Assembly (NCBI GenBank): GCA_016177795.1
Contig: JACOUM010000004.1
Coordinates: 1 to 64,000 of the forward strand
Direction of reading: 5' to 3'
Length of the DNA: 64,000 nt
Origin: Nitrosomonadales bacterium
Lineage (GTDB): Bacteria; Pseudomonadota; Gammaproteobacteria; Burkholderiales; Gallionellaceae
Shown here: in pieces, positions 1-64,000 of the stretch
Layout of the letters: the number at the start of each line of letters is the position of its first letter
Position numbering within the stretch: position 1 is the first letter of the stretch
Translations under genes and position numbers: made by a program
Notes under the pieces: model-generated
What the model saw: only the letters and a program-made list of their open reading frames with translations
Databases searched by the model: none
What the model was told of the DNA's origin: nothing

Positions 1-1
1 A

Positions 2-109
2 TTGGATGGCTTCGCAGTCGGCTGGGATGAAGCCGACATGCTACGAGCCAGTCTCAAATCGAGACCAGACCAATTCTCCGAATTACTCCGTTTGTTCAAC
101 TCGTTATAG
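2..109 (+). CDS. C-terminal fragment of an unidentified protein
   Basis: The window opens inside a reading frame that gives 35 residues and stops at TAG 107-109, 45 bases before purD. The fragment contains GWDEADMLRASL and ends in RLFNSL. It is a plausible amphipathic C-terminal helix, but I do not recognise the family. The reading frame is open from the first full codon, and the neighbouring gene is on the same strand, so it may be cotranscribed with purD. Everything upstream is outside the window. Confidence 0.45.
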   Translation: MDGFAVGWDEADMLRASLKSRPDQFSELLRLFNSL

Positions 110-154
110 GGCATCATTTGTTTAACGTTGGGACACTACTGATTTGAGGTTGTT

Positions 155-1429
155 ATGAAATTATTGGTTATTGGTTCCGGTGGTCGCGAGCACGCGCTGG
201 CTTGGCGCCTGGCGCAGGGAGCGAAAGTGCAGAAAGTTTTTGTCGCACCGGGCAACGCCGGCACGGCGCTGGAGGAGGGCGTGAAGAATGTCGCCATCAC
301 CGCCATTCCCGACCTGATCGAATTTGTGAAGCGCGAAGACATCTACATGACCGTGGTTGGCCCGGAAGCGCCGCTGGCGGCGGGTGTGGTGGATGCCTTC
401 CGCGCGGAAGGCCTGAAAATCTTCGGCCCGACCAGGGCTGCCGCGCAACTGGAATCCTCCAAGGATTTTGCCAAGCGTTTCATGACGCGGCACAACATCC
501 CCACCGGTTTTTTCGAAACCTTCAGCGATATCGCCGCAGCCAGGGCCTATGTCGAAAAACACGGCGCCCCCATCGTCATCAAGGCTGATGGTCTCGCTGC
601 CGGCAAGGGCGTGGTCGTTGCCATGACCGGGGATGAAGCATTTGCCGCCATCGACATGATGCTGGCCGACAACAAGTTTGGCGATGCCGGTGCGCGTGTG
701 GTGATCGAGGAATTCCTCGAAGGCGAGGAGGCCAGCTTCATCGTCATGGTTGACGGCAAGCACGTGCTGGCGATGGCCACCAGCCAGGATCACAAGCGCC
801 TGCTGGACGGCGACAACGGCCCCAATACCGGCGGCATGGGCGCGTATTCGCCCGCGCCGGTGGTCACTCCGGAGATCTATGCGCGCGCGTTGCGCGAGGT
901 CATCCAGCCGGTGGTGCGCGGCATGGAGAGCGAAGGGATCATCTACACCGGATTTCTGTACGCGGGCCTGATGATTTCGCCGGGCGGCGGCATCAAGGTG
1001 CTGGAATTCAACTGCCGCATGGGCGACCCGGAAACCCAGCCGATCATGCTGCGCCTGAAAAGCGACTTCGCCGCCATCCTCAAACACGCCATCGATGGCA
1101 CGCTCGACAAGGTCGAAGCGGAATGGGACCGGCGCACCGCGCTCGGTGTGGTGCTGGCGGCGGCGAATTACCCCGACACGCCGCGCAAGGGCGATGTCAT
1201 CGCCGGATTGCCGAAGAAGCTGGAGGATGCGCATGTATTCCATGCCGCTACCGCCATGCAGGACGGCAAGGTGGTCACCAGCGGCGGCCGCGTGCTGTGC
1301 GTCGTTGCGCTGGGCGACATGGTCAAGGTAGCGCAGAAACGCGCTTATGAAATCGCCGACAGCATTCATTTCGACGGCTGCCAGATGCGGCGCGACATCG
1401 GCTGGCGCGCGATAGCCAACAGGAAGTAA
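155..1429 (+). CDS. purD: Phosphoribosylamine--glycine ligase (GAR synthetase)
   Basis: This cytoplasmic enzyme joins phosphoribosylamine and glycine using ATP, the second step of de novo purine synthesis. The 424-residue product has the usual PurD length. It starts with the N-terminal domain signature GSGGREHALAW (residues 7-17). An ATP-grasp domain follows, including VIKADGLAAGKGV and the late metal-binding stretch KVLEFNCRMGDPETQ. The ATG at 155 follows a GAGG-like stretch. The next gene starts at the base directly after the purD stop, which suggests translational coupling to tsaC. Nothing is missing. Confidence 0.97.
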   Translation: MKLLVIGSGGREHALAWRLAQGAKVQKVFVAPGNAGTALEEGVKNVAITAIPDLIEFVKREDIYMTVVGPEAPLAAGVVDAFRAEGLKIFGPTRAAAQLESSKDFAKRFMTRHNIPTGFFETFSDIAAARAYVEKHGAPIVIKADGLAAGKGVVVAMTGDEAFAAIDMMLADNKFGDAGARVVIEEFLEGEEASFIVMVDGKHVLAMATSQDHKRLLDGDNGPNTGGMGAYSPAPVVTPEIYARALREVIQPVVRGMESEGIIYTGFLYAGLMISPGGGIKVLEFNCRMGDPETQPIMLRLKSDFAAILKHAIDGTLDKVEAEWDRRTALGVVLAAANYPDTPRKGDVIAGLPKKLEDAHVFHAATAMQDGKVVTSGGRVLCVVALGDMVKVAQKRAYEIADSIHFDGCQMRRDIGWRAIANRK

Positions 1430-1987
1430 TTGTTCCGCCACAGCGCATCCAGTCGCCGCATTGCCGCCTATCTCAGGCGCGGCGGCCTGATCGCCTACCC
1501 CACCGAATCCTGCTACGGGCTGGGCTGCGACCCGGACAATCGAACAGCGGTATTGCGTCTGCTCAAACTCAAGCAGCGCCCGCAGCGCAAGGGATTGATC
1601 CTGATCGCGGCGAGTTACCGGCAAGTGGCGCGCTATCTGCAGCCGCTCACGCAGGCTCAGCAACAGCGACTGCATGAAGCGGGGGAGCAGGCGGTCACCT
1701 ATCTGATGCCGGCACATCATACCGCGCCGCGCTGGCTGCGCGGTAGCCACGACACGCTGGCGGTGCGTCTCACCGCGCATCCGGTGGCGGCGCAACTGTG
1801 CCGCAGCGCCAACAGCGCGCTTGTTTCCACCAGCGCCAACCGCAGCGGCCAGCGCCCGGCCAGAACTTATGCGCAATGCCGACGCCTGTTCGGCGGGAAG
1901 GTTTGGGTATTGCCGGGGCGCGTGGGCAAACGCAAGAAACCTTCCACGATCCGCGCCTGGGCGAGCGATCGAATCATCCGCAATTAA
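1430..1987 (+). CDS. tsaC: Threonylcarbamoyl-AMP synthase (Sua5/YciO/YrdC family)
   Basis: This protein belongs to the YrdC family, which makes threonylcarbamoyl-AMP from threonine, bicarbonate and ATP for the t6A37 modification of tRNAs reading ANN codons. It has 185 residues, the size of short TsaC proteins that lack the Sua5 extension. Family landmarks are the basic ligand-binding stretch KLKQRPQRKG (46-55) and STSANRSGQ (from 133). The TTG start lies immediately after the purD stop, with no separate promoter. A YciO-type paralogue without proven t6A activity is the main alternative; the KxR and SxN landmarks favour TsaC. Confidence 0.85.
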   Translation: MFRHSASSRRIAAYLRRGGLIAYPTESCYGLGCDPDNRTAVLRLLKLKQRPQRKGLILIAASYRQVARYLQPLTQAQQQRLHEAGEQAVTYLMPAHHTAPRWLRGSHDTLAVRLTAHPVAAQLCRSANSALVSTSANRSGQRPARTYAQCRRLFGGKVWVLPGRVGKRKKPSTIRAWASDRIIRN

Positions 1988-1999
1988 CCAAAAGTATCG

Positions 2000-2123
2000 T
2001 CCACGAAAATCACAAAAAACACGAAATATTCAATACGTAAATTTACGCTGTCATTTAATGGATGAATGATTGCATCACGTTTAACATACTGCATCGTTTT
2101 GTGAATTTCGTGTCTTTCGTGGA
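2000..2123. repeat. Dispersed inverted-repeat element, family A (copy 1)
   Basis: The tsaC-hemF intergenic region is bounded by a left arm starting TCCACGAAAATCAC at 2000 and a right arm ending CGTGTCTTTCGTGGA at 2123, which are imperfect reverse complements. A second copy of similar length (11848-11967) sits before rdgB. Both lie between genes on the same strand. They look like a short non-coding, MITE- or REP-like family. Confidence 0.75.
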
Positions 2124-2156
2124 TCAATAGTTCTAATAATTAACACGGACAAGAAT

Positions 2157-3062
2157 ATGAGCAGCCCAGATGCTACCGCCGTCAGGAAATACCTGCTTGA
2201 ACTGCAGGGCCGCATCGTTGCGCGTCTGGAACAGGTGGACGGCAAACCGTTCCGCCGCGACAACTGGGACCGGCCGCAGGGTGGCGGCGGCATCAGCTGC
2301 ATCCTCGAAGAGGGCAACGTGCTGGAGCGCGGTGGCGTGGCATTTTCACATGTGATGGGCGACAGCATGCCGGCCGCTGCTACCGCGCATCGCCCCGAGC
2401 TGGCCGGCCGCCGCTGGGAGGCGATGGGCGTGTCGCTGGTATTGCACCCGCGCAATCCCTACGCCCCCACCACCCATGTCAACGTGCGCATGTTCGTGGC
2501 GATGAAAGACGGCGAAAAACCGGTATTCTGGTTCGGCGGCGGCATGGATCTGACACCGTACTACGGCTTCGAGGAAGACGCGGTGCATTTCCATCGGACC
2601 TGCCAGGATGCGCTCGCGCCGTTCGGTGATGACCTGCATCCCAAATACAAGAAATGGTGCGACACATATTTTTACCTCAAGCACCGCAATGAGCCGCGCG
2701 GCATCGGCGGCATCTTTTTCGACGACCTTTGCGCACCGGACTTCGCCACCGCCTTCGCCATCCAGCAAAGCGTCGGTGATCATTTCCTGTCTGCCTATGT
2801 GCCGATTCTCGAGCGCCGCATGAACACCCCTTACGGTGAACGCGAGCGTGACTTTCAGCTGTACCGGCGCGGCCGCTATGTGGAATTCAACCTGGTGATC
2901 GACCGCGGCACCATCTTCGGCCTGCAAAGCAACGGCCGCACCGAATCCATCCTGATGTCCATGCCGCCGCTGGTGAAATGGCGTTATGACTGGCATCCGC
3001 AGCCGGGTTCGGCGGAAGCGGAGTTGTATGAGAAGTTTCTGAAGCCGAAGGACTGGGTGTAG
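2157..3062 (+). CDS. hemF: Oxygen-dependent coproporphyrinogen III oxidase
   Basis: HemF uses O2 to convert coproporphyrinogen III to protoporphyrinogen IX in heme synthesis; it is cytoplasmic. The 301-residue product has the expected length. Family landmarks are the N-terminal [18 protein letters not shown], then [34 protein letters not shown] and the late LPPLVKW-type region, here [11 protein letters not shown]. It stands alone after the family A repeat, with no heme neighbour. Its presence fits life with at least low oxygen. The oxygen-independent enzyme is not in the window. Confidence 0.97.
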
Positions 3063-3068
3063 GAAAAT

Positions 3069-3704
3069 TTATTGATCAATTTTTTGTAAAATTATGCCGC
3101 GAAACCAGCCCCCCACCAGCATCGGCTCGTCGCTGATGATCTCCAGCTCCGGCGCGGCACGCAGAACATCCTCGAATACCACATCCATGCGCGTCGCAAA
3201 ATGGCGCGTCAGCAGGTTGAACGCGCGGCGCAGCCACGCGGATTGTTTTGGGCGCAGGAACTTGTCGAACAGGATAATGGTGCCGCCCGGCTTGAGTACG
3301 CGCGCCGCCTCGCGCAGGCATTTTTCCGGCTGCGGCACCACGGCGACGATCAGGTGCAGCACCACATGATCGAACTGCGCGTCGGCGAACGGCAGCGCCA
3401 TGCCGTCGCCCAGCACCCAGTCGAGATGCAGCTTCGCGCCGCGCGGCTTGGCGCGGGACAGCATCGCGGCATTGAAATCGAGCGCGGTGTAGCGGTGCAG
3501 CGCCGGCAGCAGCGGCAAGTCGAGCCCCGTTCCGACCCCGCTCAACAATACTTCCACGGCCTTGTCCGTCGGCAAGGCGCGCAACGAGCGCAGGCGCGCT
3601 TCCCGCATCGGCCGCTCGATGACCAGATCGTAGAACGGCGCGATCAGGCTGTAGCTATGGCGGAGCAGCGGGTTTTCGAGATAGGGCTGGCCATTCTTTT
3701 CCAT
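3069..3704 (-). CDS. Class I SAM-dependent methyltransferase (UbiE-like)
   Basis: This 211-residue protein has the Rossmann methyltransferase fold: a glycine-rich SAM loop VLLSGVGTGLDLPLLP, an acidic strand end TALDFNAAML, and the post-motif FDHVVLHLIVAVVPQPEKCL followed by LKPGGTIILFDKF. That order resembles UbiE/COQ5 and related small-molecule methyltransferases. Its substrate cannot be read from sequence. I chose the ATG at 3704 (MEKNGQPY), because a longer frame would run back through a repeat into ubiA. It lies between hemF (convergent) and ubiA (same strand). A role in quinone or lipid methylation is possible but unproven. Confidence 0.75.
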   Translation of the reverse strand: MEKNGQPYLENPLLRHSYSLIAPFYDLVIERPMREARLRSLRALPTDKAVEVLLSGVGTGLDLPLLPALHRYTALDFNAAMLSRAKPRGAKLHLDWVLGDGMALPFADAQFDHVVLHLIVAVVPQPEKCLREAARVLKPGGTIILFDKFLRPKQSAWLRRAFNLLTRHFATRMDVVFEDVLRAAPELEIISDEPMLVGGWFRGIILQKIDQ

Positions 3705-3756
3705 AGCGTGAGTGTAGCGAAAAGTAACCCGGTAAACCGCAGTTGACGGGATAGCA

Positions 3757-3813
3757 GGGGCGAATTTATTCGCCCGGATAACAAGATTGCGTGCGAATTC
3801 ATTCGCACCTACA
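3757..3813. repeat. Palindromic repeat, family D (copy 1)
   Basis: Two adjacent hairpin units built around GGGCGAATTTATTCGCCC and GTGCGAATTCATTCGCAC, ending in CCTACAG. Similar units occur at 41734-41781 and 52458-52517. The CCTAC end of this copy overlaps the last codons of ubiA and supplies its stop codon (read on the minus strand as TAG at 3809-3811). Confidence 0.85.
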
Positions 3814-4666
3814 GGTAATCCAGCGCCACTCCCGCAAACACCGCTGCGCCGAACCAGTTGTTGTGCAGGAATGCCTTGAAACATTGTTCGCGATTCCGGT
3901 TCCCGATGAGGGTGTAGTGATACAGCGCGATGCCTGCTGCAACAATCAATCCCGCGTAATGCACCCAGCCCAATCCGGCCATCCGCCCTGCAAGCGCCAG
4001 CAATATCAGGGTAACGGCATAGCAGGCCATCACCGCCGCCACGTCGTATTTGCCGAATAACAGCGCGGAGGAATGGATGCCGAGATGGACGTCGTCATCC
4101 CTGTCCACCATCGCGTATTCGGTGTCGTAGGCGATCGCCCAGAACACGTTGGCAAGCAGCAGCACCCATGCGACCAGCGGCACGTCGCCAAGCTGCGCGG
4201 CAAACGCCATCGGGATGCCGAAGCCGAAGGCGATGCCGAGATAGGCCTGCGGAATGGCGAAGAAGCGTTTGGTGAACGGGTAGCTGGCGGCGAGGAATAC
4301 GGCGGGAATAGACAGCAGCAAGGTGAGTGCATTCAGCATCAGGACCAGCAAGAAGGCGGCGAAAGTCAGCGCCGCCGCCAGCCACAGCGCCTCTGCTTCG
4401 CTGACCTTGCCGCTGGCAAGCGGACGTTCCCGAGTGCGTTCGACGTGCCTGTCAATGTGACGGTCGGCGTAGTCATTGATGACGCAGCCGGCCGAGCGCA
4501 TCAGCACGGTCCCGAGCGTAAAGATGACGACAATGTGCCACGCCGGATACCCGCCGCCCGCGACCCATACGCCCCACAGTGTCGGCCACAGCAACAGCAG
4601 GATGCCGATCGGGCGATGCAAACGGGTAAGCTGGATATAGAGTGACAGGCGTTCGGAGAAGGTCAT
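3809..4666 (-). CDS. ubiA: 4-hydroxybenzoate polyprenyltransferase
   Basis: UbiA is an inner-membrane prenyltransferase that attaches the polyprenyl tail to 4-hydroxybenzoate in ubiquinone synthesis. The protein is about 285 residues with roughly eight hydrophobic segments. It carries both aspartate-rich motifs of the family: [15 protein letters not shown] and [16 protein letters not shown], which bind Mg-diphosphate. The N-terminal [15 protein letters not shown] is highly characteristic. The ATG at 4666 is preferred; a GTG five codons upstream (4681) is also possible. The stop codon comes from a family D repeat, so the C-terminus may have been trimmed or extended by repeat insertion. Confidence 0.96.
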
Positions 4667-4704
4667 TACTATCAAAGCCACTAAATGAATAGCCTAAAAA
4701 TAAC

Positions 4705-4801
4705 CCTACATTTTAGTCGGACTAGCCCTTGCACAATCAAGCTGTAGCAAAAAAACAACATAATAAAAACCCTGTTGTAAACTTTACTATTTTAGTCGGA
4801 C
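4705..4801 (+). promoter_or_regulatory. Two copies of an ATTTTAGTCGGAC box upstream of the porin (IscR-like)
   Basis: The 13-base word ATTTTAGTCGGAC occurs at 4710-4722 and again at 4789-4801, 79 bases apart, in an AT-rich 215-base leader. The second copy, extended left to ACTATTTTAGTCGG, resembles the core of the type 1 IscR consensus (GACT-RWWWY-AGTC). This suggests Fe-S or iron-responsive control of the porin. The repeat is seen directly; the regulator is inference. No further gene was found in this stretch. Confidence 0.45.
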
Positions 4802-4881
4802 AATATTCGCGGTTTCAGTAGTTTTTTCAGATATGGCAACAAGCAATAGCTCCGTTTTTTCAACCTCTTGGAGGATACACC

Positions 4882-6153
4882 ATGTTACTCAAGAAATATC
4901 CCGCATCAAGCATCGCTGCAATAGCAGCGCTTTTGATCACACCAAGCGTTTGGGCAGCGGATACGCTGACCGACGCGCTGACCGTTGGCAAGGCATCGGG
5001 CAATCTGCAACTTCGCTATGAAGGCGTCACCCAGAATAATGCACTGCAAAATGCAGACGCAATCACGGCACGCTTGCGCCTGGGCTATGAAACCGGGACT
5101 TTCAACGGTTTCGGCGCAATGGTTGAAGCGGAAACATTGACCGCTTTGGGTAACAAGAAATACAACAGCACGGCTGCAGGCAATCCTGGCCTTGGCACAC
5201 ATAGCGTCGTGGCAGACCCGGAAGCCACAGAAATCAATCAGGCTTACCTGAGCTACAGCGGCATCGCCAATACCACTGTCAAATGGGGGCGTCAGCGCCT
5301 TATTCTGGACAATGCGCGCTTTGTCGGCAATGTGGGCTGGCGCCAGAACGAGCAAACCTATGATGCCTTCACGTTGGTCAACAAGTCGCTGCCTGACACC
5401 ACGCTCACTGCCGGCTACATCACCAATGTCAATCGCGTATTCAGTGACAATTCGGCTGCCACTACCGGTGCGGCTGCAGGCAACCACAAGATGCAATCCA
5501 CCATCCTGAATGCAAATTACAAGGGGTGGAGCTTTGCCGAGATCGTCGGCTATGCCTATATGTTGGACTATGACACCACTACCGCATTCACTGCCAATTC
5601 ATCGGACACCTACGGCCTCCGTTTGAAAGGTAGCTCACCGATGGGTGGCAACAAGGTGCTGTATACGGCGGAATTGGCAGAGCAGCGCAGCGCCCACGGC
5701 AATGCGACCAACTATAAAACCAACTACACCCTGCTGGAAGCCGGCATAGACATGACCAATATCGCGGTATTCAAGCTGGGATATGAAGTGCTGGGCTCAG
5801 ACACCGGCGCCGCCAACACACAATTCAAGACTCCACTGGCTACGCTGCATGCCTTTAACGGCTGGGCAGATACGTTTCTGACTACGCCAAACAACGGCCT
5901 GAAGGATACCTATGTATCGGCTAACACCAAGCTGGCTGGCATCGCTCTTGGAGCGGTCTACCATGACTACGGTGCGGACGTGACTACTGCCACGATCAAT
6001 AACCTTGGAAGCGAATGGAATCTTGTGGCGACATACAAGTACGACAAAAACTATACCGTCGGATTGAAATATGCAGATTACTCGGCCGGCGACGTGGCGG
6101 CAGGCTATGTCGATACCAAAAAGACTTGGCTGTGGGGCGCGTTCAGTTTTTAA
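4882..6153 (+). CDS. Outer-membrane porin, alginate-export-like beta-barrel
   Basis: The 423-residue product begins with a signal peptide ending near SVWA-ADTL. It continues as alternating short beta-strand segments and ends in W-L-W-G-A-F-S-F, a C-terminal aromatic residue as expected for barrel insertion by BAM. The stretch WGRQRLILDNARFVGNVGW followed by YDAFTLV resembles the alginate-export/OprD-like porins (GRQ...FDA). Substrate is unknown. A strong GGAGG ribosome-binding site lies 8 bases before the ATG, and a rho-independent terminator follows at 6216. It is monocistronic and has a long leader with two repeated boxes. Confidence 0.8.
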   Translation: MLLKKYPASSIAAIAALLITPSVWAADTLTDALTVGKASGNLQLRYEGVTQNNALQNADAITARLRLGYETGTFNGFGAMVEAETLTALGNKKYNSTAAGNPGLGTHSVVADPEATEINQAYLSYSGIANTTVKWGRQRLILDNARFVGNVGWRQNEQTYDAFTLVNKSLPDTTLTAGYITNVNRVFSDNSAATTGAAAGNHKMQSTILNANYKGWSFAEIVGYAYMLDYDTTTAFTANSSDTYGLRLKGSSPMGGNKVLYTAELAEQRSAHGNATNYKTNYTLLEAGIDMTNIAVFKLGYEVLGSDTGAANTQFKTPLATLHAFNGWADTFLTTPNNGLKDTYVSANTKLAGIALGAVYHDYGADVTTATINNLGSEWNLVATYKYDKNYTVGLKYADYSAGDVAAGYVDTKKTWLWGAFSF

Positions 6154-6215
6154 TAAACTGCCAATCTGTGATTTGAGTTAGATTCTCTATTCAGTTCGCC
6201 AGGGCAGACAAACTA

Positions 6216-6245
6216 ACGGGCATCTTCGGATGCCCGTATTTTATT
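6216..6245 (+). terminator. Rho-independent terminator of the porin gene
   Basis: A perfect 9-bp stem ACGGGCATC / GATGCCCGT with a TTCG tetraloop is followed by ATTTTATT. It lies about 60 bases after the porin stop, before the convergent spoT end. Confidence 0.9.
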
Positions 6246-6326
6246 GTGGCCGCCAACTCATTCGCGCATGGATCGCCATTGCGCTGGCGAATCCGCACCC
6301 ACCCAAACTTCTTCGGGGAGATGAGG

Positions 6327-8435
6327 TTATTCCTGAGCTCGCTCCCGGATAATGCGCACCACCTCCGGTATCTTGCGCAGCTTGCGCATGATATTGGCAA
6401 GATGCAGGCGATGGCTCACTCCCAGGGTGAAATGCAGGGCGGTATATTCGCCTTCACTGCTGAAGCTGACATTCTCGATGTTGGATTCGGATTCGGCGAT
6501 CGCGGCAGCGACTTTCGCCAGCACCCCGCGCTGATTGGCGACCACCAGCTTGAGGCCGACTTCGAAGGAGCGGCTGATGTTCTTGTCCCACACCACATCC
6601 AGCCATTGTTCGCCAGCGCGCCCTCTGCGCAGGGACGGACAATCATGGGTGTGCACCACCAAACCCTGCCCGCCGGTCAATACTCCGACAATCGGATCGC
6701 CGGGGATCGGGCGGCAACATTTGGCGAACTGTACCGCCATGCCTTCCGTGCCCTGTATGGTGATAGCGGTGGCGGCCACCTCACCCGGCGCCGCTTCGCC
6801 AAGACAGGCCAGTTGGCGTGCCACCACCATGTTGAGGCGGCGGCCCAGTCCAATGTCGGCGAGAATTTCCTGGCGCGTTTTTACGCCGGTATTTTTGAGC
6901 AATTTATTCCAGTGCGCTTTGCCCATATCCTGCGGTTTGATGCCCAATATGTGCAGCGCCTGATTGAGCAGGCGTTCGCCAAACTTTGCGGATTCACCTG
7001 ACTGGATGGTCTTGAGAAAATGGCGGATCTGACTGCGCGCCTTGCTGGTGCTCACATAGCCCAGCCAGGCCGGATTCGGTTTGGCCTGCGGCGCAGTGAT
7101 GATCTCCACGCGGTCGCCGTTCCTGAGTTCGGTGCGCAACGGCACCAGTTCATGGTTTACCTTGACGGCAATGCAATGGTTGCCGATATCGGTATGTACG
7201 CTGTAAGCAAAATCCACCGCCGTCGCGCCGCGCGGCAACGAGAGTATCTTGCCCTTGGGCGTGAATACATACACCTCGTCCGGAAACAGATCCACTTTAA
7301 GGTGCTCGAGAAATTCCGCCGAATCGCTGCTCTGGCTCAGGCTTTCCAATAACTCCTGCAGCCATTGGTGGGTCTTCTTGTGCAAGTCGCTGATGGAAAC
7401 ATGGCCGCTCTTGTATAACCAGTGCGATGCCACACCCGCATCGGCAATCTTGTGCATCTCGTGGGTGCGAATCTGGATCTCGATGGGCGTGCTGAACGGC
7501 CCGAACAATGTGGTGTGCAGCGACTGATATCCGTTCACTTTGGGAATGGCAATATAGTCCTTGAACTTGCCGGGAATCGGGTTGTACAAGCCATGCAGCA
7601 CGCCCAGCGCCACGTAGCAGGAAGCGAAATCGTCCACCAGCACGCGAAAACCGTAGATATCCAGCACCTCGGCAAAGGCCAGCGACTTGCTCTGCATTTT
7701 CTTGTAAATGCTGTAGATATTCTTTTCCCGGCCAGTCACATCGGCCTGAATATTGGCTTCAGCCAGCCGTTGCCGGATCGCATCGAGGATCTTGCCGACC
7801 ACCTGGCGGCGGTTGCCGCGCGCCACCATGAGCGCCTTGGACAGCACCGCAAAACGATTGGGGTGCAGGTGCTTGAAACTCAGATCCTGCAGCTCGCGGT
7901 AGATGTCATTCAGCCCGAGGCGATTGGCAATCGGCGCGTAGATTTCCATGGTCTCGCGGGCGATGCGTTCGCATTTGTCATGAGCCATGGATTCCAGCGT
8001 ACGCATATTGTGCAGACGGTCAGCCAGCTTGATCAGGATGACGCGCACATCGCGCGCCATTGCCATCAGCATCTTGCGGAAGTTTTCCGCCTGCGCGTCC
8101 TCGCGGGTTTCAAACTGGATCCGGTCCAGCTTGCTCAATCCATCCACCAGCTTGGCAACCGGCTTGCCGAATTTTTCCGCGACCTGTTCGGCGGTAATGC
8201 TGGTGTCTTCCACCACGTCATGCAGCAGTGCGGCGATGATCGCCTGGACATCGAGGCGCAGGGTGGCAAGAATGCGTGCTACGGCAATCGGGTGGGAAAT
8301 ATAGGGGTCGCCGGACTGGCGTTTCTGGCCTTGATGCGCCGCCCGGCTGAATTCAATTGCCTCGCGGACATGTTCGACGTCCCGCGGTTTAAGATAGGCG
8401 GAAATTTCCTCGACAAGCAGGTTTATGTCGGCCAT
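6327..8435 (-). CDS. spoT: Bifunctional (p)ppGpp synthetase/hydrolase
   Basis: This RSH-family protein makes and degrades the alarmone (p)ppGpp. The 702-residue product has the standard layout. An N-terminal HD hydrolase domain carries LLHDVVEDT near residue 70, and a synthetase domain carries DYIAIPKVNGYQSLHT and PIEIQIRTHEMH. A TGS domain (LPRGATAVDFAYSVHTDIGN) and a C-terminal ACT domain follow. The intact HDxxED motif and the E-x-Q-I-R-T motif suggest both activities are retained, as is common for single-copy betaproteobacterial SpoT. It is the last gene of yicC-gmk-rpoZ-spoT, 15 bases after rpoZ, matching the conserved gmk-rpoZ-spoT order. Confidence 0.97.
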   Translation of the reverse strand: MADINLLVEEISAYLKPRDVEHVREAIEFSRAAHQGQKRQSGDPYISHPIAVARILATLRLDVQAIIAALLHDVVEDTSITAEQVAEKFGKPVAKLVDGLSKLDRIQFETREDAQAENFRKMLMAMARDVRVILIKLADRLHNMRTLESMAHDKCERIARETMEIYAPIANRLGLNDIYRELQDLSFKHLHPNRFAVLSKALMVARGNRRQVVGKILDAIRQRLAEANIQADVTGREKNIYSIYKKMQSKSLAFAEVLDIYGFRVLVDDFASCYVALGVLHGLYNPIPGKFKDYIAIPKVNGYQSLHTTLFGPFSTPIEIQIRTHEMHKIADAGVASHWLYKSGHVSISDLHKKTHQWLQELLESLSQSSDSAEFLEHLKVDLFPDEVYVFTPKGKILSLPRGATAVDFAYSVHTDIGNHCIAVKVNHELVPLRTELRNGDRVEIITAPQAKPNPAWLGYVSTSKARSQIRHFLKTIQSGESAKFGERLLNQALHILGIKPQDMGKAHWNKLLKNTGVKTRQEILADIGLGRRLNMVVARQLACLGEAAPGEVAATAITIQGTEGMAVQFAKCCRPIPGDPIVGVLTGGQGLVVHTHDCPSLRRGRAGEQWLDVVWDKNISRSFEVGLKLVVANQRGVLAKVAAAIAESESNIENVSFSSEGEYTALHFTLGVSHRLHLANIMRKLRKIPEVVRIIRERAQE

Positions 8436-8450
8436 TCAGAATTACGCCCA

Positions 8451-8657
8451 TCAGGCTTGGCCACGGTTAAGAATTTCCTTACCCACCTTGCCTTCACTGA
8501 TTTCACGCAGTGCGACTACCGTGGGCTTATCCTTGCTGTCTTCCACCAGATTTGCCGCGCCATTGGCCAGCTGGCGCGCGCGGTAAGCGGCTGCCAGCGT
8601 CAGCTCAAAACGGTTCGGTATTTGCTCGAGACATTCTTCGACGGTAATGCGTGCCAT
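8451..8657 (-). CDS. rpoZ: RNA polymerase omega subunit
   Basis: Omega is a small RNA polymerase subunit that helps assemble beta-prime and forms part of a ppGpp-binding site. The 68-residue protein begins [19 protein letters not shown] and contains [13 protein letters not shown] and [11 protein letters not shown], all family signatures. It lies between gmk (4 bases upstream) and spoT, so the stringent-response enzyme and a ppGpp-responsive polymerase subunit share a transcript, as in other proteobacteria. Confidence 0.97.
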
Positions 8658-8660
8658 GGT

Positions 8661-9278
8661 TTACTCCGGGTTCTGTAATCGGTTAATCAATGCCTGATGG
8701 CGGGACAATTGCCTTGCACAATGCAGCCTTGCAGAAAGCACTACGGCATTGAGTTCGCGCAACGCCTCGTTCAGATTGTCGTTGATGATAACATAATCGA
8801 ATTCGGCAATATGGGTGACGTCATCGCGCACCGCCGCCATGCGCCTGGCAATGGTCTCGTTGTCGTCCTTGCCGCGTCCTTTCAGGCGCTGTTCCAGTGC
8901 TTCCACCGACGGCGGCAGAATGAAGATGCTGATGCATTCCGGAAATATCTTGCGTACCTGCGCCGCGCCTTGCCAGTCAATTTCCAGCAGAATGTCGCGC
9001 CCCCTGCCATTTTCATGGCTGATCCAGGTTTGCGATGTACCGTAAAGGTTGCCATAGACTTCCGCACTTTCCAGAAACTCGCCACGCTGCATCATGACAA
9101 GAAAAGTGCTGCGGCTGACAAAATGGTAGTCCTTGCCGTCGCGCTCTCCGGGGCGCGGATCGCGCGTCGTGTATGAAACCGACAGGTCGATTTCCGGATT
9201 GATGTTGAGCAGGGCATGCACCAGACTGGTCTTGCCCGCACCGGATGGCGCGCTGACGACAAATAAATTTCCCTGCAT
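8661..9278 (-). CDS. gmk: Guanylate kinase
   Basis: Gmk phosphorylates GMP to GDP with ATP. The 205-residue protein has an N-terminal P-loop (VVSAPSGAGKTSL, residues 7-19), the GMP-binding region SYTTRDPRPGERDGKDYHFVS, and EIDWQGAAQVR. It has the normal length. It starts 4 bases after the yicC stop and ends 4 bases before rpoZ, so the four genes are tightly packed and very likely one operon. Confidence 0.97.
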   Translation of the reverse strand: MQGNLFVVSAPSGAGKTSLVHALLNINPEIDLSVSYTTRDPRPGERDGKDYHFVSRSTFLVMMQRGEFLESAEVYGNLYGTSQTWISHENGRGRDILLEIDWQGAAQVRKIFPECISIFILPPSVEALEQRLKGRGKDDNETIARRMAAVRDDVTHIAEFDYVIINDNLNEALRELNAVVLSARLHCARQLSRHQALINRLQNPE

Positions 9279-9281
9279 GAT

Positions 9282-10145
9282 TTACTCCAGGTTCTGAATT
9301 TGTTCGCGCATCTGCTCGATGAGTATCTTCATTTCCATCGCGCTGCGCGACACTTCCGCATCCACTGACTTGGAGCCGAGCGTATTGGCCTCGCGGTTCA
9401 ATTCCTGCATCAGGAAGTCCAACCGTTTACCCACCGCGCCGCCCTGCGCAAGAACACGGCGCATTTCGGCAAGGTGGCTGGCCAGTCGCGACAGCTCCTC
9501 GTCCACATCGATTTTGCTGGCAAACAGCGTGATTTCCTGGCGAACACGTTCGTCTTCAGCATTCTGCATCGCCTCGCGCAAACGCGTAATGAGCTTTTGT
9601 TCGTATGCGGCAATTGCGGCAGGAACATGCGGCATCACGCCATTGCGCAGTGCCTCAATCTTCTCCACGCGCTGCAACAGAAACTCCTTGAGTTTTTCGC
9701 CTTCCCTCGCGCGCGAAGCGGAGAATTCCTGCAGCACATCCTGCAGCAAGCCGAGCAATGCGGCGCGCAATTCGTCCACCGAGGCGGCCTGCGTTTCCAG
9801 CACGCCGTTCCAGCGCAACACATCGGCCACGCCCAGGCTGCGCGCATCGGCCAGTACGGCCTGCACTTCCCTGTTCCAGACGACAAGTTGCTGCAGCAAG
9901 TCGCGATTCAGCACTGCCCCGCCTTGCCCGCTGTGCACCGCATAGTTGATGCGGCACTCCACCTTGCCGCGCTGCAATTGTGCAGCAATCGCTTCGCGCA
10001 GCGCGCCTTCAAGGCTGCGCAGTTCATCCGGCATACGCAACTGGATATCCAGATAGCGATGATTGACGGCACGCAGCTCCAGGGTAAGCGAACCGCTGTC
10101 GAGTTCCGTACTGGCGGTGGCATAGCCGGTCATACTTAGAATCAT
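9282..10145 (-). CDS. yicC: YicC family endoribonuclease
   Basis: The YicC/YloC family has been reported to be a single-strand endoribonuclease involved in stress-linked RNA turnover. The product starting at ATG 10145 (MILSMTGYATA) has 287 residues, matching the family. Landmarks are the N-terminal SMTGYA, EVRAVNHRYLDI-like ELRAVNHRYLDIQ, the region DVDEELSRLASHL, and the conserved C-terminus GKRLDFLMQELNREANTLGSKS. An upstream in-frame extension exists but would overlap the divergent PP2C gene and breaks homology. It is the first gene of the gmk-rpoZ-spoT operon. Confidence 0.93.
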   Translation of the reverse strand: MILSMTGYATASTELDSGSLTLELRAVNHRYLDIQLRMPDELRSLEGALREAIAAQLQRGKVECRINYAVHSGQGGAVLNRDLLQQLVVWNREVQAVLADARSLGVADVLRWNGVLETQAASVDELRAALLGLLQDVLQEFSASRAREGEKLKEFLLQRVEKIEALRNGVMPHVPAAIAAYEQKLITRLREAMQNAEDERVRQEITLFASKIDVDEELSRLASHLAEMRRVLAQGGAVGKRLDFLMQELNREANTLGSKSVDAEVSRSAMEMKILIEQMREQIQNLE

Positions 10146-10206
10146 GGTAATTGCGTCCGAATAAAAGGCTGTGCTGATGTGGCGCATTATATTACGATTA
10201 CGCACC

Positions 10207-11004
10207 ATGAATTTCTCGATACACCAGGTCAGCCATATCGGCGATCGCAAATATAACCAGGACCGTGTCGCATATGCCTACAGCAATGATACGTTGCTGC
10301 TGGTGCTGGCCGACGGCATGGGCGGGCACCTGCACGGGGAGGTTGCGGCCAGCTCGGCCATCGATACCTTTGTCGAGTCATTTGGCCAATATATGCAGTC
10401 ACCGCCCGCGGATCCGCAGGCATTCCTGGCTGACACCATGCGCCGCGCGCATGAACGCATCATGAGGTTTCCGCACGGTACGGAAATCGGTTTTCCGGGA
10501 ACGACCTGCATCGCCGCCCTGATACAAAACGGCAAGATGTATTGGGGGCACGCCGGGGATTCACGCCTTTATGTGCTGCGCGACAGTGCGGTGTTATTCA
10601 AAACGCGCGATCATTCGATGGTGCGCCAGTGGGTCGAATGGGGCATGATTTCCGCGGAAGAGGCGCGCACCCACCCGCAACGCAACCAGATCACCAATTG
10701 CCTCGGCGGCGGTGACGATGACGCGTTTCACATGGAGCCCGGCGAAACCGTCACCCTGCAATCCGGCGATGTCATATTGCTGGGCAGTGACGGCCTGTGG
10801 GGGCCGTTCAGCGACCAGGAACTGGCCGAAGCGTTTGCCGCCTCAAGACCTGTCGCCGATGCGCTGGACAACCTGATTGTGCGCGCACTGGATCGCGAAA
10901 AAGGACATTCCGATAATGTCACCGGCCTGGCAGTGCGCTGGGGCAGCGGCGAAACCGCGCACAAATCCACCGAGCCGGTCAGCTGCATTCTGGAAATCAA
11001 CTAG
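10207..11004 (+). CDS. PP2C-family serine/threonine protein phosphatase
   Basis: This 265-residue cytoplasmic protein carries the Mg/Mn-binding motifs of bacterial PP2C (Stp1-like) phosphatases in order: GDRKYNQDR, VLADGMGGH, GHAGDSRLYVL, LLGSDGLWG and HSDNVTGLAV. The acidic metal ligands are all present. The ATG at 10207 (MNFSIHQVSH) is preferred to an in-frame ATG 36 bases upstream. It is divergent from yicC, with 61 bases for both promoters, and leads towards rph. In related genomes a Ser/Thr kinase often lies nearby; none is visible here. Its target is unknown. Confidence 0.9.
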   Translation: MNFSIHQVSHIGDRKYNQDRVAYAYSNDTLLLVLADGMGGHLHGEVAASSAIDTFVESFGQYMQSPPADPQAFLADTMRRAHERIMRFPHGTEIGFPGTTCIAALIQNGKMYWGHAGDSRLYVLRDSAVLFKTRDHSMVRQWVEWGMISAEEARTHPQRNQITNCLGGGDDDAFHMEPGETVTLQSGDVILLGSDGLWGPFSDQELAEAFAASRPVADALDNLIVRALDREKGHSDNVTGLAVRWGSGETAHKSTEPVSCILEIN

Positions 11005-11008
11005 ATTC

Positions 11009-11103
11009 GTGAAGTGGGGAGTAGAACGGCACTTTGTGCCTCAGTGGCAAGTAGAAAACCCACTGACAACTTCCCACTTAACTACTGACTACTAACTACT
11101 TAC
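11009..11103. repeat. Dispersed repeat, family C (copy 1)
   Basis: The PP2C-rph gap holds GTGGGGAGTAGAACGGCACTTTGTGCCTCAGTGGC, written here in parts: GTGGGGAGTAG, then the palindrome GGCACTTTGTGCC, then CAGTGGCAAGTAG, and then CCCACTGACAACTTCCCAC. The same vocabulary (GTGGGGAGTGG, ACTGAGGC, GCACTTCGTGCC or its complement) recurs at 19358-19451 and 39103-39220. No coding function is apparent. Confidence 0.7.
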
Positions 11104-11115
11104 CAGGAATACGCC

Positions 11116-11832
11116 ATGCGCCCAAGCTCCAGAGCACCCAACCAGTTGCGTCAAATCCGCATCACCCGCCATTACACCAGGCACGCCGAGGGGTCGGTGC
11201 TGATCGAGTGCGGCGACACTAAAGTCATCTGCACCGCCAGCGTCGAGGAAAAGGTGCCGCCGCACAAAAAAGGCAGCGGCGAGGGCTGGGTCACGGCGGA
11301 ATACGGCATGCTGCCGCGCTCCACCAATGAACGCATGGCGCGCGAAGCGGCGAGGGGCAAACAATCCGGCCGCACCCAGGAAATCCAGCGCCTGATTGGC
11401 CGCAGCCTGCGCGCGGTAGTCGATCTTGGCAAACTTGGCGAACGCACCATCCAGATTGATTGCGACGTGATCCAGGCCGACGGCGGCACGCGTACCGCCA
11501 GCATCACCGGCGCGTTTGTCGCGCTGCACGATGCGATCACCGGTTTGACGGGCAAAAAACTGGTCAAGGAAAATCCGCTCAGGGATTTTATCGCAGCGAT
11601 CTCGGTCGGCATCTACGAAGGCGTGCCGATACTTGATCTGGATTACGCCGAGGACTCCGCCTGCGACACCGACATGAATGTAGTGATGCTGGGCAACGGC
11701 CACTTCGTCGAAGTGCAAGGCACGGCGGAAGGCCACCCCTTCACCCGCGCAGAAATGGATGAGCTGCTGGAACTGGCGAAGACCGGCATTGAGCAGCTGA
11801 TCGGGATGCAGCACGCGGCGCTGGCAGGATAA
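11116..11832 (+). CDS. rph: Ribonuclease PH
   Basis: RNase PH trims tRNA 3' ends by phosphorolysis. The 238-residue protein is full length and includes the N-terminal [30 protein letters not shown], the catalytic region [17 protein letters not shown] and [15 protein letters not shown], and [15 protein letters not shown] near the C-terminus. The phosphate-binding arginines sit in expected places. Unlike some E. coli K-12 alleles, the gene is intact. It sits between PP2C and rdgB, the latter a frequent partner. Confidence 0.97.
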
Positions 11833-11847
11833 ATCTGGAAAAAATTA

Positions 11848-11967
11848 TCCACGAAAAGCACGAACAAACCCAAGTGAATAAAATGGCTTCTGAATATTTT
11901 TCGGCAGCTACAATGACAAGCCGGCACAATCATATATATCTTTCGAGAATTTCGTGTTTTTCGTGGA
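11848..11967. repeat. Dispersed inverted-repeat element, family A (copy 2)
   Basis: The left arm TCCACGAAAAGCACGAA (11848-11864) and right arm TTCGTGTTTTTCGTGGA (11951-11967) are 17-base reverse complements with one mismatch. They enclose about 85 AT-rich bases before rdgB. Length and arms match the copy at 2000-2123, although the interior differs. Confidence 0.8.
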
Positions 11968-11982
11968 CCGTCCGCTGATATT

Positions 11983-12579
11983 ATGATGAAAAAACTGGTC
12001 CTTGCCTCCAGCAATTCCGGCAAGCTGCGTGAATTTCAATTCCTGCTGCAACCGCTCGGCATCGAAGTGCTGACGCAGGCACAACTCGGCATCGATGAGG
12101 CCGAAGAGCCGCACCAGACCTTCATCGAAAATGCGCTCGCCAAGGCGCGCCATGCCAGCCGCCTGAGCGGCCTGCCTGCGCTGGCGGATGATTCCGGCAT
12201 TTGCGTCAGCGCGCTGGATGGCGCGCCCGGTGTGCAGTCCGCGCGCTATGCAGGAGATGACCCAAAGTCCGATCAGAGGAATAATGAGAAGCTGCTGCAG
12301 GTCATGCAGGGCGTAGCGGACCGCCGCGCGCATTACTACTGTGTGCTGGTATTGTTGCGCCATGCCGACGACCCGCAACCGCTGATTGCCGAAGGCGAAT
12401 GGCATGGCGAGATTGCCCTGCAACCCAGCGGGGACGGCGGCTTCGGTTACGACCCGTTGTTCTGGCTGGCAGAGTTTGGCAAGACCAGCGCGCAACTGAA
12501 ACGCGAACAGAAACACGCCATCAGTCATCGCGGCAAGGCATTGCGGGTATTGCTGGAGAAGCTGCAAACGTCACCTTAA
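11983..12579 (+). CDS. rdgB: dITP/XTP pyrophosphatase (RdgB/HAM1 family)
   Basis: RdgB hydrolyses non-canonical purine triphosphates (dITP, XTP) to monophosphates and keeps them out of DNA. The 198-residue product carries the family landmarks VLASSNSGKLREF at the N-terminus, ALADDSGICVSALDGAPGVQSARY, and GGFGYDPLFWL. A conserved lysine/histidine region (EQKHAISHRGKAL) ends the domain. Two consecutive ATG codons are possible at 11983 and 11986. It follows rph on the same strand, separated by the family A repeat. Confidence 0.96.
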   Translation: MMKKLVLASSNSGKLREFQFLLQPLGIEVLTQAQLGIDEAEEPHQTFIENALAKARHASRLSGLPALADDSGICVSALDGAPGVQSARYAGDDPKSDQRNNEKLLQVMQGVADRRAHYYCVLVLLRHADDPQPLIAEGEWHGEIALQPSGDGGFGYDPLFWLAEFGKTSAQLKREQKHAISHRGKALRVLLEKLQTSP

Positions 12580-12606
12580 CGTGAAACTCGCGCAGCGATT
12601 CGTTCG

Positions 12607-12645
12607 CTCCCTCGCCCGCTTGCGGGAGAGGGTTGGGGAGAGGGA
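12607..12645. repeat. Palindromic repeat, family E (copy 1)
   Basis: The unit CCCTCGCCCGCTTGCGGGAG followed by AGGGTTGGGGAGAGGG forms a hairpin with CCCGCTTGCGGG at its centre. A near-identical unit lies at 27195-27231. This type of palindrome is widespread in proteobacterial genomes. It lies between the convergent rdgB and the nuclease gene. Confidence 0.85.
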
Positions 12646-12650
12646 ACGGG

Positions 12651-12693
12651 CATGGCAAGTTTCATTATCAAGGATAGCAACTTGCCATACCCG
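12651..12693. repeat. Stem-loop between convergent rdgB and the nuclease gene
   Basis: ATGGCAAGTT (12652-12661) and AACTTGCCAT (12679-12688) are perfect 10-bp reverse complements with a 17-base loop. There is no clear T-run on either strand, so it is not a standard terminator, although it might help to end transcription or stabilise 3' ends. It directly follows the family E palindrome. Confidence 0.55.
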
Positions 12694-12723
12694 TTAGGCC
12701 GCCTGTTTTTCATCCCCGCCTTT

Positions 12724-13374
12724 TCACTGCGGGGCGCAAAGCGCCTCGCAGGGCACTCCGTCGCCATCGCCATCCATCGTCTCGACACCGCACTTTGCCA
12801 GGTAATGTCGTGCTTCTTCACACGAAGTCATTTCCGAACAGTGTGTTTTATCACCGCAGGCGGCGCCGTCAGGTGCGCCAATCGGGGAATGTTGTGGCAC
12901 AAAACCAGCGGGATGCTGCTTGCGCCATTGCGCCGGCGCAATGGCCTCGCCCGCCCATAATCCACGCATGGCTTGCTGCGCATCGCGCTGCAATGCCAGA
13001 ACCTCGTGGTTGTTATGGAAACGCGAATATTCCCACGCCATGCCGCGCCTGACCTGTTCGTGGTTCACGTTGATTTCGCCGATCGACACAGTTGCCACCA
13101 GCCGCCCGTAATCATCCACGGCACGACTCACCACGCCTATCTGTTTATCCATCACCAGGTCAGCCAGCGATTGCTGCGATGCGACACCATAAGGCTGGGC
13201 TTTTTCCGGCGCATCAATCCCGGCGAGCCGCACTTTCACCGGTTTCCCGCCGCGCAACACCAGCAAGGTATCGCCATCCAGCACGGCGATCACCTTGCCG
13301 GAGAAGTCTGCCGCTTGCGCGACACCGCCTATGAACAACAGGGCACAGGCAAGGCAACGCAAGCCATTGGTCAC
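12724..13374 (-). CDS. Secreted SNase-like thermonuclease with Excalibur calcium-binding tail
   Basis: This 216-residue protein has a signal peptide (cleavage near AQA-ADFSG) and a staphylococcal-nuclease-fold domain: VIAVLDGDTLLVL (metal and active-site Asp), VRLAGIDAPEKAQPYG, and GRLVATVSI. A C-terminal Excalibur motif contains DGDGDGVPCE and paired cysteines. It is probably a periplasmic or secreted nonspecific nuclease. The GTG at 13374 overlaps the pgpA stop (GTGA), which argues for this start. An ATG at 13404 would give a longer overlap and a less hydrophobic leader. Role unknown; nutrient scavenging from DNA/RNA is possible. Confidence 0.82.
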   Translation of the reverse strand: MTNGLRCLACALLFIGGVAQAADFSGKVIAVLDGDTLLVLRGGKPVKVRLAGIDAPEKAQPYGVASQQSLADLVMDKQIGVVSRAVDDYGRLVATVSIGEINVNHEQVRRGMAWEYSRFHNNHEVLALQRDAQQAMRGLWAGEAIAPAQWRKQHPAGFVPQHSPIGAPDGAACGDKTHCSEMTSCEEARHYLAKCGVETMDGDGDGVPCEALCAPQ

Positions 13375-13874
13375 GGCAATGCGCTCTTGATGACAGCCAG
13401 GCACAACAGGGTATAGCCGGCGGCGAGCAGGTCATCGAACATCACGCCCAGCCCGCCGTGCCAGTTAGTGTCGAAATAGCGGATCGGCTGCGGTTTGACG
13501 ATGTCGAAAAAGCGGAACAGCGTGAAGGCCAGCAGCGCCCAATCCAGACCGGGCGGCGTAAAGAACAGCACCAGCAGGAACGCCACGATCTCGTCCCACA
13601 CGATGCCGCTGTAATCCGCAACACCCAGTACCTTGCCGGTTTTATCGCATATCAATATGCCAAGGGCGAATGCCAGAACCAAAACGAGCAATACCCCCAA
13701 ATCGGTCAGACGGAGCGAGAGTGCCCAATACAAGGGAAAAGCAACCAGTGTACCGAACGTGCCGGGCGCCTTGCGCGCCAGACCGCTGCCGAAGCCGAAC
13801 GACAGCAGATGCGCCGGATGGCTCAGCAAAAATCGCCAGCCGGGCTTGACCAGCAATTCACCGGAAATGGTCAT
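13371..13874 (-). CDS. pgpA: Phosphatidylglycerophosphatase A
   Basis: PgpA removes the phosphate from phosphatidylglycerophosphate to make phosphatidylglycerol in the inner membrane. The 167-residue product has the family landmarks [22 protein letters not shown] near the N-terminus and [25 protein letters not shown], with acidic metal ligands. Several hydrophobic segments follow, then [13 protein letters not shown]-like [15 protein letters not shown]. The ATG at 13874 overlaps the end of thiL by 17 bases. The order thiL-pgpA after nusB is conserved in many proteobacteria. Confidence 0.94.
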
Positions 13875-14823
13875 AACCGCGAGTCTCGACGTCGAGTGGA
13901 TTGCCTGCCGCATCGTGCACGATACAGCCTTGCCCCGCAACAATTTCACCGATGCGGGTCAGCGGCAGGTCGAGCCGTGCGGCAATCTTCGACAATTCCG
14001 CATGGCGCGCGACGGGAGCAGTGAAGCACAATTCGTAATCGTCGCCGCCGGACAGGATGCATTGCCTTGCCAGCGGCGACGACAGATGGCCATGCAAAGC
14101 CGGGGATGCCGGCAGCGCCGGAAAATAGAGCCGCGCGCCCAGTTGCGAGGCTTCCAATATATGCCCGAGATCGGCGAGCAGGCCGTCGGATATGTCGATG
14201 GCACTGCTGGCGATGCCGCGTAACGCCAGCCCCAGCGCCACGCGCGGTTGCGGTTGCCGGAGGGCTGGCGCACAGGCGGCAAATTCGGCAGCGGACAAGG
14301 CGATACGGCCTTGCAGATGCGCCAGCGCCAACGCTGCATCACCCAGGCAACCGGACACCCAGATTTCATCGCCGGCCTGCGCACCGCTGCGGCGCAACGC
14401 CTGTTGCGCAGGCACCTCGCCGAAGATGGTCACGCACAGGTTGAGCGGCCCGCGCGTGGTGTCGCCGCCGACCAGCTCCACGCCATGCTGTTGCGCCAGC
14501 GCGAAAAAACCCGCGCTGAATTGCGCCAGCCACGCTTCATCCGCCTCGGGCAGCGCGATCGCCAACACCGCCCAGCGCGGCGCGGCGCCCATCGCCGCCA
14601 TGTCGGACAAATTCACCGCCAGCGTCTTGTGTCCGAGCAGGAACGGGTCAGCACCGGACAGAAAGTGCGTGCCGCTTACCAGCATATCGCTGGATACCGC
14701 CAGCACATTGCCCTCACTCACCTGCAGCAGCGCGGCGTCGTCGCCCACGCCAAGCAACGCGCCCGGGGTGGCGCGGGTGAAGAAACGCCGGATGAGATCG
14801 AATTCCGATATGCTCACTTGCAA
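13858..14823 (-). CDS. thiL: Thiamine-monophosphate kinase
   Basis: ThiL phosphorylates thiamine monophosphate to the cofactor thiamine diphosphate. The 321-residue product has the usual domain order and motifs: [30 protein letters not shown] and [15 protein letters not shown] in the N-terminal half, then [13 protein letters not shown] and [16 protein letters not shown], which contain Mg- and ATP-binding aspartates. It follows a 225-base repeat-filled gap after nusB and overlaps pgpA. ThDP made here would also serve the ThDP enzyme at 27234-28937, although that link is only metabolic. Confidence 0.96.
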
Positions 14824-14838
14824 CTCCAGAAAAACCCG

Positions 14839-15033
14839 TTATCCACAGATTACGCAGATTACACAGATTAAAAAAACAAGAATACTCAGAATCGGCTCGG
14901 CGCTGAATATTCTTGTTTACTCTGGGCTTGTCAGGGGGCTGCCATACTGACCATTGCCCAACTGCTTTACCACGAAACTGGGTACGATTTCGAATCGGTT
15001 TTAATCTGTGTAATCTGCGTAATCTGCGGATAA
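14839..15033. repeat. MITE-like element with 35-base terminal inverted repeats, family B
   Basis: The left end (14839-14873) starts TTATCCACAGATTACGCAGA, and the right end (14999-15033) ends TCTGCGTAATCTGCGGATAA; the two are almost perfect reverse complements. Inside, AACAAGAATA and TATTCTTGTT form a second nested stem (about 14875-14917). It fills the gap between thiL and nusB and encodes no obvious protein. Only one full copy is in the window. Confidence 0.85.
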
Positions 15034-15048
15034 GGTGTTTTAGTTTTT

Positions 15049-15516
15049 TTATCTCGCACTAACCTCGACCGCGCGCACCTGCGGCGCGAGCTTGTCGAGG
15101 ACGCCGTTGACGTATTTGTGGCCGTCGGTACCGCCGAAGGTCTTGGCCAGTTCAACCGCTTCGTTGATGACAACTTTATAGGGTACTTCGAGATGTTGCG
15201 ACAATTCAAACGCGCCCAGCAGCAGCACGGAAAATTCCACCGGACTGAGTTCGGCCAGCGGCCGATCGAGACAGGGAGCGAGCAACGCTTCGAGGCCGGC
15301 GTGCTGACTCAAGGTGCCGCGCAACAGTTTGGAAAACAGCTCCTTGTCGTAACGGCCGAGATTTTTTTCGGCCAGAATCTGTTTTTCGATCTGCGCCTCT
15401 TCGCCTGCGGTGACGCGCCATTGATAAACCCCCTGCAAGGCCAGCTCGCGCGCGCGATGGCGCGGACTTTTATTCGTAGCCTTTCCGGGTTCACCGCTGG
15501 CTGCGACCTTGCTCAT
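15049..15516 (-). CDS. nusB: Transcription antitermination factor NusB
   Basis: NusB binds boxA RNA with NusE (S10) to prevent termination in rRNA operons. The 155-residue all-helical protein contains [15 protein letters not shown] at the N-terminus and [45 protein letters not shown], all strongly conserved. The start codon overlaps the ribH stop by 4 bases (ATGA), implying coupling. A 22-residue basic extension precedes the core. The ribH-nusB pairing is near universal in proteobacteria. Confidence 0.97.
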
Positions 15517-15965
15517 GCCAGGCCTTTCAGCAGATTGGCCATCTCGATGGCCACCAGCGCGGCCTCACTGCCCTTGACATGCATGCGCTCAAGCGCCTGT
15601 TCGTCGGTGTCGGTGGTGAGAATCGCATTGGCCACCGGCACGCCGCAGGCCAATTGCACCTCGTTCACGCAACGCGCCGACTCGTTCGACACCACCTCGA
15701 AATGATAGGTGTCGCCGCGGATCACCGCGCCCAGCGCGATCAGCGCGTCAAACTTTTCGCTCTCCGCCATATGCAGCAGCGCCAGCGCAATCTCCAGAGC
15801 CCCCGGCACGGTGGCCAGCAGGATGTCGGCTTCGGCGACACCCTGTTGCACCAGCTGCGCGCGACACGCGCCAAGCAGGCCTTCGCACACCTCTGTATTG
15901 AAACGGCTTTGCACGATGCCGATGCGCAGGCCGCTGCCGTTGAGATTTTTTTCCAGCTCTTTCAT
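15513..15965 (-). CDS. ribH: 6,7-dimethyl-8-ribityllumazine synthase
   Basis: RibH condenses dihydroxybutanone phosphate with the ribitylaminouracil to give lumazine, the penultimate riboflavin step, as an icosahedral or decameric assembly. The 150-residue protein shows [49 protein letters not shown] (catalytic His in the YHF segment) and [16 protein letters not shown]. It lies 13 bases after ribB and overlaps nusB. Confidence 0.97.
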
Positions 15966-15978
15966 TGGGTCATTCCCT

Positions 15979-17073
15979 TTACTCGTGAGAGGCGTAACCG
16001 ACCACTTCCAGGCCGAAACCGGCCATGCTGGGCAGCTTGCGCGGCGTCGCCAGCAGGCGCATTTTGCCCACGCCGAGATCGCGCAGAATTTGCGCGCCGA
16101 TGCCGTAACTGCGCGGGTCCCAGCGCAACACCGGGTGGTCCTCCAATGTTGCGCAGGCGCGCGTCAGCAAATCCTGCGAAGTTTCTCCGTGGTGCATTAA
16201 CACCAGCACGCCGCATGGCGACTGGCTGATTTTTTTCAGCGCATCGTGCACGCTGGTCGAATGCGAGTAGTCAACCTGCTCGAGGAAATCCATCACCGAC
16301 AGCGGTTCGTGCACACGCACCAGAGTCTCGGCATCCGAACAAACCTCGCCCTTGCGCAGCGCCAGAATGGCACGCTGCGTGGTCTTGTCCAGATAAGTAA
16401 ACAGATCAAACGTGCCGTAAGCCGTCTGCACGCTGCGTTGCGCCACACGTTCGATCAGCTTCTCATTATGGCTGCGATATTCGATCAGGTCGGCAATCGT
16501 GCCGATCTTGAGCTGGTGCTGTTCGGCAAATTCAATCAGGTCCGGCAACCGCGCCATCTCGCCGTCATCCTTGAGAATTTCACAGATCACCGCTGCCGGC
16601 ATCAATCCGGCCAGCTGCGCCAGATCGCAGCCCGCCTCGGTGTGCCCGGCGCGCACCAGCACCCCGCCGTTCTGCGCCATCAGCGGGAAGATGTGGCCGG
16701 GTTGCACGATGTCGGACGGCCGTGCGTCCCGGTTGGCCGCCGCCTGGATGGTGCGCGCGCGGTCGGCCGCCGAGATGCCGGTGGTCACACCCGTCGCCGC
16801 CTCGATGGATAAAGTGAAATTGGTGCCGAGCGACAAACCGCTCTCGCGCACCATCAGCGGCAAATCGATCTGTTTGCAATGCGCCTCGGTCAACGTCAGG
16901 CAAATCAGGCCGCGGCCATGCTTGGCCATGAAGTTGATCTTCTCCGGCGTGACGAATTCGGCGGCGAACACCAGATCGCCTTCATTTTCGCGGTCCTCCT
17001 CGTCCATCAGTACGACCATGCGTCCGGCGCGAATCTCCGCGATGATGTCCTGTATTGGTGCAATGCCCGTCAT
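15979..17073 (-). CDS. ribB: 3,4-dihydroxy-2-butanone-4-phosphate synthase with degenerate GTP cyclohydrolase II domain (RibBX type)
   Basis: Residues about 1-200 form the DHBP synthase domain, with [28 protein letters not shown] and [18 protein letters not shown]; this makes the four-carbon unit of riboflavin from ribulose 5-phosphate. The C-terminal ~160 residues occupy the place of GTP cyclohydrolase II but lack its CX10CXC zinc site. The canonical VRVHSECLTGD is replaced by [11 protein letters not shown], and the catalytic YHRQEGR region reads MHHGETS. This is the RibBX arrangement, in which the C-terminal domain is not a working cyclohydrolase. A separate RibA would be needed elsewhere. 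It overlaps ribE by 4 bases. Confidence 0.92.
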
Positions 17074-17675
17074 ATCGTCTGCTCTTTCTCCGCCTGCAGC
17101 ATGCGCTCCACATAACGCGCAATCAAATCAATCTCCAGATTCACTTTAGCACCCGCTTTCAACTCATCCAGCGTCGTCACCTCCAGCGTATGCGGAATCA
17201 GGTTCACCTCGAACTCCGGACCCGCGACCTGGTTCACCGTCAGGCTCACGCCGTTGATGGTGATGGAACCCTTCACCGCGATGTATTTCGCCAGTTGCTG
17301 CGGCGCGCGCACCGCCAACTGCCAGCTTTCGCCGATGTCGTTGAACGCGACAACTTCACCCACACCGTCCACATGCCCGCTCACCAGGTGCCCGCCCAAC
17401 CTGTCCGACAGGCGCAGCGCCTTTTCCAGATTGACGTGACCGCCCTGCCGCTCCAGCCCGACGGTGCAATCCAGTGTCTCGCGCGACACGTCGACGGTAA
17501 ATTCATTGCCATTGAGTGCGACCACGGTGAGGCATACGCCATTGACCGCGATGCTGTCGCCGATTTGCACGTCGTCCATGCCGAGCGCCCCGGCTGCCAC
17601 ACTCAGACGCAGGCCGCCGTCGCGGTCTTCCGCGCGATTGATCAGGCCGATATTGGCAATAATTCCACTGAACAT
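17070..17675 (-). CDS. ribE: Riboflavin synthase (alpha chain)
   Basis: This enzyme dismutates two lumazines into riboflavin (it is called ribC in E. coli). The 201-residue protein consists of two similar beta-barrel repeats. The first begins MFSGIIANIGLINRAE and contains GDSIAVNGVCLTV and GGHLVSGHVDGVGEV; the second contains KGSITINGVSLTV and FEVNLIPHTLEVTTL. Lengths and both N-G-V-x-L-T-V motifs are normal. It begins 2 bases after the ribD stop and its end overlaps ribB, so the rib genes form one transcript. Confidence 0.97.
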   Translation of the reverse strand: MFSGIIANIGLINRAEDRDGGLRLSVAAGALGMDDVQIGDSIAVNGVCLTVVALNGNEFTVDVSRETLDCTVGLERQGGHVNLEKALRLSDRLGGHLVSGHVDGVGEVVAFNDIGESWQLAVRAPQQLAKYIAVKGSITINGVSLTVNQVAGPEFEVNLIPHTLEVTTLDELKAGAKVNLEIDLIARYVERMLQAEKEQTI

Positions 17676-17677
17676 GC

Positions 17678-18871
17678 TTACTCCTTTTCCACTCTTGCCA
17701 GAATGCGCAGATCTTCACCGACCTGGCGCACATCCCGCCACTTGAGATTAACGCGCTGCTCCAGGCTGGTCAGCTCGCCCAGTTGCGCCACGCCGCGTGC
17801 CGCATCGCCCAGCAACTGGGGCGCCAGATACAACAACAGTTCATCGACCAGCCCGGCGCGCAACAATGCACCGTTCAACGTGCTGCCGGCCTCCACCAGC
17901 AGCTCGTTGCAGCCGCGCCGCGCCAGATCGCGCAGCATCGCAACCAGATCCACTCTTCCCGCTGCATCCGGCAGCATGACAACCTCCGCACCGAAGTCGC
18001 GCAGCGCGGCGCTTTTTCCGCCATCTTCCGACGCGGTATAGATCAATGCGCTTCCGCCGCCATATAGCACACGCGCATCGAGCGGCATGCGCAACTGGCT
18101 ATCCAGCACCACGCGCAACGGCTGGCGTACGGCGGCGGCTCCGAGTTCATCCAAGACCTTCGGGACGCAATCCGCCGCCTGGCCGCCCTTCCCGCACCCG
18201 AGGGCTTCGCCCCACCGTGTCCGGGCGGCACCCTCAATCTCGCGCACATTCAACCGCGCATCGTCCGCCAGTACCGTATTGATACCGGTCAGCACCGCAC
18301 AGGAGCGCGCGCGCCAGTGCTGCACGTCGCGCCGTGCCGCCGCGCCGGTAATCCACTGGCTCTTGCCATTGTTTAACGCAGTGCGCCCATCCAGGCTCAT
18401 GGCAATCTTGCTGCGCAGCCACGGCGTGCCGCGCGCCATGCGCGCAAAGAAGCCGATGTTCAGGTCATGCGCCGCAGCCTCCATCAAGCCGCAATCCACC
18501 GCAATTCCCGCTGCGCGCAGCCGCGCCATACCCGCGCCCGCCACCTGCGGATTCGGGTCTTGCGCCGCCACCACCACGCGCGCCACGCCTGCTTCGATCA
18601 AGGCCTCGGCGCAGGGCGGTGTGCGGCCATGATGGCTGCATGGCTCCAGCGTGACATAAGCCGTCGCGCCGCGCGCCGCGTCGCCCGCCGCGCGCAGTGC
18701 ATGCACTTCGGCGTGCGGCTCGCCGGCGCGCTGATGCCAACCCTCGCCGGCGACCGCATCCCCCTTCACCAGCACGCAACCGACACGCGGATTGGGGCTG
18801 GCGCTATACAGACCGCGCTCAGCCAGTCTGAGCGCCCGCGCCATCCACTGACTGTCTTGCGCGGCGTTCAT
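17678..18871 (-). CDS. ribD: Bifunctional diaminohydroxyphosphoribosylaminopyrimidine deaminase / 5-amino-6-(5-phosphoribosylamino)uracil reductase
   Basis: RibD carries out the second and third steps of riboflavin synthesis. The N-terminal deaminase domain has the zinc motifs HAEVHAL and TLEPCSHHGRTPPC, plus SPNPRVGCVLV. The C-terminal reductase domain begins around residue 150 (RSKIAMSLDGRTAL, TGAAARRDVQHWRARSCAVLTG) and ends with LLVEAGSTLNGALL. At 397 residues it is slightly long because of an insertion after the reductase start (around GKGGQAADCVPKVL). It starts 1 base after nrdR ends. Confidence 0.96.
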   Translation of the reverse strand: MNAAQDSQWMARALRLAERGLYSASPNPRVGCVLVKGDAVAGEGWHQRAGEPHAEVHALRAAGDAARGATAYVTLEPCSHHGRTPPCAEALIEAGVARVVVAAQDPNPQVAGAGMARLRAAGIAVDCGLMEAAAHDLNIGFFARMARGTPWLRSKIAMSLDGRTALNNGKSQWITGAAARRDVQHWRARSCAVLTGINTVLADDARLNVREIEGAARTRWGEALGCGKGGQAADCVPKVLDELGAAAVRQPLRVVLDSQLRMPLDARVLYGGGSALIYTASEDGGKSAALRDFGAEVVMLPDAAGRVDLVAMLRDLARRGCNELLVEAGSTLNGALLRAGLVDELLLYLAPQLLGDAARGVAQLGELTSLEQRVNLKWRDVRQVGEDLRILARVEKE

Positions 18872-18872
18872 G

Positions 18873-19358
18873 TTACTTCCTGACGCGGCCGGGAGTCCTG
18901 CGCGCCGGCGACTTGCGCACCGCTTCTACTGCTTCGGTGAAATCGCCGACGTCCTGGAAACTCTTGTATACCGAGGCAAAGCGAATATAAGCCACCTTGT
19001 CGAGCTTCAACAACTCTTTCATCACCATCTCGCCGATCTGGCGCGAATCGACTTCGCGCTCGCCCAATGCGAAAACTTTTTGCGTCACGTGATCGATTGC
19101 CGCATCCACCAGCTCGGTCGGCACCGGACGCTTGTGCAGCGCGCGACTGAAGCTGGTGCGCAGTTTCTCGTCGTCGAATTCGCAGCGCATGCCGTTCTGC
19201 TTGACCACCTGCGGCATACGCAATTCCACCGTCTCATAAGTAGTGAAGCGCCTGTCACATGACAGACAACGGCGGCGGCGGCGAATGCTGTCGCCTTCCT
19301 CGCTTTCGCGGGTATCCACCACCTGGGTGTCTTCACCTTTACAGAACGGACATTTCAT
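18873..19358 (-). CDS. nrdR: Transcriptional repressor NrdR
   Basis: NrdR represses ribonucleotide reductase operons in response to ATP/dATP. The 161-residue protein has an N-terminal zinc ribbon ([18 protein letters not shown] and [16 protein letters not shown], four cysteines) and an ATP-cone domain that begins around residue 49. All four zinc ligands are present. It is the first gene of the nrdR-ribD-ribE-ribB-ribH-nusB run and lies downstream of glyA across a family C repeat. No NrdR box is claimed in the window. Confidence 0.97.
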
Positions 19359-19451
19359 GGGGAGTGGGGAGTAGGAAGTGGGAAGTGGGTAGTGGTTTTA
19401 CCCACTCCCCACTGAGGCACGAAGTGCCGCTCCACTTTCCACTTTCCAGCT
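19358..19451. repeat. Dispersed repeat, family C (copy 2)
   Basis: The glyA-nrdR gap contains GGGGAGTGGGGAGTAGGAAG, repeated AGTGGG words, CCCACTCCCCACTGAGGC, and the palindrome GGCACGAAGTGCC, followed by CTCCACTTTCCACTTTCC. The same words occur in the gaps before rph and after the M48 protease gene. Confidence 0.75.
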
Positions 19452-20699
19452 TTAGTTTCCATACACCGGAAATTTCACGCACAACTGTTTCACCTCGCCC
19501 GCCACGCGCGCGATCACCGCATCGTCATCCGGCGCGTCCAGCACATCGGCGATCAGGTGCGCCAGTTGTTCGGCTTCCAGTTCCTTGAAGCCGCGCGTGG
19601 TCATCGCCGGGCTGCCGATACGAATGCCGCTGGTGACGAACGGTTTTTGCGGGTCATTCGGGATGGCATTCTTGTTCACCGTGATATGCGCGCGTCCCAG
19701 CACGATTTCGGCATCCTTGCCGGTGATATTCTTGGCCTGCAAATCCACCAGGAACAAATGGCTGTCGGTGCGCCCGGACACGATACGCAGGCCGCGCTCA
19801 TGCAATACCATCGCCATCACCCGCGCATTGTCCACCACCTGTTTCTGGTACGCCTTGAATTCCTTGCTGGCCGCCTCTTTCAACGCCACTGCCTTGGCGG
19901 CGATCACGTGCATCAGCGGCCCCCCCTGGATGCCGGGGAAAATCGCCGAATTCAGCACCTTCTCATATTCCGCCTTGGCGAGAATGATGCCGCCGCGCGG
20001 ACCGCGCAGGGTCTTGTGGGTAGTGGTGGTGACAAAATCCGCGATGCCGACGGGACTCGGATACACACCCCCTGCGATCAGTCCGGCGTAATGCGCCATG
20101 TCCACGAACAAATATGCGCCGACACTGTCGGCAATCGCGCGGAAGCGTTTCCAGTCGATCACCAGCGCGTAGGCCGACGCGCCCGCGACGATCATCTTGG
20201 GTTTGTGTGCCGTCGCCAGCGCCTGCACCTGGTCGTAATCGATTTCCTCGTTTGCATCCAGACCGTACTGGATCGCGTGATACAGCTTGCCGCTGGCATT
20301 GACCGACGCGCCGTGCGTCAAATGTCCGCCGTGCGCCAGCGACAGGCCGAGAATGGTATCGCCGGGTTTGAGCACCGACATGTACACCGCCTGGTTCGCC
20401 TGCGAACCGGAATTCGGCTGCACATTGGCGTATTCCGCGCCGAACAGCGCCTTGGCGCGGTCAATCGCCAGCTGCTCGGCGATATCCACATACTCGCAGC
20501 CGCCGTAATAACGCTTGCCCGGATAACCCTCGGCATACTTGTTGGTCAGCTGGCTGCCCTGCGCCTCCATCACCGCCGGGCTGGTGTAGTTTTCCGAGGC
20601 GATCAGCTCGATGTGGTCTTCCTGGCGGCGGTTTTCGTTCTGGATCGCGGCCCACAATTCCGGATCGACGCTGGCGATGGTATTTTTTCTGGAGAACAT
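19452..20699 (-). CDS. glyA: Serine hydroxymethyltransferase
   Basis: GlyA interconverts serine and glycine with tetrahydrofolate, feeding purine and thymidylate synthesis; it is PLP dependent. The 415-residue product has the full family pattern: [48 protein letters not shown], the region [13 protein letters not shown], and the PLP-lysine motif [17 protein letters not shown]. It is a normal-length, intact gene. It precedes nrdR with a repeat-filled gap of about 90 bases. Confidence 0.98.
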
Positions 20700-20812
20700 G
20701 GCGAATTAGTCCTGAAAATTGGGAAACGGGAAAGGCGCGGATTCTACCATGTTGCACAGGAAATACTGGCACGGCAGAGTGGTGGGGCGGGCCTCACCGC
20801 TTTGGCAGGGCA

Positions 20813-22369
20813 CTACGCCGGCTCTGTCCCGCAGGAAGGAACGACAATGCTGAGCCGTGCGCCGTCCCCGGTATTGCACGCCGCTATACGTCCATCCATG
20901 TTATTTTCAATGATCATTTTCGACATGTAGAGACCGATGCCGGTGCCTTTTTCCTTGGTGGTAAAGTAGGGATCGAAAATCTTGGGCAGGACATCGTCAG
21001 GAATGCCGCCTGCGTTGTCCTCCACGTCCACTTCGGACAGGGCGTCCCGGCAGGAAATTGTGATGTGCACGCAAGCGTCGGCGACTTTCCTTTCCTGGAG
21101 AACGTCCTTGGCATTGACCAGGACGTTGATCAATACCTGCGAATACTCATTGCGGTAGCCGTAAGCCATCACCGCATTTTCGTCCCCCTTTACGAGAATG
21201 GCGATGCCGCTGTTCCGGAAAGCCGCCTCCAGAATACGCAACACATCCGCCACCACCTCGTTCACGCTGAAGCAGCTTTTTTCCTTGTTGGGGCGGAAGA
21301 AGTTGCGGAAGTCGTCAATGGTGGTGGACATGCGCTGGATAATCATCTGACCCTCCTTCACCATCCTGTCGAGGGAGTCCTTGTCCAGTTCGTTGAATTC
21401 GTAAGCGTCCTTGATGTTGGCCAGCAGCAATGTCAGCGTGTTGATCGGCTGGCGCCACTGATGGGCGATATTGCCGATCATCTCGCCGATCGCAGCAAGG
21501 CGGGACTGCTGGATCAGCAGGTGATCCTTTTCGCGGTTCTTTGCCGCTTCATCGGCGACACGGTGCTCCAGTGTTTCGTTGAGCATGAGCAGGTCCAGCT
21601 TGCGCTCTTCCAGCACCGCCATCATGCTGTTGAACGCATGAGCCATGTCAGCGATGTCCTTTGGCCCGCTCATCTCGGCGCGCACATTGAACTCCCCCGA
21701 CTCGGCGCGCGCCATGCTGGCCGACAGCTGATTGAGCGGCCGGGTCATGTGATTGGTCAGGAAGCGGAGCAGGAACAGGAACAGCAGCGCGAAGGAAAAC
21801 GACGTGGCCAGGTTGGCGACAAAAATATCGGTAGTCGTCTGAGCCAGCGCCGCCTTGCTCATTACCACCGAAACATGGCCGAGCAACTCGGGGGCGGCGG
21901 TCTGCACATTAAAGGGCGATTCGGCAGAAGGCTGCGTATACACCGGCGCCGCAAACCGCCATGCATCCCGGCTTTCCGCTTCGAGAACGGCTGCGGTCTG
22001 CCCCCGCTCGGCTCGCTCGATTGCAGCGGGGAATTCGGCGGGGTCGGCGCTGCCGCGGGTCAGCAATATGCGCTGGCTGGCGTCGCGTATTTCCACACTG
22101 ACCACGCCCGGGAAAGCCATGGTGGCGTTCACTGCCTCTTCGGCATTATCAGCCGAAGCGTAAATCAGCGCCAGGGCGCTCTGACGGGCCAGATTCTCGG
22201 TGATGCGCTGACCCTGCTCAAGAAGGTTAAGGCGCACCCGCTCGTTACTCAACCACGATCCCACCAGCGTGGAAAACAGCGCCAGAAACAGAATGCCGAG
22301 CGCAACCGTAATGCCAAGCTGGCGCTCGAAAGTCAGCCTCCGGAGAAATTCGTTGAATGCCTTCTTCAT
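20813..22369 (-). CDS. Membrane sensor histidine kinase (CHASE8-like input, HAMP, HisKA, HATPase)
   Basis: The 518-residue protein has TM1 (about 19-40), a periplasmic input domain of roughly 140 residues resembling CHASE8 (ITENLARQSALALIYAS), TM2 (about 185-205), and a HAMP linker (MTRPLNQLSASMARAESGEF). A dimerisation helix with phospho-His 303 (EMIGNIAHQWRQPIN) and an ATPase domain (DNAGGIPDDVLPKIFDPYF, TGIGLYMSK) follow. All catalytic boxes are intact. It is the last gene of a six-gene minus-strand run, 11 bases after the binding-protein gene. This suggests it senses the ligand of the TonB receptor or binding protein. No adjacent response regulator gene is present. Confidence 0.88.
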   Translation of the reverse strand: MKKAFNEFLRRLTFERQLGITVALGILFLALFSTLVGSWLSNERVRLNLLEQGQRITENLARQSALALIYASADNAEEAVNATMAFPGVVSVEIRDASQRILLTRGSADPAEFPAAIERAERGQTAAVLEAESRDAWRFAAPVYTQPSAESPFNVQTAAPELLGHVSVVMSKAALAQTTTDIFVANLATSFSFALLFLFLLRFLTNHMTRPLNQLSASMARAESGEFNVRAEMSGPKDIADMAHAFNSMMAVLEERKLDLLMLNETLEHRVADEAAKNREKDHLLIQQSRLAAIGEMIGNIAHQWRQPINTLTLLLANIKDAYEFNELDKDSLDRMVKEGQMIIQRMSTTIDDFRNFFRPNKEKSCFSVNEVVADVLRILEAAFRNSGIAILVKGDENAVMAYGYRNEYSQVLINVLVNAKDVLQERKVADACVHITISCRDALSEVDVEDNAGGIPDDVLPKIFDPYFTTKEKGTGIGLYMSKMIIENNMDGRIAACNTGDGARLSIVVPSCGTEPA

Positions 22370-22380
22370 GGAGAGTACGT

Positions 22381-23376
22381 TTATTGCTCCGGGAGTGTCG
22401 TGTCGAAGCCCTGCTGATTAGCCGGATTGAACCCCAGATGCTTGGCAGTGCGCAGGTTGACAACACTTTGCACGTCGCGCAACGGCAACATGCCACGCGT
22501 TCCATAGTCACCGGAGGCCAGAATGTCCTGAGCCAGACCGGCAAGACTCTTCCCCAGCGCCACGTTGTCGGGATAGAGCGAAAACAGTACGCCGCGCCGG
22601 GCGTGGCTGGCATTGCTGGAAAAAACGGCAATGTTCTTATTCCATGATTCCTGCAGCACCAGAGGCAGAACCGATCTTTCTTCCACCGTGGTGGAATCCT
22701 GAGGCAACCACAAGACATCGCTATGGCCGTTCGCCGCTGAAAAAATTTCCTGATAGAGCATCACCGCACTGCGCAGGTCCTGCGCCTCGTGCGCCACCAA
22801 CTCCAGCCCCTGGGCACGAGCGGCTTCCCTGGCCAATTTCATCAGCCAGCCGTTGACAGCGGGATCGTAGACGACGAGCACGCGCTTCGTCGCCGGCATC
22901 AGCGCCTTCATGCGGGCAAACAGCAATGCGGGATCCGGCGACAGGCTGATCACCGGCTGCCCGCGCGCCTCGCTTTCCGGCACTGTCAACACGCCGCCCA
23001 CCACCACCCCGATGCCGTTGCCCAGTGCCGCTGCCGCCTTCATGCCCTGCCGGCCAAGAGCGATCACCACTCTGGTATTCTGGCGCAGCAGACTGGCTTT
23101 CAGCACACGGATATCCGTGTCGGCGCGCACCGGATGGCTGGCTACCCGGGCGCCGAGTTTATCCTCGACACCCTCGATTATTTTCGTGAATATCTCCCGA
23201 TAAGGCTCGCCGATGTCGGGATAGATCACTGCGATCCGCTCTTCCCCCGCTGCCGATGCCGGTGATGTAACCGTCAGCGCTGTGAAGAACAGCAGCACGG
23301 CGCCCAGCAAAAGCACAGCCGGCCAGCCTTTGAATTTGGCGTGACCGGGATAAACGGGCTGGGGCGGCAAAAACAC
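22381..23376 (-). CDS. Periplasmic substrate-binding protein of ABC type (DUF534/COG2984-like), orphan
   Basis: The protein has an N-terminal hydrophobic leader (AVLLLGAVLLFFTALTV) ending near ASA-AGEE, then a two-lobed type I periplasmic-binding fold: ERIAVIYPDIGEPYREIFTKIIEG, VVIALGRQGMKAA, VISLSPDPALLFARMKAL, KRVLVVYDPAVNG, and LFSLYPDNVALGKSLAGLA. This matches the uncharacterised COG2984 family as I recall it. GTG 23376 lies 15 bases after the TonB-receptor stop; a GTG at 23421 overlapping that gene is an alternative start. No permease or ATPase gene is nearby, so it may present a ligand to the adjacent kinase rather than feed a transporter. Ligand unknown. Confidence 0.75.
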   Translation of the reverse strand: MFLPPQPVYPGHAKFKGWPAVLLLGAVLLFFTALTVTSPASAAGEERIAVIYPDIGEPYREIFTKIIEGVEDKLGARVASHPVRADTDIRVLKASLLRQNTRVVIALGRQGMKAAAALGNGIGVVVGGVLTVPESEARGQPVISLSPDPALLFARMKALMPATKRVLVVYDPAVNGWLMKLAREAARAQGLELVAHEAQDLRSAVMLYQEIFSAANGHSDVLWLPQDSTTVEERSVLPLVLQESWNKNIAVFSSNASHARRGVLFSLYPDNVALGKSLAGLAQDILASGDYGTRGMLPLRDVQSVVNLRTAKHLGFNPANQQGFDTTLPEQ

Positions 23377-23390
23377 TGGTCGGCTTCCGA

Positions 23391-25448
23391 TCAGAGTTGG
23401 TAACGCAGCTCGAAGCGCCACTCGCGCGGGGCCAGCGGCAGGTCATTGGGAATCAGCCCCGGCGCCGGAGACGGCTCGCGCGCGTCTGCATCGAACAGGT
23501 TGCGCACCGTGACGGCAAAATCCCAATCGTCGCTGCGGCTCTGGTTGCGCAGCGTCAGGTCCACGGTATGGTAATCGGCGATGGCGGGACGGGCGTCTCC
23601 CGGCTCGCGCTCGCGGCCGGCGATATAGTTGAGTTGCGTGTCCGCTGCCCAGCCCGGCATAAAGCTCCAGTCCGCCCGCGCATAGAGGTGATGCCGTGGC
23701 GCGTTACCCGCGTCATGATCGGTTGCCGCATCGACCGAATGTTGCTGCGCGTAATTGCCGGACAGCCGCAGGCTCTGGCTCGCTTCCCAAGCCAGTTCGA
23801 CTTCAAAACCCTGGCCATTCTGCCGCCCGGCATTCTGTGCGGTGGAGATGCCAGTCGCTGGATCCTGCACGAAACGCAGGATATCCTTCATGCGGTAGCG
23901 GAACAGGTTCAGGTTTGTCTGTATGGTGCTGGCAGGCTGCCAGGCGAAGGCCAACTCCACCGATTCGTTGGTTTCCGGCTTGAGGTTGGGATTGCCCAGC
24001 CCCACCGGATTATTGATGTTGTGGAGTTCAGAGAATGACGGCGGGCGGAAGGCGCGCCCGTAGAGCAGCTTGCTGGTCAGGTTGTAGGCTGTTTCCCATA
24101 CCAGCGCCAGGCGCGGGTTGGTGGTGCCGCCGAAATCGGAATACTGGTCATGGCGCACGCCGGCAGTCAGGTACCAGTCCCGGGTGAAGGCCCATTCGTC
24201 CTGTGCATAAACATAATTCACGCGGCGGCGGTGCGGGCGCAGGAAAGGCGCGCTGTTGGTTACATCCACTACCGAGCCAAGCGGAATCAAGACCCCGGGA
24301 GCGGGGTTGCTGAAATTCTTGGTTTCCCGGGTGCGATACAGATCGTCATCCTGCGTGCCGGCACCGAAGCGCGGCTTGTGGCTCTGCAGCCCGCTATAGG
24401 CAGCCGACAGGTTGAAACGCAAGTGGCGCTCCCACTTGTCGGGATTGCCGACCACACCAGTGGGAAAACCGGGAAAGCCCGGCGGGTAAAGCGTCAAGTC
24501 GGATTGCTCGGTGATATGCAGATAGCTGGCCTGTGCCGTCACATCCAGATCGGGCGCAAAGTTCGCGTCCTGATAAGTCAGGTCGGTGGAGACGCGCTCG
24601 CCATAATTGCTGCCGACGGGATCCAGCGCCGAGGCTACGCCGGCGCCGGTGTTTGCGTTGGCACGCCGCTGATAGCCGGCACGCAGGCGCCACTTGTCGC
24701 GCGAAAGGTCGAGGCGACCATCGATCGCGTCGCGGCCGAGGTTGACCGGCCCCGGCGCGAGAGATGGGGTACCAAATGCGGTCATTGCATCTGCGTCTAT
24801 GATGCGCCGCTGGCCGTCAGTGGCACCTGCCCGCAAATAGGCCGCAACATCGAAGCCGCCCCAGGCACCGCCATGCTGCACCCACGCATCGCGGCTGTTG
24901 AACGAACCGGCGCGCAAACCGAGTTCAGTGCCGTCGAGGTCGGCGGCGGTCCTGGTGATGATGTTGATCACGCCGGAAAACGCGTCCGCACCATACAGCG
25001 CGGAGCCGGGGCCGCGAATCACTTCGATGCGTGCGATATTCTCCACCGGCATGCCAGCCCAGATTTGGGAACGGTCGCCGACGAACACGCCGGTGATCGG
25101 AATGCCGTTCACCAGCATCAGCACCTGCGGATTGTACTGGGTGGAGATGCCGCGGATGGTATAGATCGGGTTGTAGCCTAAAACGGAACGCGCCACATGC
25201 AGACCCGGCACCGTTTCCAGCACCTCATCCAGATCGGCTGCGCCGATCGCGGCGATGTCTTCTGCGGTGAATACAGTGGCGACCGATGGCGCCCGCGCGA
25301 TCGGCTGGCGCGAGCCGCTGGCGATGCTGACGAAGGACTTGTCGCCATAGGCCAACGCCAGATCCTCCTCCTCGGACTGCGGCGCGGCATGGGCACCCCA
25401 AACCACGGTCAACAACGTAACGGCTGAATACATCATCATTCTGTTCAT
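23391..25448 (-). CDS. TonB-dependent outer-membrane receptor
   Basis: The 685-residue product has a signal peptide (MNRMMMYS... cleaved near HAA) and a plug domain (PSVATVFTAEDIAAIGAADLDE, then YTIRGISTQYNPQVLMLVNG and IEVIRGPGSALYGADAFSGV). A long beta-barrel follows and ends in EWRFELRYQL. A strong GGAGG site precedes ATG 25448. The barrel has VLLLYGRAFRPPSFSEL-type landmarks (KLLYGRAFRPPSFSEL) and a siderophore- or vitamin-receptor-like layout, but the ligand is unknown. No riboswitch or Fur-like box was recognised in front. It follows the citrate-synthase-like pair, with 72 bases between stop and start. Confidence 0.9.
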   Translation of the reverse strand: MNRMMMYSAVTLLTVVWGAHAAPQSEEEDLALAYGDKSFVSIASGSRQPIARAPSVATVFTAEDIAAIGAADLDEVLETVPGLHVARSVLGYNPIYTIRGISTQYNPQVLMLVNGIPITGVFVGDRSQIWAGMPVENIARIEVIRGPGSALYGADAFSGVINIITRTAADLDGTELGLRAGSFNSRDAWVQHGGAWGGFDVAAYLRAGATDGQRRIIDADAMTAFGTPSLAPGPVNLGRDAIDGRLDLSRDKWRLRAGYQRRANANTGAGVASALDPVGSNYGERVSTDLTYQDANFAPDLDVTAQASYLHITEQSDLTLYPPGFPGFPTGVVGNPDKWERHLRFNLSAAYSGLQSHKPRFGAGTQDDDLYRTRETKNFSNPAPGVLIPLGSVVDVTNSAPFLRPHRRRVNYVYAQDEWAFTRDWYLTAGVRHDQYSDFGGTTNPRLALVWETAYNLTSKLLYGRAFRPPSFSELHNINNPVGLGNPNLKPETNESVELAFAWQPASTIQTNLNLFRYRMKDILRFVQDPATGISTAQNAGRQNGQGFEVELAWEASQSLRLSGNYAQQHSVDAATDHDAGNAPRHHLYARADWSFMPGWAADTQLNYIAGREREPGDARPAIADYHTVDLTLRNQSRSDDWDFAVTVRNLFDADAREPSPAPGLIPNDLPLAPREWRFELRYQL

Positions 25449-25520
25449 GATTCCTCCCTTGGCCGCAGCAATACGCGGCAATATTTTTTAAGGTAATACC
25501 TGCCCGGCAACAGGTTTGCG

Positions 25521-26351
25521 TCAGCCGGGAGCCTCAGGTTTCAGAGGCGCATCCCGCCAGCGGCGGCGGGCAACCCCCTCATGCGACAACACCCGGCAAG
25601 GCAACGGAAACAATTGGCCCTCCGGTTTTTCCGCCGCCTCCAGATAGCATGGCGGCATGCCGGCGAGAAAAGCCATGAGACTGGCAAAATAATACTCGCG
25701 CAGTGACAGGCCGAAATCAGCGCACAACGCGGCGGCCAGTGCGGCATAATTCATATGCAAACGCCAGCGCCCGGCAAGCAGAATCTTTTCCACCTCGAAC
25801 GCGAGCCTGAGATGCGGCCCGCCGTCCAGTCCCTGCGCGCGCACCAGCGCCATCATCGGAGCGATGCGCTCGTCCCCGGAAGTAATCGGCCGCCCATAGC
25901 CGGCGATGCCGCGCCGCTGCTTGATCTCATCACGCACCAGTTCTTTCAGGTCTGCTCCGGCATCCACGCCGGTTCTGGTGCGGGTCAGGAACTCGCTGGC
26001 GCGCAAGTCCACGCCACGGCCATATATCTGCGCCTCGGACACCGCCAGCGCGGCGGCGATGCCAAGCGTGCCGGTGCTGCGTGCCGTGCCCGCCAGCGCC
26101 GCCACGCGGTTATTCCACAGCCGCGCATCGGGGTAGCTGGTATAGCACCATAGGGCTTGTACTACGCTTATCTGTTGCGGTGTAAAGCAGCGACCGGTGA
26201 TGCCGAACAGGTAGAGTTCCAGCCAGCCCATGTCCTTGAGCGATGCATGCAGGTCTTCGCCGCGAAACACCGCGCGTTCGCCCGGAAAGACCGCCCCCAT
26301 GCGGGTGACCAGCCGCCCGACCTGCTGTTCCAGCAATTGCGGACCGTTCAT
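25521..26351 (-). CDS. Citrate synthase/citryl-CoA lyase-fold protein B with altered active site
   Basis: This 276-residue protein resembles the C-terminal lyase part of the citrate synthase superfamily. A GFGHP-type loop reads GYGRPITSGDERI (151-163), an EVEKI helix (186-190) matches ATP-citrate lyase, and a helix with YAALAAALCADFGL sits where N-x-D-G should be. In all three catalytic positions the usual residue is replaced: the LHGGA histidine (IYGRG, 109-113), the GHP histidine (GRP) and the late aspartate (Tyr 202 region). It overlaps its partner A by 4 bases. It may be non-catalytic, or part of a heteromer with new chemistry. Confidence 0.6.
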   Translation of the reverse strand: MNGPQLLEQQVGRLVTRMGAVFPGERAVFRGEDLHASLKDMGWLELYLFGITGRCFTPQQISVVQALWCYTSYPDARLWNNRVAALAGTARSTGTLGIAAALAVSEAQIYGRGVDLRASEFLTRTRTGVDAGADLKELVRDEIKQRRGIAGYGRPITSGDERIAPMMALVRAQGLDGGPHLRLAFEVEKILLAGRWRLHMNYAALAAALCADFGLSLREYYFASLMAFLAGMPPCYLEAAEKPEGQLFPLPCRVLSHEGVARRRWRDAPLKPEAPG

Positions 26352-27172
26352 GCCCCTGCTTCCGCAACATTTGCAACTTTCTGGGCTGGACCGGGATCAT
26401 TTTCCAGTTCCACCCTGAAAAACGGGAAGTTCTTGTGACCGTAATCCTGCTGTTCCAGCGCATGTACCGCCGCGCCCGGCAGCCGCAGCAACAGGAACAG
26501 CATTTCTCCCTGCGCCGGTGTGCAGCCGAGGTCACGCAATGCCGCGGCCGCCACGCCGGACATCGCCAGCGGCAGCCCGGCGGCAGATTCCAGCGCCGCG
26601 CGATGGTCTTGCAGCCAGGCCAGAGACGGCGCGCCATCCAGGGCAGCGAGATAAGCCAGGGTTTGCAGCACCGGGCCGGTGCAGCGCACACCATAGGGAT
26701 CGAAACCGGCCGGATGGCCGGGGGCGGGCCAGACATCCGCCGGATCATCCACCGGCTTTGCCGCCAAGCCCGTTTGCCACAGCGCCAGATCGGTGCCGCG
26801 CTCAAGCCAGTCTTCCATCGCAAGCAACACTTCCCTCGCGCCGCCGGATGCACCCGCCCCCACCGCCAGCGCCGCGATCAGACAGGATGCCGAAGTGGAA
26901 CCGCCGACTCCGCCGCACATCGCGGCATGTACCGCGGCATCGCGCGGACCGGGATTCGCCAGCGCTACCGCCAGACCCTCCAGCAGTCTGGCTTGCCCGG
27001 GTGTCGGCGCTTCGCCGCGGAACAGCAGAAACAGGTACTCGATCCAGCTTGCATGGACCAGCAGGTCGCCGTAAACATCGTAGCCGTGGCAATGGCAGGA
27101 TGCCGCCGCGAACGCGTTGTCGGGCTCGGCCTCTTCCTGCCAGATGCGGGTATGGATGGATTCCTCGTTCAT
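26348..27172 (-). CDS. Citrate synthase/citryl-CoA lyase-fold protein A
   Basis: This 274-residue protein matches the N-terminal pattern of short citryl-CoA-lyase-like proteins: CHGYDVYGDLLVHASWIEYLFLLFRGEAPTP, shown here as GYDVYGDLLVHASWIEYLF, and RLLEGLAVAL. LRDLG and LPGAAVHALEQ follow near the end. The usual LHGGA reads ASGGA (108-112), so the first catalytic His is Ser. The GHP histidine survives (PAPGHPAGFDPYG, 150-161). The late aspartate of NVDG appears replaced (MSG, 204-206). ATG 27172 was chosen because the upstream frame runs through a repeat. It and gene B form an overlapping pair between the ThDP enzyme and the TonB receptor. Confidence 0.62.
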   Translation of the reverse strand: MNEESIHTRIWQEEAEPDNAFAAASCHCHGYDVYGDLLVHASWIEYLFLLFRGEAPTPGQARLLEGLAVALANPGPRDAAVHAAMCGGVGGSTSASCLIAALAVGAGASGGAREVLLAMEDWLERGTDLALWQTGLAAKPVDDPADVWPAPGHPAGFDPYGVRCTGPVLQTLAYLAALDGAPSLAWLQDHRAALESAAGLPLAMSGVAAAALRDLGCTPAQGEMLFLLLRLPGAAVHALEQQDYGHKNFPFFRVELENDPGPAQKVANVAEAGA

Positions 27173-27194
27173 AACAAGTGCCTTTCGCGTTTGC

Positions 27195-27231
27195 CTCCTC
27201 TCCCGCTTGCGGGAGAGGATTGAGGAGAGGG
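27195..27231. repeat. Palindromic repeat, family E (copy 2)
   Basis: CCTCTCCCGCTTGCGGGAGA followed by GGATTGAGGAGAGGG closely matches the unit at 12607-12645. It abuts the stop codon of the ThDP enzyme (27234-27236) and separates it from the citrate-synthase-like gene A. Confidence 0.85.
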
Positions 27232-27233
27232 CT

Positions 27234-28937
27234 TCAACCCAGCGCCCCCAGAACTCTGAGGCGCAGCCCCATCGGCGGAACCTCTTCCTTGTCGACGCGC
27301 ACATCCAGCACAGTCGGCCCCGGACGGCGCAGAATCGCATCCAGGTCGAGGCTTTCGAAATCCTCGGCGGTGCGGATCACATGACCGGGGATGCCCATGG
27401 CTTCTGCCAGCATCCGGAAATCCACGGCCGGCAGATCGACGCCGATCTGTTCCGCGCCAACCAGGCGCTGGCCGTGTTTCACCATGCCCAGTGCCGCGTC
27501 GTTGAGAATCACGAATAGCACGCTGAGTTTCTCGGCCAGCGCCACGGTCATTTCCTGGCCGTTCATCAGCAGGCTGCCATCGCCGGTGATGCAGACCACC
27601 GGCACCGCGCGGTTGGCGAGTGCGGTGCCGACCGCGCCGCCGATGGCCCAGCCCATCGGGGCAAAATTCATCGTGACACGCATCCAGCCTCCAGCGCTGG
27701 GCTGGTGGTCATGCATACCCAGATGATGGATCGCCCATGCGATGCTGCTGCCGGTATCGACCAGGAAACGTGTATCGGGCGGGCTGCGCCAGCCGAGTTC
27801 GCGCATCAGATACTGGGGCTTGATCGGCGCGCCGGGGGATGCAGATCTGAACGGATCATCGACCGAGATTTTTCTGAATCTTCGCTTCTCGCCAGCAGCA
27901 ATCTCTCTCATACCCTCCCTGCGCAGCGTTCGCAGCACCCGCTCCAGCACCAGGCGGATACTGCCGCGCACATGCAGACGCGCCATCGGCGAGCGCGTCA
28001 GGTGCGCCTCGCAGGAATCGATATGCACCAGCCGGTCGTTCAACAGCAAGTCGCTCCAGCCGTTGCTGGTAAACTCGCCTATATCTGTGCCAATCGCAAG
28101 TATCAGGCCGATATTCTCATCCTCCATCGCCTCGGTGGCGGACGCGTGACCGGCAAACCCGAACACCCCAAGGTACGAAGGGTGACGCGGGCTGATGAAT
28201 CCCTTGGCATCGGGTGTGACGACGAAAACCGCGCCCATCCTCTCCACCAGTTCGATAACGAGATCGACGGACTCCCCGCAACCGCTGCCGATCAGCACCA
28301 CGACCCGCTGCGCCTGTGCCAGTTGTGCCTGCAATTCACGCACCGACGCATCATCAACAGCAGACGGCGGCAGCAGCAGATGCGCCAAGTCGAAAGCCGG
28401 CCCGCTTTTCATCAGCGAACGCATCACATCCACCGGAATGCTGAGATGAACCGGCCCCGGGGTCGGCCGGTACGCACTCAGCAGTGCATTGGCCAGCTGT
28501 CTTTCCAGTTGATCGGGATGGGATATCATCGCATTGTAGTGTGTGCAGGTACGAAACATCGCGACCGTGTCTATGCCTCCCATGCCTGCGGATTCCTGCA
28601 TCGCCCCCCGGCCGAGCAAATGCAGCGAGGGTTGGGCGGTAATGACCAGCAGCGGGATTTCGTTTTCATAAGCGCAGGCCACGCCGGTGATCAGGTTGGT
28701 GGCACCCGGACCGGAAGTGGCGCAGCACACGCCGATCCGGCCAGATTCGCGAGCGTAACCGTCGGCCATGAAAGCGGCTCCCGTTTCATGGCGCGCCACG
28801 ACCGGACGCGGCCCGCCGCGCCGGGCGCTGCGCGCGAGCGCGTTGTACAGCGGCTCGATGGCGCCGCCGGGCACACCGAATACGAACTCGACTCCGATTT
28901 GTTCCAGATAGGCGACCAGCAGGTCGGCCGCTTGCAT
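27234..28937 (-). CDS. ThDP-dependent enzyme of the acetolactate synthase family
   Basis: The 567-residue product has the three-domain layout of acetolactate-synthase-like ThDP enzymes: an N-terminal PYR domain with catalytic Glu 51 (VVARHETGAAFMADGYARE) and CATSGPGATNLITG, a middle domain, and a C-terminal PP domain with the Mg-ThDP motif GDGSLLMNGQEM...ILNDAALGMV. No small regulatory subunit gene is near, so an ordinary branched-chain role is unlikely. ATG 28937 gives the family length; an upstream ATG at 29126 would add a 63-residue low-complexity, basic segment unlike any domain. It is the promoter-proximal gene of the six-gene run. Substrate unknown. Confidence 0.82.
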   Translation of the reverse strand: MQAADLLVAYLEQIGVEFVFGVPGGAIEPLYNALARSARRGGPRPVVARHETGAAFMADGYARESGRIGVCCATSGPGATNLITGVACAYENEIPLLVITAQPSLHLLGRGAMQESAGMGGIDTVAMFRTCTHYNAMISHPDQLERQLANALLSAYRPTPGPVHLSIPVDVMRSLMKSGPAFDLAHLLLPPSAVDDASVRELQAQLAQAQRVVVLIGSGCGESVDLVIELVERMGAVFVVTPDAKGFISPRHPSYLGVFGFAGHASATEAMEDENIGLILAIGTDIGEFTSNGWSDLLLNDRLVHIDSCEAHLTRSPMARLHVRGSIRLVLERVLRTLRREGMREIAAGEKRRFRKISVDDPFRSASPGAPIKPQYLMRELGWRSPPDTRFLVDTGSSIAWAIHHLGMHDHQPSAGGWMRVTMNFAPMGWAIGGAVGTALANRAVPVVCITGDGSLLMNGQEMTVALAEKLSVLFVILNDAALGMVKHGQRLVGAEQIGVDLPAVDFRMLAEAMGIPGHVIRTAEDFESLDLDAILRRPGPTVLDVRVDKEEVPPMGLRLRVLGALG

Positions 28938-29244
28938 CGATTGTGCTTCTGCTTCGAGGTCTTTTTCTTGCCGTTTTATTGGCACGCACCCATCCAGTTT
29001 CAAAATCGCGCCGTCTCTTCCGCGCTGCCCAATTTTCGAAGACCGCTTCCTTGCTGTTGCATCATCATGAGAGTCGCTCGCTGTTTCAGTATCAGGCTGG
29101 CTGTATTTCTGCTCTGCATTTTGCATTCCAATACCTTTACCTATTTAGAATGTTATGGTTGATCATTAAGCGCACCGACGGAAATTCCCTGACATTTTTG
29201 CAAAACACCGGAAAAACAGCACTGCAAAATGAACCCGCCTGAAT
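28938..29244 (-). promoter_or_regulatory. Upstream region of the ThDP enzyme operon
   Basis: About 300 bases between the GGDEF/EAL gene and the preferred ThDP start. The half nearest the gene (28938-29126) is an open frame that could encode 63 Ser/Asp/Lys-rich residues, with codon use unlike the gene itself. The distal half (29127-29244) is AT-richer and probably holds the operon promoter. I saw no convincing terminator, riboswitch or operator. Confidence 0.3.
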
Positions 29245-31398
29245 TTATCGGGGGGCCTGCAACTTGTCGTCCACAGCCTGCATTTCGAGAAGCAACTGCT
29301 CGAACTGTTCCACCGGTAACGGATGACTGAAGTAATAGCCCTGTATTTCGTTGCACTTGCGCATTTGCAGGAATTCCAGTTGCTCAGTCGTCTCCACCCC
29401 CTCGGCGATAATGTGCAGCCCCAGGCTGTGCGCCATGGCAATAATTGCCTCGACAATTGCGACGCCGTCGCGGTTGTCCGGCACCTCGCTGACGAATGAA
29501 CGGTCGATTTTCAAAATATCCACGGGCAGACGCTTTAAGTAACTCAGCGAGGAATAACCGGTGCCGAAATCATCGATAGCGATGCGTATACCCAGCGCAT
29601 TGAGCTTCTTCAGGGTTTCGATATTTTCCTCGGCGTGCGTCATGAGCGTGGATTCCGTCAACTCCAATTCCAGGTGATGCGGATCGAACCCGCTATTGCG
29701 CAGAATCTGCAATACTTCTCCGGCAAAATCAACCCGCCTGAATTGCCGTGCAGAAACATTGACCGCCAGGGACAAACGCGGGAACCCGGCTTGCTGCCAG
29801 GACGTTCCCTGCGCGGCAACCTGTTTCAGCACCCATTCGCCGATCGGCAGGATCAGCCCGGTTTCCTCGGCCAACGGAATAAACAGCCCCGGCGAGACCA
29901 AGCCCAAGTCGGGATGATTCCAGCGGATCAGCGCTTCCGCCCCGATGATTCTGCCTTCCGGTAGCGAGAACCGCGGCTGGTAATAAAGCTCGAATTCGCC
30001 TCTGTTCAGCGCATAACGCATGCTGGTTTCCATGGCAAGCCGCTCGAAAGAACGCGCATTCATGCTGGCATGGTAGAACTGGAAATTATTGCGCCCTTCT
30101 TCCTTGGCACGATACATGGCGACATCGGCATTCTTCATCAATGCCTCGGCATTCGTCCCGTCCATGGGATAGTAACTGATGCCAATGCTGGCGCTGATAT
30201 GCAACTCGTGCCCCTCCAGGACCATCGGGAACACGGCTGCATTCAGCAGTTTTTGCGCCACCAGCCGCGCATCCTTCTCATCATTCAGCTCGGGCAGCAA
30301 AATTACGAATTCATCGCCGCCAAGGCGCGACACCGTATCGCCCTGGCGAACGCAACCGGTCAAGCGCACCGCCACCTCCTGCAGCAGCAGGTCCCCAATG
30401 CCGTGCCCAAGCGTGTCGTTGATATTCTTGAAACGGTCCAGGTCGAGAAACATCACTGCTGCTTTGCCATTATCCCGTTGCGCATTGATTAATGCCTGAC
30501 CCAGGCGATCGTTGAAAAGCGTACGGTTGGGCAGGTTGGTGAGCGCATCGTAATGGGCGAGATGGCGCATATGTTCTTCCGTCTGCTTGTGCTCGGTGAT
30601 GTCGGCAAAAATCGAGACATAATGTGAAATCTCGCCGCGATAATTTTTCACCGCATTGATTGTCAGCAGTTCGGCAAAGATTTCGCCATTCTTGCGGCGA
30701 TTCCACACTTCGCCGTTCCATTGCCCTGTTTCCAGCAGGTCCCGCCACAGGGCATGATAAAATCCGGTATCGTGTCTTCCGGAATTCAGTATCTCCGGTG
30801 TCTGGCCGATCACATCCTGTGCAGAATAGCCGGTAATCTCGCAAAAAGCCGCATTGACCGAAATGATGCGGTTATCGCTGTCCGTGATAATAATGGCATC
30901 CGACGACGCATCGAATACCGTGGCGGCCAGCTGAATTTCCAGACCGGCCTTGACGCCCCAGGCGCTCTTCTGTATCGCATGCAGCAACAATTCCGTATTG
31001 ATTGGTTTGATAACATACTTGTCGATACCCAGGTCGATCGCCTTGAGAAAAGATTCCGTTTCGTTGAGCGCCGTGGTGACAATAATCGGCACAGACGGAT
31101 TCTCCCGCTGGATCAATTCAGCCATTTTCAACCCGCTCATCACCGGCATCATGATGTCCGTTACCACCACCTCTGGCCGATGCTGGCGCCACAACTCAAG
31201 TCCCTCCTGGCCGTTCGCCGCGATGTACAGCTTCCCCACCCGCCTCCGGAGAAATTCCGCCAGATGCCTGCGGATATCGGCATCATCCTCGACATAAAGC
31301 ACAGAAATGTTTCTCATCAGGTCGGAGTCATCCCTTCCTGGCGCGGATACAGGAGTCTTTTCTATCCAGGGTCTTTTATGCTGCGACATATCATCCAT
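29245..31398 (-). CDS. Response regulator with REC, PAS, GGDEF and EAL domains (c-di-GMP turnover)
   Basis: The 717-residue protein has a receiver domain (30-148; phosphoacceptor Asp 81 in VVTDIMMPVMSG and KPIN with Lys 131). A PAS domain (about 153-270), a GGDEF domain with intact GGDEF at 360-364 and an RQGD I-site-like motif at 351-354, and an EAL domain with EAL at 488-490, DDFGTGYSSLSYL and EGVET follow. Both the cyclase and phosphodiesterase motifs look intact, so its net activity cannot be predicted. It is the nearest receiver-domain gene to the kinase operon downstream of it on the same strand, making it a candidate but unproven partner. Confidence 0.93.
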   Translation of the reverse strand: MDDMSQHKRPWIEKTPVSAPGRDDSDLMRNISVLYVEDDADIRRHLAEFLRRRVGKLYIAANGQEGLELWRQHRPEVVVTDIMMPVMSGLKMAELIQRENPSVPIIVTTALNETESFLKAIDLGIDKYVIKPINTELLLHAIQKSAWGVKAGLEIQLAATVFDASSDAIIITDSDNRIISVNAAFCEITGYSAQDVIGQTPEILNSGRHDTGFYHALWRDLLETGQWNGEVWNRRKNGEIFAELLTINAVKNYRGEISHYVSIFADITEHKQTEEHMRHLAHYDALTNLPNRTLFNDRLGQALINAQRDNGKAAVMFLDLDRFKNINDTLGHGIGDLLLQEVAVRLTGCVRQGDTVSRLGGDEFVILLPELNDEKDARLVAQKLLNAAVFPMVLEGHELHISASIGISYYPMDGTNAEALMKNADVAMYRAKEEGRNNFQFYHASMNARSFERLAMETSMRYALNRGEFELYYQPRFSLPEGRIIGAEALIRWNHPDLGLVSPGLFIPLAEETGLILPIGEWVLKQVAAQGTSWQQAGFPRLSLAVNVSARQFRRVDFAGEVLQILRNSGFDPHHLELELTESTLMTHAEENIETLKKLNALGIRIAIDDFGTGYSSLSYLKRLPVDILKIDRSFVSEVPDNRDGVAIVEAIIAMAHSLGLHIIAEGVETTEQLEFLQMRKCNEIQGYYFSHPLPVEQFEQLLLEMQAVDDKLQAPR

Positions 31399-31497
31399 TA
31401 ATTATTTCTCTCGCCGGCTGGAGCAACGCGAATTTTAATTCTAACCTTTTCCGGAGCGCCGGGAATGAAGGACTTGCCAACAGCTGCTCCATCAGCC

Positions 31498-32886
31498 CTA
31501 GCGCCCAGCGACGGTCATGCCGTCCACCAGAATAGACCCGCACTGGCGCGAACCCTGCACCAGCATATCATTGCCGGCGGCAACGATGTTGCGGTACATG
31601 TCTTTCAGGTTTCCGGCGATGGTGATTTCCTGCACCGGATACCGGATTTCGCCGTGCTCCACCCAGAAGCCGGCCGCACCGCGCGAATAGTCGCCGGTGA
31701 CATGGTTCACGCCCTGGCCGAGCAACTCGGTGACCAGCAGGCCGCGATCCATCTGTCTCAGCAGCCCGGCAAAGTCGAGTTCACCCCCGCCGGATGCCTT
31801 CAGAATCAGGTTGTGGTTGCCGCCCGCGTTGCCGGTGGTGCGCAGGCCGAGCTTGCGCGCCGAATAGCTGCCGAGGAAATAGCCGCGCAGCACGCCGTTT
31901 TCGATGATACGGCGCGTCTGTACGCGCACACCCTCATCGTCGAACGGGCTGGAGGCCAGACCCTTGCGGATGTCCGGGATATCTTCGATGTTGACATGCG
32001 GTGCAAACACCGGCTGATCCAGTTGATCGAGCAGGAACGAGGACTTGCGGTACAGGCTGCCACCGCTCACCGCAGCGACGAAATGCCCCAGCAGACTTGA
32101 TGCGATCGGTGCCTCGAACAACACCGGCACCTGCATGGTATCAAGCTGGCGCGCATTCAGGCGGCGCACCGTGCGTTGCGCGGCAATCCGCCCGACTTGT
32201 TCCACATCCAGCAAATCGCCCGCATCGCGTGCCACGCTGTACCAGTAGTCGCGCTCCATTGTGTCGTCCTTGCCGGCGATCACCGCGCAACTGATGCTGT
32301 GGCGGGAGCCGGGATAGCCACCGATAAAGCCGAGGCTGTTGGCATGCACGAACTGCGTCTCATGCACGTTCACCGTCGCGCCTTCCGAATTGACTATGCG
32401 CGCATCCGCATCCAGCGCGGACCGTTCGCAGCGTTTGGCCAGTTCGATCGCATCGTCCACCGGCAAATCCCACGGGTGATACAAGTCCAGGTCTGGACAG
32501 TCGCGCGCCAGCAGGTCGGCATCGGGCAAGCCGGAGCAATCGTCCTGCGCGGTATAGCGCGCGATCGACAACGCGGCATCCACCGTATCGCGCACCGCCT
32601 GCGGCGAAAAATCCGAGGTGCTGGCATTACCGCGCTGCTGGCCGATATAGACGGTAATGGCCAAGCCCTTGTCGCGGTTGTATTCGATGGTTTCCACCTC
32701 GCCTTGGCGCACCGTGACCGACTGGCCGAACCCTTCGGAAACATCGGCAGCCGCCGCCGATGCGCCGCGCTGTCTGGCATACGCCAGCATGTCCCGGGCG
32801 ATGCTGCGCAAACCGTCGGCAGGGTTTGAAAACCTGTCCGGTGCAGAGTCAACGGAACGCGGTGCGGATGATACGAGTGTGCTCAT
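31498..32886 (-). CDS. pmbA: Metalloprotease PmbA/TldE
   Basis: PmbA (TldE) acts with TldD in a zinc protease that processes microcin and PQQ-type peptides and degrades CcdA. The 462-residue product has the family features VSEGFGQSVTVRQGEVETIEYNRD (as VRQGEVETIEYNRDKGL), HATNSLGF-like VHANSLGFIGGYPGSRHS, SSPFDDEGVRVQTRRIIENG, and the C-terminal MYRNIVAAGNDM. ATG 32886 was chosen; an upstream extension overlaps the divergent darP gene. TldD itself is not in the window. A link to the CbpA peptide is conceivable but speculative. Confidence 0.95.
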   Translation of the reverse strand: MSTLVSSAPRSVDSAPDRFSNPADGLRSIARDMLAYARQRGASAAAADVSEGFGQSVTVRQGEVETIEYNRDKGLAITVYIGQQRGNASTSDFSPQAVRDTVDAALSIARYTAQDDCSGLPDADLLARDCPDLDLYHPWDLPVDDAIELAKRCERSALDADARIVNSEGATVNVHETQFVHANSLGFIGGYPGSRHSISCAVIAGKDDTMERDYWYSVARDAGDLLDVEQVGRIAAQRTVRRLNARQLDTMQVPVLFEAPIASSLLGHFVAAVSGGSLYRKSSFLLDQLDQPVFAPHVNIEDIPDIRKGLASSPFDDEGVRVQTRRIIENGVLRGYFLGSYSARKLGLRTTGNAGGNHNLILKASGGGELDFAGLLRQMDRGLLVTELLGQGVNHVTGDYSRGAAGFWVEHGEIRYPVQEITIAGNLKDMYRNIVAAGNDMLVQGSRQCGSILVDGMTVAGR

Positions 32887-32950
32887 AACGAAAACGTAAT
32901 TATGACGAAAGGCGGTATCATAGCAGCATCTTATAACCACATTGCACACC

Positions 32951-33475
32951 ATGAATCGGCGCCGCCAACACAGTCAGGATGACGAAGAACCGGAGTTGCC
33001 GCCCAGTAAAACCAGGGTCAAGCAGCAGATGCACGACCTGCAGGACATCGGCGCGGAACTGGTGGCGCTCGGCAAGGACCAGCTCGCGCAGCTCGACTTG
33101 CCGGAAACCCTGCGCGATGCAATCGATGAGATGCACCGCATCAGCAAGTTCGGCGCGCGCAGCCGCCAGATGCAATACATCGGCAAATTGATGCGCGGCG
33201 TGGATCCCGCACCCATCATCGCCAGACTGAACGCATGGAAAGGCGTTTCGCAACAGCATACCGCCCACCTGCACCAGCTGGAACGCTGGCGCGACCGCCT
33301 GCTGGAAAGCGATGGCGCATTGACCGAACTGCTCGCCGCCTATCCGCAGACCGACGTGCAGCATCTGCGCGCGCTGATCCGCAACGCCAAAAAGGAACAG
33401 GAGGCCGGCAAGCCGCCCAAGAGCTTCCGCGAGATTTTTCAGGTGCTGAAAGAAATGATCCCCGAGCCAACGTAG
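32951..33475 (+). CDS. darP: Ribosome-associated protein DarP (YjgA, DUF615)
   Basis: DarP binds pre-50S particles and helps large-subunit assembly. The 174-residue, highly charged helical product has the conserved region SKTRVKQQMHDLQDIGAELV, LPETLRDAI, RSRQMQYIGKLMR and HLRALIRNAKKEQ, typical of DUF615. It is divergent from pmbA, a pairing conserved in many betaproteobacteria. ATG 32951 is preferred over an upstream TTG. Confidence 0.93.
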   Translation: MNRRRQHSQDDEEPELPPSKTRVKQQMHDLQDIGAELVALGKDQLAQLDLPETLRDAIDEMHRISKFGARSRQMQYIGKLMRGVDPAPIIARLNAWKGVSQQHTAHLHQLERWRDRLLESDGALTELLAAYPQTDVQHLRALIRNAKKEQEAGKPPKSFREIFQVLKEMIPEPT

Positions 33476-33507
33476 CACCGGGCTGACATAACCCGCATCG
33501 CAAAACC

Positions 33508-34173
33508 ATGACTGCTCTTCTTCCGCACATCACCCTCGAATCCGGCAAACAGCCGCAGCACAGCATCATCTGGCTGCACGGCCTGGGTGCCGACGGACAG
33601 GATTTCGTCCCCGTTGCCGATGAATTGAATTTGCCTGTCGCCGTGCGCTATATCTTTCCGCATGCGCCGCAACGCCCGGTCACCATCAACGGCGGTTTCG
33701 TGATGCGCGCGTGGTACGACATCGCCAAGCCTGATATCGGAGTGCAGCAGGATGAGGCGGGAATTCGCGCCTCGCAGGCATCGATCGAAGCGCTGATTGC
33801 ACAGGAAGTGGCGCGCGGGATTGCACCAAGCAACATTTTTCTCGCCGGATTTTCCCAGGGCGGCGCCATCGTGCTGCACACCGCATTGCGGCAAACCACC
33901 CCGCTGGGCGGAGTGCTGGCGCTTTCGACCTACCTGCCGCTGGCCGAGACGGTGCCCCATGAAGCGCAGGCAAGCGCACGGACTACGCCGATCTTCATGG
34001 CGCACGGTCGCAGTGACACGGTCGTGCCTTATGCATCGGGGGCTACCTCAAGGGATGCGCTGCTCAAACTTGGCTATACGGTGCAATGGCATGAATACGC
34101 CATGCCGCATTCGGTATGCGAGGCGGAGTTGCGCGATATCGAAACCTGGCTGACAGATGCGCTGCGTAAATAA
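33508..34173 (+). CDS. Carboxylesterase / phospholipase of the alpha/beta hydrolase fold
   Basis: The 221-residue cytoplasmic hydrolase belongs to the short carboxylesterase/acyl-protein-thioesterase family. It has the oxyanion region WLHGLGADGQDF, the nucleophile elbow AGFSQGGA (Ser 116), the acid MAHGRSDTVVP (Asp 170) and the base MPHSV (His 201). The triad is intact. Natural substrates are unclear; small esters or lysophospholipids are typical. It starts 32 bases after darP and may share its transcript. Confidence 0.88.
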   Translation: MTALLPHITLESGKQPQHSIIWLHGLGADGQDFVPVADELNLPVAVRYIFPHAPQRPVTINGGFVMRAWYDIAKPDIGVQQDEAGIRASQASIEALIAQEVARGIAPSNIFLAGFSQGGAIVLHTALRQTTPLGGVLALSTYLPLAETVPHEAQASARTTPIFMAHGRSDTVVPYASGATSRDALLKLGYTVQWHEYAMPHSVCEAELRDIETWLTDALRK

Positions 34174-34223
34174 ACAGGGTTGGTGAGAGATGCACCCCAT
34201 CCGGCAGCAACGCAAATAACATC

Positions 34224-35837
34224 ATGTTGCAACTGACCGAAATCAAATTACCGCTGGCTCATGCCGAAGGAGCAATCAGCAAAGCCATCATCGAGCGGCT
34301 GGGTATTGCCGCGGATGACCTGACCGGTTACACCGTCTTCCGGCGCGGTGTGGATGCGCGCAAGAAAAGCAACCTCCGGTTCATTTATACGCTGCATGTG
34401 GCGGTGCGCGACGAAGCGGCGGTTCTGGAACGCTGCAAGAACGACCCGCATGTCAAACCCGCGCCGGATACCGCTTATCACTTCGTGACCCATGCTCCGC
34501 AGAACCTGAAGTCAAAACCTGTGGTGATCGGCATGGGCCCCGCCGGCCTGTTCGCCGGACTGATCCTCGCGCAGATGGGCTTCCGCCCGCTGATCCTGGA
34601 ACGCGGCAAGGCGGTACGCGAACGAACAAAAGATACCTTCGGGCTGTGGCGGCAGGGCGTGCTTAACCCGGAATCCAATGTGCAATTCGGCGAAGGCGGC
34701 GCGGGCACCTTCTCCGACGGCAAGCTGTACAGCCAGATCAAGGACTCCAGACACCTCGGCAGGAAAGTGCTGGAGGAATTCGTCAGGGCGGGCGCGCCGG
34801 AAGAAATTCTGTATGTCAGCCATCCGCATATCGGCACCTTCCGCTTGGTGGGCATGGTGGAGAAGATGCGCGAAACCATCCAGTCGCTAGGCGGTGAAAT
34901 CCGCTTCCAGAGCCGCGTGGACGACATCGAAATCGCGAACGGCAAGGTGCGTGCAGTCATGCTCGCCAATGGTGAGCGCATCGCCACCGATCATCTGGTG
35001 CTGGCCATCGGCCACAGCGCGCGCGACACCTTCGAGATGCTGCATCGGCGCGGCGTGACTATCGAAGCCAAGCCGTTCTCGATCGGCCTGCGCATCGAGC
35101 ATCCGCAATCGCTGATCGACCGCGCGCGCTACGGCAGCAACGCGGGCAACCCGCTGCTCGGTGCGGCGGATTACAAGCTGGTGCATCACGCCGGCAACGG
35201 ACGCTCGGTGTACAGCTTCTGCATGTGCCCCGGCGGCACGGTAGTCGCCGCCACCTCGGAAGCGGGGCGAGTGGTCACTAACGGCATGAGCCAGTATTCG
35301 CGCAACGAACGCAACGCCAACAGCGGCATCGTGGTCGGCGTTTCGCCGGAAGATTATCCCGGCGGCCCGCTCGCCGGCATCGAATTCCAGCGCTATTGGG
35401 AAGCGCGTGCCTTCGAACTGGGCGGCAACAACTACTGCGCACCAGGCCAACTGGTCGGCGATTTTCTGGCGGGCAGGCCTTCGCGCAACTTTGGCGCGGT
35501 GCAGCCGTCCTATACACCCGGCGTGCATTTGACCGATTTGTCCAGTGCGCTGCCGGATTATGCGATTGCTGCGATCCGCGAAGCCCTGCCCATCTTCGCA
35601 AAACAGATCAAGGCATTCGACCTTGCGGACGCGGTGCTGACCGGCGTGGAGACGCGCACTTCGTCGCCGCTGCGCATCAAGCGCCACGACGATGACTTGC
35701 AAAGCGTTAATACCGCCGGGTTGTATCCCGCCGGGGAAGGCGCAGGCTACGCGGGCGGGATACTTTCCGCGGCAGTGGACGGCATCCGGATTGCCGAAGC
35801 GGTGGCGTTGAGTATGATGCGCACAAGCACATGTTGA
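34224..35837 (+). CDS. FAD-dependent oxidoreductase of the COG2509 type
   Basis: The 537-residue protein has an N-terminal non-Rossmann region of about 95 residues, then the FAD-binding motif VVIGMGPAGLFAGLILAQMG and LILERGKAVRERT. Family signatures FGEGGAGTFSDGKLYSQIKD, HPHIGTFRLV and CPGGTVVAATSEAG follow, with the C-terminal YPAGEGAGYAGGILSAA. This matches the widely conserved, functionally uncharacterised FAD dehydrogenase family COG2509. Its substrate is unknown. It is followed 13 bases later by another flavoenzyme gene, so the two probably form an operon. Confidence 0.85.
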   Translation: MLQLTEIKLPLAHAEGAISKAIIERLGIAADDLTGYTVFRRGVDARKKSNLRFIYTLHVAVRDEAAVLERCKNDPHVKPAPDTAYHFVTHAPQNLKSKPVVIGMGPAGLFAGLILAQMGFRPLILERGKAVRERTKDTFGLWRQGVLNPESNVQFGEGGAGTFSDGKLYSQIKDSRHLGRKVLEEFVRAGAPEEILYVSHPHIGTFRLVGMVEKMRETIQSLGGEIRFQSRVDDIEIANGKVRAVMLANGERIATDHLVLAIGHSARDTFEMLHRRGVTIEAKPFSIGLRIEHPQSLIDRARYGSNAGNPLLGAADYKLVHHAGNGRSVYSFCMCPGGTVVAATSEAGRVVTNGMSQYSRNERNANSGIVVGVSPEDYPGGPLAGIEFQRYWEARAFELGGNNYCAPGQLVGDFLAGRPSRNFGAVQPSYTPGVHLTDLSSALPDYAIAAIREALPIFAKQIKAFDLADAVLTGVETRTSSPLRIKRHDDDLQSVNTAGLYPAGEGAGYAGGILSAAVDGIRIAEAVALSMMRTSTC

Positions 35838-35850
35838 TGACTGGAGTGAC

Positions 35851-37254
35851 ATGACACATGCCGGTTTGATTTCCTCGCTCGGCGCCATCGTTGGCGGCGA
35901 TGCCGTATTGACCGGCGAGGCCACCGCGCCGTATTGCGCCGACAAGCGTGGCCGTTATACGGGCTCCGCGCTGGCAGTGGTGTTTCCCGCGGATACGCGA
36001 CAGGTCGCGGAAGTGGTGCAACTGTGCAGCGCGCACCAGGTGTCCATCGTACCGCAGGGCGGCAATACCAGCCTGTGCGGCGCATCGGTGCCGCTGGCCA
36101 AAGGCAGGCAGATTGTGCTCAACCTGGCGCGCATGAACCGCATCCGCGCGCTGGACGCCGTCAACTACACCATCACGGTGGAAGCCGGCTGCATATTGGC
36201 CGATGTGCGCGAGGGAGCGGAACAGCGCGACCGCCTGTTCCCGCTCAACCTGCCTTCCCTCCAGCATTGCGCCATCGGCGGCAATCTCTCCACCAACGCC
36301 GGCGGCATCAATGTGCTGCGTTACGGCACGATGCGCGATCTGGTGCTCGGGCTGGAAGTGGTGCTGCCGGACGGGCGCATCTGGAACGGCCTGCGCGCCC
36401 TGCGCAAGGACAACTCCGGCTACGACCTGAAACAGCTGTTCATCGGCGCGGAGGGCACGCTCGGCATCATTACCGCCGCCGTGCTGAAACTGTTTCCACG
36501 CCCGCAGGCAATGGCCACCGCTTGCGTGGGGTTGCGCGATCCGGCGGCGGCGGTCGCACTGTTCGCGCACCTGCGCGCTGCCTGCGGGGATCGCATCAGC
36601 GCCTTTGAAATCATCGGCCGATCCTGCCTGGATCTGGTGTTGCGCCACTTTCCGGACGCGCATGAACCTTTCGCCAAACGGCATGAATGGACGGTGATCA
36701 TCGATCTGTCCGATGTGCTGGATGTTCCGCTGGACGAGTCGCTGCACGCAGCGCTGGAAAGCTTCGCCGGCGGCATCGAGGTGTTTGCGGTGACTGCCGA
36801 AAAGGCGCAGGCTGAAAAATGGTGGAAGCTGCGCAACAGCATCAGCGAGGCGCAAAGAATCGACGGCATCAGCATCAAACACGACATCTCGGTGCCGGTC
36901 AGCAGCATCGCGGAATTCATCGCGCAGGCCGATGCCGCGCTGCATGGCGCCTTCCCCGGTGTGCGCATTGTTTCCTTCGGCCACATCGGCGACGGCAATA
37001 TTCACTACAATGCATCCATGCCGGACGCCGCGCAGAACAAGACGTTCATCGAACAGCACGAACATGAAGTGAACCGCTTGGTGTACCAGGTTGTCGCGCG
37101 GCTCAACGGCAGCATCAGCGCCGAACACGGCCTGGGCCAGCTCAAGCGCGAGGAGCTCGGCCACTACAAGAGCGCGCTGGAGCTGGAACTGATGCGCAGC
37201 ATCAAGCAAACTCTCGACCCGCACGGGCTGATGAATCCGGGCAAGGTGGTTTGA
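35851..37254 (+). CDS. FAD-linked oxidase of the D-2-hydroxyacid dehydrogenase (GlcD/D2HGDH) type
   Basis: The 467-residue protein has a VAO-type FAD domain (VVFPADTRQVAEVVQLC, VPQGGNTSLCGASVP, GGNLSTNAGG and RYGTMRDLVLGLEVVLPDG) and the C-terminal cap with FGHIGDGNIHYN and ISAEHGLGQLKR. The C-terminal HxxxxGNxH and EHG motifs are the metal and substrate site seen in D-lactate, D-2-hydroxyglutarate and glycolate dehydrogenases. Its exact acid cannot be told. It lacks the Fe-S fusion found in larger D-lactate dehydrogenases. It pairs with the upstream COG2509 gene. Confidence 0.87.
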   Translation: MTHAGLISSLGAIVGGDAVLTGEATAPYCADKRGRYTGSALAVVFPADTRQVAEVVQLCSAHQVSIVPQGGNTSLCGASVPLAKGRQIVLNLARMNRIRALDAVNYTITVEAGCILADVREGAEQRDRLFPLNLPSLQHCAIGGNLSTNAGGINVLRYGTMRDLVLGLEVVLPDGRIWNGLRALRKDNSGYDLKQLFIGAEGTLGIITAAVLKLFPRPQAMATACVGLRDPAAAVALFAHLRAACGDRISAFEIIGRSCLDLVLRHFPDAHEPFAKRHEWTVIIDLSDVLDVPLDESLHAALESFAGGIEVFAVTAEKAQAEKWWKLRNSISEAQRIDGISIKHDISVPVSSIAEFIAQADAALHGAFPGVRIVSFGHIGDGNIHYNASMPDAAQNKTFIEQHEHEVNRLVYQVVARLNGSISAEHGLGQLKREELGHYKSALELELMRSIKQTLDPHGLMNPGKVV

Positions 37255-37364
37255 TGCGCGACGGCGGCGCACACAAGTATTTGCGCAACTCTCTATTTTT
37301 ATGGATAATGCGCGCCCCGTGAGTGCGTACACCAGCCGCACCCAATTACTCGCAAGGAAAGAAA

Positions 37365-37580
37365 ATGAAAGCAGATATCCATCCGAATTATCAGGAAATT
37401 ACCGTAACCTGCAGTTGCGGCAACAGCTTCAAGACCAAATCCGCGATGAGCAAACCGGCGCTAAGCGTCGAGGTCTGCTCCGAATGCCACCCGTTCTATA
37501 CCGGCACGCAGAAGATCGTGGACACTGCCGGACGCATCGACAAGTTCCGCCAGAAATACGGCAGCAAAGCCGCGGCATAG
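37365..37580 (+). CDS. rpmE: 50S ribosomal protein L31 (zinc-binding form)
   Basis: The 71-residue protein begins [20 protein letters not shown] and carries [16 protein letters not shown], so it is the C+ form with four cysteine/histidine zinc ligands. Cells often replace this form with a C- paralogue under zinc limitation. ATG 37365 follows an AAGGAAAG ribosome-binding site; an upstream in-frame ATG would add an atypical N-terminus. A terminator follows at 37604. Confidence 0.97.
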
Positions 37581-37603
37581 GAACTTTGCGCGTCAGCTTG
37601 ATC

Positions 37604-37629
37604 AAAAGGCAGCGTTGCTGCCTTTTTTA
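37604..37629 (+). terminator. Rho-independent terminator after rpmE
   Basis: The stem AAAGGCAGC / GCTGCCTTT with a GTT loop is followed by TTTATTTG. It lies 24 bases after the L31 stop codon, ahead of the M48 protease gene. Confidence 0.88.
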
Positions 37630-37680
37630 TTTGCGGCGACAATCCCCCACTTTGATCCAACGCCGAACAGAGGAATTGCC

Positions 37681-39102
37681 ATGCATCTTCTAATCACCGC
37701 TCTCGCCCTCGCGCTGCTGTCCGGTTGCGCGCAGAACCCGGTTACCGGACAAAGCGATTTCGTGATGATGTCGGAAGAGCAGGAAATAGCCATTGGCAGG
37801 CAATATAACGAACAGGTAATCAGCAAGCAGTACCAGGTTTACGGGTCGAAGCCGTTGCAGGATTACGTCAATCGCGTCGGTCAGAAACTTGCAAGAAATA
37901 GCCATCGCCCCCAACTGCAATATCACTTTGCCGTACTGGATACCCCAGAAATCAATGCCTTCGCATTGCCCGGGGGTTATGTCTACCTCACCCGCGGCAT
38001 TCTGGCCTATCTCAACAGCGAGGCGCAGTTGGCCGCCGTAGTCGGGCATGAAATCGGCCATGTCACGGCGCGCCACGGCGTGCGCCAGCAGAGCGCCGCA
38101 CAGGCCGCCAATATCGGGCTGACCATCGCCTCCATTTTCGTGCCAGAGGTCAATTCGATGGGCGGACAGAACCTTACCAATCTGATTGGTGGAGCGCTGC
38201 TGTCCGGCTACGGTCGCGAACACGAACTGGAGGCCGACCGGCTTGGCGCGCAATATCTGGCACGTGCCGATTACGATCCCCAGGCCATCATCAGCGTCCT
38301 CCGCGTGTTGAAGAACCAGGAATTGAAGGATGCCGAACTGGCCAAGGAGGAGGGGCGTGAGCCGCGCCGCTACTCCGGCCTGTTCTCCACACACCCGGAC
38401 AACGACACGCGCCTGAAACAAGTGGTCGGCGAAGCGGACAGGTTGGCCTCCGCAGCGCCCTTTGAGGGCCGCGCTGAATTCCTCGCCGCTACCGACGGGC
38501 TGGTGTTCAACGATAACAGCGACCAGGGCGTGGTGCGCAACAACCGCTTCTATCACGGCGAACTGGGGATCACTGTCGCCTTCCCGCAAGGCTGGCAGGT
38601 GCACAACTTGCCGGATGTCCTGGCTGCCGTCAGCCCGCGGGGAGAAGCGATGGTGCAGATGAAAATGGATCAGAAACCGCGCGGCACCCCGGCTGACTAC
38701 GCGCGACGCCTGGTGGGCTCAGGCGCGCAGGTGCGCTCGCTCGATCTGGGCGGCTTGCCTGCCGCAACCTTTGAACTGCCAAACACCATGGGCGGCGTGA
38801 TCTATCAGGGCAAGTATGCCTATATCCTGCAGGCACAGGCCAAGGCGCGCGGCGGCCTGAATAAATATCGCAATGAAATTTTCGATACGGTGCACAGCTT
38901 CCACTCCATCACCGCCGAGGAGCGCAAGCTGGTCAAACCGCTCAGCATTCGCGTCATCACCGCGCGGCGGGGCGACACCTACGCCGGGCTGGCGCGGGGC
39001 TCGCCGCTGGGCAAATCGGCGGAAAGCTACCTGCGCCTGATAAACGCGCAATATCCGGACGGCGAACCGCAGGCGGGACAGGCAGTCAAGATTGTGGAGT
39101 AG
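37681..39102 (+). CDS. M48-family zinc metalloprotease lipoprotein (BepA/LoiP-like)
   Basis: The 473-residue protein starts with a lipoprotein signal peptide and lipobox LLSGC (Cys 16). The protease domain follows, with the zinc motif HEIGH at 123-127 and the third ligand in REHELEADRLGAQ. A C-terminal part of about 200 residues contains a serine-protease-free beta region and a final LysM-like stretch (ITARRGDTYAGLA...YPDGEPQAGQAVKIVE). It is probably a periplasmic quality-control protease for outer-membrane proteins. Similar fusions of M48 and a C-terminal repeat are common in betaproteobacteria. ATG 37681 was chosen to keep the lipobox near the N-terminus. Confidence 0.9.
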   Translation: MHLLITALALALLSGCAQNPVTGQSDFVMMSEEQEIAIGRQYNEQVISKQYQVYGSKPLQDYVNRVGQKLARNSHRPQLQYHFAVLDTPEINAFALPGGYVYLTRGILAYLNSEAQLAAVVGHEIGHVTARHGVRQQSAAQAANIGLTIASIFVPEVNSMGGQNLTNLIGGALLSGYGREHELEADRLGAQYLARADYDPQAIISVLRVLKNQELKDAELAKEEGREPRRYSGLFSTHPDNDTRLKQVVGEADRLASAAPFEGRAEFLAATDGLVFNDNSDQGVVRNNRFYHGELGITVAFPQGWQVHNLPDVLAAVSPRGEAMVQMKMDQKPRGTPADYARRLVGSGAQVRSLDLGGLPAATFELPNTMGGVIYQGKYAYILQAQAKARGGLNKYRNEIFDTVHSFHSITAEERKLVKPLSIRVITARRGDTYAGLARGSPLGKSAESYLRLINAQYPDGEPQAGQAVKIVE

Positions 39103-39220
39103 TGAGTGGGGAGTGGGGAGTGGGTTTTCCTACTGAGGCGTGCAGCGCCGTTCCACTTTCCACTGAGCGTAGCGATCCACTTTCTACTGAGGCGTGCAGC
39201 GCCGTTTCATTCACCACGAA
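39103..39220. repeat. Dispersed repeat, family C (copy 3)
   Basis: After the protease stop come GTGGGGAGTGGGGAGTGGG, then CTACTGAGGCGTGCAGCGCC occurring twice (about 39129-39148 and 39185-39204), with TTCCACTTTCCACTGAGCG in between. The ACTGAGGC and CCACTTTCCACT words match copies at 19358-19451 and 11009-11103. Confidence 0.8.
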
Positions 39221-39251
39221 TAGTAGAAAATGACTTTTTTCTGAAAGCATA

Positions 39252-40904
39252 ATGTACTTCATAAGACCCACCGATCCGCATCCGATCACCTCCGCCAAGG
39301 CGCTGCTGCTTGGGATGCTGATCCTGATCTGGGTTGCCACCGGCCTGATCGGGCATGACCCGTGGAAACCGGATGAAGCGACCGGTTTCGGCCTGATTTA
39401 TTCCATGCTGCAAAGTGGCGACTGGCTGGCGCCTGCGCTTGCCGGTGAGCCGTATATGGACAAGCCGCCGCTGTTTTACTGGACCGCGGTACTGTTCGCC
39501 AAATTATTCTCGCCGCTGTTGCCGCTGCACGATGGCGCGCGCATCGCCAGCGGTTTTTATATTGCACTGACCCTGTTGTTCACCGGCCTTGCCGGGCGCA
39601 AGCTGTATGGCGAGAATCGCGGCTGGGCCGCCGCGATCATTCTGATGGGCTGCGTCGGCATGCTGGTGCGCGCGCACCAGATGATCACCGACCTTGCGCT
39701 GCTTGCCGGGTGCGCGATGCTGCTGTACGGCTTCGCCTACAGCCAGGAACGCGCTGTGCGCGCCGGGGTGCTGATCGGCACCGGCATGGGTATCGGTTTC
39801 ATGTCCAAAGGCTTTATCGCGCCGGTACAGTTTGTCTTGATCGCAGCCCTGCTGCCCGCGCTGTTCAAAAACTGGCGCACGCGCAGCTATTTCTTCAGCA
39901 TGACCATTGCCGCATTAAGCGCGCTGCCGTGGCTTGCCGTGTGGCCGCTGCTGCTCTATCAGCATTCGCCCGAATTATTTGCCGACTGGGCGTGGACGCA
40001 CAACATCGGCCACTGGCTGGATCACGCGAGAAGCGGACCGACGCGGGAATCGCTCTACTACCTGGAAAATCTGCCATGGATCGCGTGGCCCGCCCTGCCG
40101 CTGGCGGCATGGACGCTGTGGCAATCGCGCAAACGCCTGGCGCAGCGCGACGATCTGCATTTGCCGTTGGTCGCCTTCGGCGTGATGCTGGTCACGCTCA
40201 GCCTTGTGCCGCATATCAAGGAAGTATTCGCGCTGCCGATGCTGCTGCCGATCACCCTGCTTGCCACCGCCTCGCTCTCGTCGCTGAAACGCGGTGCGGC
40301 CAACGCGCTGGACTGGTTCGGGCTGATGACCTTCGCGCTGGCCGCCATCCTGATGTGGTGGGGTTGGGCTGGGTTGCTGCTGGACAATCACGCCAAGATT
40401 ACCCGGCTGCTGAAAGATTATCAGCCTGGCTTCGATCCGGCGTTTCATGCCGTCCCCTTCTACATTGCTGCACTCGCCACCGTGCTGTGGCTGGTGCTGG
40501 TGTGGCGCGTCGGCCGCTCGATGCGCCGCGCGGTAGTCAACTGGGCAACCGGCATCACGCTGATCTGGATACTTGCGATGACACTGTGGCTGCCATGGCT
40601 GGAAAGCGGCAAGAGTTACCGCGGCATGGTCGCTTCACTGAAGCAATCCATGCCGGAGCAATACCAATGCATCGGCCGCGATGATAATCTCGGCGAAGGG
40701 CAGCGCGCCATGCTGCATTATTTCGGCAACATCATCACGCGACACGATCCCGATAACCGTTGTGATTTGCGCCTGATTCAGGGCGACAAGCTGTCCAGGC
40801 CGATGCTCGACGAAACACGTTGGGAAGAAATCTGGGAAGGCAGCCGTATGGGTGACAAGAGCGAACACTACCGGTTGTACCGGCGCATCGAATTGCCGCA
40901 CTAA
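39252..40904 (+). CDS. GT39-like integral membrane glycosyltransferase (ArnT/PMT family)
   Basis: The 550-residue protein has about a dozen hydrophobic segments and the N-terminal catalytic acidic motif HDPWKPDEATGFGLIYSML, typical of ArnT and related GT39/GT83 enzymes that transfer sugars from polyprenyl-phosphate donors on the periplasmic face. MDKPPLFYW and GRKLYGENRGW fit the family. Substrate cannot be predicted; lipid A or glycan decoration are possible. No lipid A arn operon is nearby. The C-terminal soluble tail after residue ~440 is short. Confidence 0.83.
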   Translation: MYFIRPTDPHPITSAKALLLGMLILIWVATGLIGHDPWKPDEATGFGLIYSMLQSGDWLAPALAGEPYMDKPPLFYWTAVLFAKLFSPLLPLHDGARIASGFYIALTLLFTGLAGRKLYGENRGWAAAIILMGCVGMLVRAHQMITDLALLAGCAMLLYGFAYSQERAVRAGVLIGTGMGIGFMSKGFIAPVQFVLIAALLPALFKNWRTRSYFFSMTIAALSALPWLAVWPLLLYQHSPELFADWAWTHNIGHWLDHARSGPTRESLYYLENLPWIAWPALPLAAWTLWQSRKRLAQRDDLHLPLVAFGVMLVTLSLVPHIKEVFALPMLLPITLLATASLSSLKRGAANALDWFGLMTFALAAILMWWGWAGLLLDNHAKITRLLKDYQPGFDPAFHAVPFYIAALATVLWLVLVWRVGRSMRRAVVNWATGITLIWILAMTLWLPWLESGKSYRGMVASLKQSMPEQYQCIGRDDNLGEGQRAMLHYFGNIITRHDPDNRCDLRLIQGDKLSRPMLDETRWEEIWEGSRMGDKSEHYRLYRRIELPH

Positions 40905-40908
40905 GACT

Positions 40909-41709
40909 TCAGATAAAAACCTTCAGCAACATTCTCGTTGCCAGCACAAACAGCAACACGGCAAAGCTGCGGCGCAGCAGCTCCAGCGGCAGGCTATGGG
41001 CAGCTTTTGCGCCGAGCGGGGTGGTGAAGGCACTGCCCAGGGCAACCATAAGCAGTGCGGGAAGATAGACGAAGCCCAGCGTGCCGGCAGGCAGTGTATG
41101 CAAGGCCAAACCGGTGGCGATATAGCCCGCCGTGCCGCCGAGCGCGATGGGAAAGCCGAGCGCGGCCGAGGTGCCGATGGCTTGCCTGAGCGGAATGTTG
41201 TGCCACAGCATGAAGGGCACGCTCAGCGTCCCGCCGCCGATGGAAACGAGGCTGCTGATTGCGCCGATGCCGCTGCCGGCCAGCGTCAAGCCGGCGCGCC
41301 CGGGCAGTTGCCGGCTGGCCTTCGGCCTGAACCCGAACAGCATTTGAGTGGCTGCGAAATAGACGAACAGCGCAAAAAACAGGGACAGGTAAAACCACGA
41401 AATACTGCCGGCAAACAACGCGCCGAGTAGCGCACCCAGCAACATGCCCGGCGCGGTGTTGCGCACGATATGCATATTGACCGCGCCGCGCGAGTGATGC
41501 GCATAGGCGCTGGCGACGGCGGTGTAGAGAATGGCGGCCATCGAGGTGCCCAGCGCAAGATGCAGGTTTTGCGCCCCGCCAAGATGTTGCGCTTCAAACA
41601 GCCAGCTCAATACCGGCACCAGCACCAACCCGCCACCGATGCCAAACAGTCCGGCGAAGAAACCGACGAAGGCGCCGAGCAGGAGATAGGCTGCATACCA
41701 TTCCATCAT
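40909..41709 (-). CDS. Sulfite exporter TauE/SafE family membrane protein
   Basis: The 266-residue membrane protein has eight or so hydrophobic segments and two copies of the family glycine-rich motif: FAGLFGIGGGLVLVPVLSW near residue 25 and ISSLVSIGGGTLSVPFMLW near 145. These are the hallmarks of TauE/SafE-type anion transporters. Cargo is unknown, with organosulfonate, sulfite or other small anions as candidates. The start at 41709 (MMEWYAAY) is chosen because the upstream frame reads through a family D repeat. It lies tail-to-tail with the GT39 gene. Confidence 0.9.
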   Translation of the reverse strand: MMEWYAAYLLLGAFVGFFAGLFGIGGGLVLVPVLSWLFEAQHLGGAQNLHLALGTSMAAILYTAVASAYAHHSRGAVNMHIVRNTAPGMLLGALLGALFAGSISWFYLSLFFALFVYFAATQMLFGFRPKASRQLPGRAGLTLAGSGIGAISSLVSIGGGTLSVPFMLWHNIPLRQAIGTSAALGFPIALGGTAGYIATGLALHTLPAGTLGFVYLPALLMVALGSAFTTPLGAKAAHSLPLELLRRSFAVLLFVLATRMLLKVFI

Positions 41710-41733
41710 GAAACCTCTATTGAATCGCACAAC

Positions 41734-41781
41734 AGGGGCGAATTCATTCGCCCGTTTTGTGCGGATAAATCCGCACCTACG
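41734..41781. repeat. Palindromic repeat, family D (copy 2)
   Basis: AGGGGCGAATTCATTCGCCC, then GTTTTGTGCGGATAAATCCG and CACCTACG: two adjacent hairpin units like those at 3757-3813 and 52458-52517. It sits between the TauE/SafE start and the end of the EVE-domain gene, both on the minus strand. Confidence 0.85.
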
Positions 41782-41806
41782 CAAATCCATCCGTTGGCGG
41801 AGGTTT

Positions 41807-42271
<465 letters not shown>

Positions 42272-42424
42272 ATCAATTTCCCGTTATCCTCGTTGTACCT
42301 GCAACGACGGTATGGCACCATTGGTTCTATCGGTACGTTCCTTGGCCGTCCTTTCGCAGGCTACCATTTTAATTCACTGTCCGAAAATTGGAGCCTGTTA
42401 TGTTTCGGCTCGCTGCGATGAAAC

Positions 42425-42453
42425 TTGACGCGCCTTCTTCACTCTGAAAAAAT
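42425..42453 (+). promoter_or_regulatory. Candidate promoter for the cobalamin riboswitch/CbpA-CbpB transcript
   Basis: TTGACG at 42425-42430 is followed after 17 bases by AAAAAT at 42448-42453. The -35 is good but the -10 is poor. It would start the transcript just before the riboswitch. The 150 bases upstream show no other gene; a 15-codon frame (42400-42447) overlaps the -35 and is probably chance. Confidence 0.35.
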
Positions 42454-42465
42454 GCCGTCACCGTT

Positions 42466-42626
42466 CGGTTCGACGAAACGGAACACGGTGCAAATCCGTG
42501 GCGGGCCCGCCGCTGTATCCGGGGACGGACGTTGCAAGGTTGCAAGACCAGCCACTGGCGGGGATTACCCCGGCGGGAAGGCGCGACGATCCGGCTGATC
42601 CGGTAGCCAGAAGACGTGTCGAACCG
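42466..42626 (+). promoter_or_regulatory. Cobalamin riboswitch 1
   Basis: The closing stem is perfect: CGGTTCGAC (42466-42474) pairs with GTCGAACCG (42618-42626). Inside are the riboswitch landmarks GGAACACGGTGCAAATCCGT, CCCGCCGCTGTATCC, GCCACTGG, CGGGAAGGCG and the B12-box-like AGCCAGAAGACGTGT. It lies directly ahead of a GGAG ribosome-binding sequence (42631-42634), suggesting translational control. It precedes the CbpA-like peptide and the radical SAM enzyme, not a cobalamin synthesis gene, which is unusual. Confidence 0.93.
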
Positions 42627-42643
42627 ATTCGGAGCCAGTTAAA

Positions 42644-42781
42644 ACGCAACAAACAAACCAGGCGGCACCAGCAGCCAATGCACAACCATCCGCACCGACC
42701 ATCGCTGTCCGCAAGAGTTGCAACCCGGATGGCATCGGCCTCTCGCACTACGTGTTGATGGACAAGAAAGCGGCCAAATGA
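42644..42781 (+). CDS. CbpA-like modified peptide precursor (no standard start codon)
   Basis: In the frame ending TGA 42779-42781 there is an unbroken stretch with an Ala/Pro/Gln-rich leader and a conserved-looking tail: TIAVRKSC, then NPDGIGLSHYV and LMDKKAAK. Its stop overlaps the ATG of the next gene (ATGA). This matches my recollection of CbpA, the peptide modified by radical SAM enzyme CbpB. No ATG, GTG or TTG precedes the tail. The most plausible start is ACG at 42644, one base from ATG and 9 bases after GGAG, giving 45 residues; GTT at 42638 is another option. The gene could use a rare start, carry a sequencing error, or be decayed. The single Cys (residue 26 from ACG) is a candidate modification site. 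Confidence 0.6.
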   Translation, partial: TQQTNQAAPAANAQPSAPTIAVRKSCNPDGIGLSHYVLMDKKAAK

Positions 42782-44157
42782 CGGCTTCTGCATTAAGTCG
42801 GGCCGCTTGCGGCCCGACATTCATTCCCGTGGACATCGGCCATGATATTTATGCTGCCGTCACCGACCCGAACACCGCCTTCTGGGCGCTGGTCGACAAG
42901 ACGCGTATCCAGGAAGAACTTGCTACCGGGTCGCTGCACGACAGTTATCGAGCCAAAGCCGATAGTTTCGCCCGCGAACTGCACGCCCTGCGCTTCGAAC
43001 TGAAACCCTCCGGCGTCTATCTGAATCCGACTGAGCGATGCAACCTCAACTGCACTTACTGCTATTTGCCCGGCGAGCAGCGCAGCAGCGGTAGCCACAT
43101 GCCCTCCGAAACGCTGATTGCTTCACTCGACAAGCTACGCGATTACTTTCGCTCGGTGATGCCGGAGGAGCGCAAGCCACGCGCCATCTTTCACGGCGCA
43201 GAGCCCCTCATGAACAAGGAAGCGGTGTTCTCCGCCATTGATGCGTTCTCTGCAGATTTTGTTTTCGGTCTGCAAACCAACGGCACGCTGCTCGACGATG
43301 AGGCACTGGAATTTCTCACCTCGCGCAACGTCAGCATCGGTCTTTCGCTCGACGGCCCCTTCGCTGGCATCACTGATGCTACGCGCAAAACCTGGGGCGG
43401 AAAAAGCGTGCATGACAGGGTCTTGGCGGCGATGGAAAAGCTGAAGGGGTATGGCTCCTGGAGCGTAATCACCACCTGCACCACCGAAAACCTGCCTTAC
43501 CTGACACAGATGGTCGAGCTGTTCCACGCCAGTGAAGTGCCGACCTGCATGCTCAATACGGTGCGCTGCACCCTGCCCGGCGCACGCGGCGTTAAACCGG
43601 CGGATGACGATTTGGCAAAAGCCTTCTTCGCCGCCATGGATCGCACGCACGAGCTCTATCGTGAAACGGGACGCAAGCTGATAGTCGCCAATTTTGCCAA
43701 CATCCTTATCGGAATTCTTGCACCGACCGCACGACGTCTGATGTGCGACATTTCGCCCTGCGGCGGTGGCCGCGCCTTCTTCGCTCTGGCGGCAGATGGC
43801 GGACTGTACCCGTGTAGCGAGTTCATCGGCCTGCCGAGTTTCAACGGCGGCAATTTGCTGGCCGAAGGCGGCGTCGAAGCAGCGCTGGCCTCTCCCGCTT
43901 TCCAGACCGTGACGACGCGCGATGTCGATATTTTCAGCCCCTGCGGCGGCTGCGCGATCCGTCATTTCTGCGGCTCTCCTTGCCCGGCCGAAGCATATGA
44001 AATGAACGGTGGCATGGAGAAAACCGGCGCCTTCTGCGAGTTCTACAAGGAGCAGGTTAGTTATGCCCTGCGCCTGATTGCAGACGGCAAAGCGAATGAC
44101 TACCTTTGGGATGGGTGGGACGAAGACACGGAGACGGTATTCGACCTGGCGATGTAA
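42778..44157 (+). CDS. Radical SAM/SPASM peptide maturase, CbpB-like
   Basis: The 459-residue protein has the radical SAM motif CNLNCTYC (Cys 88, 92, 95) in NPTERCNLNCTYCYLPGEQ and a C-terminal SPASM region with many cysteines (MCDISPCGGG, YPCSEF, PCGGCAIRHFCGSPCPAE, GAFCEFY) for extra Fe-S clusters, typical of ribosomal-peptide-modifying enzymes. The N-terminal 75 residues are of unknown fold. Its start overlaps the stop of the CbpA-like peptide by 4 bases, implying translational coupling, and both lie under a cobalamin riboswitch. That combination is the CbpA/CbpB arrangement as I remember it. Product and role are unknown. Confidence 0.88.
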   Translation: MTASALSRAACGPTFIPVDIGHDIYAAVTDPNTAFWALVDKTRIQEELATGSLHDSYRAKADSFARELHALRFELKPSGVYLNPTERCNLNCTYCYLPGEQRSSGSHMPSETLIASLDKLRDYFRSVMPEERKPRAIFHGAEPLMNKEAVFSAIDAFSADFVFGLQTNGTLLDDEALEFLTSRNVSIGLSLDGPFAGITDATRKTWGGKSVHDRVLAAMEKLKGYGSWSVITTCTTENLPYLTQMVELFHASEVPTCMLNTVRCTLPGARGVKPADDDLAKAFFAAMDRTHELYRETGRKLIVANFANILIGILAPTARRLMCDISPCGGGRAFFALAADGGLYPCSEFIGLPSFNGGNLLAEGGVEAALASPAFQTVTTRDVDIFSPCGGCAIRHFCGSPCPAEAYEMNGGMEKTGAFCEFYKEQVSYALRLIADGKANDYLWDGWDEDTETVFDLAM

Positions 44158-44383
44158 TCAGGGTAGCTTACCTTCAACAACTCGAATGCCATTTGCCCCT
44201 GGCTAGACAGTGAGTATCCATTGTTCCCGGGGGCGGTGCTGCCAGTGATGCGGACTTTAAAACCACCTGGAAGTGGGCATACCGAACGTCTCGTCCAGAT
44301 GCCGCCCAAATCAAAAAACTCTTGTTTACTGATCGGCATGCTTACCTAACCAGTAGCATATGGTTTGCATCCGCAAATAAAAA

Positions 44384-44407
44384 AGTGCGACCTGGAAAGA
44401 TCGCACT
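44384..44407 (-). terminator. Rho-independent terminator of 6S RNA
   Basis: On the minus strand the stem AGTGCGA / TCGCACT (with loop TCTTTCCAGG) is followed by TTTTTTATTT. It ends the zapA/6S transcript. Confidence 0.85.
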
Positions 44408-44414
44408 AAAATCA

Positions 44415-44588
44415 AAGTCCCCCACCTGTGCCGTTGACCCGGCATCTTGAACCTGCGGTCCAAGAGGGTCACTTCCCTGCCGCATCAGGATCATCCGGAT
44501 GGACGTTCACAACAGCGGCCTTGCGGGTCGCGACCTAAGCTAAACTATTGGCTCAAAGAATTACAGGTCTGACGGACACCGCAGGGGA
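44415..44588 (-). ncRNA. ssrS: 6S RNA
   Basis: The minus-strand RNA starts right after the zapA stop and has the 6S layout. A closing stem pairs GTCCCC near the 5' end with GGGGGAC near the 3' end. The 5' half has CTTTGAGCCAATAG, and the 3' half has CTTGGACCGCAGGTTCAAGATG, recalling the conserved CUUGAACC...GGUUCAAG region. 6S RNA mimics an open promoter and sequesters sigma-70 RNA polymerase in stationary phase. Its position after zapA is conserved across proteobacteria. Ends are estimated to a few bases. Confidence 0.87.
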
Positions 44589-44592
44589 CAAC

Positions 44593-44904
44593 CTAGAACA
44601 ACGTATCCTGCTCGGCTAACGCCTCATTGATCGCTGTCTCCATGATACTCATTCTACGCTTAAAGTCGGCGAGGTCAAATCCGCGCCCGATCTTGACCGA
44701 AAGCAGTTCGTGGGTAATGTTCAGGGCGGCCATGATGGCGATGCGCTCGACGCTGACGATCTTGCCGGCATCGCGTATTTCGCGCATTTTCCTGTCCAGA
44801 TAGGCAACCGCATCGAGCAGCTCGCCGCGCTCCTCATCGGGACAGGCGACACGCAATTCCCGGTCGAGGATCTTGATTTCCAGCGTTTTGGTTGTGCTGC
44901 TCAT
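44593..44904 (-). CDS. zapA: Cell division protein ZapA
   Basis: ZapA bundles FtsZ protofilaments at the division ring. The 103-residue protein contains the conserved N-terminal KTLEIKILDRELRVACPDEER, LLDAVAYLDRKMREIRD, and IAIMAALNITHELLSVK, followed by a predicted coiled coil. ATG 44904 was chosen; it overlaps the end of the ZapB-like gene by 4 bases. It is followed immediately by 6S RNA. Confidence 0.95.
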   Translation of the reverse strand: MSSTTKTLEIKILDRELRVACPDEERGELLDAVAYLDRKMREIRDAGKIVSVERIAIMAALNITHELLSVKIGRGFDLADFKRRMSIMETAINEALAEQDTLF

Positions 44905-45101
44905 GTTTGTTCTTCTGGAAGTGTGGCCAGCAATTTTTCCAGGCGCGCCTTTGCACTGCCCATCTTGTCGCTGCATTGGCGGTTACTGCTGAGTGCATGC
45001 GCCAGTTCTTGGCGCAATTGATGGTTTTCCGCACGCAACTTGCCGCTGACCTGTATCAACTGTGCGAGTTTGCCTTCCAGTGCATTCAATTCATTCTCCA
45101 T
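44901..45101 (-). CDS. ZapB-like small coiled-coil protein (TIGR02449 family)
   Basis: The 66-residue protein begins MENELNALEGKLAQLIQ and is almost entirely a predicted coiled coil (LRAENHQLRQELAHALSSN, KARLEKLLATLP). It matches the small TIGR02449 family that sits just upstream of zapA in many proteobacteria. A role near the divisome, like ZapB, is likely but inferred from neighbourhood. It overlaps zapA by 4 bases. It is divergent from the cobalamin riboswitch 2 transcript. Confidence 0.88.
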   Translation of the reverse strand: MENELNALEGKLAQLIQVSGKLRAENHQLRQELAHALSSNRQCSDKMGSAKARLEKLLATLPEEQT

Positions 45102-45174
45102 GTGCCGACTATAATTTGAAAAGTGCTGATAAGTCAAACGGTAAGACGGAGTTCTGAAAGCGGTTTGTGATTTT

Positions 45175-45203
45175 TTGGCAGTGCGCCGTGCTTGTGCTAA
45201 AGT
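45175..45203 (+). promoter_or_regulatory. Sigma-70-like promoter of the cobalamin uptake operon
   Basis: TTGGCA (45175-45180), a 17-base spacer, and TAAAGT (45198-45203) make a good sigma-70 promoter. The expected start, near 45210, coincides with the 5' edge of riboswitch 2. Confidence 0.65.
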
Positions 45204-45211
45204 GCGCCCTG

Positions 45212-45395
45212 CTTTGAGGTTCTCGTCTGGCGACAGATGAGTTAAACGGGAAATAGGTGAGGGAGAATCAACCCGATGCCTGTGCTGCCCCCGCAACGGT
45301 AAGCGAGTGCGGATTTGCCAGTATGCCACTGTGAGCAATCATGGGAAGGCGGCAAATCAAGACTTGCGAGCCCGGAGACCGGCCTGAGAGCAAAG
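45212..45395 (+). promoter_or_regulatory. Cobalamin riboswitch 2
   Basis: Typical consensus blocks are present in order: GAGGTTCTCGTC, ACAGATGAGTTAAACGGGAA, TAGGTGAGGGAGAATC, TGCTGCCCCCGCAACGGTAA, GCGGATTTGCC, ATGCCACTG, ATGGGAAGGCGGCAAATC, and the B12-box GAGCCCGGAGACCGGCCT. A short CTTTG/CAAAG closing stem flanks it. About 130 bases separate it from the btuB start, enough for an expression platform. It controls the btuB-btuM-cob cluster. Confidence 0.95.
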
Positions 45396-45526
45396 GTAAC
45401 AGGAGATGCTGCGGGCGGCGCATCGGAAAAGAACAATTCAATCGTTCAACTCTGCTCCCCCCACCGCATTTCCTGAATATAAACATTCCAGCGGGGTCGC
45501 TTGGAATTTACTCAGGAAAATCACCA

Positions 45527-47386
45527 ATGAAATTGCAAAAACTTTTTGCCGCCGTTTTATGCGCGGCCACTCCCCTGGCTTATGCAGCAACCGACACACT
45601 GGATGAAATCGTGGTAACCGCCAGACGCATCGCGCAGCCATTAAAGCGATCCTTGATCAGCGCCACCGTCATCACCCAGCAGGATATTCGCAAATCACAG
45701 GCAGTCGATGCGGCAGCTATTTTACGCAGCGTAGTCGGCGTGGAAATCGATCAGTCCGGCGGGGTAGGTAAAACAACCAGTTTGCACCTCAGGGGTACCA
45801 ATGCCACGCATACCTTGATTTTGCTGGATGGCGTGCGTATCAGTTCTGCTACCAACGGCTCCACCTCGATTCAAGAGTTAATGCTGGATCAAATCGAGCG
45901 TATCGAGGTAGTACGCGGCAATGCCAGCAGCCTGTACGGATCGGAGGCCATTGGAGGTGTGGTGCAGATTTTTACCAAGCGTGGCCGTGGCGTGCCCGCT
46001 CTTAATATGAACGTCGGCATGGGCAATCGGGGTACGCAGCGCTTGGCCGCTGGATTTGGCGGCGCAACCGAGAACACAGACTTTAATGTACAAGCATCCG
46101 CGTTCAAAACCGATGGCGTGTCGGCCATCAATCCTGCACGGTTCCCCGGCGCCAATCCAGACAAGGACGGATACAAAAATACCAGTCTATCGGCCAATGT
46201 GCGCCATGCATTTAATTCGGATCACAGTCTGGCTGCCACAGCGTTTAATAGTCAGGGACGCAATCAGTACGACAATACGGTAACCCCGACCGACAACAAT
46301 ACCAACCAAACGCAAGTGAGCAAATTCTCTCTTTCATCCGACAATCGTCTAGGAGACATCTGGCAAAGCCACTTGCAACTGGCCCAGGGCACGGATGACA
46401 CGCAAACTTTCCTGAATGGCCAACTGGATTTGGCGAACGGGGCAATGTTCAAGACAAGCAACCAGCAGCTTACCTGGGAAAATATGTTGCAGCTGGGCAC
46501 GCATACCTTACTCAATTTGGGAGTAGAAAATTTAACACAAACGGTCACGAGCGATGTCGCCTTCACGACCAAAAAACGCAAGGTGGACAGCCTGTTTATG
46601 GGCTATACGGGTTACTACGGTTTACATCAGATACAAATCAATTTGCGTCAGGACAGTTATTCCGACTTTGGCCGGTCGAACACCGGACTGCTTGGGTATG
46701 CCTACGCCATCAATGATGTCTGGCGGGCAACAGCAAGCATGGGAACTGCATTTAAAGCACCCACGCTCAACGACCTGTTTTACCCCTTTACGAATTTTGG
46801 TGGGGGCTGGACCTATGCAGGCAACCCCAATTTACAACCGGAACATTCCCGCAATCGGGAATTGGGATTGCACTATACGGAGGATGTGCACCGTTTCGAT
46901 GCCGCGTATTTTGATAATCGGATTAGCAACCTAATTACCGGAAATAATCTACCCGCTTTTATGGTGGTCAATCTGGGTGAGGCGCGCATTGATGGCGTGG
47001 AATTGAGTTACGCCGGGCAGTTTGGCGATACAGGCATAAAAGCTGCATTGACTTCGCAAAACCCCCGCAACGCAGGCACGGGCCAAGCCCTGATACGCCG
47101 TGCCAGACAGCATGGTAGCATCGGTCTGTCGCAACAATTCAGTGGATGGCAAGTTGGCGGAGAGTGGCAGCACAGTGGATCACGACCGGATGCAAATTTG
47201 TCAACGGGCTTGCCTGTTACCCTGCCAGGCTACAACGTGATCAACCTGACTGCGGGCTATGCGATCAACAAAAATCTGAAGTTGTCCTTGCGTGCGGATA
47301 ATCTGACCAACCAAAATAACGCAACGGCTTATGGTTACAACCCTCTTGGGCGCACCTTGTTTGCCGGCCTGAGTTACCAGCAGTAA
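45527..47386 (+). CDS. btuB: TonB-dependent vitamin B12 receptor BtuB-like
   Basis: The 619-residue product has a signal peptide (cleavage near AYA-ATDTL), a TonB box (DEIVVTARR), a plug domain (TVITQQDIRKSQAVDAAAILR, LHLRGTNATHTLILLDGVRI, IERIEVVRGNASSLYGSEAIGGVVQIFTKRG), and a long barrel that ends LGRTLFAGLSYQQ. Its position just after cobalamin riboswitch 2 and ahead of btuM makes cobalamin the likely ligand. It is at the typical BtuB length. ATG 45527 is preceded by AGGAAA. Confidence 0.92.
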   Translation: MKLQKLFAAVLCAATPLAYAATDTLDEIVVTARRIAQPLKRSLISATVITQQDIRKSQAVDAAAILRSVVGVEIDQSGGVGKTTSLHLRGTNATHTLILLDGVRISSATNGSTSIQELMLDQIERIEVVRGNASSLYGSEAIGGVVQIFTKRGRGVPALNMNVGMGNRGTQRLAAGFGGATENTDFNVQASAFKTDGVSAINPARFPGANPDKDGYKNTSLSANVRHAFNSDHSLAATAFNSQGRNQYDNTVTPTDNNTNQTQVSKFSLSSDNRLGDIWQSHLQLAQGTDDTQTFLNGQLDLANGAMFKTSNQQLTWENMLQLGTHTLLNLGVENLTQTVTSDVAFTTKKRKVDSLFMGYTGYYGLHQIQINLRQDSYSDFGRSNTGLLGYAYAINDVWRATASMGTAFKAPTLNDLFYPFTNFGGGWTYAGNPNLQPEHSRNRELGLHYTEDVHRFDAAYFDNRISNLITGNNLPAFMVVNLGEARIDGVELSYAGQFGDTGIKAALTSQNPRNAGTGQALIRRARQHGSIGLSQQFSGWQVGGEWQHSGSRPDANLSTGLPVTLPGYNVINLTAGYAINKNLKLSLRADNLTNQNNATAYGYNPLGRTLFAGLSYQQ

Positions 47387-47479
47387 AAGCGGCAGAGAGA
47401 GGGGGCGCGCTTAGATGCAATATTTTTCAGCTAAAGCTATCACCAAACTGTGTGTCTTAAATTGAAAGGAGAAACAAGA

Positions 47480-48043
47480 ATGAAATTGCAAACTCGACAA
47501 ACTGGAATATTGGCTGTGTTGGTGCTGTTAATGGCGGCTACACGCATGCACCATTTCGGCAGCGCACTGCATTTGCCGGATGCTTCGCTTGCGGTGTTCT
47601 TGCTGGCGGGGTTTTTTATCTCCACGCCCTGGCTGTTTGCAGGATTGCTGTTTGAAGCAGGTACGTTGGATTATGTGGCAATTGCCCACTTGGGCGTGAG
47701 CGACTGGTGCGTAACACCCGCCTACTGGTTTTTGATTCCGACCTATGCGGCCTTGTGGTATGCGGGACGTCACTATGCGCGCATTCATCAGCACAACCTG
47801 CGCAGCTTGGGCGTGTTCGCCGGTCTTTCTGTTGCTGCGTTGAACGTAGCGTTCTTCATTTCCAACGGTGCCTTTTACTGGTTCTCTGGCCGCACCCCAA
47901 ATATGGGCATGACTGAATACGCCGCTCGCGTAACGCAATACTATCCCCAGTACTTAGTCGGTGGCATGCTGTACCTGGCGTGTGCTGCTGCGCTGTATAC
48001 GGTGCTGACCGCGCGCACGCCGGTTGCCGTCGAAGCCGACTAA
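47480..48043 (+). CDS. btuM: BtuM-like cobalamin transport membrane protein
   Basis: The 187-residue membrane protein has about six hydrophobic segments and carries TRMHHFGSALHLPDASLAVF and the key motif GVSDWCVTPAYWF with Cys 77. These match BtuM, a cobalamin-specific small transporter described in Thiobacillus denitrificans, in which one cysteine coordinates cobalt and removes the cyanide ligand. The Cys is conserved here. It follows btuB by 93 bases with a good ribosome-binding site (AAAGGAGAAAC), and its stop overlaps the cobO ATG (TAATG). No ABC-type btuCD genes are seen, so BtuM could be the inner-membrane route. Confidence 0.87.
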   Translation: MKLQTRQTGILAVLVLLMAATRMHHFGSALHLPDASLAVFLLAGFFISTPWLFAGLLFEAGTLDYVAIAHLGVSDWCVTPAYWFLIPTYAALWYAGRHYARIHQHNLRSLGVFAGLSVAALNVAFFISNGAFYWFSGRTPNMGMTEYAARVTQYYPQYLVGGMLYLACAAALYTVLTARTPVAVEAD

Positions 48044-48651
48044 TGAACGACAAGAATGCCGCGGACGAGCAACACCGCGCCCGCACCCAACGCCACAAGG
48101 AAGTGGTCGATGCGAAGATCGCCCGTGCCACCGAAAGCCGCGGCGTGGTGCTGGTGCATACCGGCAACGGCAAGGGCAAGAGCAGTTCGGCATTCGGCAT
48201 GGTCGCACGCGCCCTCGGGCATAACATGCACGTCGGCGTGGTGCAATTCATCAAGGGAGGTTCTCCCACCGGCGAGGAGGTCTTTTTTCGTCGCTTTCCG
48301 GAAGTCGAATATCACGTGATGGGCGACGGTTTCACTTGGGAGACGCAGGATAAGCAACGCGACATTGCCTCGGCGCAAGCTGCGTGGAATGTGGCTTGCG
48401 CCATGCTACGCAACCCGGACATTGCGCTGGTTGTACTGGATGAAATCAATATCGCGCTGAAGCTGCACTACCTGGAAATCAGGCAGGTACTGGAAGCGCT
48501 ACGCAACCGCCCGGCGATGCAACATGTGATACTGACCGGTCGTGCTGCGCCCGATGCGCTGATCGAATACGCTGATACTGTCACGGAAATGCGCCCTATC
48601 AAGCATGCATTTGATGCCGGAATACAGGCGCAAAATGGCATAGAGTTGTAA
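48043..48651 (+). CDS. cobO: Corrinoid adenosyltransferase (CobO/BtuR)
   Basis: CobO transfers the 5'-deoxyadenosyl group from ATP to reduced corrinoid. The 202-residue product has the P-loop region VLVHTGNGKGKSSSAFGM (residues about 35-52), VGVVQFIKGG, and DIALVVLDEINIALKLHYL, characteristic of CobA/CobO/BtuR. Its start overlaps the btuM stop by 1 base. It would adenosylate corrinoid brought in by BtuB/BtuM before late assembly. It is intact. Confidence 0.95.
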   Translation: MNDKNAADEQHRARTQRHKEVVDAKIARATESRGVVLVHTGNGKGKSSSAFGMVARALGHNMHVGVVQFIKGGSPTGEEVFFRRFPEVEYHVMGDGFTWETQDKQRDIASAQAAWNVACAMLRNPDIALVVLDEINIALKLHYLEIRQVLEALRNRPAMQHVILTGRAAPDALIEYADTVTEMRPIKHAFDAGIQAQNGIEL

Positions 48652-48745
48652 TGCCCGCGTGCCATCCCCTTGAACTGCTGATTGGCACGCGTTCCTCCGC
48701 CAATTTCACCAGGCAATTCTGCCTTCCCGCCATGCCGACGTATAT

Positions 48746-50209
48746 ATGACCGCCACCACACTGATGATTCAGGGCACCACTTCGGATGCGGGCAAGAGCA
48801 CCGTTGTAGCGGGACTATGCCGCGCGCTCAAACGGCGCGGCTTGCGCGTGGTGCCATTCAAGCCGCAGAACATGGCGCTGAACAGCGCAGTGACTGAAGA
48901 CGGCGGCGAGATCGGGCGCGCACAGGCGGTGCAGGCGCAGGCGGCGGGCCTTGCTCCTCACACCGACATGAACCCGGTGCTGCTGAAACCGAATAGCGAC
49001 ACCGGCGCGCAGGTCATTATTCACGGGCGCGCCATCGGCAACATGGAAGCCACGGCCTATCACGACTACAAACAGGTGGCGCGCGCGGCGGTGCTCTCTT
49101 CGCACCAGCGGCTGGTGATGCAATACCAGATCATTATGGTGGAAGGTGCCGGTTCACCTGCCGAGATCAATCTGCGTGCCGGAGACATCGCCAACATGGG
49201 CTTTGCCGAGGCGGTGGATTGCCCGGTCATCCTGGTCGCCGACATCGATCGCGGCGGTGTGTTTGCTCATCTGGTGGGCACGCTGGCATTGTTGAGCGAG
49301 AGCGAACAAGCGCGCGTGCATGGCTTCATCATCAACCGCTTTCGCGGCGACATCGCGCTATTGCAGGATGGACTGGACTGGCTGGAGGAACACACCGGCA
49401 AACCGGTGCTGGGCGTGCTGCCGTATCTGCACGGACTGCACCTGGAAGCCGAGGATTCCATATCGCGCGCAATGACTGACGCTGCCCCCGGGAGTTTGCG
49501 CGTGGTGGTACCCGCCCTGCCGCATATCAGCAACCACACCGACTTCGATCCGCTGCGCCTGCATCCGCAAGTGACACTGCACTGGGTTGCGCCTGATGCA
49601 GCGCCATCCACTGCCGATTGTGTGATTCTGCCCGGCAGCAAGAACGTGCGCGCCGATCTTGACTGGCTGCGCACGCAAGGCTGGGAGGACTATCTGGCGC
49701 GCCATCTGCGCTATGGCGGCAAGCTCATGGGCATCTGCGGCGGGCTGCAAATGCTGGGTAGCGCGCTGCACGATCCGCACGGCATCGAAGGTGCGCCGGG
49801 CAGCAGTCCAGGGCTCGGTTATCTGGACTTCGACACCACCCTGCAAACACATAAACAATTGCTCAATGTGCACGGCAAGCTCGCACGGAACGGTATGCCG
49901 GTGAGCGGCTACGAGATTCATGCCGGGATCAGTGAAGGCAATGCTTTGCGACGCCCCTTCGCGCAACTCGATGACGGCCGTACGGATGGTGCAATTTCTG
50001 ACGATGAGCAGATCATGGCGACGTATCTGCACGGCGTGTTCGAGTCACCGCAAGCATGTGCCGCATTGCTGGACTGGGCCGGATTGCAAACGCCGCAACC
50101 TTTTGATTATCACGCATTGCGCGAGCAGAATCTGGAGCGCTTGGCCGATACGCTGGAAACGCATCTGGATATGCGGCACATCTTGCAGTTGTCTGGAGCA
50201 GACGCATGA
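48746..50209 (+). CDS. cobQ: Cobyric acid synthase
   Basis: CobQ amidates four side chains of adenosylcobyrinic a,c-diamide to give adenosylcobyric acid. The 487-residue protein has an N-terminal P-loop-like nucleotide domain ([17 protein letters not shown] and [10 protein letters not shown]) and a C-terminal glutaminase domain with the nucleophile Cys in [10 protein letters not shown] and histidine in YLHGVF. Both are intact. It lies 94 bases after cobO and overlaps cobU by 4 bases. Having CobQ implies the cell makes or takes up corrinoid before cobyric acid, whereas the gene set otherwise looks like salvage. Confidence 0.95.
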
Positions 50210-50718
50210 AAGAACTGATCCTGGGCGGGGCACGTTCCGGCAAGAGTCGCCTCGCCGAACAGCACGCGCAGGCGAGCGGATTGCCGGTCACCTATCTGGC
50301 CACGGCCACGGTAAAGGATGATGAAATGCGGGCGCGCATCGCACACCATCAGGCGCAGCGCCCCGGACATTGGCAGCTGGTGGAAGAGCCGCTGGCACTG
50401 GCTTCGGCTTTGCAATATCACGCCGCCACAGAGCATTGCGTGCTGGTGGATTGCCTGACGCTGTGGCTGACCAACCTGTTATGTGCGCAGGACGAGGCGC
50501 GCTTGCATCATGAGGTGACCACGCTACTGGAAGTATTGCCGGGACTGCCGGGAGAAATCATCCTGGTAAGCAACGAAACCGGCATGGGCGTGGTGCCGCT
50601 GGGTGAGTTGACGCGGCGTTATTGCGACGAGGCGGGACGCCTGCATCAGGCCGTGGCACGGTCCTGCGAAAAAGTGATATTAACGGTGGCGGGTTTGCCA
50701 CTTAATTTAAAAGGGTAA
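50206..50718 (+). CDS. cobU: Adenosylcobinamide kinase/guanylyltransferase
   Basis: CobU phosphorylates adenosylcobinamide and adds GMP to form adenosylcobinamide-GDP. The 170-residue protein has the P-loop [11 protein letters not shown] at its N-terminus, the CobU-type [13 protein letters not shown], and [24 protein letters not shown]. All landmarks are intact. It overlaps cobQ by 4 bases and is followed 10 bases later by cobT. Confidence 0.96.
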
Positions 50719-50728
50719 AACAGGGATC

Positions 50729-51787
50729 ATGACTACTAATTTGAACTGGCTGAAGCAGGCCGCACCAGCATTGAATGAAACTGCCCGCGCAGCAGCCCAG
50801 GCACGCCAGCAGCAGCTGACCAAACCGCCCGGCGCGCTGGGGCAACTGGAAGGGCTGGCGATACAGCTCGCGGCCATGCAGGGCCGCGAAAAGCCGCAGA
50901 TAGGACAGGTGTACATCGGCGTATTTGCAGGCGACCACGGCGTGGCGGCAGAAGGCGTGTCGGCCTTCCCGCAGGCGGTAACCGCCGAGATGGTGAAGAA
51001 TTTCGCGCGCGGCGGTGCAGCCATCAGCGTGCTGGCACAGCAACTCGGCGCCACACTGGAGGTGGTGAATCTCGGCACAGCCTTCGATACCGGCGAACTG
51101 CCGGGCGTGCTGCAATGCAATCTGGGAAAAGGGACGGCCAACTTCGCGCACGAAGCCGCGATGACAGAAAGCCAGCTGACCGATGCTTTGCAGGCGGGCA
51201 GTGAGAGCGCCGCGCGCGCCGAAAAAGACGGTGCCTCGATATTCATCGGCGGCGAGATGGGCATCGCCAATACCACGGCCGCCGCAGCTCTGGCCTGTGC
51301 TCTGCTCAACTTGATGCCGCACCAGCTTGCCGGACCCGGCACAGGTCTTGATCAGGCCGGGGTACAGCACAAGGCGGCAGTGGTGGCACGTGCGCTCGCA
51401 CTGCATGCGGCACATCTGAGCGACCCGCTGGAAGTGCTGCGTCGCCTCGGCGGCTTTGAAATCGCAGCCCTGACCGGTGCTCTCATCGGCTGCGCACAGC
51501 GCGGCATCCCGGCACTGGTGGATGGCTACATCACTACTGCCGCCGCCCTGCTCGCCGTGCGTATCCAGCCCAGCGTGGCGGACTGGCTGCTGTATGCACA
51601 CCGCTCAGCCGAACCCGGACATATCCTGATGCTGGAGGCATTGCAGGCTGAGCCGCTGTTGCAACTGGGCATGCGTTTGGGCGAAGGCAGTGGTGCTGCC
51701 GTCGCAATACCGCTCATCCGTCTGGCCTGCGCATTGCACAACGACATGGCAACGTTTGCTGAAGCGGGCGTGTCAGAAAAAATGTGA
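50729..51787 (+). CDS. cobT: Nicotinate-nucleotide--dimethylbenzimidazole phosphoribosyltransferase
   Basis: CobT activates the lower-ligand base as alpha-ribazole phosphate. The 352-residue protein has the family sequence [44 protein letters not shown] and the catalytic-Glu motif [17 protein letters not shown] near the C-terminus. It is intact. No dimethylbenzimidazole biosynthesis gene (bluB or bza) is in the window, so the base must come from elsewhere. Its stop overlaps the next start (TGATG). Confidence 0.96.
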
Positions 51788-52431
51788 TGCCTGTTCAAAT
51801 AGCTGAACCTGCCCAGACGGCTGTTTCCTACCAAATGGGGCTGTCTCACGGCAGCACCCATATCGACCTGCTGCGCCACGGTGAAACCCAGGCAGGCAGT
51901 GTCTATCTGGGGCGCAGCGACGCGCCGCTGAGCGAGCATGGCTACCGGCAGATGGCAGAGGCCTTGCTGAATGCGCCGCATTACCATGCGGTGCTGAGCT
52001 CACCGCTGGTGCGTTGCGCGGCATTCGCAAAAGACTACGCGCAACGGCACGGCCTGCCCCTGCATTGCGATGCGCGGTTTCAGGAGATGGATTTTGGCGT
52101 ATGGGATGGGTGCAGCGCGGCGGAGATTGCCGCCGCAGATGCCGCCGCGCTGGAGAATTTCTGGCGCGATCCGGTTGCCTTTCCGCCGCCGCAGGCCGAG
52201 CCGCTGCTGTCGTTCCAGGCACGTGTGCTGTCGGCCTGGCGAGAGCTGCCTGCACGCTATCCCGGTCAGCGCGTGCTGTTGGTTACGCATGGTGGGGTGA
52301 TGCGTATCATCCTGTGCCACCTGCAACAACGCCCCTTGGGTGAACTACTCAACCTGTCAGTGCCGCACGCTGCACTGCACCGGATTTGTGTGGAACATGA
52401 GCCGCAGCAAACCGCACTGGTCTCGACATGA
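51787..52431 (+). CDS. cobC: Alpha-ribazole phosphatase, histidine phosphatase family
   Basis: CobC removes the phosphate from the alpha-ribazole or cobalamin 5'-phosphate. The 214-residue protein has the RHG motif DLLRHGETQ, the region VLSSPLVRCAAFAKDYA, EMDFGVWDG and the second histidine VTHGGVMRI, so the catalytic residues are complete. Context among cobU/cobT/cobS supports the specific function; the fold alone would also fit other phosphoglycerate-mutase-like phosphatases. ATG 51787 overlaps the cobT stop. Confidence 0.92.
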   Translation: MPVQIAEPAQTAVSYQMGLSHGSTHIDLLRHGETQAGSVYLGRSDAPLSEHGYRQMAEALLNAPHYHAVLSSPLVRCAAFAKDYAQRHGLPLHCDARFQEMDFGVWDGCSAAEIAAADAAALENFWRDPVAFPPPQAEPLLSFQARVLSAWRELPARYPGQRVLLVTHGGVMRIILCHLQQRPLGELLNLSVPHAALHRICVEHEPQQTALVST

Positions 52432-52457
52432 ACCCAGAAACCGCAATCAAGATGTTT

Positions 52458-52517
52458 GTAGGTGCGAATTCATTCGCACATGACGCGTTGTTCGTGCGAA
52501 TGAATTCGCACCTGCAC
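52458..52517. repeat. Palindromic repeat, family D (copy 3)
   Basis: GTAGGTGCGAATTCATTCGC, then ACATGACGCGTTGTTCGTGC and GAATGAATTCGCACCTGCAC: two hairpin units facing each other, with GGTGCGAATTCATTCGCAC and GTGCGAATGAATTCGCACC almost mirror copies. It lies between cobC and cobS and separates them by about 140 bases. Confidence 0.87.
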
Positions 52518-52573
52518 AAGCCACATAACGCTGTCAATTTTCGTTACATTCATCTTCAACTGAGGTTTTTACA

Positions 52574-53332
52574 ATGAAGCCTTTTTATCCCCCGCTGCTC
52601 GCGATCCAGTTTCTCACGCAGATTCCAGTCAGGCTCAAGCAGCCGTATGGCGAACGCGAGGTCGGCGCGTCGCTGTTGTATTACCCGCTGGTCGGCTTGT
52701 TGCTGGGAATGCTGCTGGTCGGGCTGAATAGCCTGTTGCATGGCGTGCCGTTATTGCTGCGTGCCGCCCTGCTGTTGGCGGCATGGGTGTTGATAACCGG
52801 CGCACTGCATCTGGATGGCCTGGCAGATAGCGTGGATGCGTGGCTGGGCGGCATCGGCAATCGCGAACGCACTCTGGCAATCATGAAAGACCCATATGCG
52901 GGACCCGCTGCGGTGGTCGCCGTGGTACTGGTGCTGCTGCTGAAATTTGCCGCACTGGCCGGGTTGATGCAATGCCACAATGACTGGGCATTGCTATGGC
53001 CGCTGCTGCTGGCGCGCACTGCCATGCCATTATTGTTCCTGACCACCCCCTACGTGCGCCCCGGCGGGCTGGGTGCGGCGCTTGCCCAGCATGCGCCGCG
53101 CCGCGCCGTGACCATGATGTTGCTGCTTACCCTGCTAGGCGTGCTGGGCGCGCTCGGGATGCGCGGGGTCGGGCTGGTGCTGGGATGCCTGACTGTATTC
53201 TGGCTGTTGCGACGCATGATGATGGCGCGCCTCGGCGGCACCACCGGCGACACGGCGGGCGCGCTGCTTGAGTTACTGGAAACCGCAGCGCTGATTTTAT
53301 GGGTGCTGATGGACACGCAAGCCTGCTCATGA
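52574..53332 (+). CDS. cobS: Adenosylcobinamide-GDP ribazoletransferase (cobalamin synthase)
   Basis: CobS joins adenosylcobinamide-GDP with alpha-ribazole in the inner membrane, the last step of cobalamin assembly. The 252-residue membrane protein has the N-terminal LLAIQFLTQIPVR and the metal-binding motif GALHLDGLADSVDAWLGG (acidic D-G-x-x-D-x-x-D pattern), with several TM segments. It follows a family D repeat, so it may have its own start of transcription. It completes a set lacking cobD/cbiB. Confidence 0.94.
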   Translation: MKPFYPPLLAIQFLTQIPVRLKQPYGEREVGASLLYYPLVGLLLGMLLVGLNSLLHGVPLLLRAALLLAAWVLITGALHLDGLADSVDAWLGGIGNRERTLAIMKDPYAGPAAVVAVVLVLLLKFAALAGLMQCHNDWALLWPLLLARTAMPLLFLTTPYVRPGGLGAALAQHAPRRAVTMMLLLTLLGVLGALGMRGVGLVLGCLTVFWLLRRMMMARLGGTTGDTAGALLELLETAALILWVLMDTQACS

Positions 53333-53371
53333 GAATTCGTAGTTTGCGGACTTTCTGCTAAAGTGCACGCC

Positions 53372-55120
53372 ATGCATATGTCCAGCAGCCGGCTCTATCT
53401 GCGTCTCCTCAATTACGTCAAGCCATACTGGCGCGCCTTCGCCGTTTCGCTGCTCGGCATGATCGTGGTCGCGGCCACCGAGCCGCTGGTGCCCGCGCTG
53501 ATGAAACCGTTGCTGGACGGCACCTTCGTGCACAAGGACCAGGCGATGATGCGCATGGTGCCTGCGGTCATTATCCTGATCTTCCTGGTGCGCGGCCTGG
53601 CGACATTCGTCGGCACTTACGCGATCAACTGGGTGGGCAACAAGCTGGTGATGGATTTGCGCGATGCCATGTTCCGCAAGCTGCTTGCCCTGCCGACGCG
53701 CTATTACGACGACCATGCCACCGGCTCGCTGATTTCCAAGCTGACCTTCGATGTCACCCAGGTGACCAATGCGGCGACCACGGTAGTGACCATTGCGGTG
53801 CGCGACAGCATCGTCATTGTCGGGCTGCTCGGCTGGCTGTTCTACCTCAACTGGAAACTGACGCTGCTGACCCTGCTGATGGCGCCGGTCATCGCCTACA
53901 TCATCCGCGTCATCAGCAGGCGCATGCGCACCAGCAGCCGCGACTCGCAGCGCGCGATGGGCGACATCACCCAGGTGATCGAGGAAAGCGTCTCCGCGCA
54001 CAAGGTGGTCAAGCTGTTCGGCGGGCAGCAGTATGAGAGCAGCCGCTTCAGTGAACAGGCCAACTGGGTGCGCCGCTATGCGATGAAGCAGGCTGCCGCG
54101 GCGGCAGCCAACGTGCCGATCGTGCAGATGGTTGCGGCCGTCGCCCTTGCCGTGATCGTCTATCTCGTCACGCTGCAATCGCAGACCGACGAAACCACGG
54201 TGGGCGGCTTTGTCTCGTTCATCATGGCGATGCTGATGCTGACCGCGCCGCTCAAGCGCCTGACCGGAGTCAGCGAATACCTGCAACGCGGCCTCGCGGC
54301 AGCGGAGAGCGTGTTCGCCCTGCTCGACACCGCAGGCGAAGCCGACAGCGGCACGGGGACGATAGGCCATGTGCGCGGCGAGCTGCAATTCGATCATGTG
54401 CAGTTTGCCTACGGATTGAACGGGCGGCTTGCGCTGCAGGACATCACGCTGCACATCCGCGCCGGTGAGAATGTCGCGCTGGTCGGCGCCTCGGGCAGCG
54501 GCAAGACCACGCTGGTCAACCTGGTGCCGCGCTTTTACAGTCCGACCGGCGGCACGATCCTGCTCGACGGGCATAACCTGGCCAACCTTACCTTATCCAG
54601 CCTGCGCGCCAATATCGCGCTGGTGAGCCAGGAGGTGGTACTGTTCAACGATACGGTCACGGCGAATATCGCCTACGGGCAGATGCGCGAGGTATCGGAG
54701 GCGGAAATCATTGCCGCCGCAACCGCTGCGCATGCGATGGAATTCATCCGCGAATGGCCGGAGGGGCTGAATACGCTGGTCGGCGAGCGCGGCGTGAAAC
54801 TGTCCGGCGGGCAGCGCCAGCGTATCGCCATCGCGCGCGCCATCCTCAAGGATGCGCCGATTCTGATCCTGGACGAGGCCACCTCCGCGCTGGACAGCGA
54901 ATCCGAGCGCCATGTGCAGGCCGCGCTGGAGACCCTGATGCAGGGCCGCACCACACTGGTCATTGCGCACCGCCTGTCCACCATCGAAAAGGCGGATCGC
55001 ATCGTCGTGCTGCAGAAGGGCGCGATTGCCGAGATCGGCACGCACCACGAACTGCTGCAGAAAGACGGTGTCTATGCGCAGTTGCACCGCATCCAGTTCG
55101 CGGCAACGGGTAATGCATAG
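53372..55120 (+). CDS. msbA: Lipid A export ATP-binding/permease protein MsbA
   Basis: MsbA flips lipid A-core across the inner membrane. The protein of about 582 residues has six N-terminal TM helices (YVKPYWRAFAVSLLGMIVVA, LVPALMKPLLDGTF) and a C-terminal nucleotide-binding domain with Walker A GASGSGKTT, signature LSGGQRQR and Walker B ILILDEATSALD. The H-loop (VIAHRLST) is present. Start codons at 53372 and 53378 are both possible. It follows cobS in the same direction but has no functional link to it. Length and motifs are standard. Confidence 0.94.
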   Translation: MHMSSSRLYLRLLNYVKPYWRAFAVSLLGMIVVAATEPLVPALMKPLLDGTFVHKDQAMMRMVPAVIILIFLVRGLATFVGTYAINWVGNKLVMDLRDAMFRKLLALPTRYYDDHATGSLISKLTFDVTQVTNAATTVVTIAVRDSIVIVGLLGWLFYLNWKLTLLTLLMAPVIAYIIRVISRRMRTSSRDSQRAMGDITQVIEESVSAHKVVKLFGGQQYESSRFSEQANWVRRYAMKQAAAAAANVPIVQMVAAVALAVIVYLVTLQSQTDETTVGGFVSFIMAMLMLTAPLKRLTGVSEYLQRGLAAAESVFALLDTAGEADSGTGTIGHVRGELQFDHVQFAYGLNGRLALQDITLHIRAGENVALVGASGSGKTTLVNLVPRFYSPTGGTILLDGHNLANLTLSSLRANIALVSQEVVLFNDTVTANIAYGQMREVSEAEIIAAATAAHAMEFIREWPEGLNTLVGERGVKLSGGQRQRIAIARAILKDAPILILDEATSALDSESERHVQAALETLMQGRTTLVIAHRLSTIEKADRIVVLQKGAIAEIGTHHELLQKDGVYAQLHRIQFAATGNA

Positions 55121-55141
55121 ACGGTTCCCCGCAAATACTGA

Positions 55142-55633
55142 ATGGAAATAGCCGCCATTCTGCTCTGGATAATCGCCGTGATCCTCGTTGCGGCGGGCCT
55201 CGCAGGCCTCGTGTTGCCCGGCCTTCCGGGCGCCGCGGTACTCTATGCCGGGCTGGTGCTGGCAGCATGGATTGAAGACTTCGCCTTTGCGGGGAGCGGC
55301 ACCTTGGCCATTCTTGCGGTACTGGCGTTGCTGACCTACGTTGTGGATTTTGTGGCAGGCATCCTGGGCGCCAAACATTTCGGCGCCTCGCGGCGCGCCA
55401 TGGCGGGCGCCATGCTCGGCGCGATCCTGGGGATTTTCTTCGGCCTGCCCGGCTTGCTGCTCGGACCGTTTGTCGGCGCGGCCGTCGGCGAGTTCTCGGC
55501 GCAACAGAGTCTCGGCGCCGCAGGCCGCGCGGGAATTGGCGCTACTATTGGCTTGGCGCTGGGAGTTGCCGCCAAGCTGGCGCTGGCTTTCTCCATGCTC
55601 GCCGTGTTCGCGGCGGCGCGTTTCATGACGTAG
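55142..55633 (+). CDS. DUF456 family membrane protein
   Basis: The 163-residue protein has four or so hydrophobic segments rich in Gly/Ala, with LVLPGLPGAAVLYAGLVLAAW, then DFVAGILGAKHFGASRRAMAGAMLGAILGIFFGLPGLLLGPFVGA and a C-terminal glycine-zipper-like part. This is the DUF456 pattern. Function is unknown. It starts 21 bases after msbA on the same strand, so the two may be cotranscribed. Confidence 0.83.
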   Translation: MEIAAILLWIIAVILVAAGLAGLVLPGLPGAAVLYAGLVLAAWIEDFAFAGSGTLAILAVLALLTYVVDFVAGILGAKHFGASRRAMAGAMLGAILGIFFGLPGLLLGPFVGAAVGEFSAQQSLGAAGRAGIGATIGLALGVAAKLALAFSMLAVFAAARFMT

Positions 55634-55683
55634 ATCATGGAATCCCGATGCGGACAGCAATAGACTCAAACGGTCACGTCGAG

Positions 55684-55712
55684 TTGACGCAGCAACGGCA
55701 AAAGCCTAAATT
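55684..55712 (+). promoter_or_regulatory. Candidate sigma-70 promoter of the peroxiredoxin gene
   Basis: TTGACG (55684-55689), a 17-base spacer and TAAATT (55707-55712) lie 33 bases before the peroxiredoxin ATG, which itself is preceded by GAGGAGA. No OxyR-like site was recognised with certainty. Confidence 0.5.
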
Positions 55713-55744
55713 GCACTACCCAACCCAATCATGAGGAGACAGAC

Positions 55745-56350
55745 ATGGCCGTTCTTGTCGGTAAAGCCGCCCCCGATTTCAGCGCTGTTGCCGTGATGGG
55801 CAACAACGAAATCAACGAAACCTTCAACCTGAAGAAATATACCAACGGCAAATATGCCGTGATCTTCTTCTATCCCCTGGATTTTACTTTCGTCTGCCCC
55901 TCCGAGTTGATCGCTTTCAATCACCGCCTCGATGAATTCAAGAAGCGCAACGTCGAAGTGATCGGCGTGTCAATCGACTCGCAATTCACTCACCTGGCAT
56001 GGAAAAATACCTCTGTCGACAAGGGCGGCATCGGACAGGTTCAGTATCCGCTGGTGGCCGATACCAAGCACGAAATCTGCCAGGCCTACGATGTGGAATT
56101 CGATGAGAAAGGCGTGGCGTTCCGCGGTTCATTCCTGATTGACCGTGCCGGTATCGTGCGCCATCAGGTAGTAAACGACCTGCCGCTGGGGCGCGACATC
56201 GACGAAATGCTGCGCATAGTGGACGCGCTGCAATTCACCGAAGAACACGGGGAAGTCTGTCCGGCCGGCTGGAGCAAGGGCAAGGCCGGCATGAAGGCCT
56301 CGACCGAAGGCGTAGCGAAATATCTGGCCAATCACGCCAAGGAACTATAA
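55745..56350 (+). CDS. Typical 2-Cys peroxiredoxin (AhpC/Prx1 type)
   Basis: This cytoplasmic enzyme reduces hydrogen peroxide and organic peroxides. The 201-residue protein has the peroxidatic motif FYPLDFTFVCPSE (Cys 51), the resolving Cys 172 in GEVCPAGW, and the GGIGQVQYP and PLGRDIDEMLRIVDALQ landmarks. This C-terminal arrangement is the Prx1/AhpC form often fed by thioredoxin. No AhpF gene is adjacent. It is probably monocistronic, with its own promoter. Confidence 0.95.
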   Translation: MAVLVGKAAPDFSAVAVMGNNEINETFNLKKYTNGKYAVIFFYPLDFTFVCPSELIAFNHRLDEFKKRNVEVIGVSIDSQFTHLAWKNTSVDKGGIGQVQYPLVADTKHEICQAYDVEFDEKGVAFRGSFLIDRAGIVRHQVVNDLPLGRDIDEMLRIVDALQFTEEHGEVCPAGWSKGKAGMKASTEGVAKYLANHAKEL

Positions 56351-56392
56351 GCACAGCCGGCTCTTCGTCAAACCTTTTGGCGTAAACCCTCC

Positions 56393-56737
56393 ATGCACCA
56401 ACTGTTGATCGAATTTGTCGAACGGGTTGCGCCATGGATCGAAATGATCGGCATCGCGGTGGTGCTATGGGGCGCGGTCGAAGGGCTGATTAGGCTAGTG
56501 CTGCGCGTCAAATCGGCACTGTTGCGTGAGCCGCAACGGATGCCGGTCAGCCACATCCGCATCGCCATCGGCGAAAAAACGGCCTTGGGGCTGGATTTCT
56601 TCCTGGCCGGTGACATCATTCAGACCATCGTGATTCCCAGCTGGGAATCGCTCGCCATGCTCGGCGGCATCGTGGTCATCCGTACCGTGATTGCCTTCTT
56701 TCTCAACAAGGACCTGAGGGAGCTGGCCGAGAAATAA
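56393..56737 (+). CDS. DUF1622 family membrane protein
   Basis: The 114-residue protein has two or three hydrophobic segments (IEMIGIAVVLWGAVEGLIRLVL, LAMLGGIVVIRTVIAFFL) and the conserved family stretch RIAIGEKTALGLDFFLAGDII, which identifies DUF1622. Its function is unknown; it may be a small membrane stress protein. It follows the peroxiredoxin by 42 bases and ends in KDLRELAEK. Confidence 0.87.
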   Translation: MHQLLIEFVERVAPWIEMIGIAVVLWGAVEGLIRLVLRVKSALLREPQRMPVSHIRIAIGEKTALGLDFFLAGDIIQTIVIPSWESLAMLGGIVVIRTVIAFFLNKDLRELAEK

Positions 56738-56795
56738 TGCGCGCCTGACGGAATACCGCACTGCAATTAAACAGATACAAAAGACCAGGAATCCA

Positions 56796-58409
56796 TCAGC
56801 GTTCGGGCGCAAGATCGCCGAGCGCATCAAACAGCGGTCCCAGAAATTTCTCATAGGACCGCCAGCGTTCCACCGACGATTTGTAGATCGGCTGGCGCAC
56901 CTGCACCATACTGGCAGTTTTTACCGAGCGTTTGTTCTGGTGAAAGTCGAGACAGGCATCGTTCCACTCCAGCCCGCAATATTCGATAATGCGGCGCGAC
57001 TGCGCCTCCTGATCCGCCACGATGTCTTCATATTGCACCTCGAGGAAGGCGCCCTCTGGCAACACCTTGCGCCAATGTTCCATCAGGCGGGCGTAATCGA
57101 CATAATAGCGCCCCAGTTCGGCCAGGTCGTAGCTGAATTCCTGCCCGAAGGTGAACAGCTTGCTGAAGCAGGAAATGCAGGTGTCCACCGGATTGCGCTT
57201 GACATGGATGATCTTCGCGTTGGGCAGCATCAGGTGGATCAGGCCAACCGCCTGGAAATTCGCGGGCATCTTGTCGGTGATGCGCGGCATATCCAGTGCG
57301 CGCCGCTGCAACCCGGCTACATATTCTGCACCCCAGGCGCTGAGCCGCGCCTGATCGAGCAGGCGAGCATTGTCCGGAAAGGCGGCACCCGCAATGTCGC
57401 GTAGCGCAATCGCCATCAGGTCGGGCAATTCCCCGGCACCGTGCACTTCTGGATGGCTGGCGATGACCTGTTCGGTAAGCGTGGTGCCGGAACGCGGCAT
57501 CCCCAATACGAAGATCGGCACTTGCGAGGGATCCCCTCCGCCACGCAGCCGGTCCAGCGTCGCTGTCTCAAAGTTGCGCATGATCGCGGCAGAATGCCGC
57601 GCACTCTGCTCAGGATCGTAATCTATCGTTGCGCGTTTCAGTTTGCAGCCCTCGAGGAAATGCGGAAAGGCTTTTTCATGTTCGCCGATATCGTCATAGC
57701 ACTTGCCCAGTGCGAAATGCATCAACGTCTTCTGCTCATCCGTCAGCAGCGTTGCACCGCTCCGTGCTGCTTCCTCGGCCAAGATCATAGCCTCCAGAAT
57801 TCCGTCACCAGTCTTTACCGATTTAATTGGTACAAGATTAAAAAGTGCATCGACATAATCGGGCTGGATTTGCAGCGCCCGCCGATAGCTGACCTCGGCT
57901 TCAGTGAGCCGCTCTTGTTCCGAGAGGTTACGGCCCAGATTGAAATGCGCGTCAACATAATCCGGCTTGATCTGCAACGCTCGTCGAAAGCTGGCTTCAG
58001 CTTCGGAACCACGGCCATGCTTGGTAAGCATGTGGCCCAGATTGTTATGCAGTTCGGCCTCACCGGGCAACAGCTTCGTTGCCTTTTGCAGGGCAAGCAG
58101 AGCGTCCTTGCCTTGCATCAGCAGGGAGGCGCTCAACAGCTTCCAGCCGAGCCCGAAATCCGGGTGTCGCCCGACCAGCAGGTGTGCCCGGCTTTCCAGC
58201 TCCGCATACCGCCCGGCGTTATACAGGGCGAGCAATTGACTGAATTCGTCCTGCGTCGGGGCTGATCCCTTCGCAGGTCTACTTAGCGCGGTGGCACTGG
58301 GCCTTTGTTGCCCAGACTGAAGCGGCGAACTGGATTCGAGCTTGCCGCAGCATTTTTTGTATTTCTTTCCGCTGCCACAGGGGCATGGAGCATTTCTTCC
58401 CGGATTCAT
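56796..58409 (-). CDS. SEC-C / TPR / sulfotransferase protein 1
   Basis: The 537-residue protein begins with a SEC-C zinc motif (NAPCPCGSGKKYKKCCG, Cys 9, 11, 20, 21) at its very N-terminus. A run of TPR helices (about 45-200; consensus VDAHFNLGRNLSEQ) and a C-terminal sulfotransferase domain follow, with PAPS-binding VLGMPRSGTTLTEQVIASHP and the 3'-phosphate region VKRNPVDTCISCF. It likely transfers sulfate from PAPS to an unknown acceptor (glycan, lipid or protein). Its start overlaps the end of its paralogue upstream by 4 bases. Confidence 0.88.
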   Translation of the reverse strand: MNPGRNAPCPCGSGKKYKKCCGKLESSSPLQSGQQRPSATALSRPAKGSAPTQDEFSQLLALYNAGRYAELESRAHLLVGRHPDFGLGWKLLSASLLMQGKDALLALQKATKLLPGEAELHNNLGHMLTKHGRGSEAEASFRRALQIKPDYVDAHFNLGRNLSEQERLTEAEVSYRRALQIQPDYVDALFNLVPIKSVKTGDGILEAMILAEEAARSGATLLTDEQKTLMHFALGKCYDDIGEHEKAFPHFLEGCKLKRATIDYDPEQSARHSAAIMRNFETATLDRLRGGGDPSQVPIFVLGMPRSGTTLTEQVIASHPEVHGAGELPDLMAIALRDIAGAAFPDNARLLDQARLSAWGAEYVAGLQRRALDMPRITDKMPANFQAVGLIHLMLPNAKIIHVKRNPVDTCISCFSKLFTFGQEFSYDLAELGRYYVDYARLMEHWRKVLPEGAFLEVQYEDIVADQEAQSRRIIEYCGLEWNDACLDFHQNKRSVKTASMVQVRQPIYKSSVERWRSYEKFLGPLFDALGDLAPER

Positions 58410-60262
58410 GATTCGGTCAATTCCAGCAAGGGCAACAAGGGGCCAACAAATTTCTCATAATTTCGCCAGCGTTCCTTCGAGCTCTTGTAGATTTTCTGCC
58501 GTACCTGCCAGTTGCTGGGAGTGCCCACCTTGCGCTCCGTCTCGTGAAAATTCAGGCAGCTCTCGTTCCACTCCAGGCCGGTGAATTCGATGATCCTGCG
58601 GCTCCAGCCTTCCTGGTCCTCAACCAGCGCCTCGTAGGGCACATCCAGAAATACTTCCGGCGGCAGCACCGCGCGCCAGTGCGCCATCAATCGACGATAT
58701 TCCCGGTAATAAAACGCCAGATCTTCCAGGTCATTTGCGTGAGTGTGCTGCATTTTAAAGTTCTGGAAAAAATTCGACAGACAGGTGTCAATCGGATTGC
58801 GCTGGGTATGCAGGATGCGCGCTTGCGGAAACACCATGTGTATCAGCCCCAGATACAAGAAGTTGCCGGGTGCCTTGTCCACCACCCGCAGCGCGCTGGC
58901 GGAATGGCGCTGTAGCTCGGCTTCGTACTGGCTGGCGATATCCTCAATCAGTTTGGAATCACGATGCCGGAACGCCATGCTCGACAGATGGGCATAACCT
59001 TGCTGGCCCCAGAAGTGCAGTTCCCCGGCGCCAAAAACATCCGGATGGGAAGCAAGGATCTGTTCGGTGAGCGACGTGCCCGAGCGCGGCATCCCGACAA
59101 TGAACAGGGGGCGGAGCGAAGCGCTGGCGCCGTCCTGCGCCCGCACCGTTTCGATGGGATGGGCGGTAATGATGTCATCGACAAAGCGCCGGAACTCATC
59201 GCGGTCAAAAGAGCCTGCAAGTTTCCGCTTGAGGCGGTTGGCGCTTTCATAATAACCAAAGGCGGCCTCATATTGGCGGATATCGTCGTTATATTTGCCC
59301 AAGGAATAACGCAAATTCATTTCATCCTGTGGTTTCAGGCGCCCTTTCAGGAGACGTTGCGCCTTTTCCGCCCAAGGCTGGTCATCAAGCGTCATTTTCT
59401 GCAAGGAAGGCAAGAGTGCCCAGGCCAAGGGGTGATCTGGATCCGATGCGAGCGCCTGATCGAGATGTCCTTTGGCGGCATCAAACTGACCGGTATTCTG
59501 ACACATTGTTGCCAAGCTGATATATGCAATAGTATTCCCCGATTTGAGTGCAAGCGCCCTTCGAAAACTCTTTGCGGCTTCATCCGGTTTACCCTGCTCA
59601 ATGAGAACGCTCCCCAGGCCGTTGTGCGCCATGACATGATCCGGTCTGAGTGCAAGCGCTTGGCGGAAACAATTGATCGCTTCGTCAAGGCTGCCTTGAT
59701 CTCTATATGCATTCCCCAGATTGTTGTACGCTTCGACCATTTCTGGTTTGAGTGCGAGCGCTTGGCGGAAACTGGCGATTGCCTCACCCGATTTGCCTTG
59801 ATCTACCAGCGCATTCCCCAGATTGTTGTGCGCCTCGGCATAATCCGGCCTGAGTGCGATAGCTTTGCGAAAGCTGGCGACCGCCTCATCCAGATTGCCT
59901 TGGCTCCTGAGCACATTCCCAAGGTGGCTGTGATATACCGGACTGGAGGGGTTGATGCCGATGGCGCGGTTGATCAGTTCTGCGGCCAACCCGTTCCTGC
60001 CCGTCTGGCAGGCAAGCACCCCCAGAAAGTCCAGTGACTCCATATGCGCTGGCTCAACATCGAGTATTTGCCGGTAAATAGCCTCGGCTTCAGAAAGGCG
60101 TCCTGCTTGATGAAGCTCCCGCGCGCGCTGAAAATCTTTCTGAAGCGAGACATCAATGGGAAGCGCTTCCGCAACGACTCCCTTGTTCTGCAAGGACCCG
60201 CAACAATGCTTGAGTTTTTTGCCACTGCCGCAGGGGCAGGGGTCATTTCTTACTGGTTCCAC
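58406..60262 (-). CDS. SEC-C / TPR / sulfotransferase protein 2
   Basis: This is a longer paralogue (618 residues from GTG 60262): an N-terminal SEC-C motif (NDPCPCGSGKKLKHCCG), about seven near-identical TPR units of 34 residues (for example YAEAHNNLGNALVDQGK) and a C-terminal sulfotransferase with FIVGMPRSGTSLTEQILASHP and TQRNPIDTCLSNFF. An ATG 29 codons upstream (60349) is possible, but GTG with AAGGG before it puts SEC-C at the N-terminus as in protein 1. The TPR DNA repeats are so similar that recombination could vary their number. The two genes overlap by 4 bases. Confidence 0.87.
   Translation of the reverse strand: MEPVRNDPCPCGSGKKLKHCCGSLQNKGVVAEALPIDVSLQKDFQRARELHQAGRLSEAEAIYRQILDVEPAHMESLDFLGVLACQTGRNGLAAELINRAIGINPSSPVYHSHLGNVLRSQGNLDEAVASFRKAIALRPDYAEAHNNLGNALVDQGKSGEAIASFRQALALKPEMVEAYNNLGNAYRDQGSLDEAINCFRQALALRPDHVMAHNGLGSVLIEQGKPDEAAKSFRRALALKSGNTIAYISLATMCQNTGQFDAAKGHLDQALASDPDHPLAWALLPSLQKMTLDDQPWAEKAQRLLKGRLKPQDEMNLRYSLGKYNDDIRQYEAAFGYYESANRLKRKLAGSFDRDEFRRFVDDIITAHPIETVRAQDGASASLRPLFIVGMPRSGTSLTEQILASHPDVFGAGELHFWGQQGYAHLSSMAFRHRDSKLIEDIASQYEAELQRHSASALRVVDKAPGNFLYLGLIHMVFPQARILHTQRNPIDTCLSNFFQNFKMQHTHANDLEDLAFYYREYRRLMAHWRAVLPPEVFLDVPYEALVEDQEGWSRRIIEFTGLEWNESCLNFHETERKVGTPSNWQVRQKIYKSSKERWRNYEKFVGPLLPLLELTES
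59560..60060 (-). repeat. Tandem 102-base TPR-coding repeats
   Basis: The segment encodes consecutive 34-residue TPR units; at DNA level TGCGAGCGCTTGGCGGAAAC-like words recur about every 102 bases. Similarity falls toward both ends of the array. Copy number may differ between strains. Confidence 0.6.
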
Positions 60263-60388
60263 ACTTTTTACCCTTGATTGATTCTTCGCATAATGCTGCG
60301 TCTTGCAAAGGTGAGGAAAAACAGGAGTAGAGTCGCTTCTAGTTGCCAAGCCGTACCATGGATTATCACCCCGGCAGAAAAATATTTT

Positions 60389-60781
60389 TCACTTTCCGAG
60401 TTCTTCCACTTCGCGGAGAATCGCGCGCGCCTGTTCATCGCTCAGCAGGGCGGCGCTTTCGGGCGCATATCCGTGCGGGCAAAGCAGCTCTCCCTTGACC
60501 ACGCCGAACAAACGGCAGATAGCCGGTCGCACGGAATAGACAGCGCATTGTTTTGTTTCGACGTCGAGCAACGGGCAGGTGTAGATGCCCTGTTTCAGGT
60601 TATTCTGCATCTGCCGCTTGACATCTTTTGCGGTGCGCCCGGAAGCATGTATGCAGCGTATATATTCGAGCCGCGACAATTGCACCGGGCCGCAGCAATC
60701 ATAACATCCTTCCTTGCATTGAAAGGTAGGGAGTCCGCTTAGCAGCGCGTCTATCTTAGCCAATTTTGCGGAGTTTTTCAT
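60389..60781 (-). CDS. YkgJ-family cysteine cluster protein
   Basis: The 130-residue protein has the YkgJ pattern CKEGCYDCCGPVQL near residue 22 and later cysteines in CPLLDVETKQCAVYSVRPAICRLFG and CPHGYAP, eight or more cysteines likely to bind zinc or an Fe-S cluster. Function is uncharacterised. ATG 60781 is preferred to an upstream extension. It is the gene immediately downstream of the Cyc2-like terminator, on the same strand. Confidence 0.86.
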   Translation of the reverse strand: MKNSAKLAKIDALLSGLPTFQCKEGCYDCCGPVQLSRLEYIRCIHASGRTAKDVKRQMQNNLKQGIYTCPLLDVETKQCAVYSVRPAICRLFGVVKGELLCPHGYAPESAALLSDEQARAILREVEELGK

Positions 60782-60849
60782 CGGGTTAATCCAGCATTGA
60801 AAAATGGCGAGAGTATCGCGCAACGCTCAACTCTCTGCAATACAAAAAA

Positions 60850-60882
60850 ACAGGGGAGACCGAAGTCTCCCCTGTCATTATT
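60850..60882 (-). terminator. Rho-independent terminator of the Cyc2-like gene
   Basis: On the minus strand a perfect 11-bp stem ACAGGGGAGAC / GTCTCCCCTGT with a TTCG tetraloop is followed by TTTTTTG. It lies about 65 bases after the Cyc2-like stop codon. Confidence 0.9.
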
Positions 60883-60940
60883 GCTAGCAGCTTCGCGGAT
60901 TGTCACCCAGCATCAGATGACTTTCCTCGACTCTTCTAAC

Positions 60941-62221
60941 TTACCATGCAGCTTCCAGCATGAATGTGGTCAGGCTATCGCCACCAGACAACGCGCCGGA
61001 GGAAACGGTAGGCCTGTTCACGCCGCCCAGATCCCAGGATGACCCATTGTGCTTGGTGTGAACCAGGTGCAATGCAACGTTCTGGGCCAGGTCATAGATA
61101 CCCTGCACCATGATCGCATTGTCCTTGTTCAGTGTCACCAAGCCATTGTCACCCCTCTTGATTGCGCCGCCGATATGCAGGGTATTAGGAATCACGCTGT
61201 AGTCGGCGCCAATGACCCATGCTGTCTGTGCGTTAACATTGGCGTTGAAGAGGTTCGCGACCAGAGCACCTGCTGCTGTGCCGGGAGCGCGGGCGTAGTT
61301 TGCATACAGGCTGAAGTCCTTGCCGCCCAGTTGGGTTTGGCCCTGGAAGTCCAGAACGGTTGCCTTGGTATCAACCTGGGTAAACACAGTACCTGTGGCA
61401 GTGTAGTTGGTGCCGCTCGCTACGCCCAGACCGATGTGCATGTTCCAGTCAGCTACCGTTGGGGTAGCAGCGATACGCAGCCAGTTGCTTCTCAATTGAA
61501 TGGAAGATGCGCCACTGGCTGTGAAATTAGGCGACCAACGGGTGAAGTTGATGTAGCCCATGTCGTTCCTGGCAACCAGAGCCAAGCCGGTTGCGTTTAC
61601 AGTATTGAGTCCAATCTGGTTCGCAGACTGGATAACCCTGTCTTCGGACCAGCGGATCGCACTGGTCAGGCTTTGACTGCTCAGTTCGAAACCGAAGGCC
61701 GGGCCGGCACCGGCAGTAAACGGAATGACGCCCAGTTGTGCGCCGCCCACGTCGAACGAGAAAGGCAACTTGAAACCAGCAACGACGGCTCCGCCAGCAG
61801 TTTGAGTTCCAGCAACGTTGATTTCGGTAAAGACGCCGATATTCTCGGCGACGCGTCCACCGGCGAATAACGCGAATTCGTCAGGAATCTGCCATTGGCC
61901 GCCGTTGGTGGTCTGGCCGGAGAGTGTGCCAACTGCATCGGTACCATTGGTATCCTGGTAACGCGCCTTGATCAGCATGGACATATTCAGGGTGTCGGGA
62001 ATCGACATGTGCTCAGCTTCAATCTTGCCTTGCGAGCCCATCATGGTGTAGCCGGATGCCTTGAAAGCCATGCCAAAACTGTTCAGGACGGGGAAGTGCT
62101 GTTGATGACAAGCATTACAAGCCATACCGGTTTGACGGGCAAATGCCGGAATAGCGGACGCTTCCGGGGCAAATGCGGTTGCTGCCAACACGCTTGCCAG
62201 AGAGAGAACGATTTTCTTCAT
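60941..62221 (-). CDS. Cyc2-like fused monoheme cytochrome c-porin
   Basis: The 426-residue protein has a signal peptide (cleavage near ASA-IPAF), then a single c-type heme motif CNACH (Cys 35, Cys 38, His 39) within AIPAFARQTGMACNACHQQ, followed by FPVLNSFGMAFKASGYTMMG. A beta-barrel of alternating strands follows and ends with an aromatic residue (LEAAW). The A-x-P-A-F-A-R-Q-T-G...C-x-x-C-H entry is the signature of Cyc2, the outer-membrane iron oxidase of neutrophilic and acidophilic iron oxidisers. Length fits. It has its own terminator, an AAAGAGGAAA ribosome-binding site and no cytochrome neighbours. Related porin-cytochromes exist in non-iron-oxidisers, so iron oxidation is inferred. 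Confidence 0.83.
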   Translation of the reverse strand: MKKIVLSLASVLAATAFAPEASAIPAFARQTGMACNACHQQHFPVLNSFGMAFKASGYTMMGSQGKIEAEHMSIPDTLNMSMLIKARYQDTNGTDAVGTLSGQTTNGGQWQIPDEFALFAGGRVAENIGVFTEINVAGTQTAGGAVVAGFKLPFSFDVGGAQLGVIPFTAGAGPAFGFELSSQSLTSAIRWSEDRVIQSANQIGLNTVNATGLALVARNDMGYINFTRWSPNFTASGASSIQLRSNWLRIAATPTVADWNMHIGLGVASGTNYTATGTVFTQVDTKATVLDFQGQTQLGGKDFSLYANYARAPGTAAGALVANLFNANVNAQTAWVIGADYSVIPNTLHIGGAIKRGDNGLVTLNKDNAIMVQGIYDLAQNVALHLVHTKHNGSSWDLGGVNRPTVSSGALSGGDSLTTFMLEAAW

Positions 62222-62462
62222 TGTGTATTTCCTCTTTAAACGATTAAAAAGTTGATTGATTTTTACGACTCGAAGTGATGGATGCAACCCTCCTGCCACC
62301 ACTGGGGACGGACTTTATAGAGTGGCGGGAAGGGCTGTCAAAAGTTTGTGCAGGAAGTGTGGTTTTTTTGCAACAATTTAAGGGCGGACGAACATGTTCC
62401 TTCAGCGCCCGCCCAAAAATTTTATGCTTGACGTATAACGTAATATTTCCTACACTCACGCC
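62222..62462. promoter_or_regulatory. Divergent regulatory region between the Cyc2-like gene and higB
   Basis: The gap contains a GGGCGG (62383-62388) / CCGCCC (62409-62414) stem with the perfect palindrome GAACATGTTC (62391-62400) in its loop, and an AT-rich segment nearer the Cyc2-like gene. The promoter of the Cyc2-like gene must lie here, but no clear -10/-35 was recognised for it. No additional coding sequence was found. Confidence 0.35.
62428..62456 (+). promoter_or_regulatory. Sigma-70-like promoter of higBA
   Basis: TTGACG (62428-62433), a 17-base spacer and TACACT (62451-62456) lie directly before the higB ATG at 62463. The expected transcript start would be at or next to the ATG, so the message could be leaderless. 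The small palindrome ACGTATAACGT (62431-62441) inside the spacer could be the HigA operator. Confidence 0.5.
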
Positions 62463-62741
62463 ATGATTAAATCTTTTCGCTGCAAAGATACGGAAGCCCT
62501 TTATCAAGGCAAGCGTGTCAGGAAATTTGAATCCTGCGCCGCTCAAGCGGAAAGAAGGCTTCAAATTCTGGATAATGCAAAGACCATCAACGACTTGATG
62601 GCTTTGCCAAGCAATCGTTTCGAGGCATTGGGCGGTGACCGTACAGGGCAATGCAGCATCCGCATCAACCAACAATGGCGGGTATGTTTCGAGTGGAAAG
62701 ATGCCGATGCTTGCAATGTAGAAATCGTTGATTACCACTAA
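62463..62741 (+). CDS. higB: HigB-type toxin of the RelE/HigB family
   Basis: The 92-residue protein begins MIKSFRCKDTEALYQGKRV and contains LQILDNAKTINDLMALPSNRFEALGGDR and QCSIRINQQWRVCFEW, the conserved HigB/RelE mRNA interferase pattern, with C-terminal VEIVDYH. It would cleave mRNA in the ribosome and is neutralised by the downstream antitoxin. Toxin-first order is typical for higBA. No ribosome-binding site is obvious. Confidence 0.94.
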   Translation: MIKSFRCKDTEALYQGKRVRKFESCAAQAERRLQILDNAKTINDLMALPSNRFEALGGDRTGQCSIRINQQWRVCFEWKDADACNVEIVDYH

Positions 62742-62753
62742 AGGAGAATAAAC

Positions 62754-63056
62754 ATGGCCAATAAGATGCGCGCAATCCATCCCGGAGAAATCCTTAAGGG
62801 CGAACTGGAAGAGTTGAATCTTTCTGCAAATGCCTGCGCCAAATTGTTGGGCGTGCCCGCCAATCGGATCACTGCGATTCTCAATGAGCAGCGCGGCATT
62901 ACTGCCGACACCGCCTTGCGCCTCGCGCAATTCTTTGGCAGCACGCCGGACTTCTGGATGAGCCTACAAAGCAGTTACGATGTCAAGAAAGCGCGCGAAT
63001 CTGTTGGGGGCGAGATTGAGAAGAACGTGAAGCCGAAAGAGTTGCTGGCGGCCTAG
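62754..63056 (+). CDS. higA: HigA-type antitoxin
   Basis: The 100-residue protein is a single Xre-type helix-turn-helix: IHPGEILKGELEELNLSANACAKLLGVPANRITAILNEQRGITADTALRLAQFFGSTPDFWM. (shown in short: VPANRITAILNEQRGITAD) It should bind HigB and repress the operon. A GGAGAATAAAC ribosome-binding site precedes ATG 62754, 12 bases after higB. It is intact. Confidence 0.94.
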   Translation: MANKMRAIHPGEILKGELEELNLSANACAKLLGVPANRITAILNEQRGITADTALRLAQFFGSTPDFWMSLQSSYDVKKARESVGGEIEKNVKPKELLAA

Positions 63057-63061
63057 TGCCT

Positions 63062-63084
63062 TGTTTTCCCGCCTTCGCGGGAAT
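63062..63084. repeat. Short palindrome after higA
   Basis: TTTTCCCGCCTTCGCGGGAA has a TCCCGC/GCGGGA stem and lies between the convergent higA and dsbA. It resembles common proteobacterial intergenic palindromes and could serve as a bidirectional end signal. Confidence 0.5.
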
Positions 63085-63111
63085 GACCAAACCAGATTAA
63101 TCAGCGCTTCA

Positions 63112-63738
63112 CTATTTCGCCTTGCCGGATTTTTCCTTGCGCACCATGGCAATCACTTCATCCAGCACGCGGATGGTGTCTGCCGGTTGCAGGCCGGTGA
63201 TGAGGTACTTGCCGTCCACGACCAGGGTCGGCGTGCCGGCAAGTCCATAGCTGCGGATCATTTGCTTGGCGCGCGCGATCTTGCTCGACATCGTGAACGA
63301 GTTGTAGGCCGCCGAGAATTTTGCACGATCCACACCGCGCGCCGCGACAAAATCAAATATCCGCGCTTCATCGCTCAAGTCGATCTTGTCCACGTTCCAC
63401 GCCCGGTACAGCGCGTCGTGCAGCGGGTGCAATTGCCCGAGCAATTCGAGCGCGTAATAGGTGCGCGCCATCGGCTCCCAGGAATCGCGGAAAATGGTCG
63501 GCACATAGGTCAGCGCCACATCCTTGGGCATGGTCTTTTCCCACTTGCTCATCAGTGGATGCAAGTGGAAGCAGTGCGAGCAGCCGTAAAAGAAAAACTC
63601 CAGCACTTCGATTTTTTTCGCGCTGGCTGGCTGCGCCGGGTTCAGCAGTTTATAGTCCCGGCCCAATTCGGCCGCCAGCGCGGCGCTGCCGATCAGCAGC
63701 GCTGCAGCTACCACCAGACTTTTAATCAGTTTCTTCAC
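63112..63738 (-). CDS. dsbA: Thiol:disulfide interchange protein DsbA
   Basis: DsbA introduces disulfides into periplasmic proteins. The 208-residue product has a signal peptide (ALAA-ELGRD), a thioredoxin fold with the active site CSHC (Cys 53-Cys 56) in FFFYGCSHCFHL, and the cis-proline segment GLAGTPTLVV. CPHC is the more usual motif; the P-to-S change should alter redox potential. GTG 63738 with AGGAG 8 bases before it is preferred. It ends 31 bases after the SPOR gene upstream, on the same strand. Confidence 0.92.
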   Translation of the reverse strand: MKKLIKSLVVAAALLIGSAALAAELGRDYKLLNPAQPASAKKIEVLEFFFYGCSHCFHLHPLMSKWEKTMPKDVALTYVPTIFRDSWEPMARTYYALELLGQLHPLHDALYRAWNVDKIDLSDEARIFDFVAARGVDRAKFSAAYNSFTMSSKIARAKQMIRSYGLAGTPTLVVDGKYLITGLQPADTIRVLDEVIAMVRKEKSGKAK

Positions 63739-63769
63739 TTGAATAGCTCCTGTTGATGATGGGTTGCGC

Positions 63770-64000
63770 TTACTGCGCACGCATTGGAGTGGCATCGACC
63801 CCATTTTGTTTCAGTGAAGCGCGTGTGCGGCTCAACTCGTCCATATCTTTGTATGGCCCGAGGCGAACGCGGTACCAAACGCCCCTGTCCGGAATGGTTG
63901 CGGTCTGGATGCTGGATTCCAGCCCCAGCAAAGCGAGCTTGGCCTTGAGTTTTTCGGCATCATTCGGATTGGAGAAGGAACCTGCCTGCAAAAAATGGGG
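63770..64000 (-). CDS. SPOR-domain cell-division protein, C-terminal part (5' end outside the window)
   Basis: The frame is open to the right edge of the window and gives a SPOR domain: FLQAGSFSNPNDAEKLKAK, LGLESSIQT, GVWYRVRLGPYKDMDEL and RTRASLKQNGVDA. SPOR domains bind denuded glycan at septa, as in FtsN. It lies just upstream of dsbA, a neighbourhood known in betaproteobacteria. The N-terminal part, including any TM segment, is missing. Confidence 0.85.
   Translation of the reverse strand, partial: PHFLQAGSFSNPNDAEKLKAKLALLGLESSIQTATIPDRGVWYRVRLGPYKDMDELSRTRASLKQNGVDATPMRAQ

Follow-up and report, generated by a model that had tools for sequence, protein, structure and literature searches.

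What does a tiny reading frame do between a cobalamin riboswitch and a radical SAM/SPASM enzyme, about 1 kb from genes for B12 uptake? The question is raised by a locus in a 64,000-nucleotide stretch of DNA from a member of the Gallionellaceae (the window, meaning the whole stretch analysed). A sequence-only reading had proposed that the riboswitch controls a CbpA/CbpB pair, in which the enzyme matures a ribosomally made peptide with a possibly corrinoid-related job. The features of the locus and its surroundings are as follows.

42425-42453, + strand: possible sigma-70-type promoter, TTGACG-17-AAAAAT with TG before the second hexamer
42449-42637, + strand: cobalamin riboswitch aptamer (RF00174, 79.9 bits, E 4.7e-18)
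42637-42638, + strand: junction without about 105 nt that the nearest relatives carry (alignment with six relatives)
42638-42781, + strand: cbpA frame without start codon, 47 codons (TIGR04164, 57.3 bits)
42778-44157, + strand: cbpB, radical SAM/SPASM peptide-modifying enzyme (TIGR04163, 728.3 bits)
45200-45401, + strand: second cobalamin riboswitch, heading corrinoid uptake and salvage genes (RF00174, 112.9 bits)
45341-52428, + strand: corrinoid uptake and salvage run with btuB-like, btuM-like, cobA/btuR, cobQ, cobU, cobT and cobC-like genes

The locus and its family

The main elements of the earlier proposal hold. The aptamer exceeds the RF00174 gathering score of 31.5 bits, the tiny frame with its conserved tail exceeds the TIGR04164 (CbpA) cut-off of 35 bits, and the enzyme exceeds the TIGR04163 (CbpB) cut-off of 375 bits (both NCBIfam). 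The CbpA frame, which includes TIAVRKSC...GIGLSHYVLMDKK, consists of a variable Q/T/A/P-rich part followed by a conserved core, TIAVRKSCNPDGIGLSHYVLMDKK, and its TGA (42779-42781) overlaps the cbpB ATG at 42778 (ATGA overlap). Both names already exist in NCBIfam (TIGR04164/TIGR04163) and in one RefSeq plasmid record, and a literature search that covered few subscription journals and preprints found no publication on CbpA/CbpB or its function. The window locus is thus another member of a named, uncharacterised family, from which it differs in that its cbpA has neither a start codon nor a ribosome-binding site.

The radical SAM/SPASM motif is CX3CX2C plus the SPASM part CX9-15GX4C...CX2CX5CX3C...C, and CbpB carries it as Cys 88/92/95, Cys 328/346, Cys 389/392/398/402 and Cys 420. 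Cysteines 88, 92 and 95, singled out earlier together with the cysteine-rich end, are invariant among 68 aligned sequences, as are the C-terminal cysteines 323, 328, 346, 389, 392, 398, 402 and 420. Comparison with other profiles left the family assignment in place: the best other NCBIfam match, PapB (NF047865), scores 117.5 bits, far under its cut-off of 340, and the anaerobic sulfatase maturase model TIGR03942 scores 97.5 against a cut-off of 349.45. In a re-examined Foldseek ranking, based mostly on CbpB residues 72-424 and outside which other families may exist, the CbpB model is nearest to PDB 5why/5wgg, with the anaerobic sulfatase maturases (PDB 4k36-4k39) close behind. Entries 5why/5wgg, titled for thioether bond formation, share 21% identity with CbpB over the aligned part, and we take them to be CteB of SCIFF. 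The CteB substrate is another Cys-rich peptide, whereas in CbpA a single Cys is invariant. Anaerobic sulfatase maturases, for their part, oxidise Cys or Ser of a sulfatase. The PapB substrate likewise contains Cys, which PapB joins to Asp or Glu (PMC9413430). A PapB-type Cys-Asp link was rejected for CbpA, in whose cores the acidic position is not conserved.

The peptide core and its distribution

Relatives were chosen by CbpB alone (59-95% identity; loci L031-L110), and all counts over relatives refer to the best 80 of at least 433 stretches that encode a CbpB relative at tblastn E <= 1e-3 in a scan of named genomes, some of which are perhaps not CbpB. A CbpA core lies upstream of cbpB, within about 450 nt, in 80/80; the sequence-only reading had described the tail of the small frame as conserved-looking. 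Statistics were drawn from 82 cores, 66 of them distinct, leaving out L101, which has a one-residue insertion. The Ser before His is fixed in all 82, the residue following Tyr/Phe is always Val or Ile, and after it come Leu (81 cores) and Met (76). The core Cys is also present in 82/82, a figure to be read with the search pattern in mind: the pattern required Arg, Cys, two Gly, Leu, His and Tyr/Phe, whose fixity is partly by construction, and this requirement excluded none of the 80 loci. Core codons differ at silent sites, which indicates that selection acts on the peptide. The part upstream of the core is variable, and the core itself barely changes among records labelled Actinomycetota, Chloroflexota, Planctomycetota and Pseudomonadota. 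In two Sedimenticola records (L074 and L076), the CbpA frame, which lies about 140-270 nt ahead of the cbpB match, has two tandem cores; such doubling within one frame identifies the core as the functional unit.

Counting the window's own genome, CbpB exceeds its cut-off in 4/61 genomes of the nearest relatives, in 11/299 genomes of a phylum sample and in 1/274 genomes of a class sample, where the one is the own genome. The nearest relatives of the window CbpB are Gallionellaceae records. The 80 records are labelled Pseudomonadota, Planctomycetota, Chloroflexota, Actinomycetota, Bacillota, Nitrospirota, Verrucomicrobiota, Acidobacteriota and others, and single phylum labels may be wrong because many records are metagenome-assembled. 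Cultured carriers among the matches listed are Dechloromonas, Aromatoleum, Azospira, Propionivibrio and Rhodoblastus. A phage origin was rejected, with no relative among viral contigs in one scan.

Three genome records hold two cbpAB loci each (L051/L052, L065/L067 and L059/L066), and in Azoarcus BE2011_69_25 one pair lies among cobalamin genes and the other behind its own aptamer. The plasmid of Methylovirgula sp. HY1 (L159) has annotated cbpA and cbpB side by side at 9798-11377 (RefSeq), near another radical SAM gene and pqqA, pqqD and pqqE; no aptamer was detected at this plasmid pair.

The riboswitch in relatives

A cobalamin aptamer stands directly upstream in 69/80 loci, 68 of them found by a model (R1) built from 18 cbpA aptamers and one (L103) by Rfam; 17 of the 68 R1-positive loci are themselves training sequences. 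Five more loci (L053, L056, L057, L059 and L096) have no aptamer of their own and lie inside same-strand runs of cobalamin genes headed by one, so that 74/80 loci have an aptamer directly in front or heading the gene run. No aptamer was found at L035, L077, L079, L083 and L084, nor in the upstream sequence of L055, which is only 216 nt long. Applied to cobalamin aptamers, R1 gives 64-156 bits for those before cbpA, 26-33 bits for those heading btuB or cbi genes, and 58-76 bits for some before other genes on the opposite strand.

Two further aptamer arrangements were seen. Planctomycetota records contain back-to-back cobalamin aptamers (L073, 3294-3683; L075, 7890-8279), one of each pair directed towards cbpAB and one towards cobC/cobU/cobT-type genes. 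In L037 (14138-14254) and L038 (15619-15735), a nitroreductase-family gene, which may be BluB, has a cbpA-type aptamer on the minus strand.

Between aptamer and core, a terminator-like hairpin is present in 59/69 sequences vs 15/69 single shuffles; the 69 comprise 68 relatives and the window, and the relatives alone give 59/68. The ten sequences that lack it comprise the window plus nine relatives, which belong to a single, mostly alphaproteobacterial clade. The weak hairpin of L043 is not meaningful, since part of that leader reads N. Judged from sequence, the hairpins support a switch that would act as an off-switch in most lineages.

The window copy

Model R1 scores the window aptamer at 155.6 bits (42480-42617), the window being among its 18 training sequences. 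The promoter candidate has 9/12 consensus matches, which is weak evidence, as the consensus scan found 5 sigma-70-type sites in the scanned stretch vs 1.5 in shuffles; most of the six relatives aligned have TTGAC ahead of their aptamer. The cbpA frame begins immediately 3' of the aptamer (42637/42638). Measured over the aptamer-to-cbpA stretch of L032, L004 and L031, the window leader is short by about 105 nt, which in the relatives hold an intrinsic terminator, a GAGGAG-like ribosome-binding site, and the ATG and following codons of cbpA. In one relative the hairpin of this terminator has a folding energy of -48 kcal/mol (z -11.2). Folding and alignment detected no terminator-like hairpin in the window leader, a terminator being the one kind of expression platform sought. 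The window CbpA frame (42638-42781) contains no in-frame ATG, GTG or TTG; an in-frame start is present in 80/80 relatives, and the window, as the sole exception among 81, does not have the translatable small gene upstream of cbpB that we required of such a locus.

The sequence-only reading had passed over the missing terminator, ribosome-binding site and cbpA start, and its statement that the riboswitch controls the pair must accordingly be divided: the aptamer is there, and control in the window copy is doubtful because its leader has neither the expression platform nor the start of cbpA. As assembled, the window cbpA is probably not translated normally, to judge from its sequence, being either a 5'-deleted allele or the product of an assembly error. 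Both a recent 5' deletion and an assembly error fit. The core is intact, and cbpB, with dN/dS of 0.04-0.10 between the window and six relatives, is under normal constraint, with no sign of decay following loss of the cbpA start.

That the 105 nt were lost in assembly or amplification at a very stable terminator hairpin, the organism's own cbpA being intact, has in our estimate a little under an even chance; it is a question separate from what the peptide does. The intact remainder of cbpA and the constrained cbpB speak for such an error, as do the stability of the relative's hairpin and the state of the genome (1.65 Mb in 12 contigs, 73.8% complete). Against it, the missing stretch continues for about 45 nt beyond the hairpin and ends shortly past the start codon, so the hairpin does not bound the gap.

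About 1 kb downstream of cbpB, the second aptamer heads the B12 uptake genes noted earlier. The true start of the btuB-like gene lies downstream of this aptamer, and its product scores 452.9 bits with TIGR01779, under the cut-off of 599.7; the cobC-like phosphatase is also under its NCBIfam cut-off. The run further holds a cob(I)yrinate adenosyltransferase, CobQ, CobU and CobT (NCBIfam and local cluster HMMs). The BtuM-like transporter (47450-48043), for which no Pfam or NCBIfam match was found, matches PDB 8c7p (cobalamin ABC transporter) with an E value of 4e-35. The minus strand between the two aptamers carries a 6S RNA (44415-44590, 62 bits), and further upstream, at 39102-39252, frames with an internal repeat (LRRAAPFH twice) precede a frame at 39252-40904.

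Function of the pair

The reading we favour, with a probability of roughly 0.45 for the whole, is that cbpAB is repressed by B12 and yields a radically modified peptide for corrinoid or cobalt economy, the window copy being 5'-deleted or misassembled. In intact relatives, cobalamin would bind the aptamer, the terminator would form and transcription would be turned off; when cobalamin is short, cbpA and the adjoining cbpB would be made together, and CbpB would modify the nearly invariant CbpA core. The most likely modification is a thioether joining the invariant Cys to a nearby residue, a proposal based on 5why/5wgg being nearest to the CbpB model and PapB being the nearest other NCBIfam family. 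The mature product would probably bind, capture or help process cobalt or corrinoids. A corrinoid-related job had been among the earlier suggestions; gene context points that way by inference.

Linkage to B12 genes goes beyond the window. Genes with strict B12 labels lie near 21/80 loci overall and near 11/36 loci with at least 19 kb of sequence, partly close kin, vs 2/40 control regions (p = 0.005). The controls were 20-kb regions at round coordinates in seven single-contig, CbiD-bearing genomes, with B12 genes in 4/40 using all labels and 2/40 using strict ones; labels were local cluster HMMs, for most of which at least one member was checked by Pfam or NCBIfam. On the CbpB tree, cbpAB is placed among cobalamin genes at three or four places (L053; L056/L057/L059; L096; L079), the count depending on L079, which has a long branch and an unsure position and falls together with L096 in a single set. 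CbiD is found in 8/11 cbpB-bearing vs 72/288 other genomes of the phylum sample (p = 0.0016, a value that is too small because 6 of the 11 carriers come from one genus). MetH is present in 12/14 cbpAB carriers examined. No conserved partner gene emerged; apart from cbpB, the most frequent neighbour cluster is CbiA (15/80 loci).

These neighbours could also mean that cbpAB makes a metallophore or chaperone for cobalt, supplying it only to ring synthesis, through CbiX or CobN, which we consider unlikely. Five loci, from three separate positions in the tree (L053; L056/L057/L059; L096), have a CbiX-type gene immediately after cbpB, CbiD is present in 40/50 cbpB-bearing genomes (which cover 50 of the 80 loci), and the neighbours examined include CbiM (2), NicO (1) and a CobW/HypB/UreG-domain protein (1). 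Cobalt is only the putative metal of these CbiX-type proteins, which are CbiX by Pfam and, in NCBIfam, fall below cut-off with nickelochelatase models as the nearest. Moreover, CbiD is absent from 10 carriers, of which 4 match the CobN family and 6, whose completeness is not known, do not (CobN was sought in 26 chosen genomes; PF02514 also covers Mg-chelatase, and the match in G662 may be either). One genome that is 99% complete (G007) has cbpAB and MetH and no CbiD, CobN or CbiX. This genome weakens cobalt insertion as the only role, which we retain as a rival, and fits a role common to corrinoid users and makers.

About equally improbable is that mature CbpA is a redox cofactor or small subunit, enzyme-bound or free, standing in for a B12-dependent function, or sparing it, during B12 shortage. 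PQQ and the small subunit of quinohemoprotein amine dehydrogenase are precedents. A core nearly fixed across phyla suits a cofactor better than an antimicrobial, production would presumably occur at low B12, and no exporter, immunity or peptidase family is common to many loci in the neighbour clusters and Pfam counts (89/144 downstream and 87/148 upstream hand-picked frames; 25 commonest families). Against a cofactor, no partner enzyme is conserved close to cbpAB; the linkage that does exist goes to B12 genes, and no B12-independent isozyme was seen among the neighbours examined.

Peptide products of SPASM enzymes are often signals or antimicrobials, but a secreted product of this kind, with synthesis tied to B12 status, is very improbable here given a core that hardly varies across phyla, the same shortage of shared exporter, immunity or peptidase families, and a most frequent transporter cluster (ABC ATPase, 10 loci) that is of mixed kinds and for which peptide export is only putative.

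Of the roles considered, corrinoid or cobalt economy is thus favoured, ahead of a purely cobalt-inserting one, a cofactor that spares B12, or a signal: the common denominator of the carriers is B12 use and, by the switch, B12 shortage, and G007, with cbpAB and MetH and without CbiD, CobN and CbiX, favours such a role over ring synthesis alone. A bolder form of the favoured reading, which we hold only tentatively and think rather doubtful, is that cbpAB makes a ribosomal peptide devoted to acquiring corrinoids or cobalt, the first of its kind, one that would be repressed by B12, radically crosslinked, able to bind cobalt, free or in corrinoids, through its invariant Cys/His core, and used by B12 makers and users across many phyla. 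For the family, the near-invariant core and an aptamer in 74/80 loci point to a general step of B12 economy.
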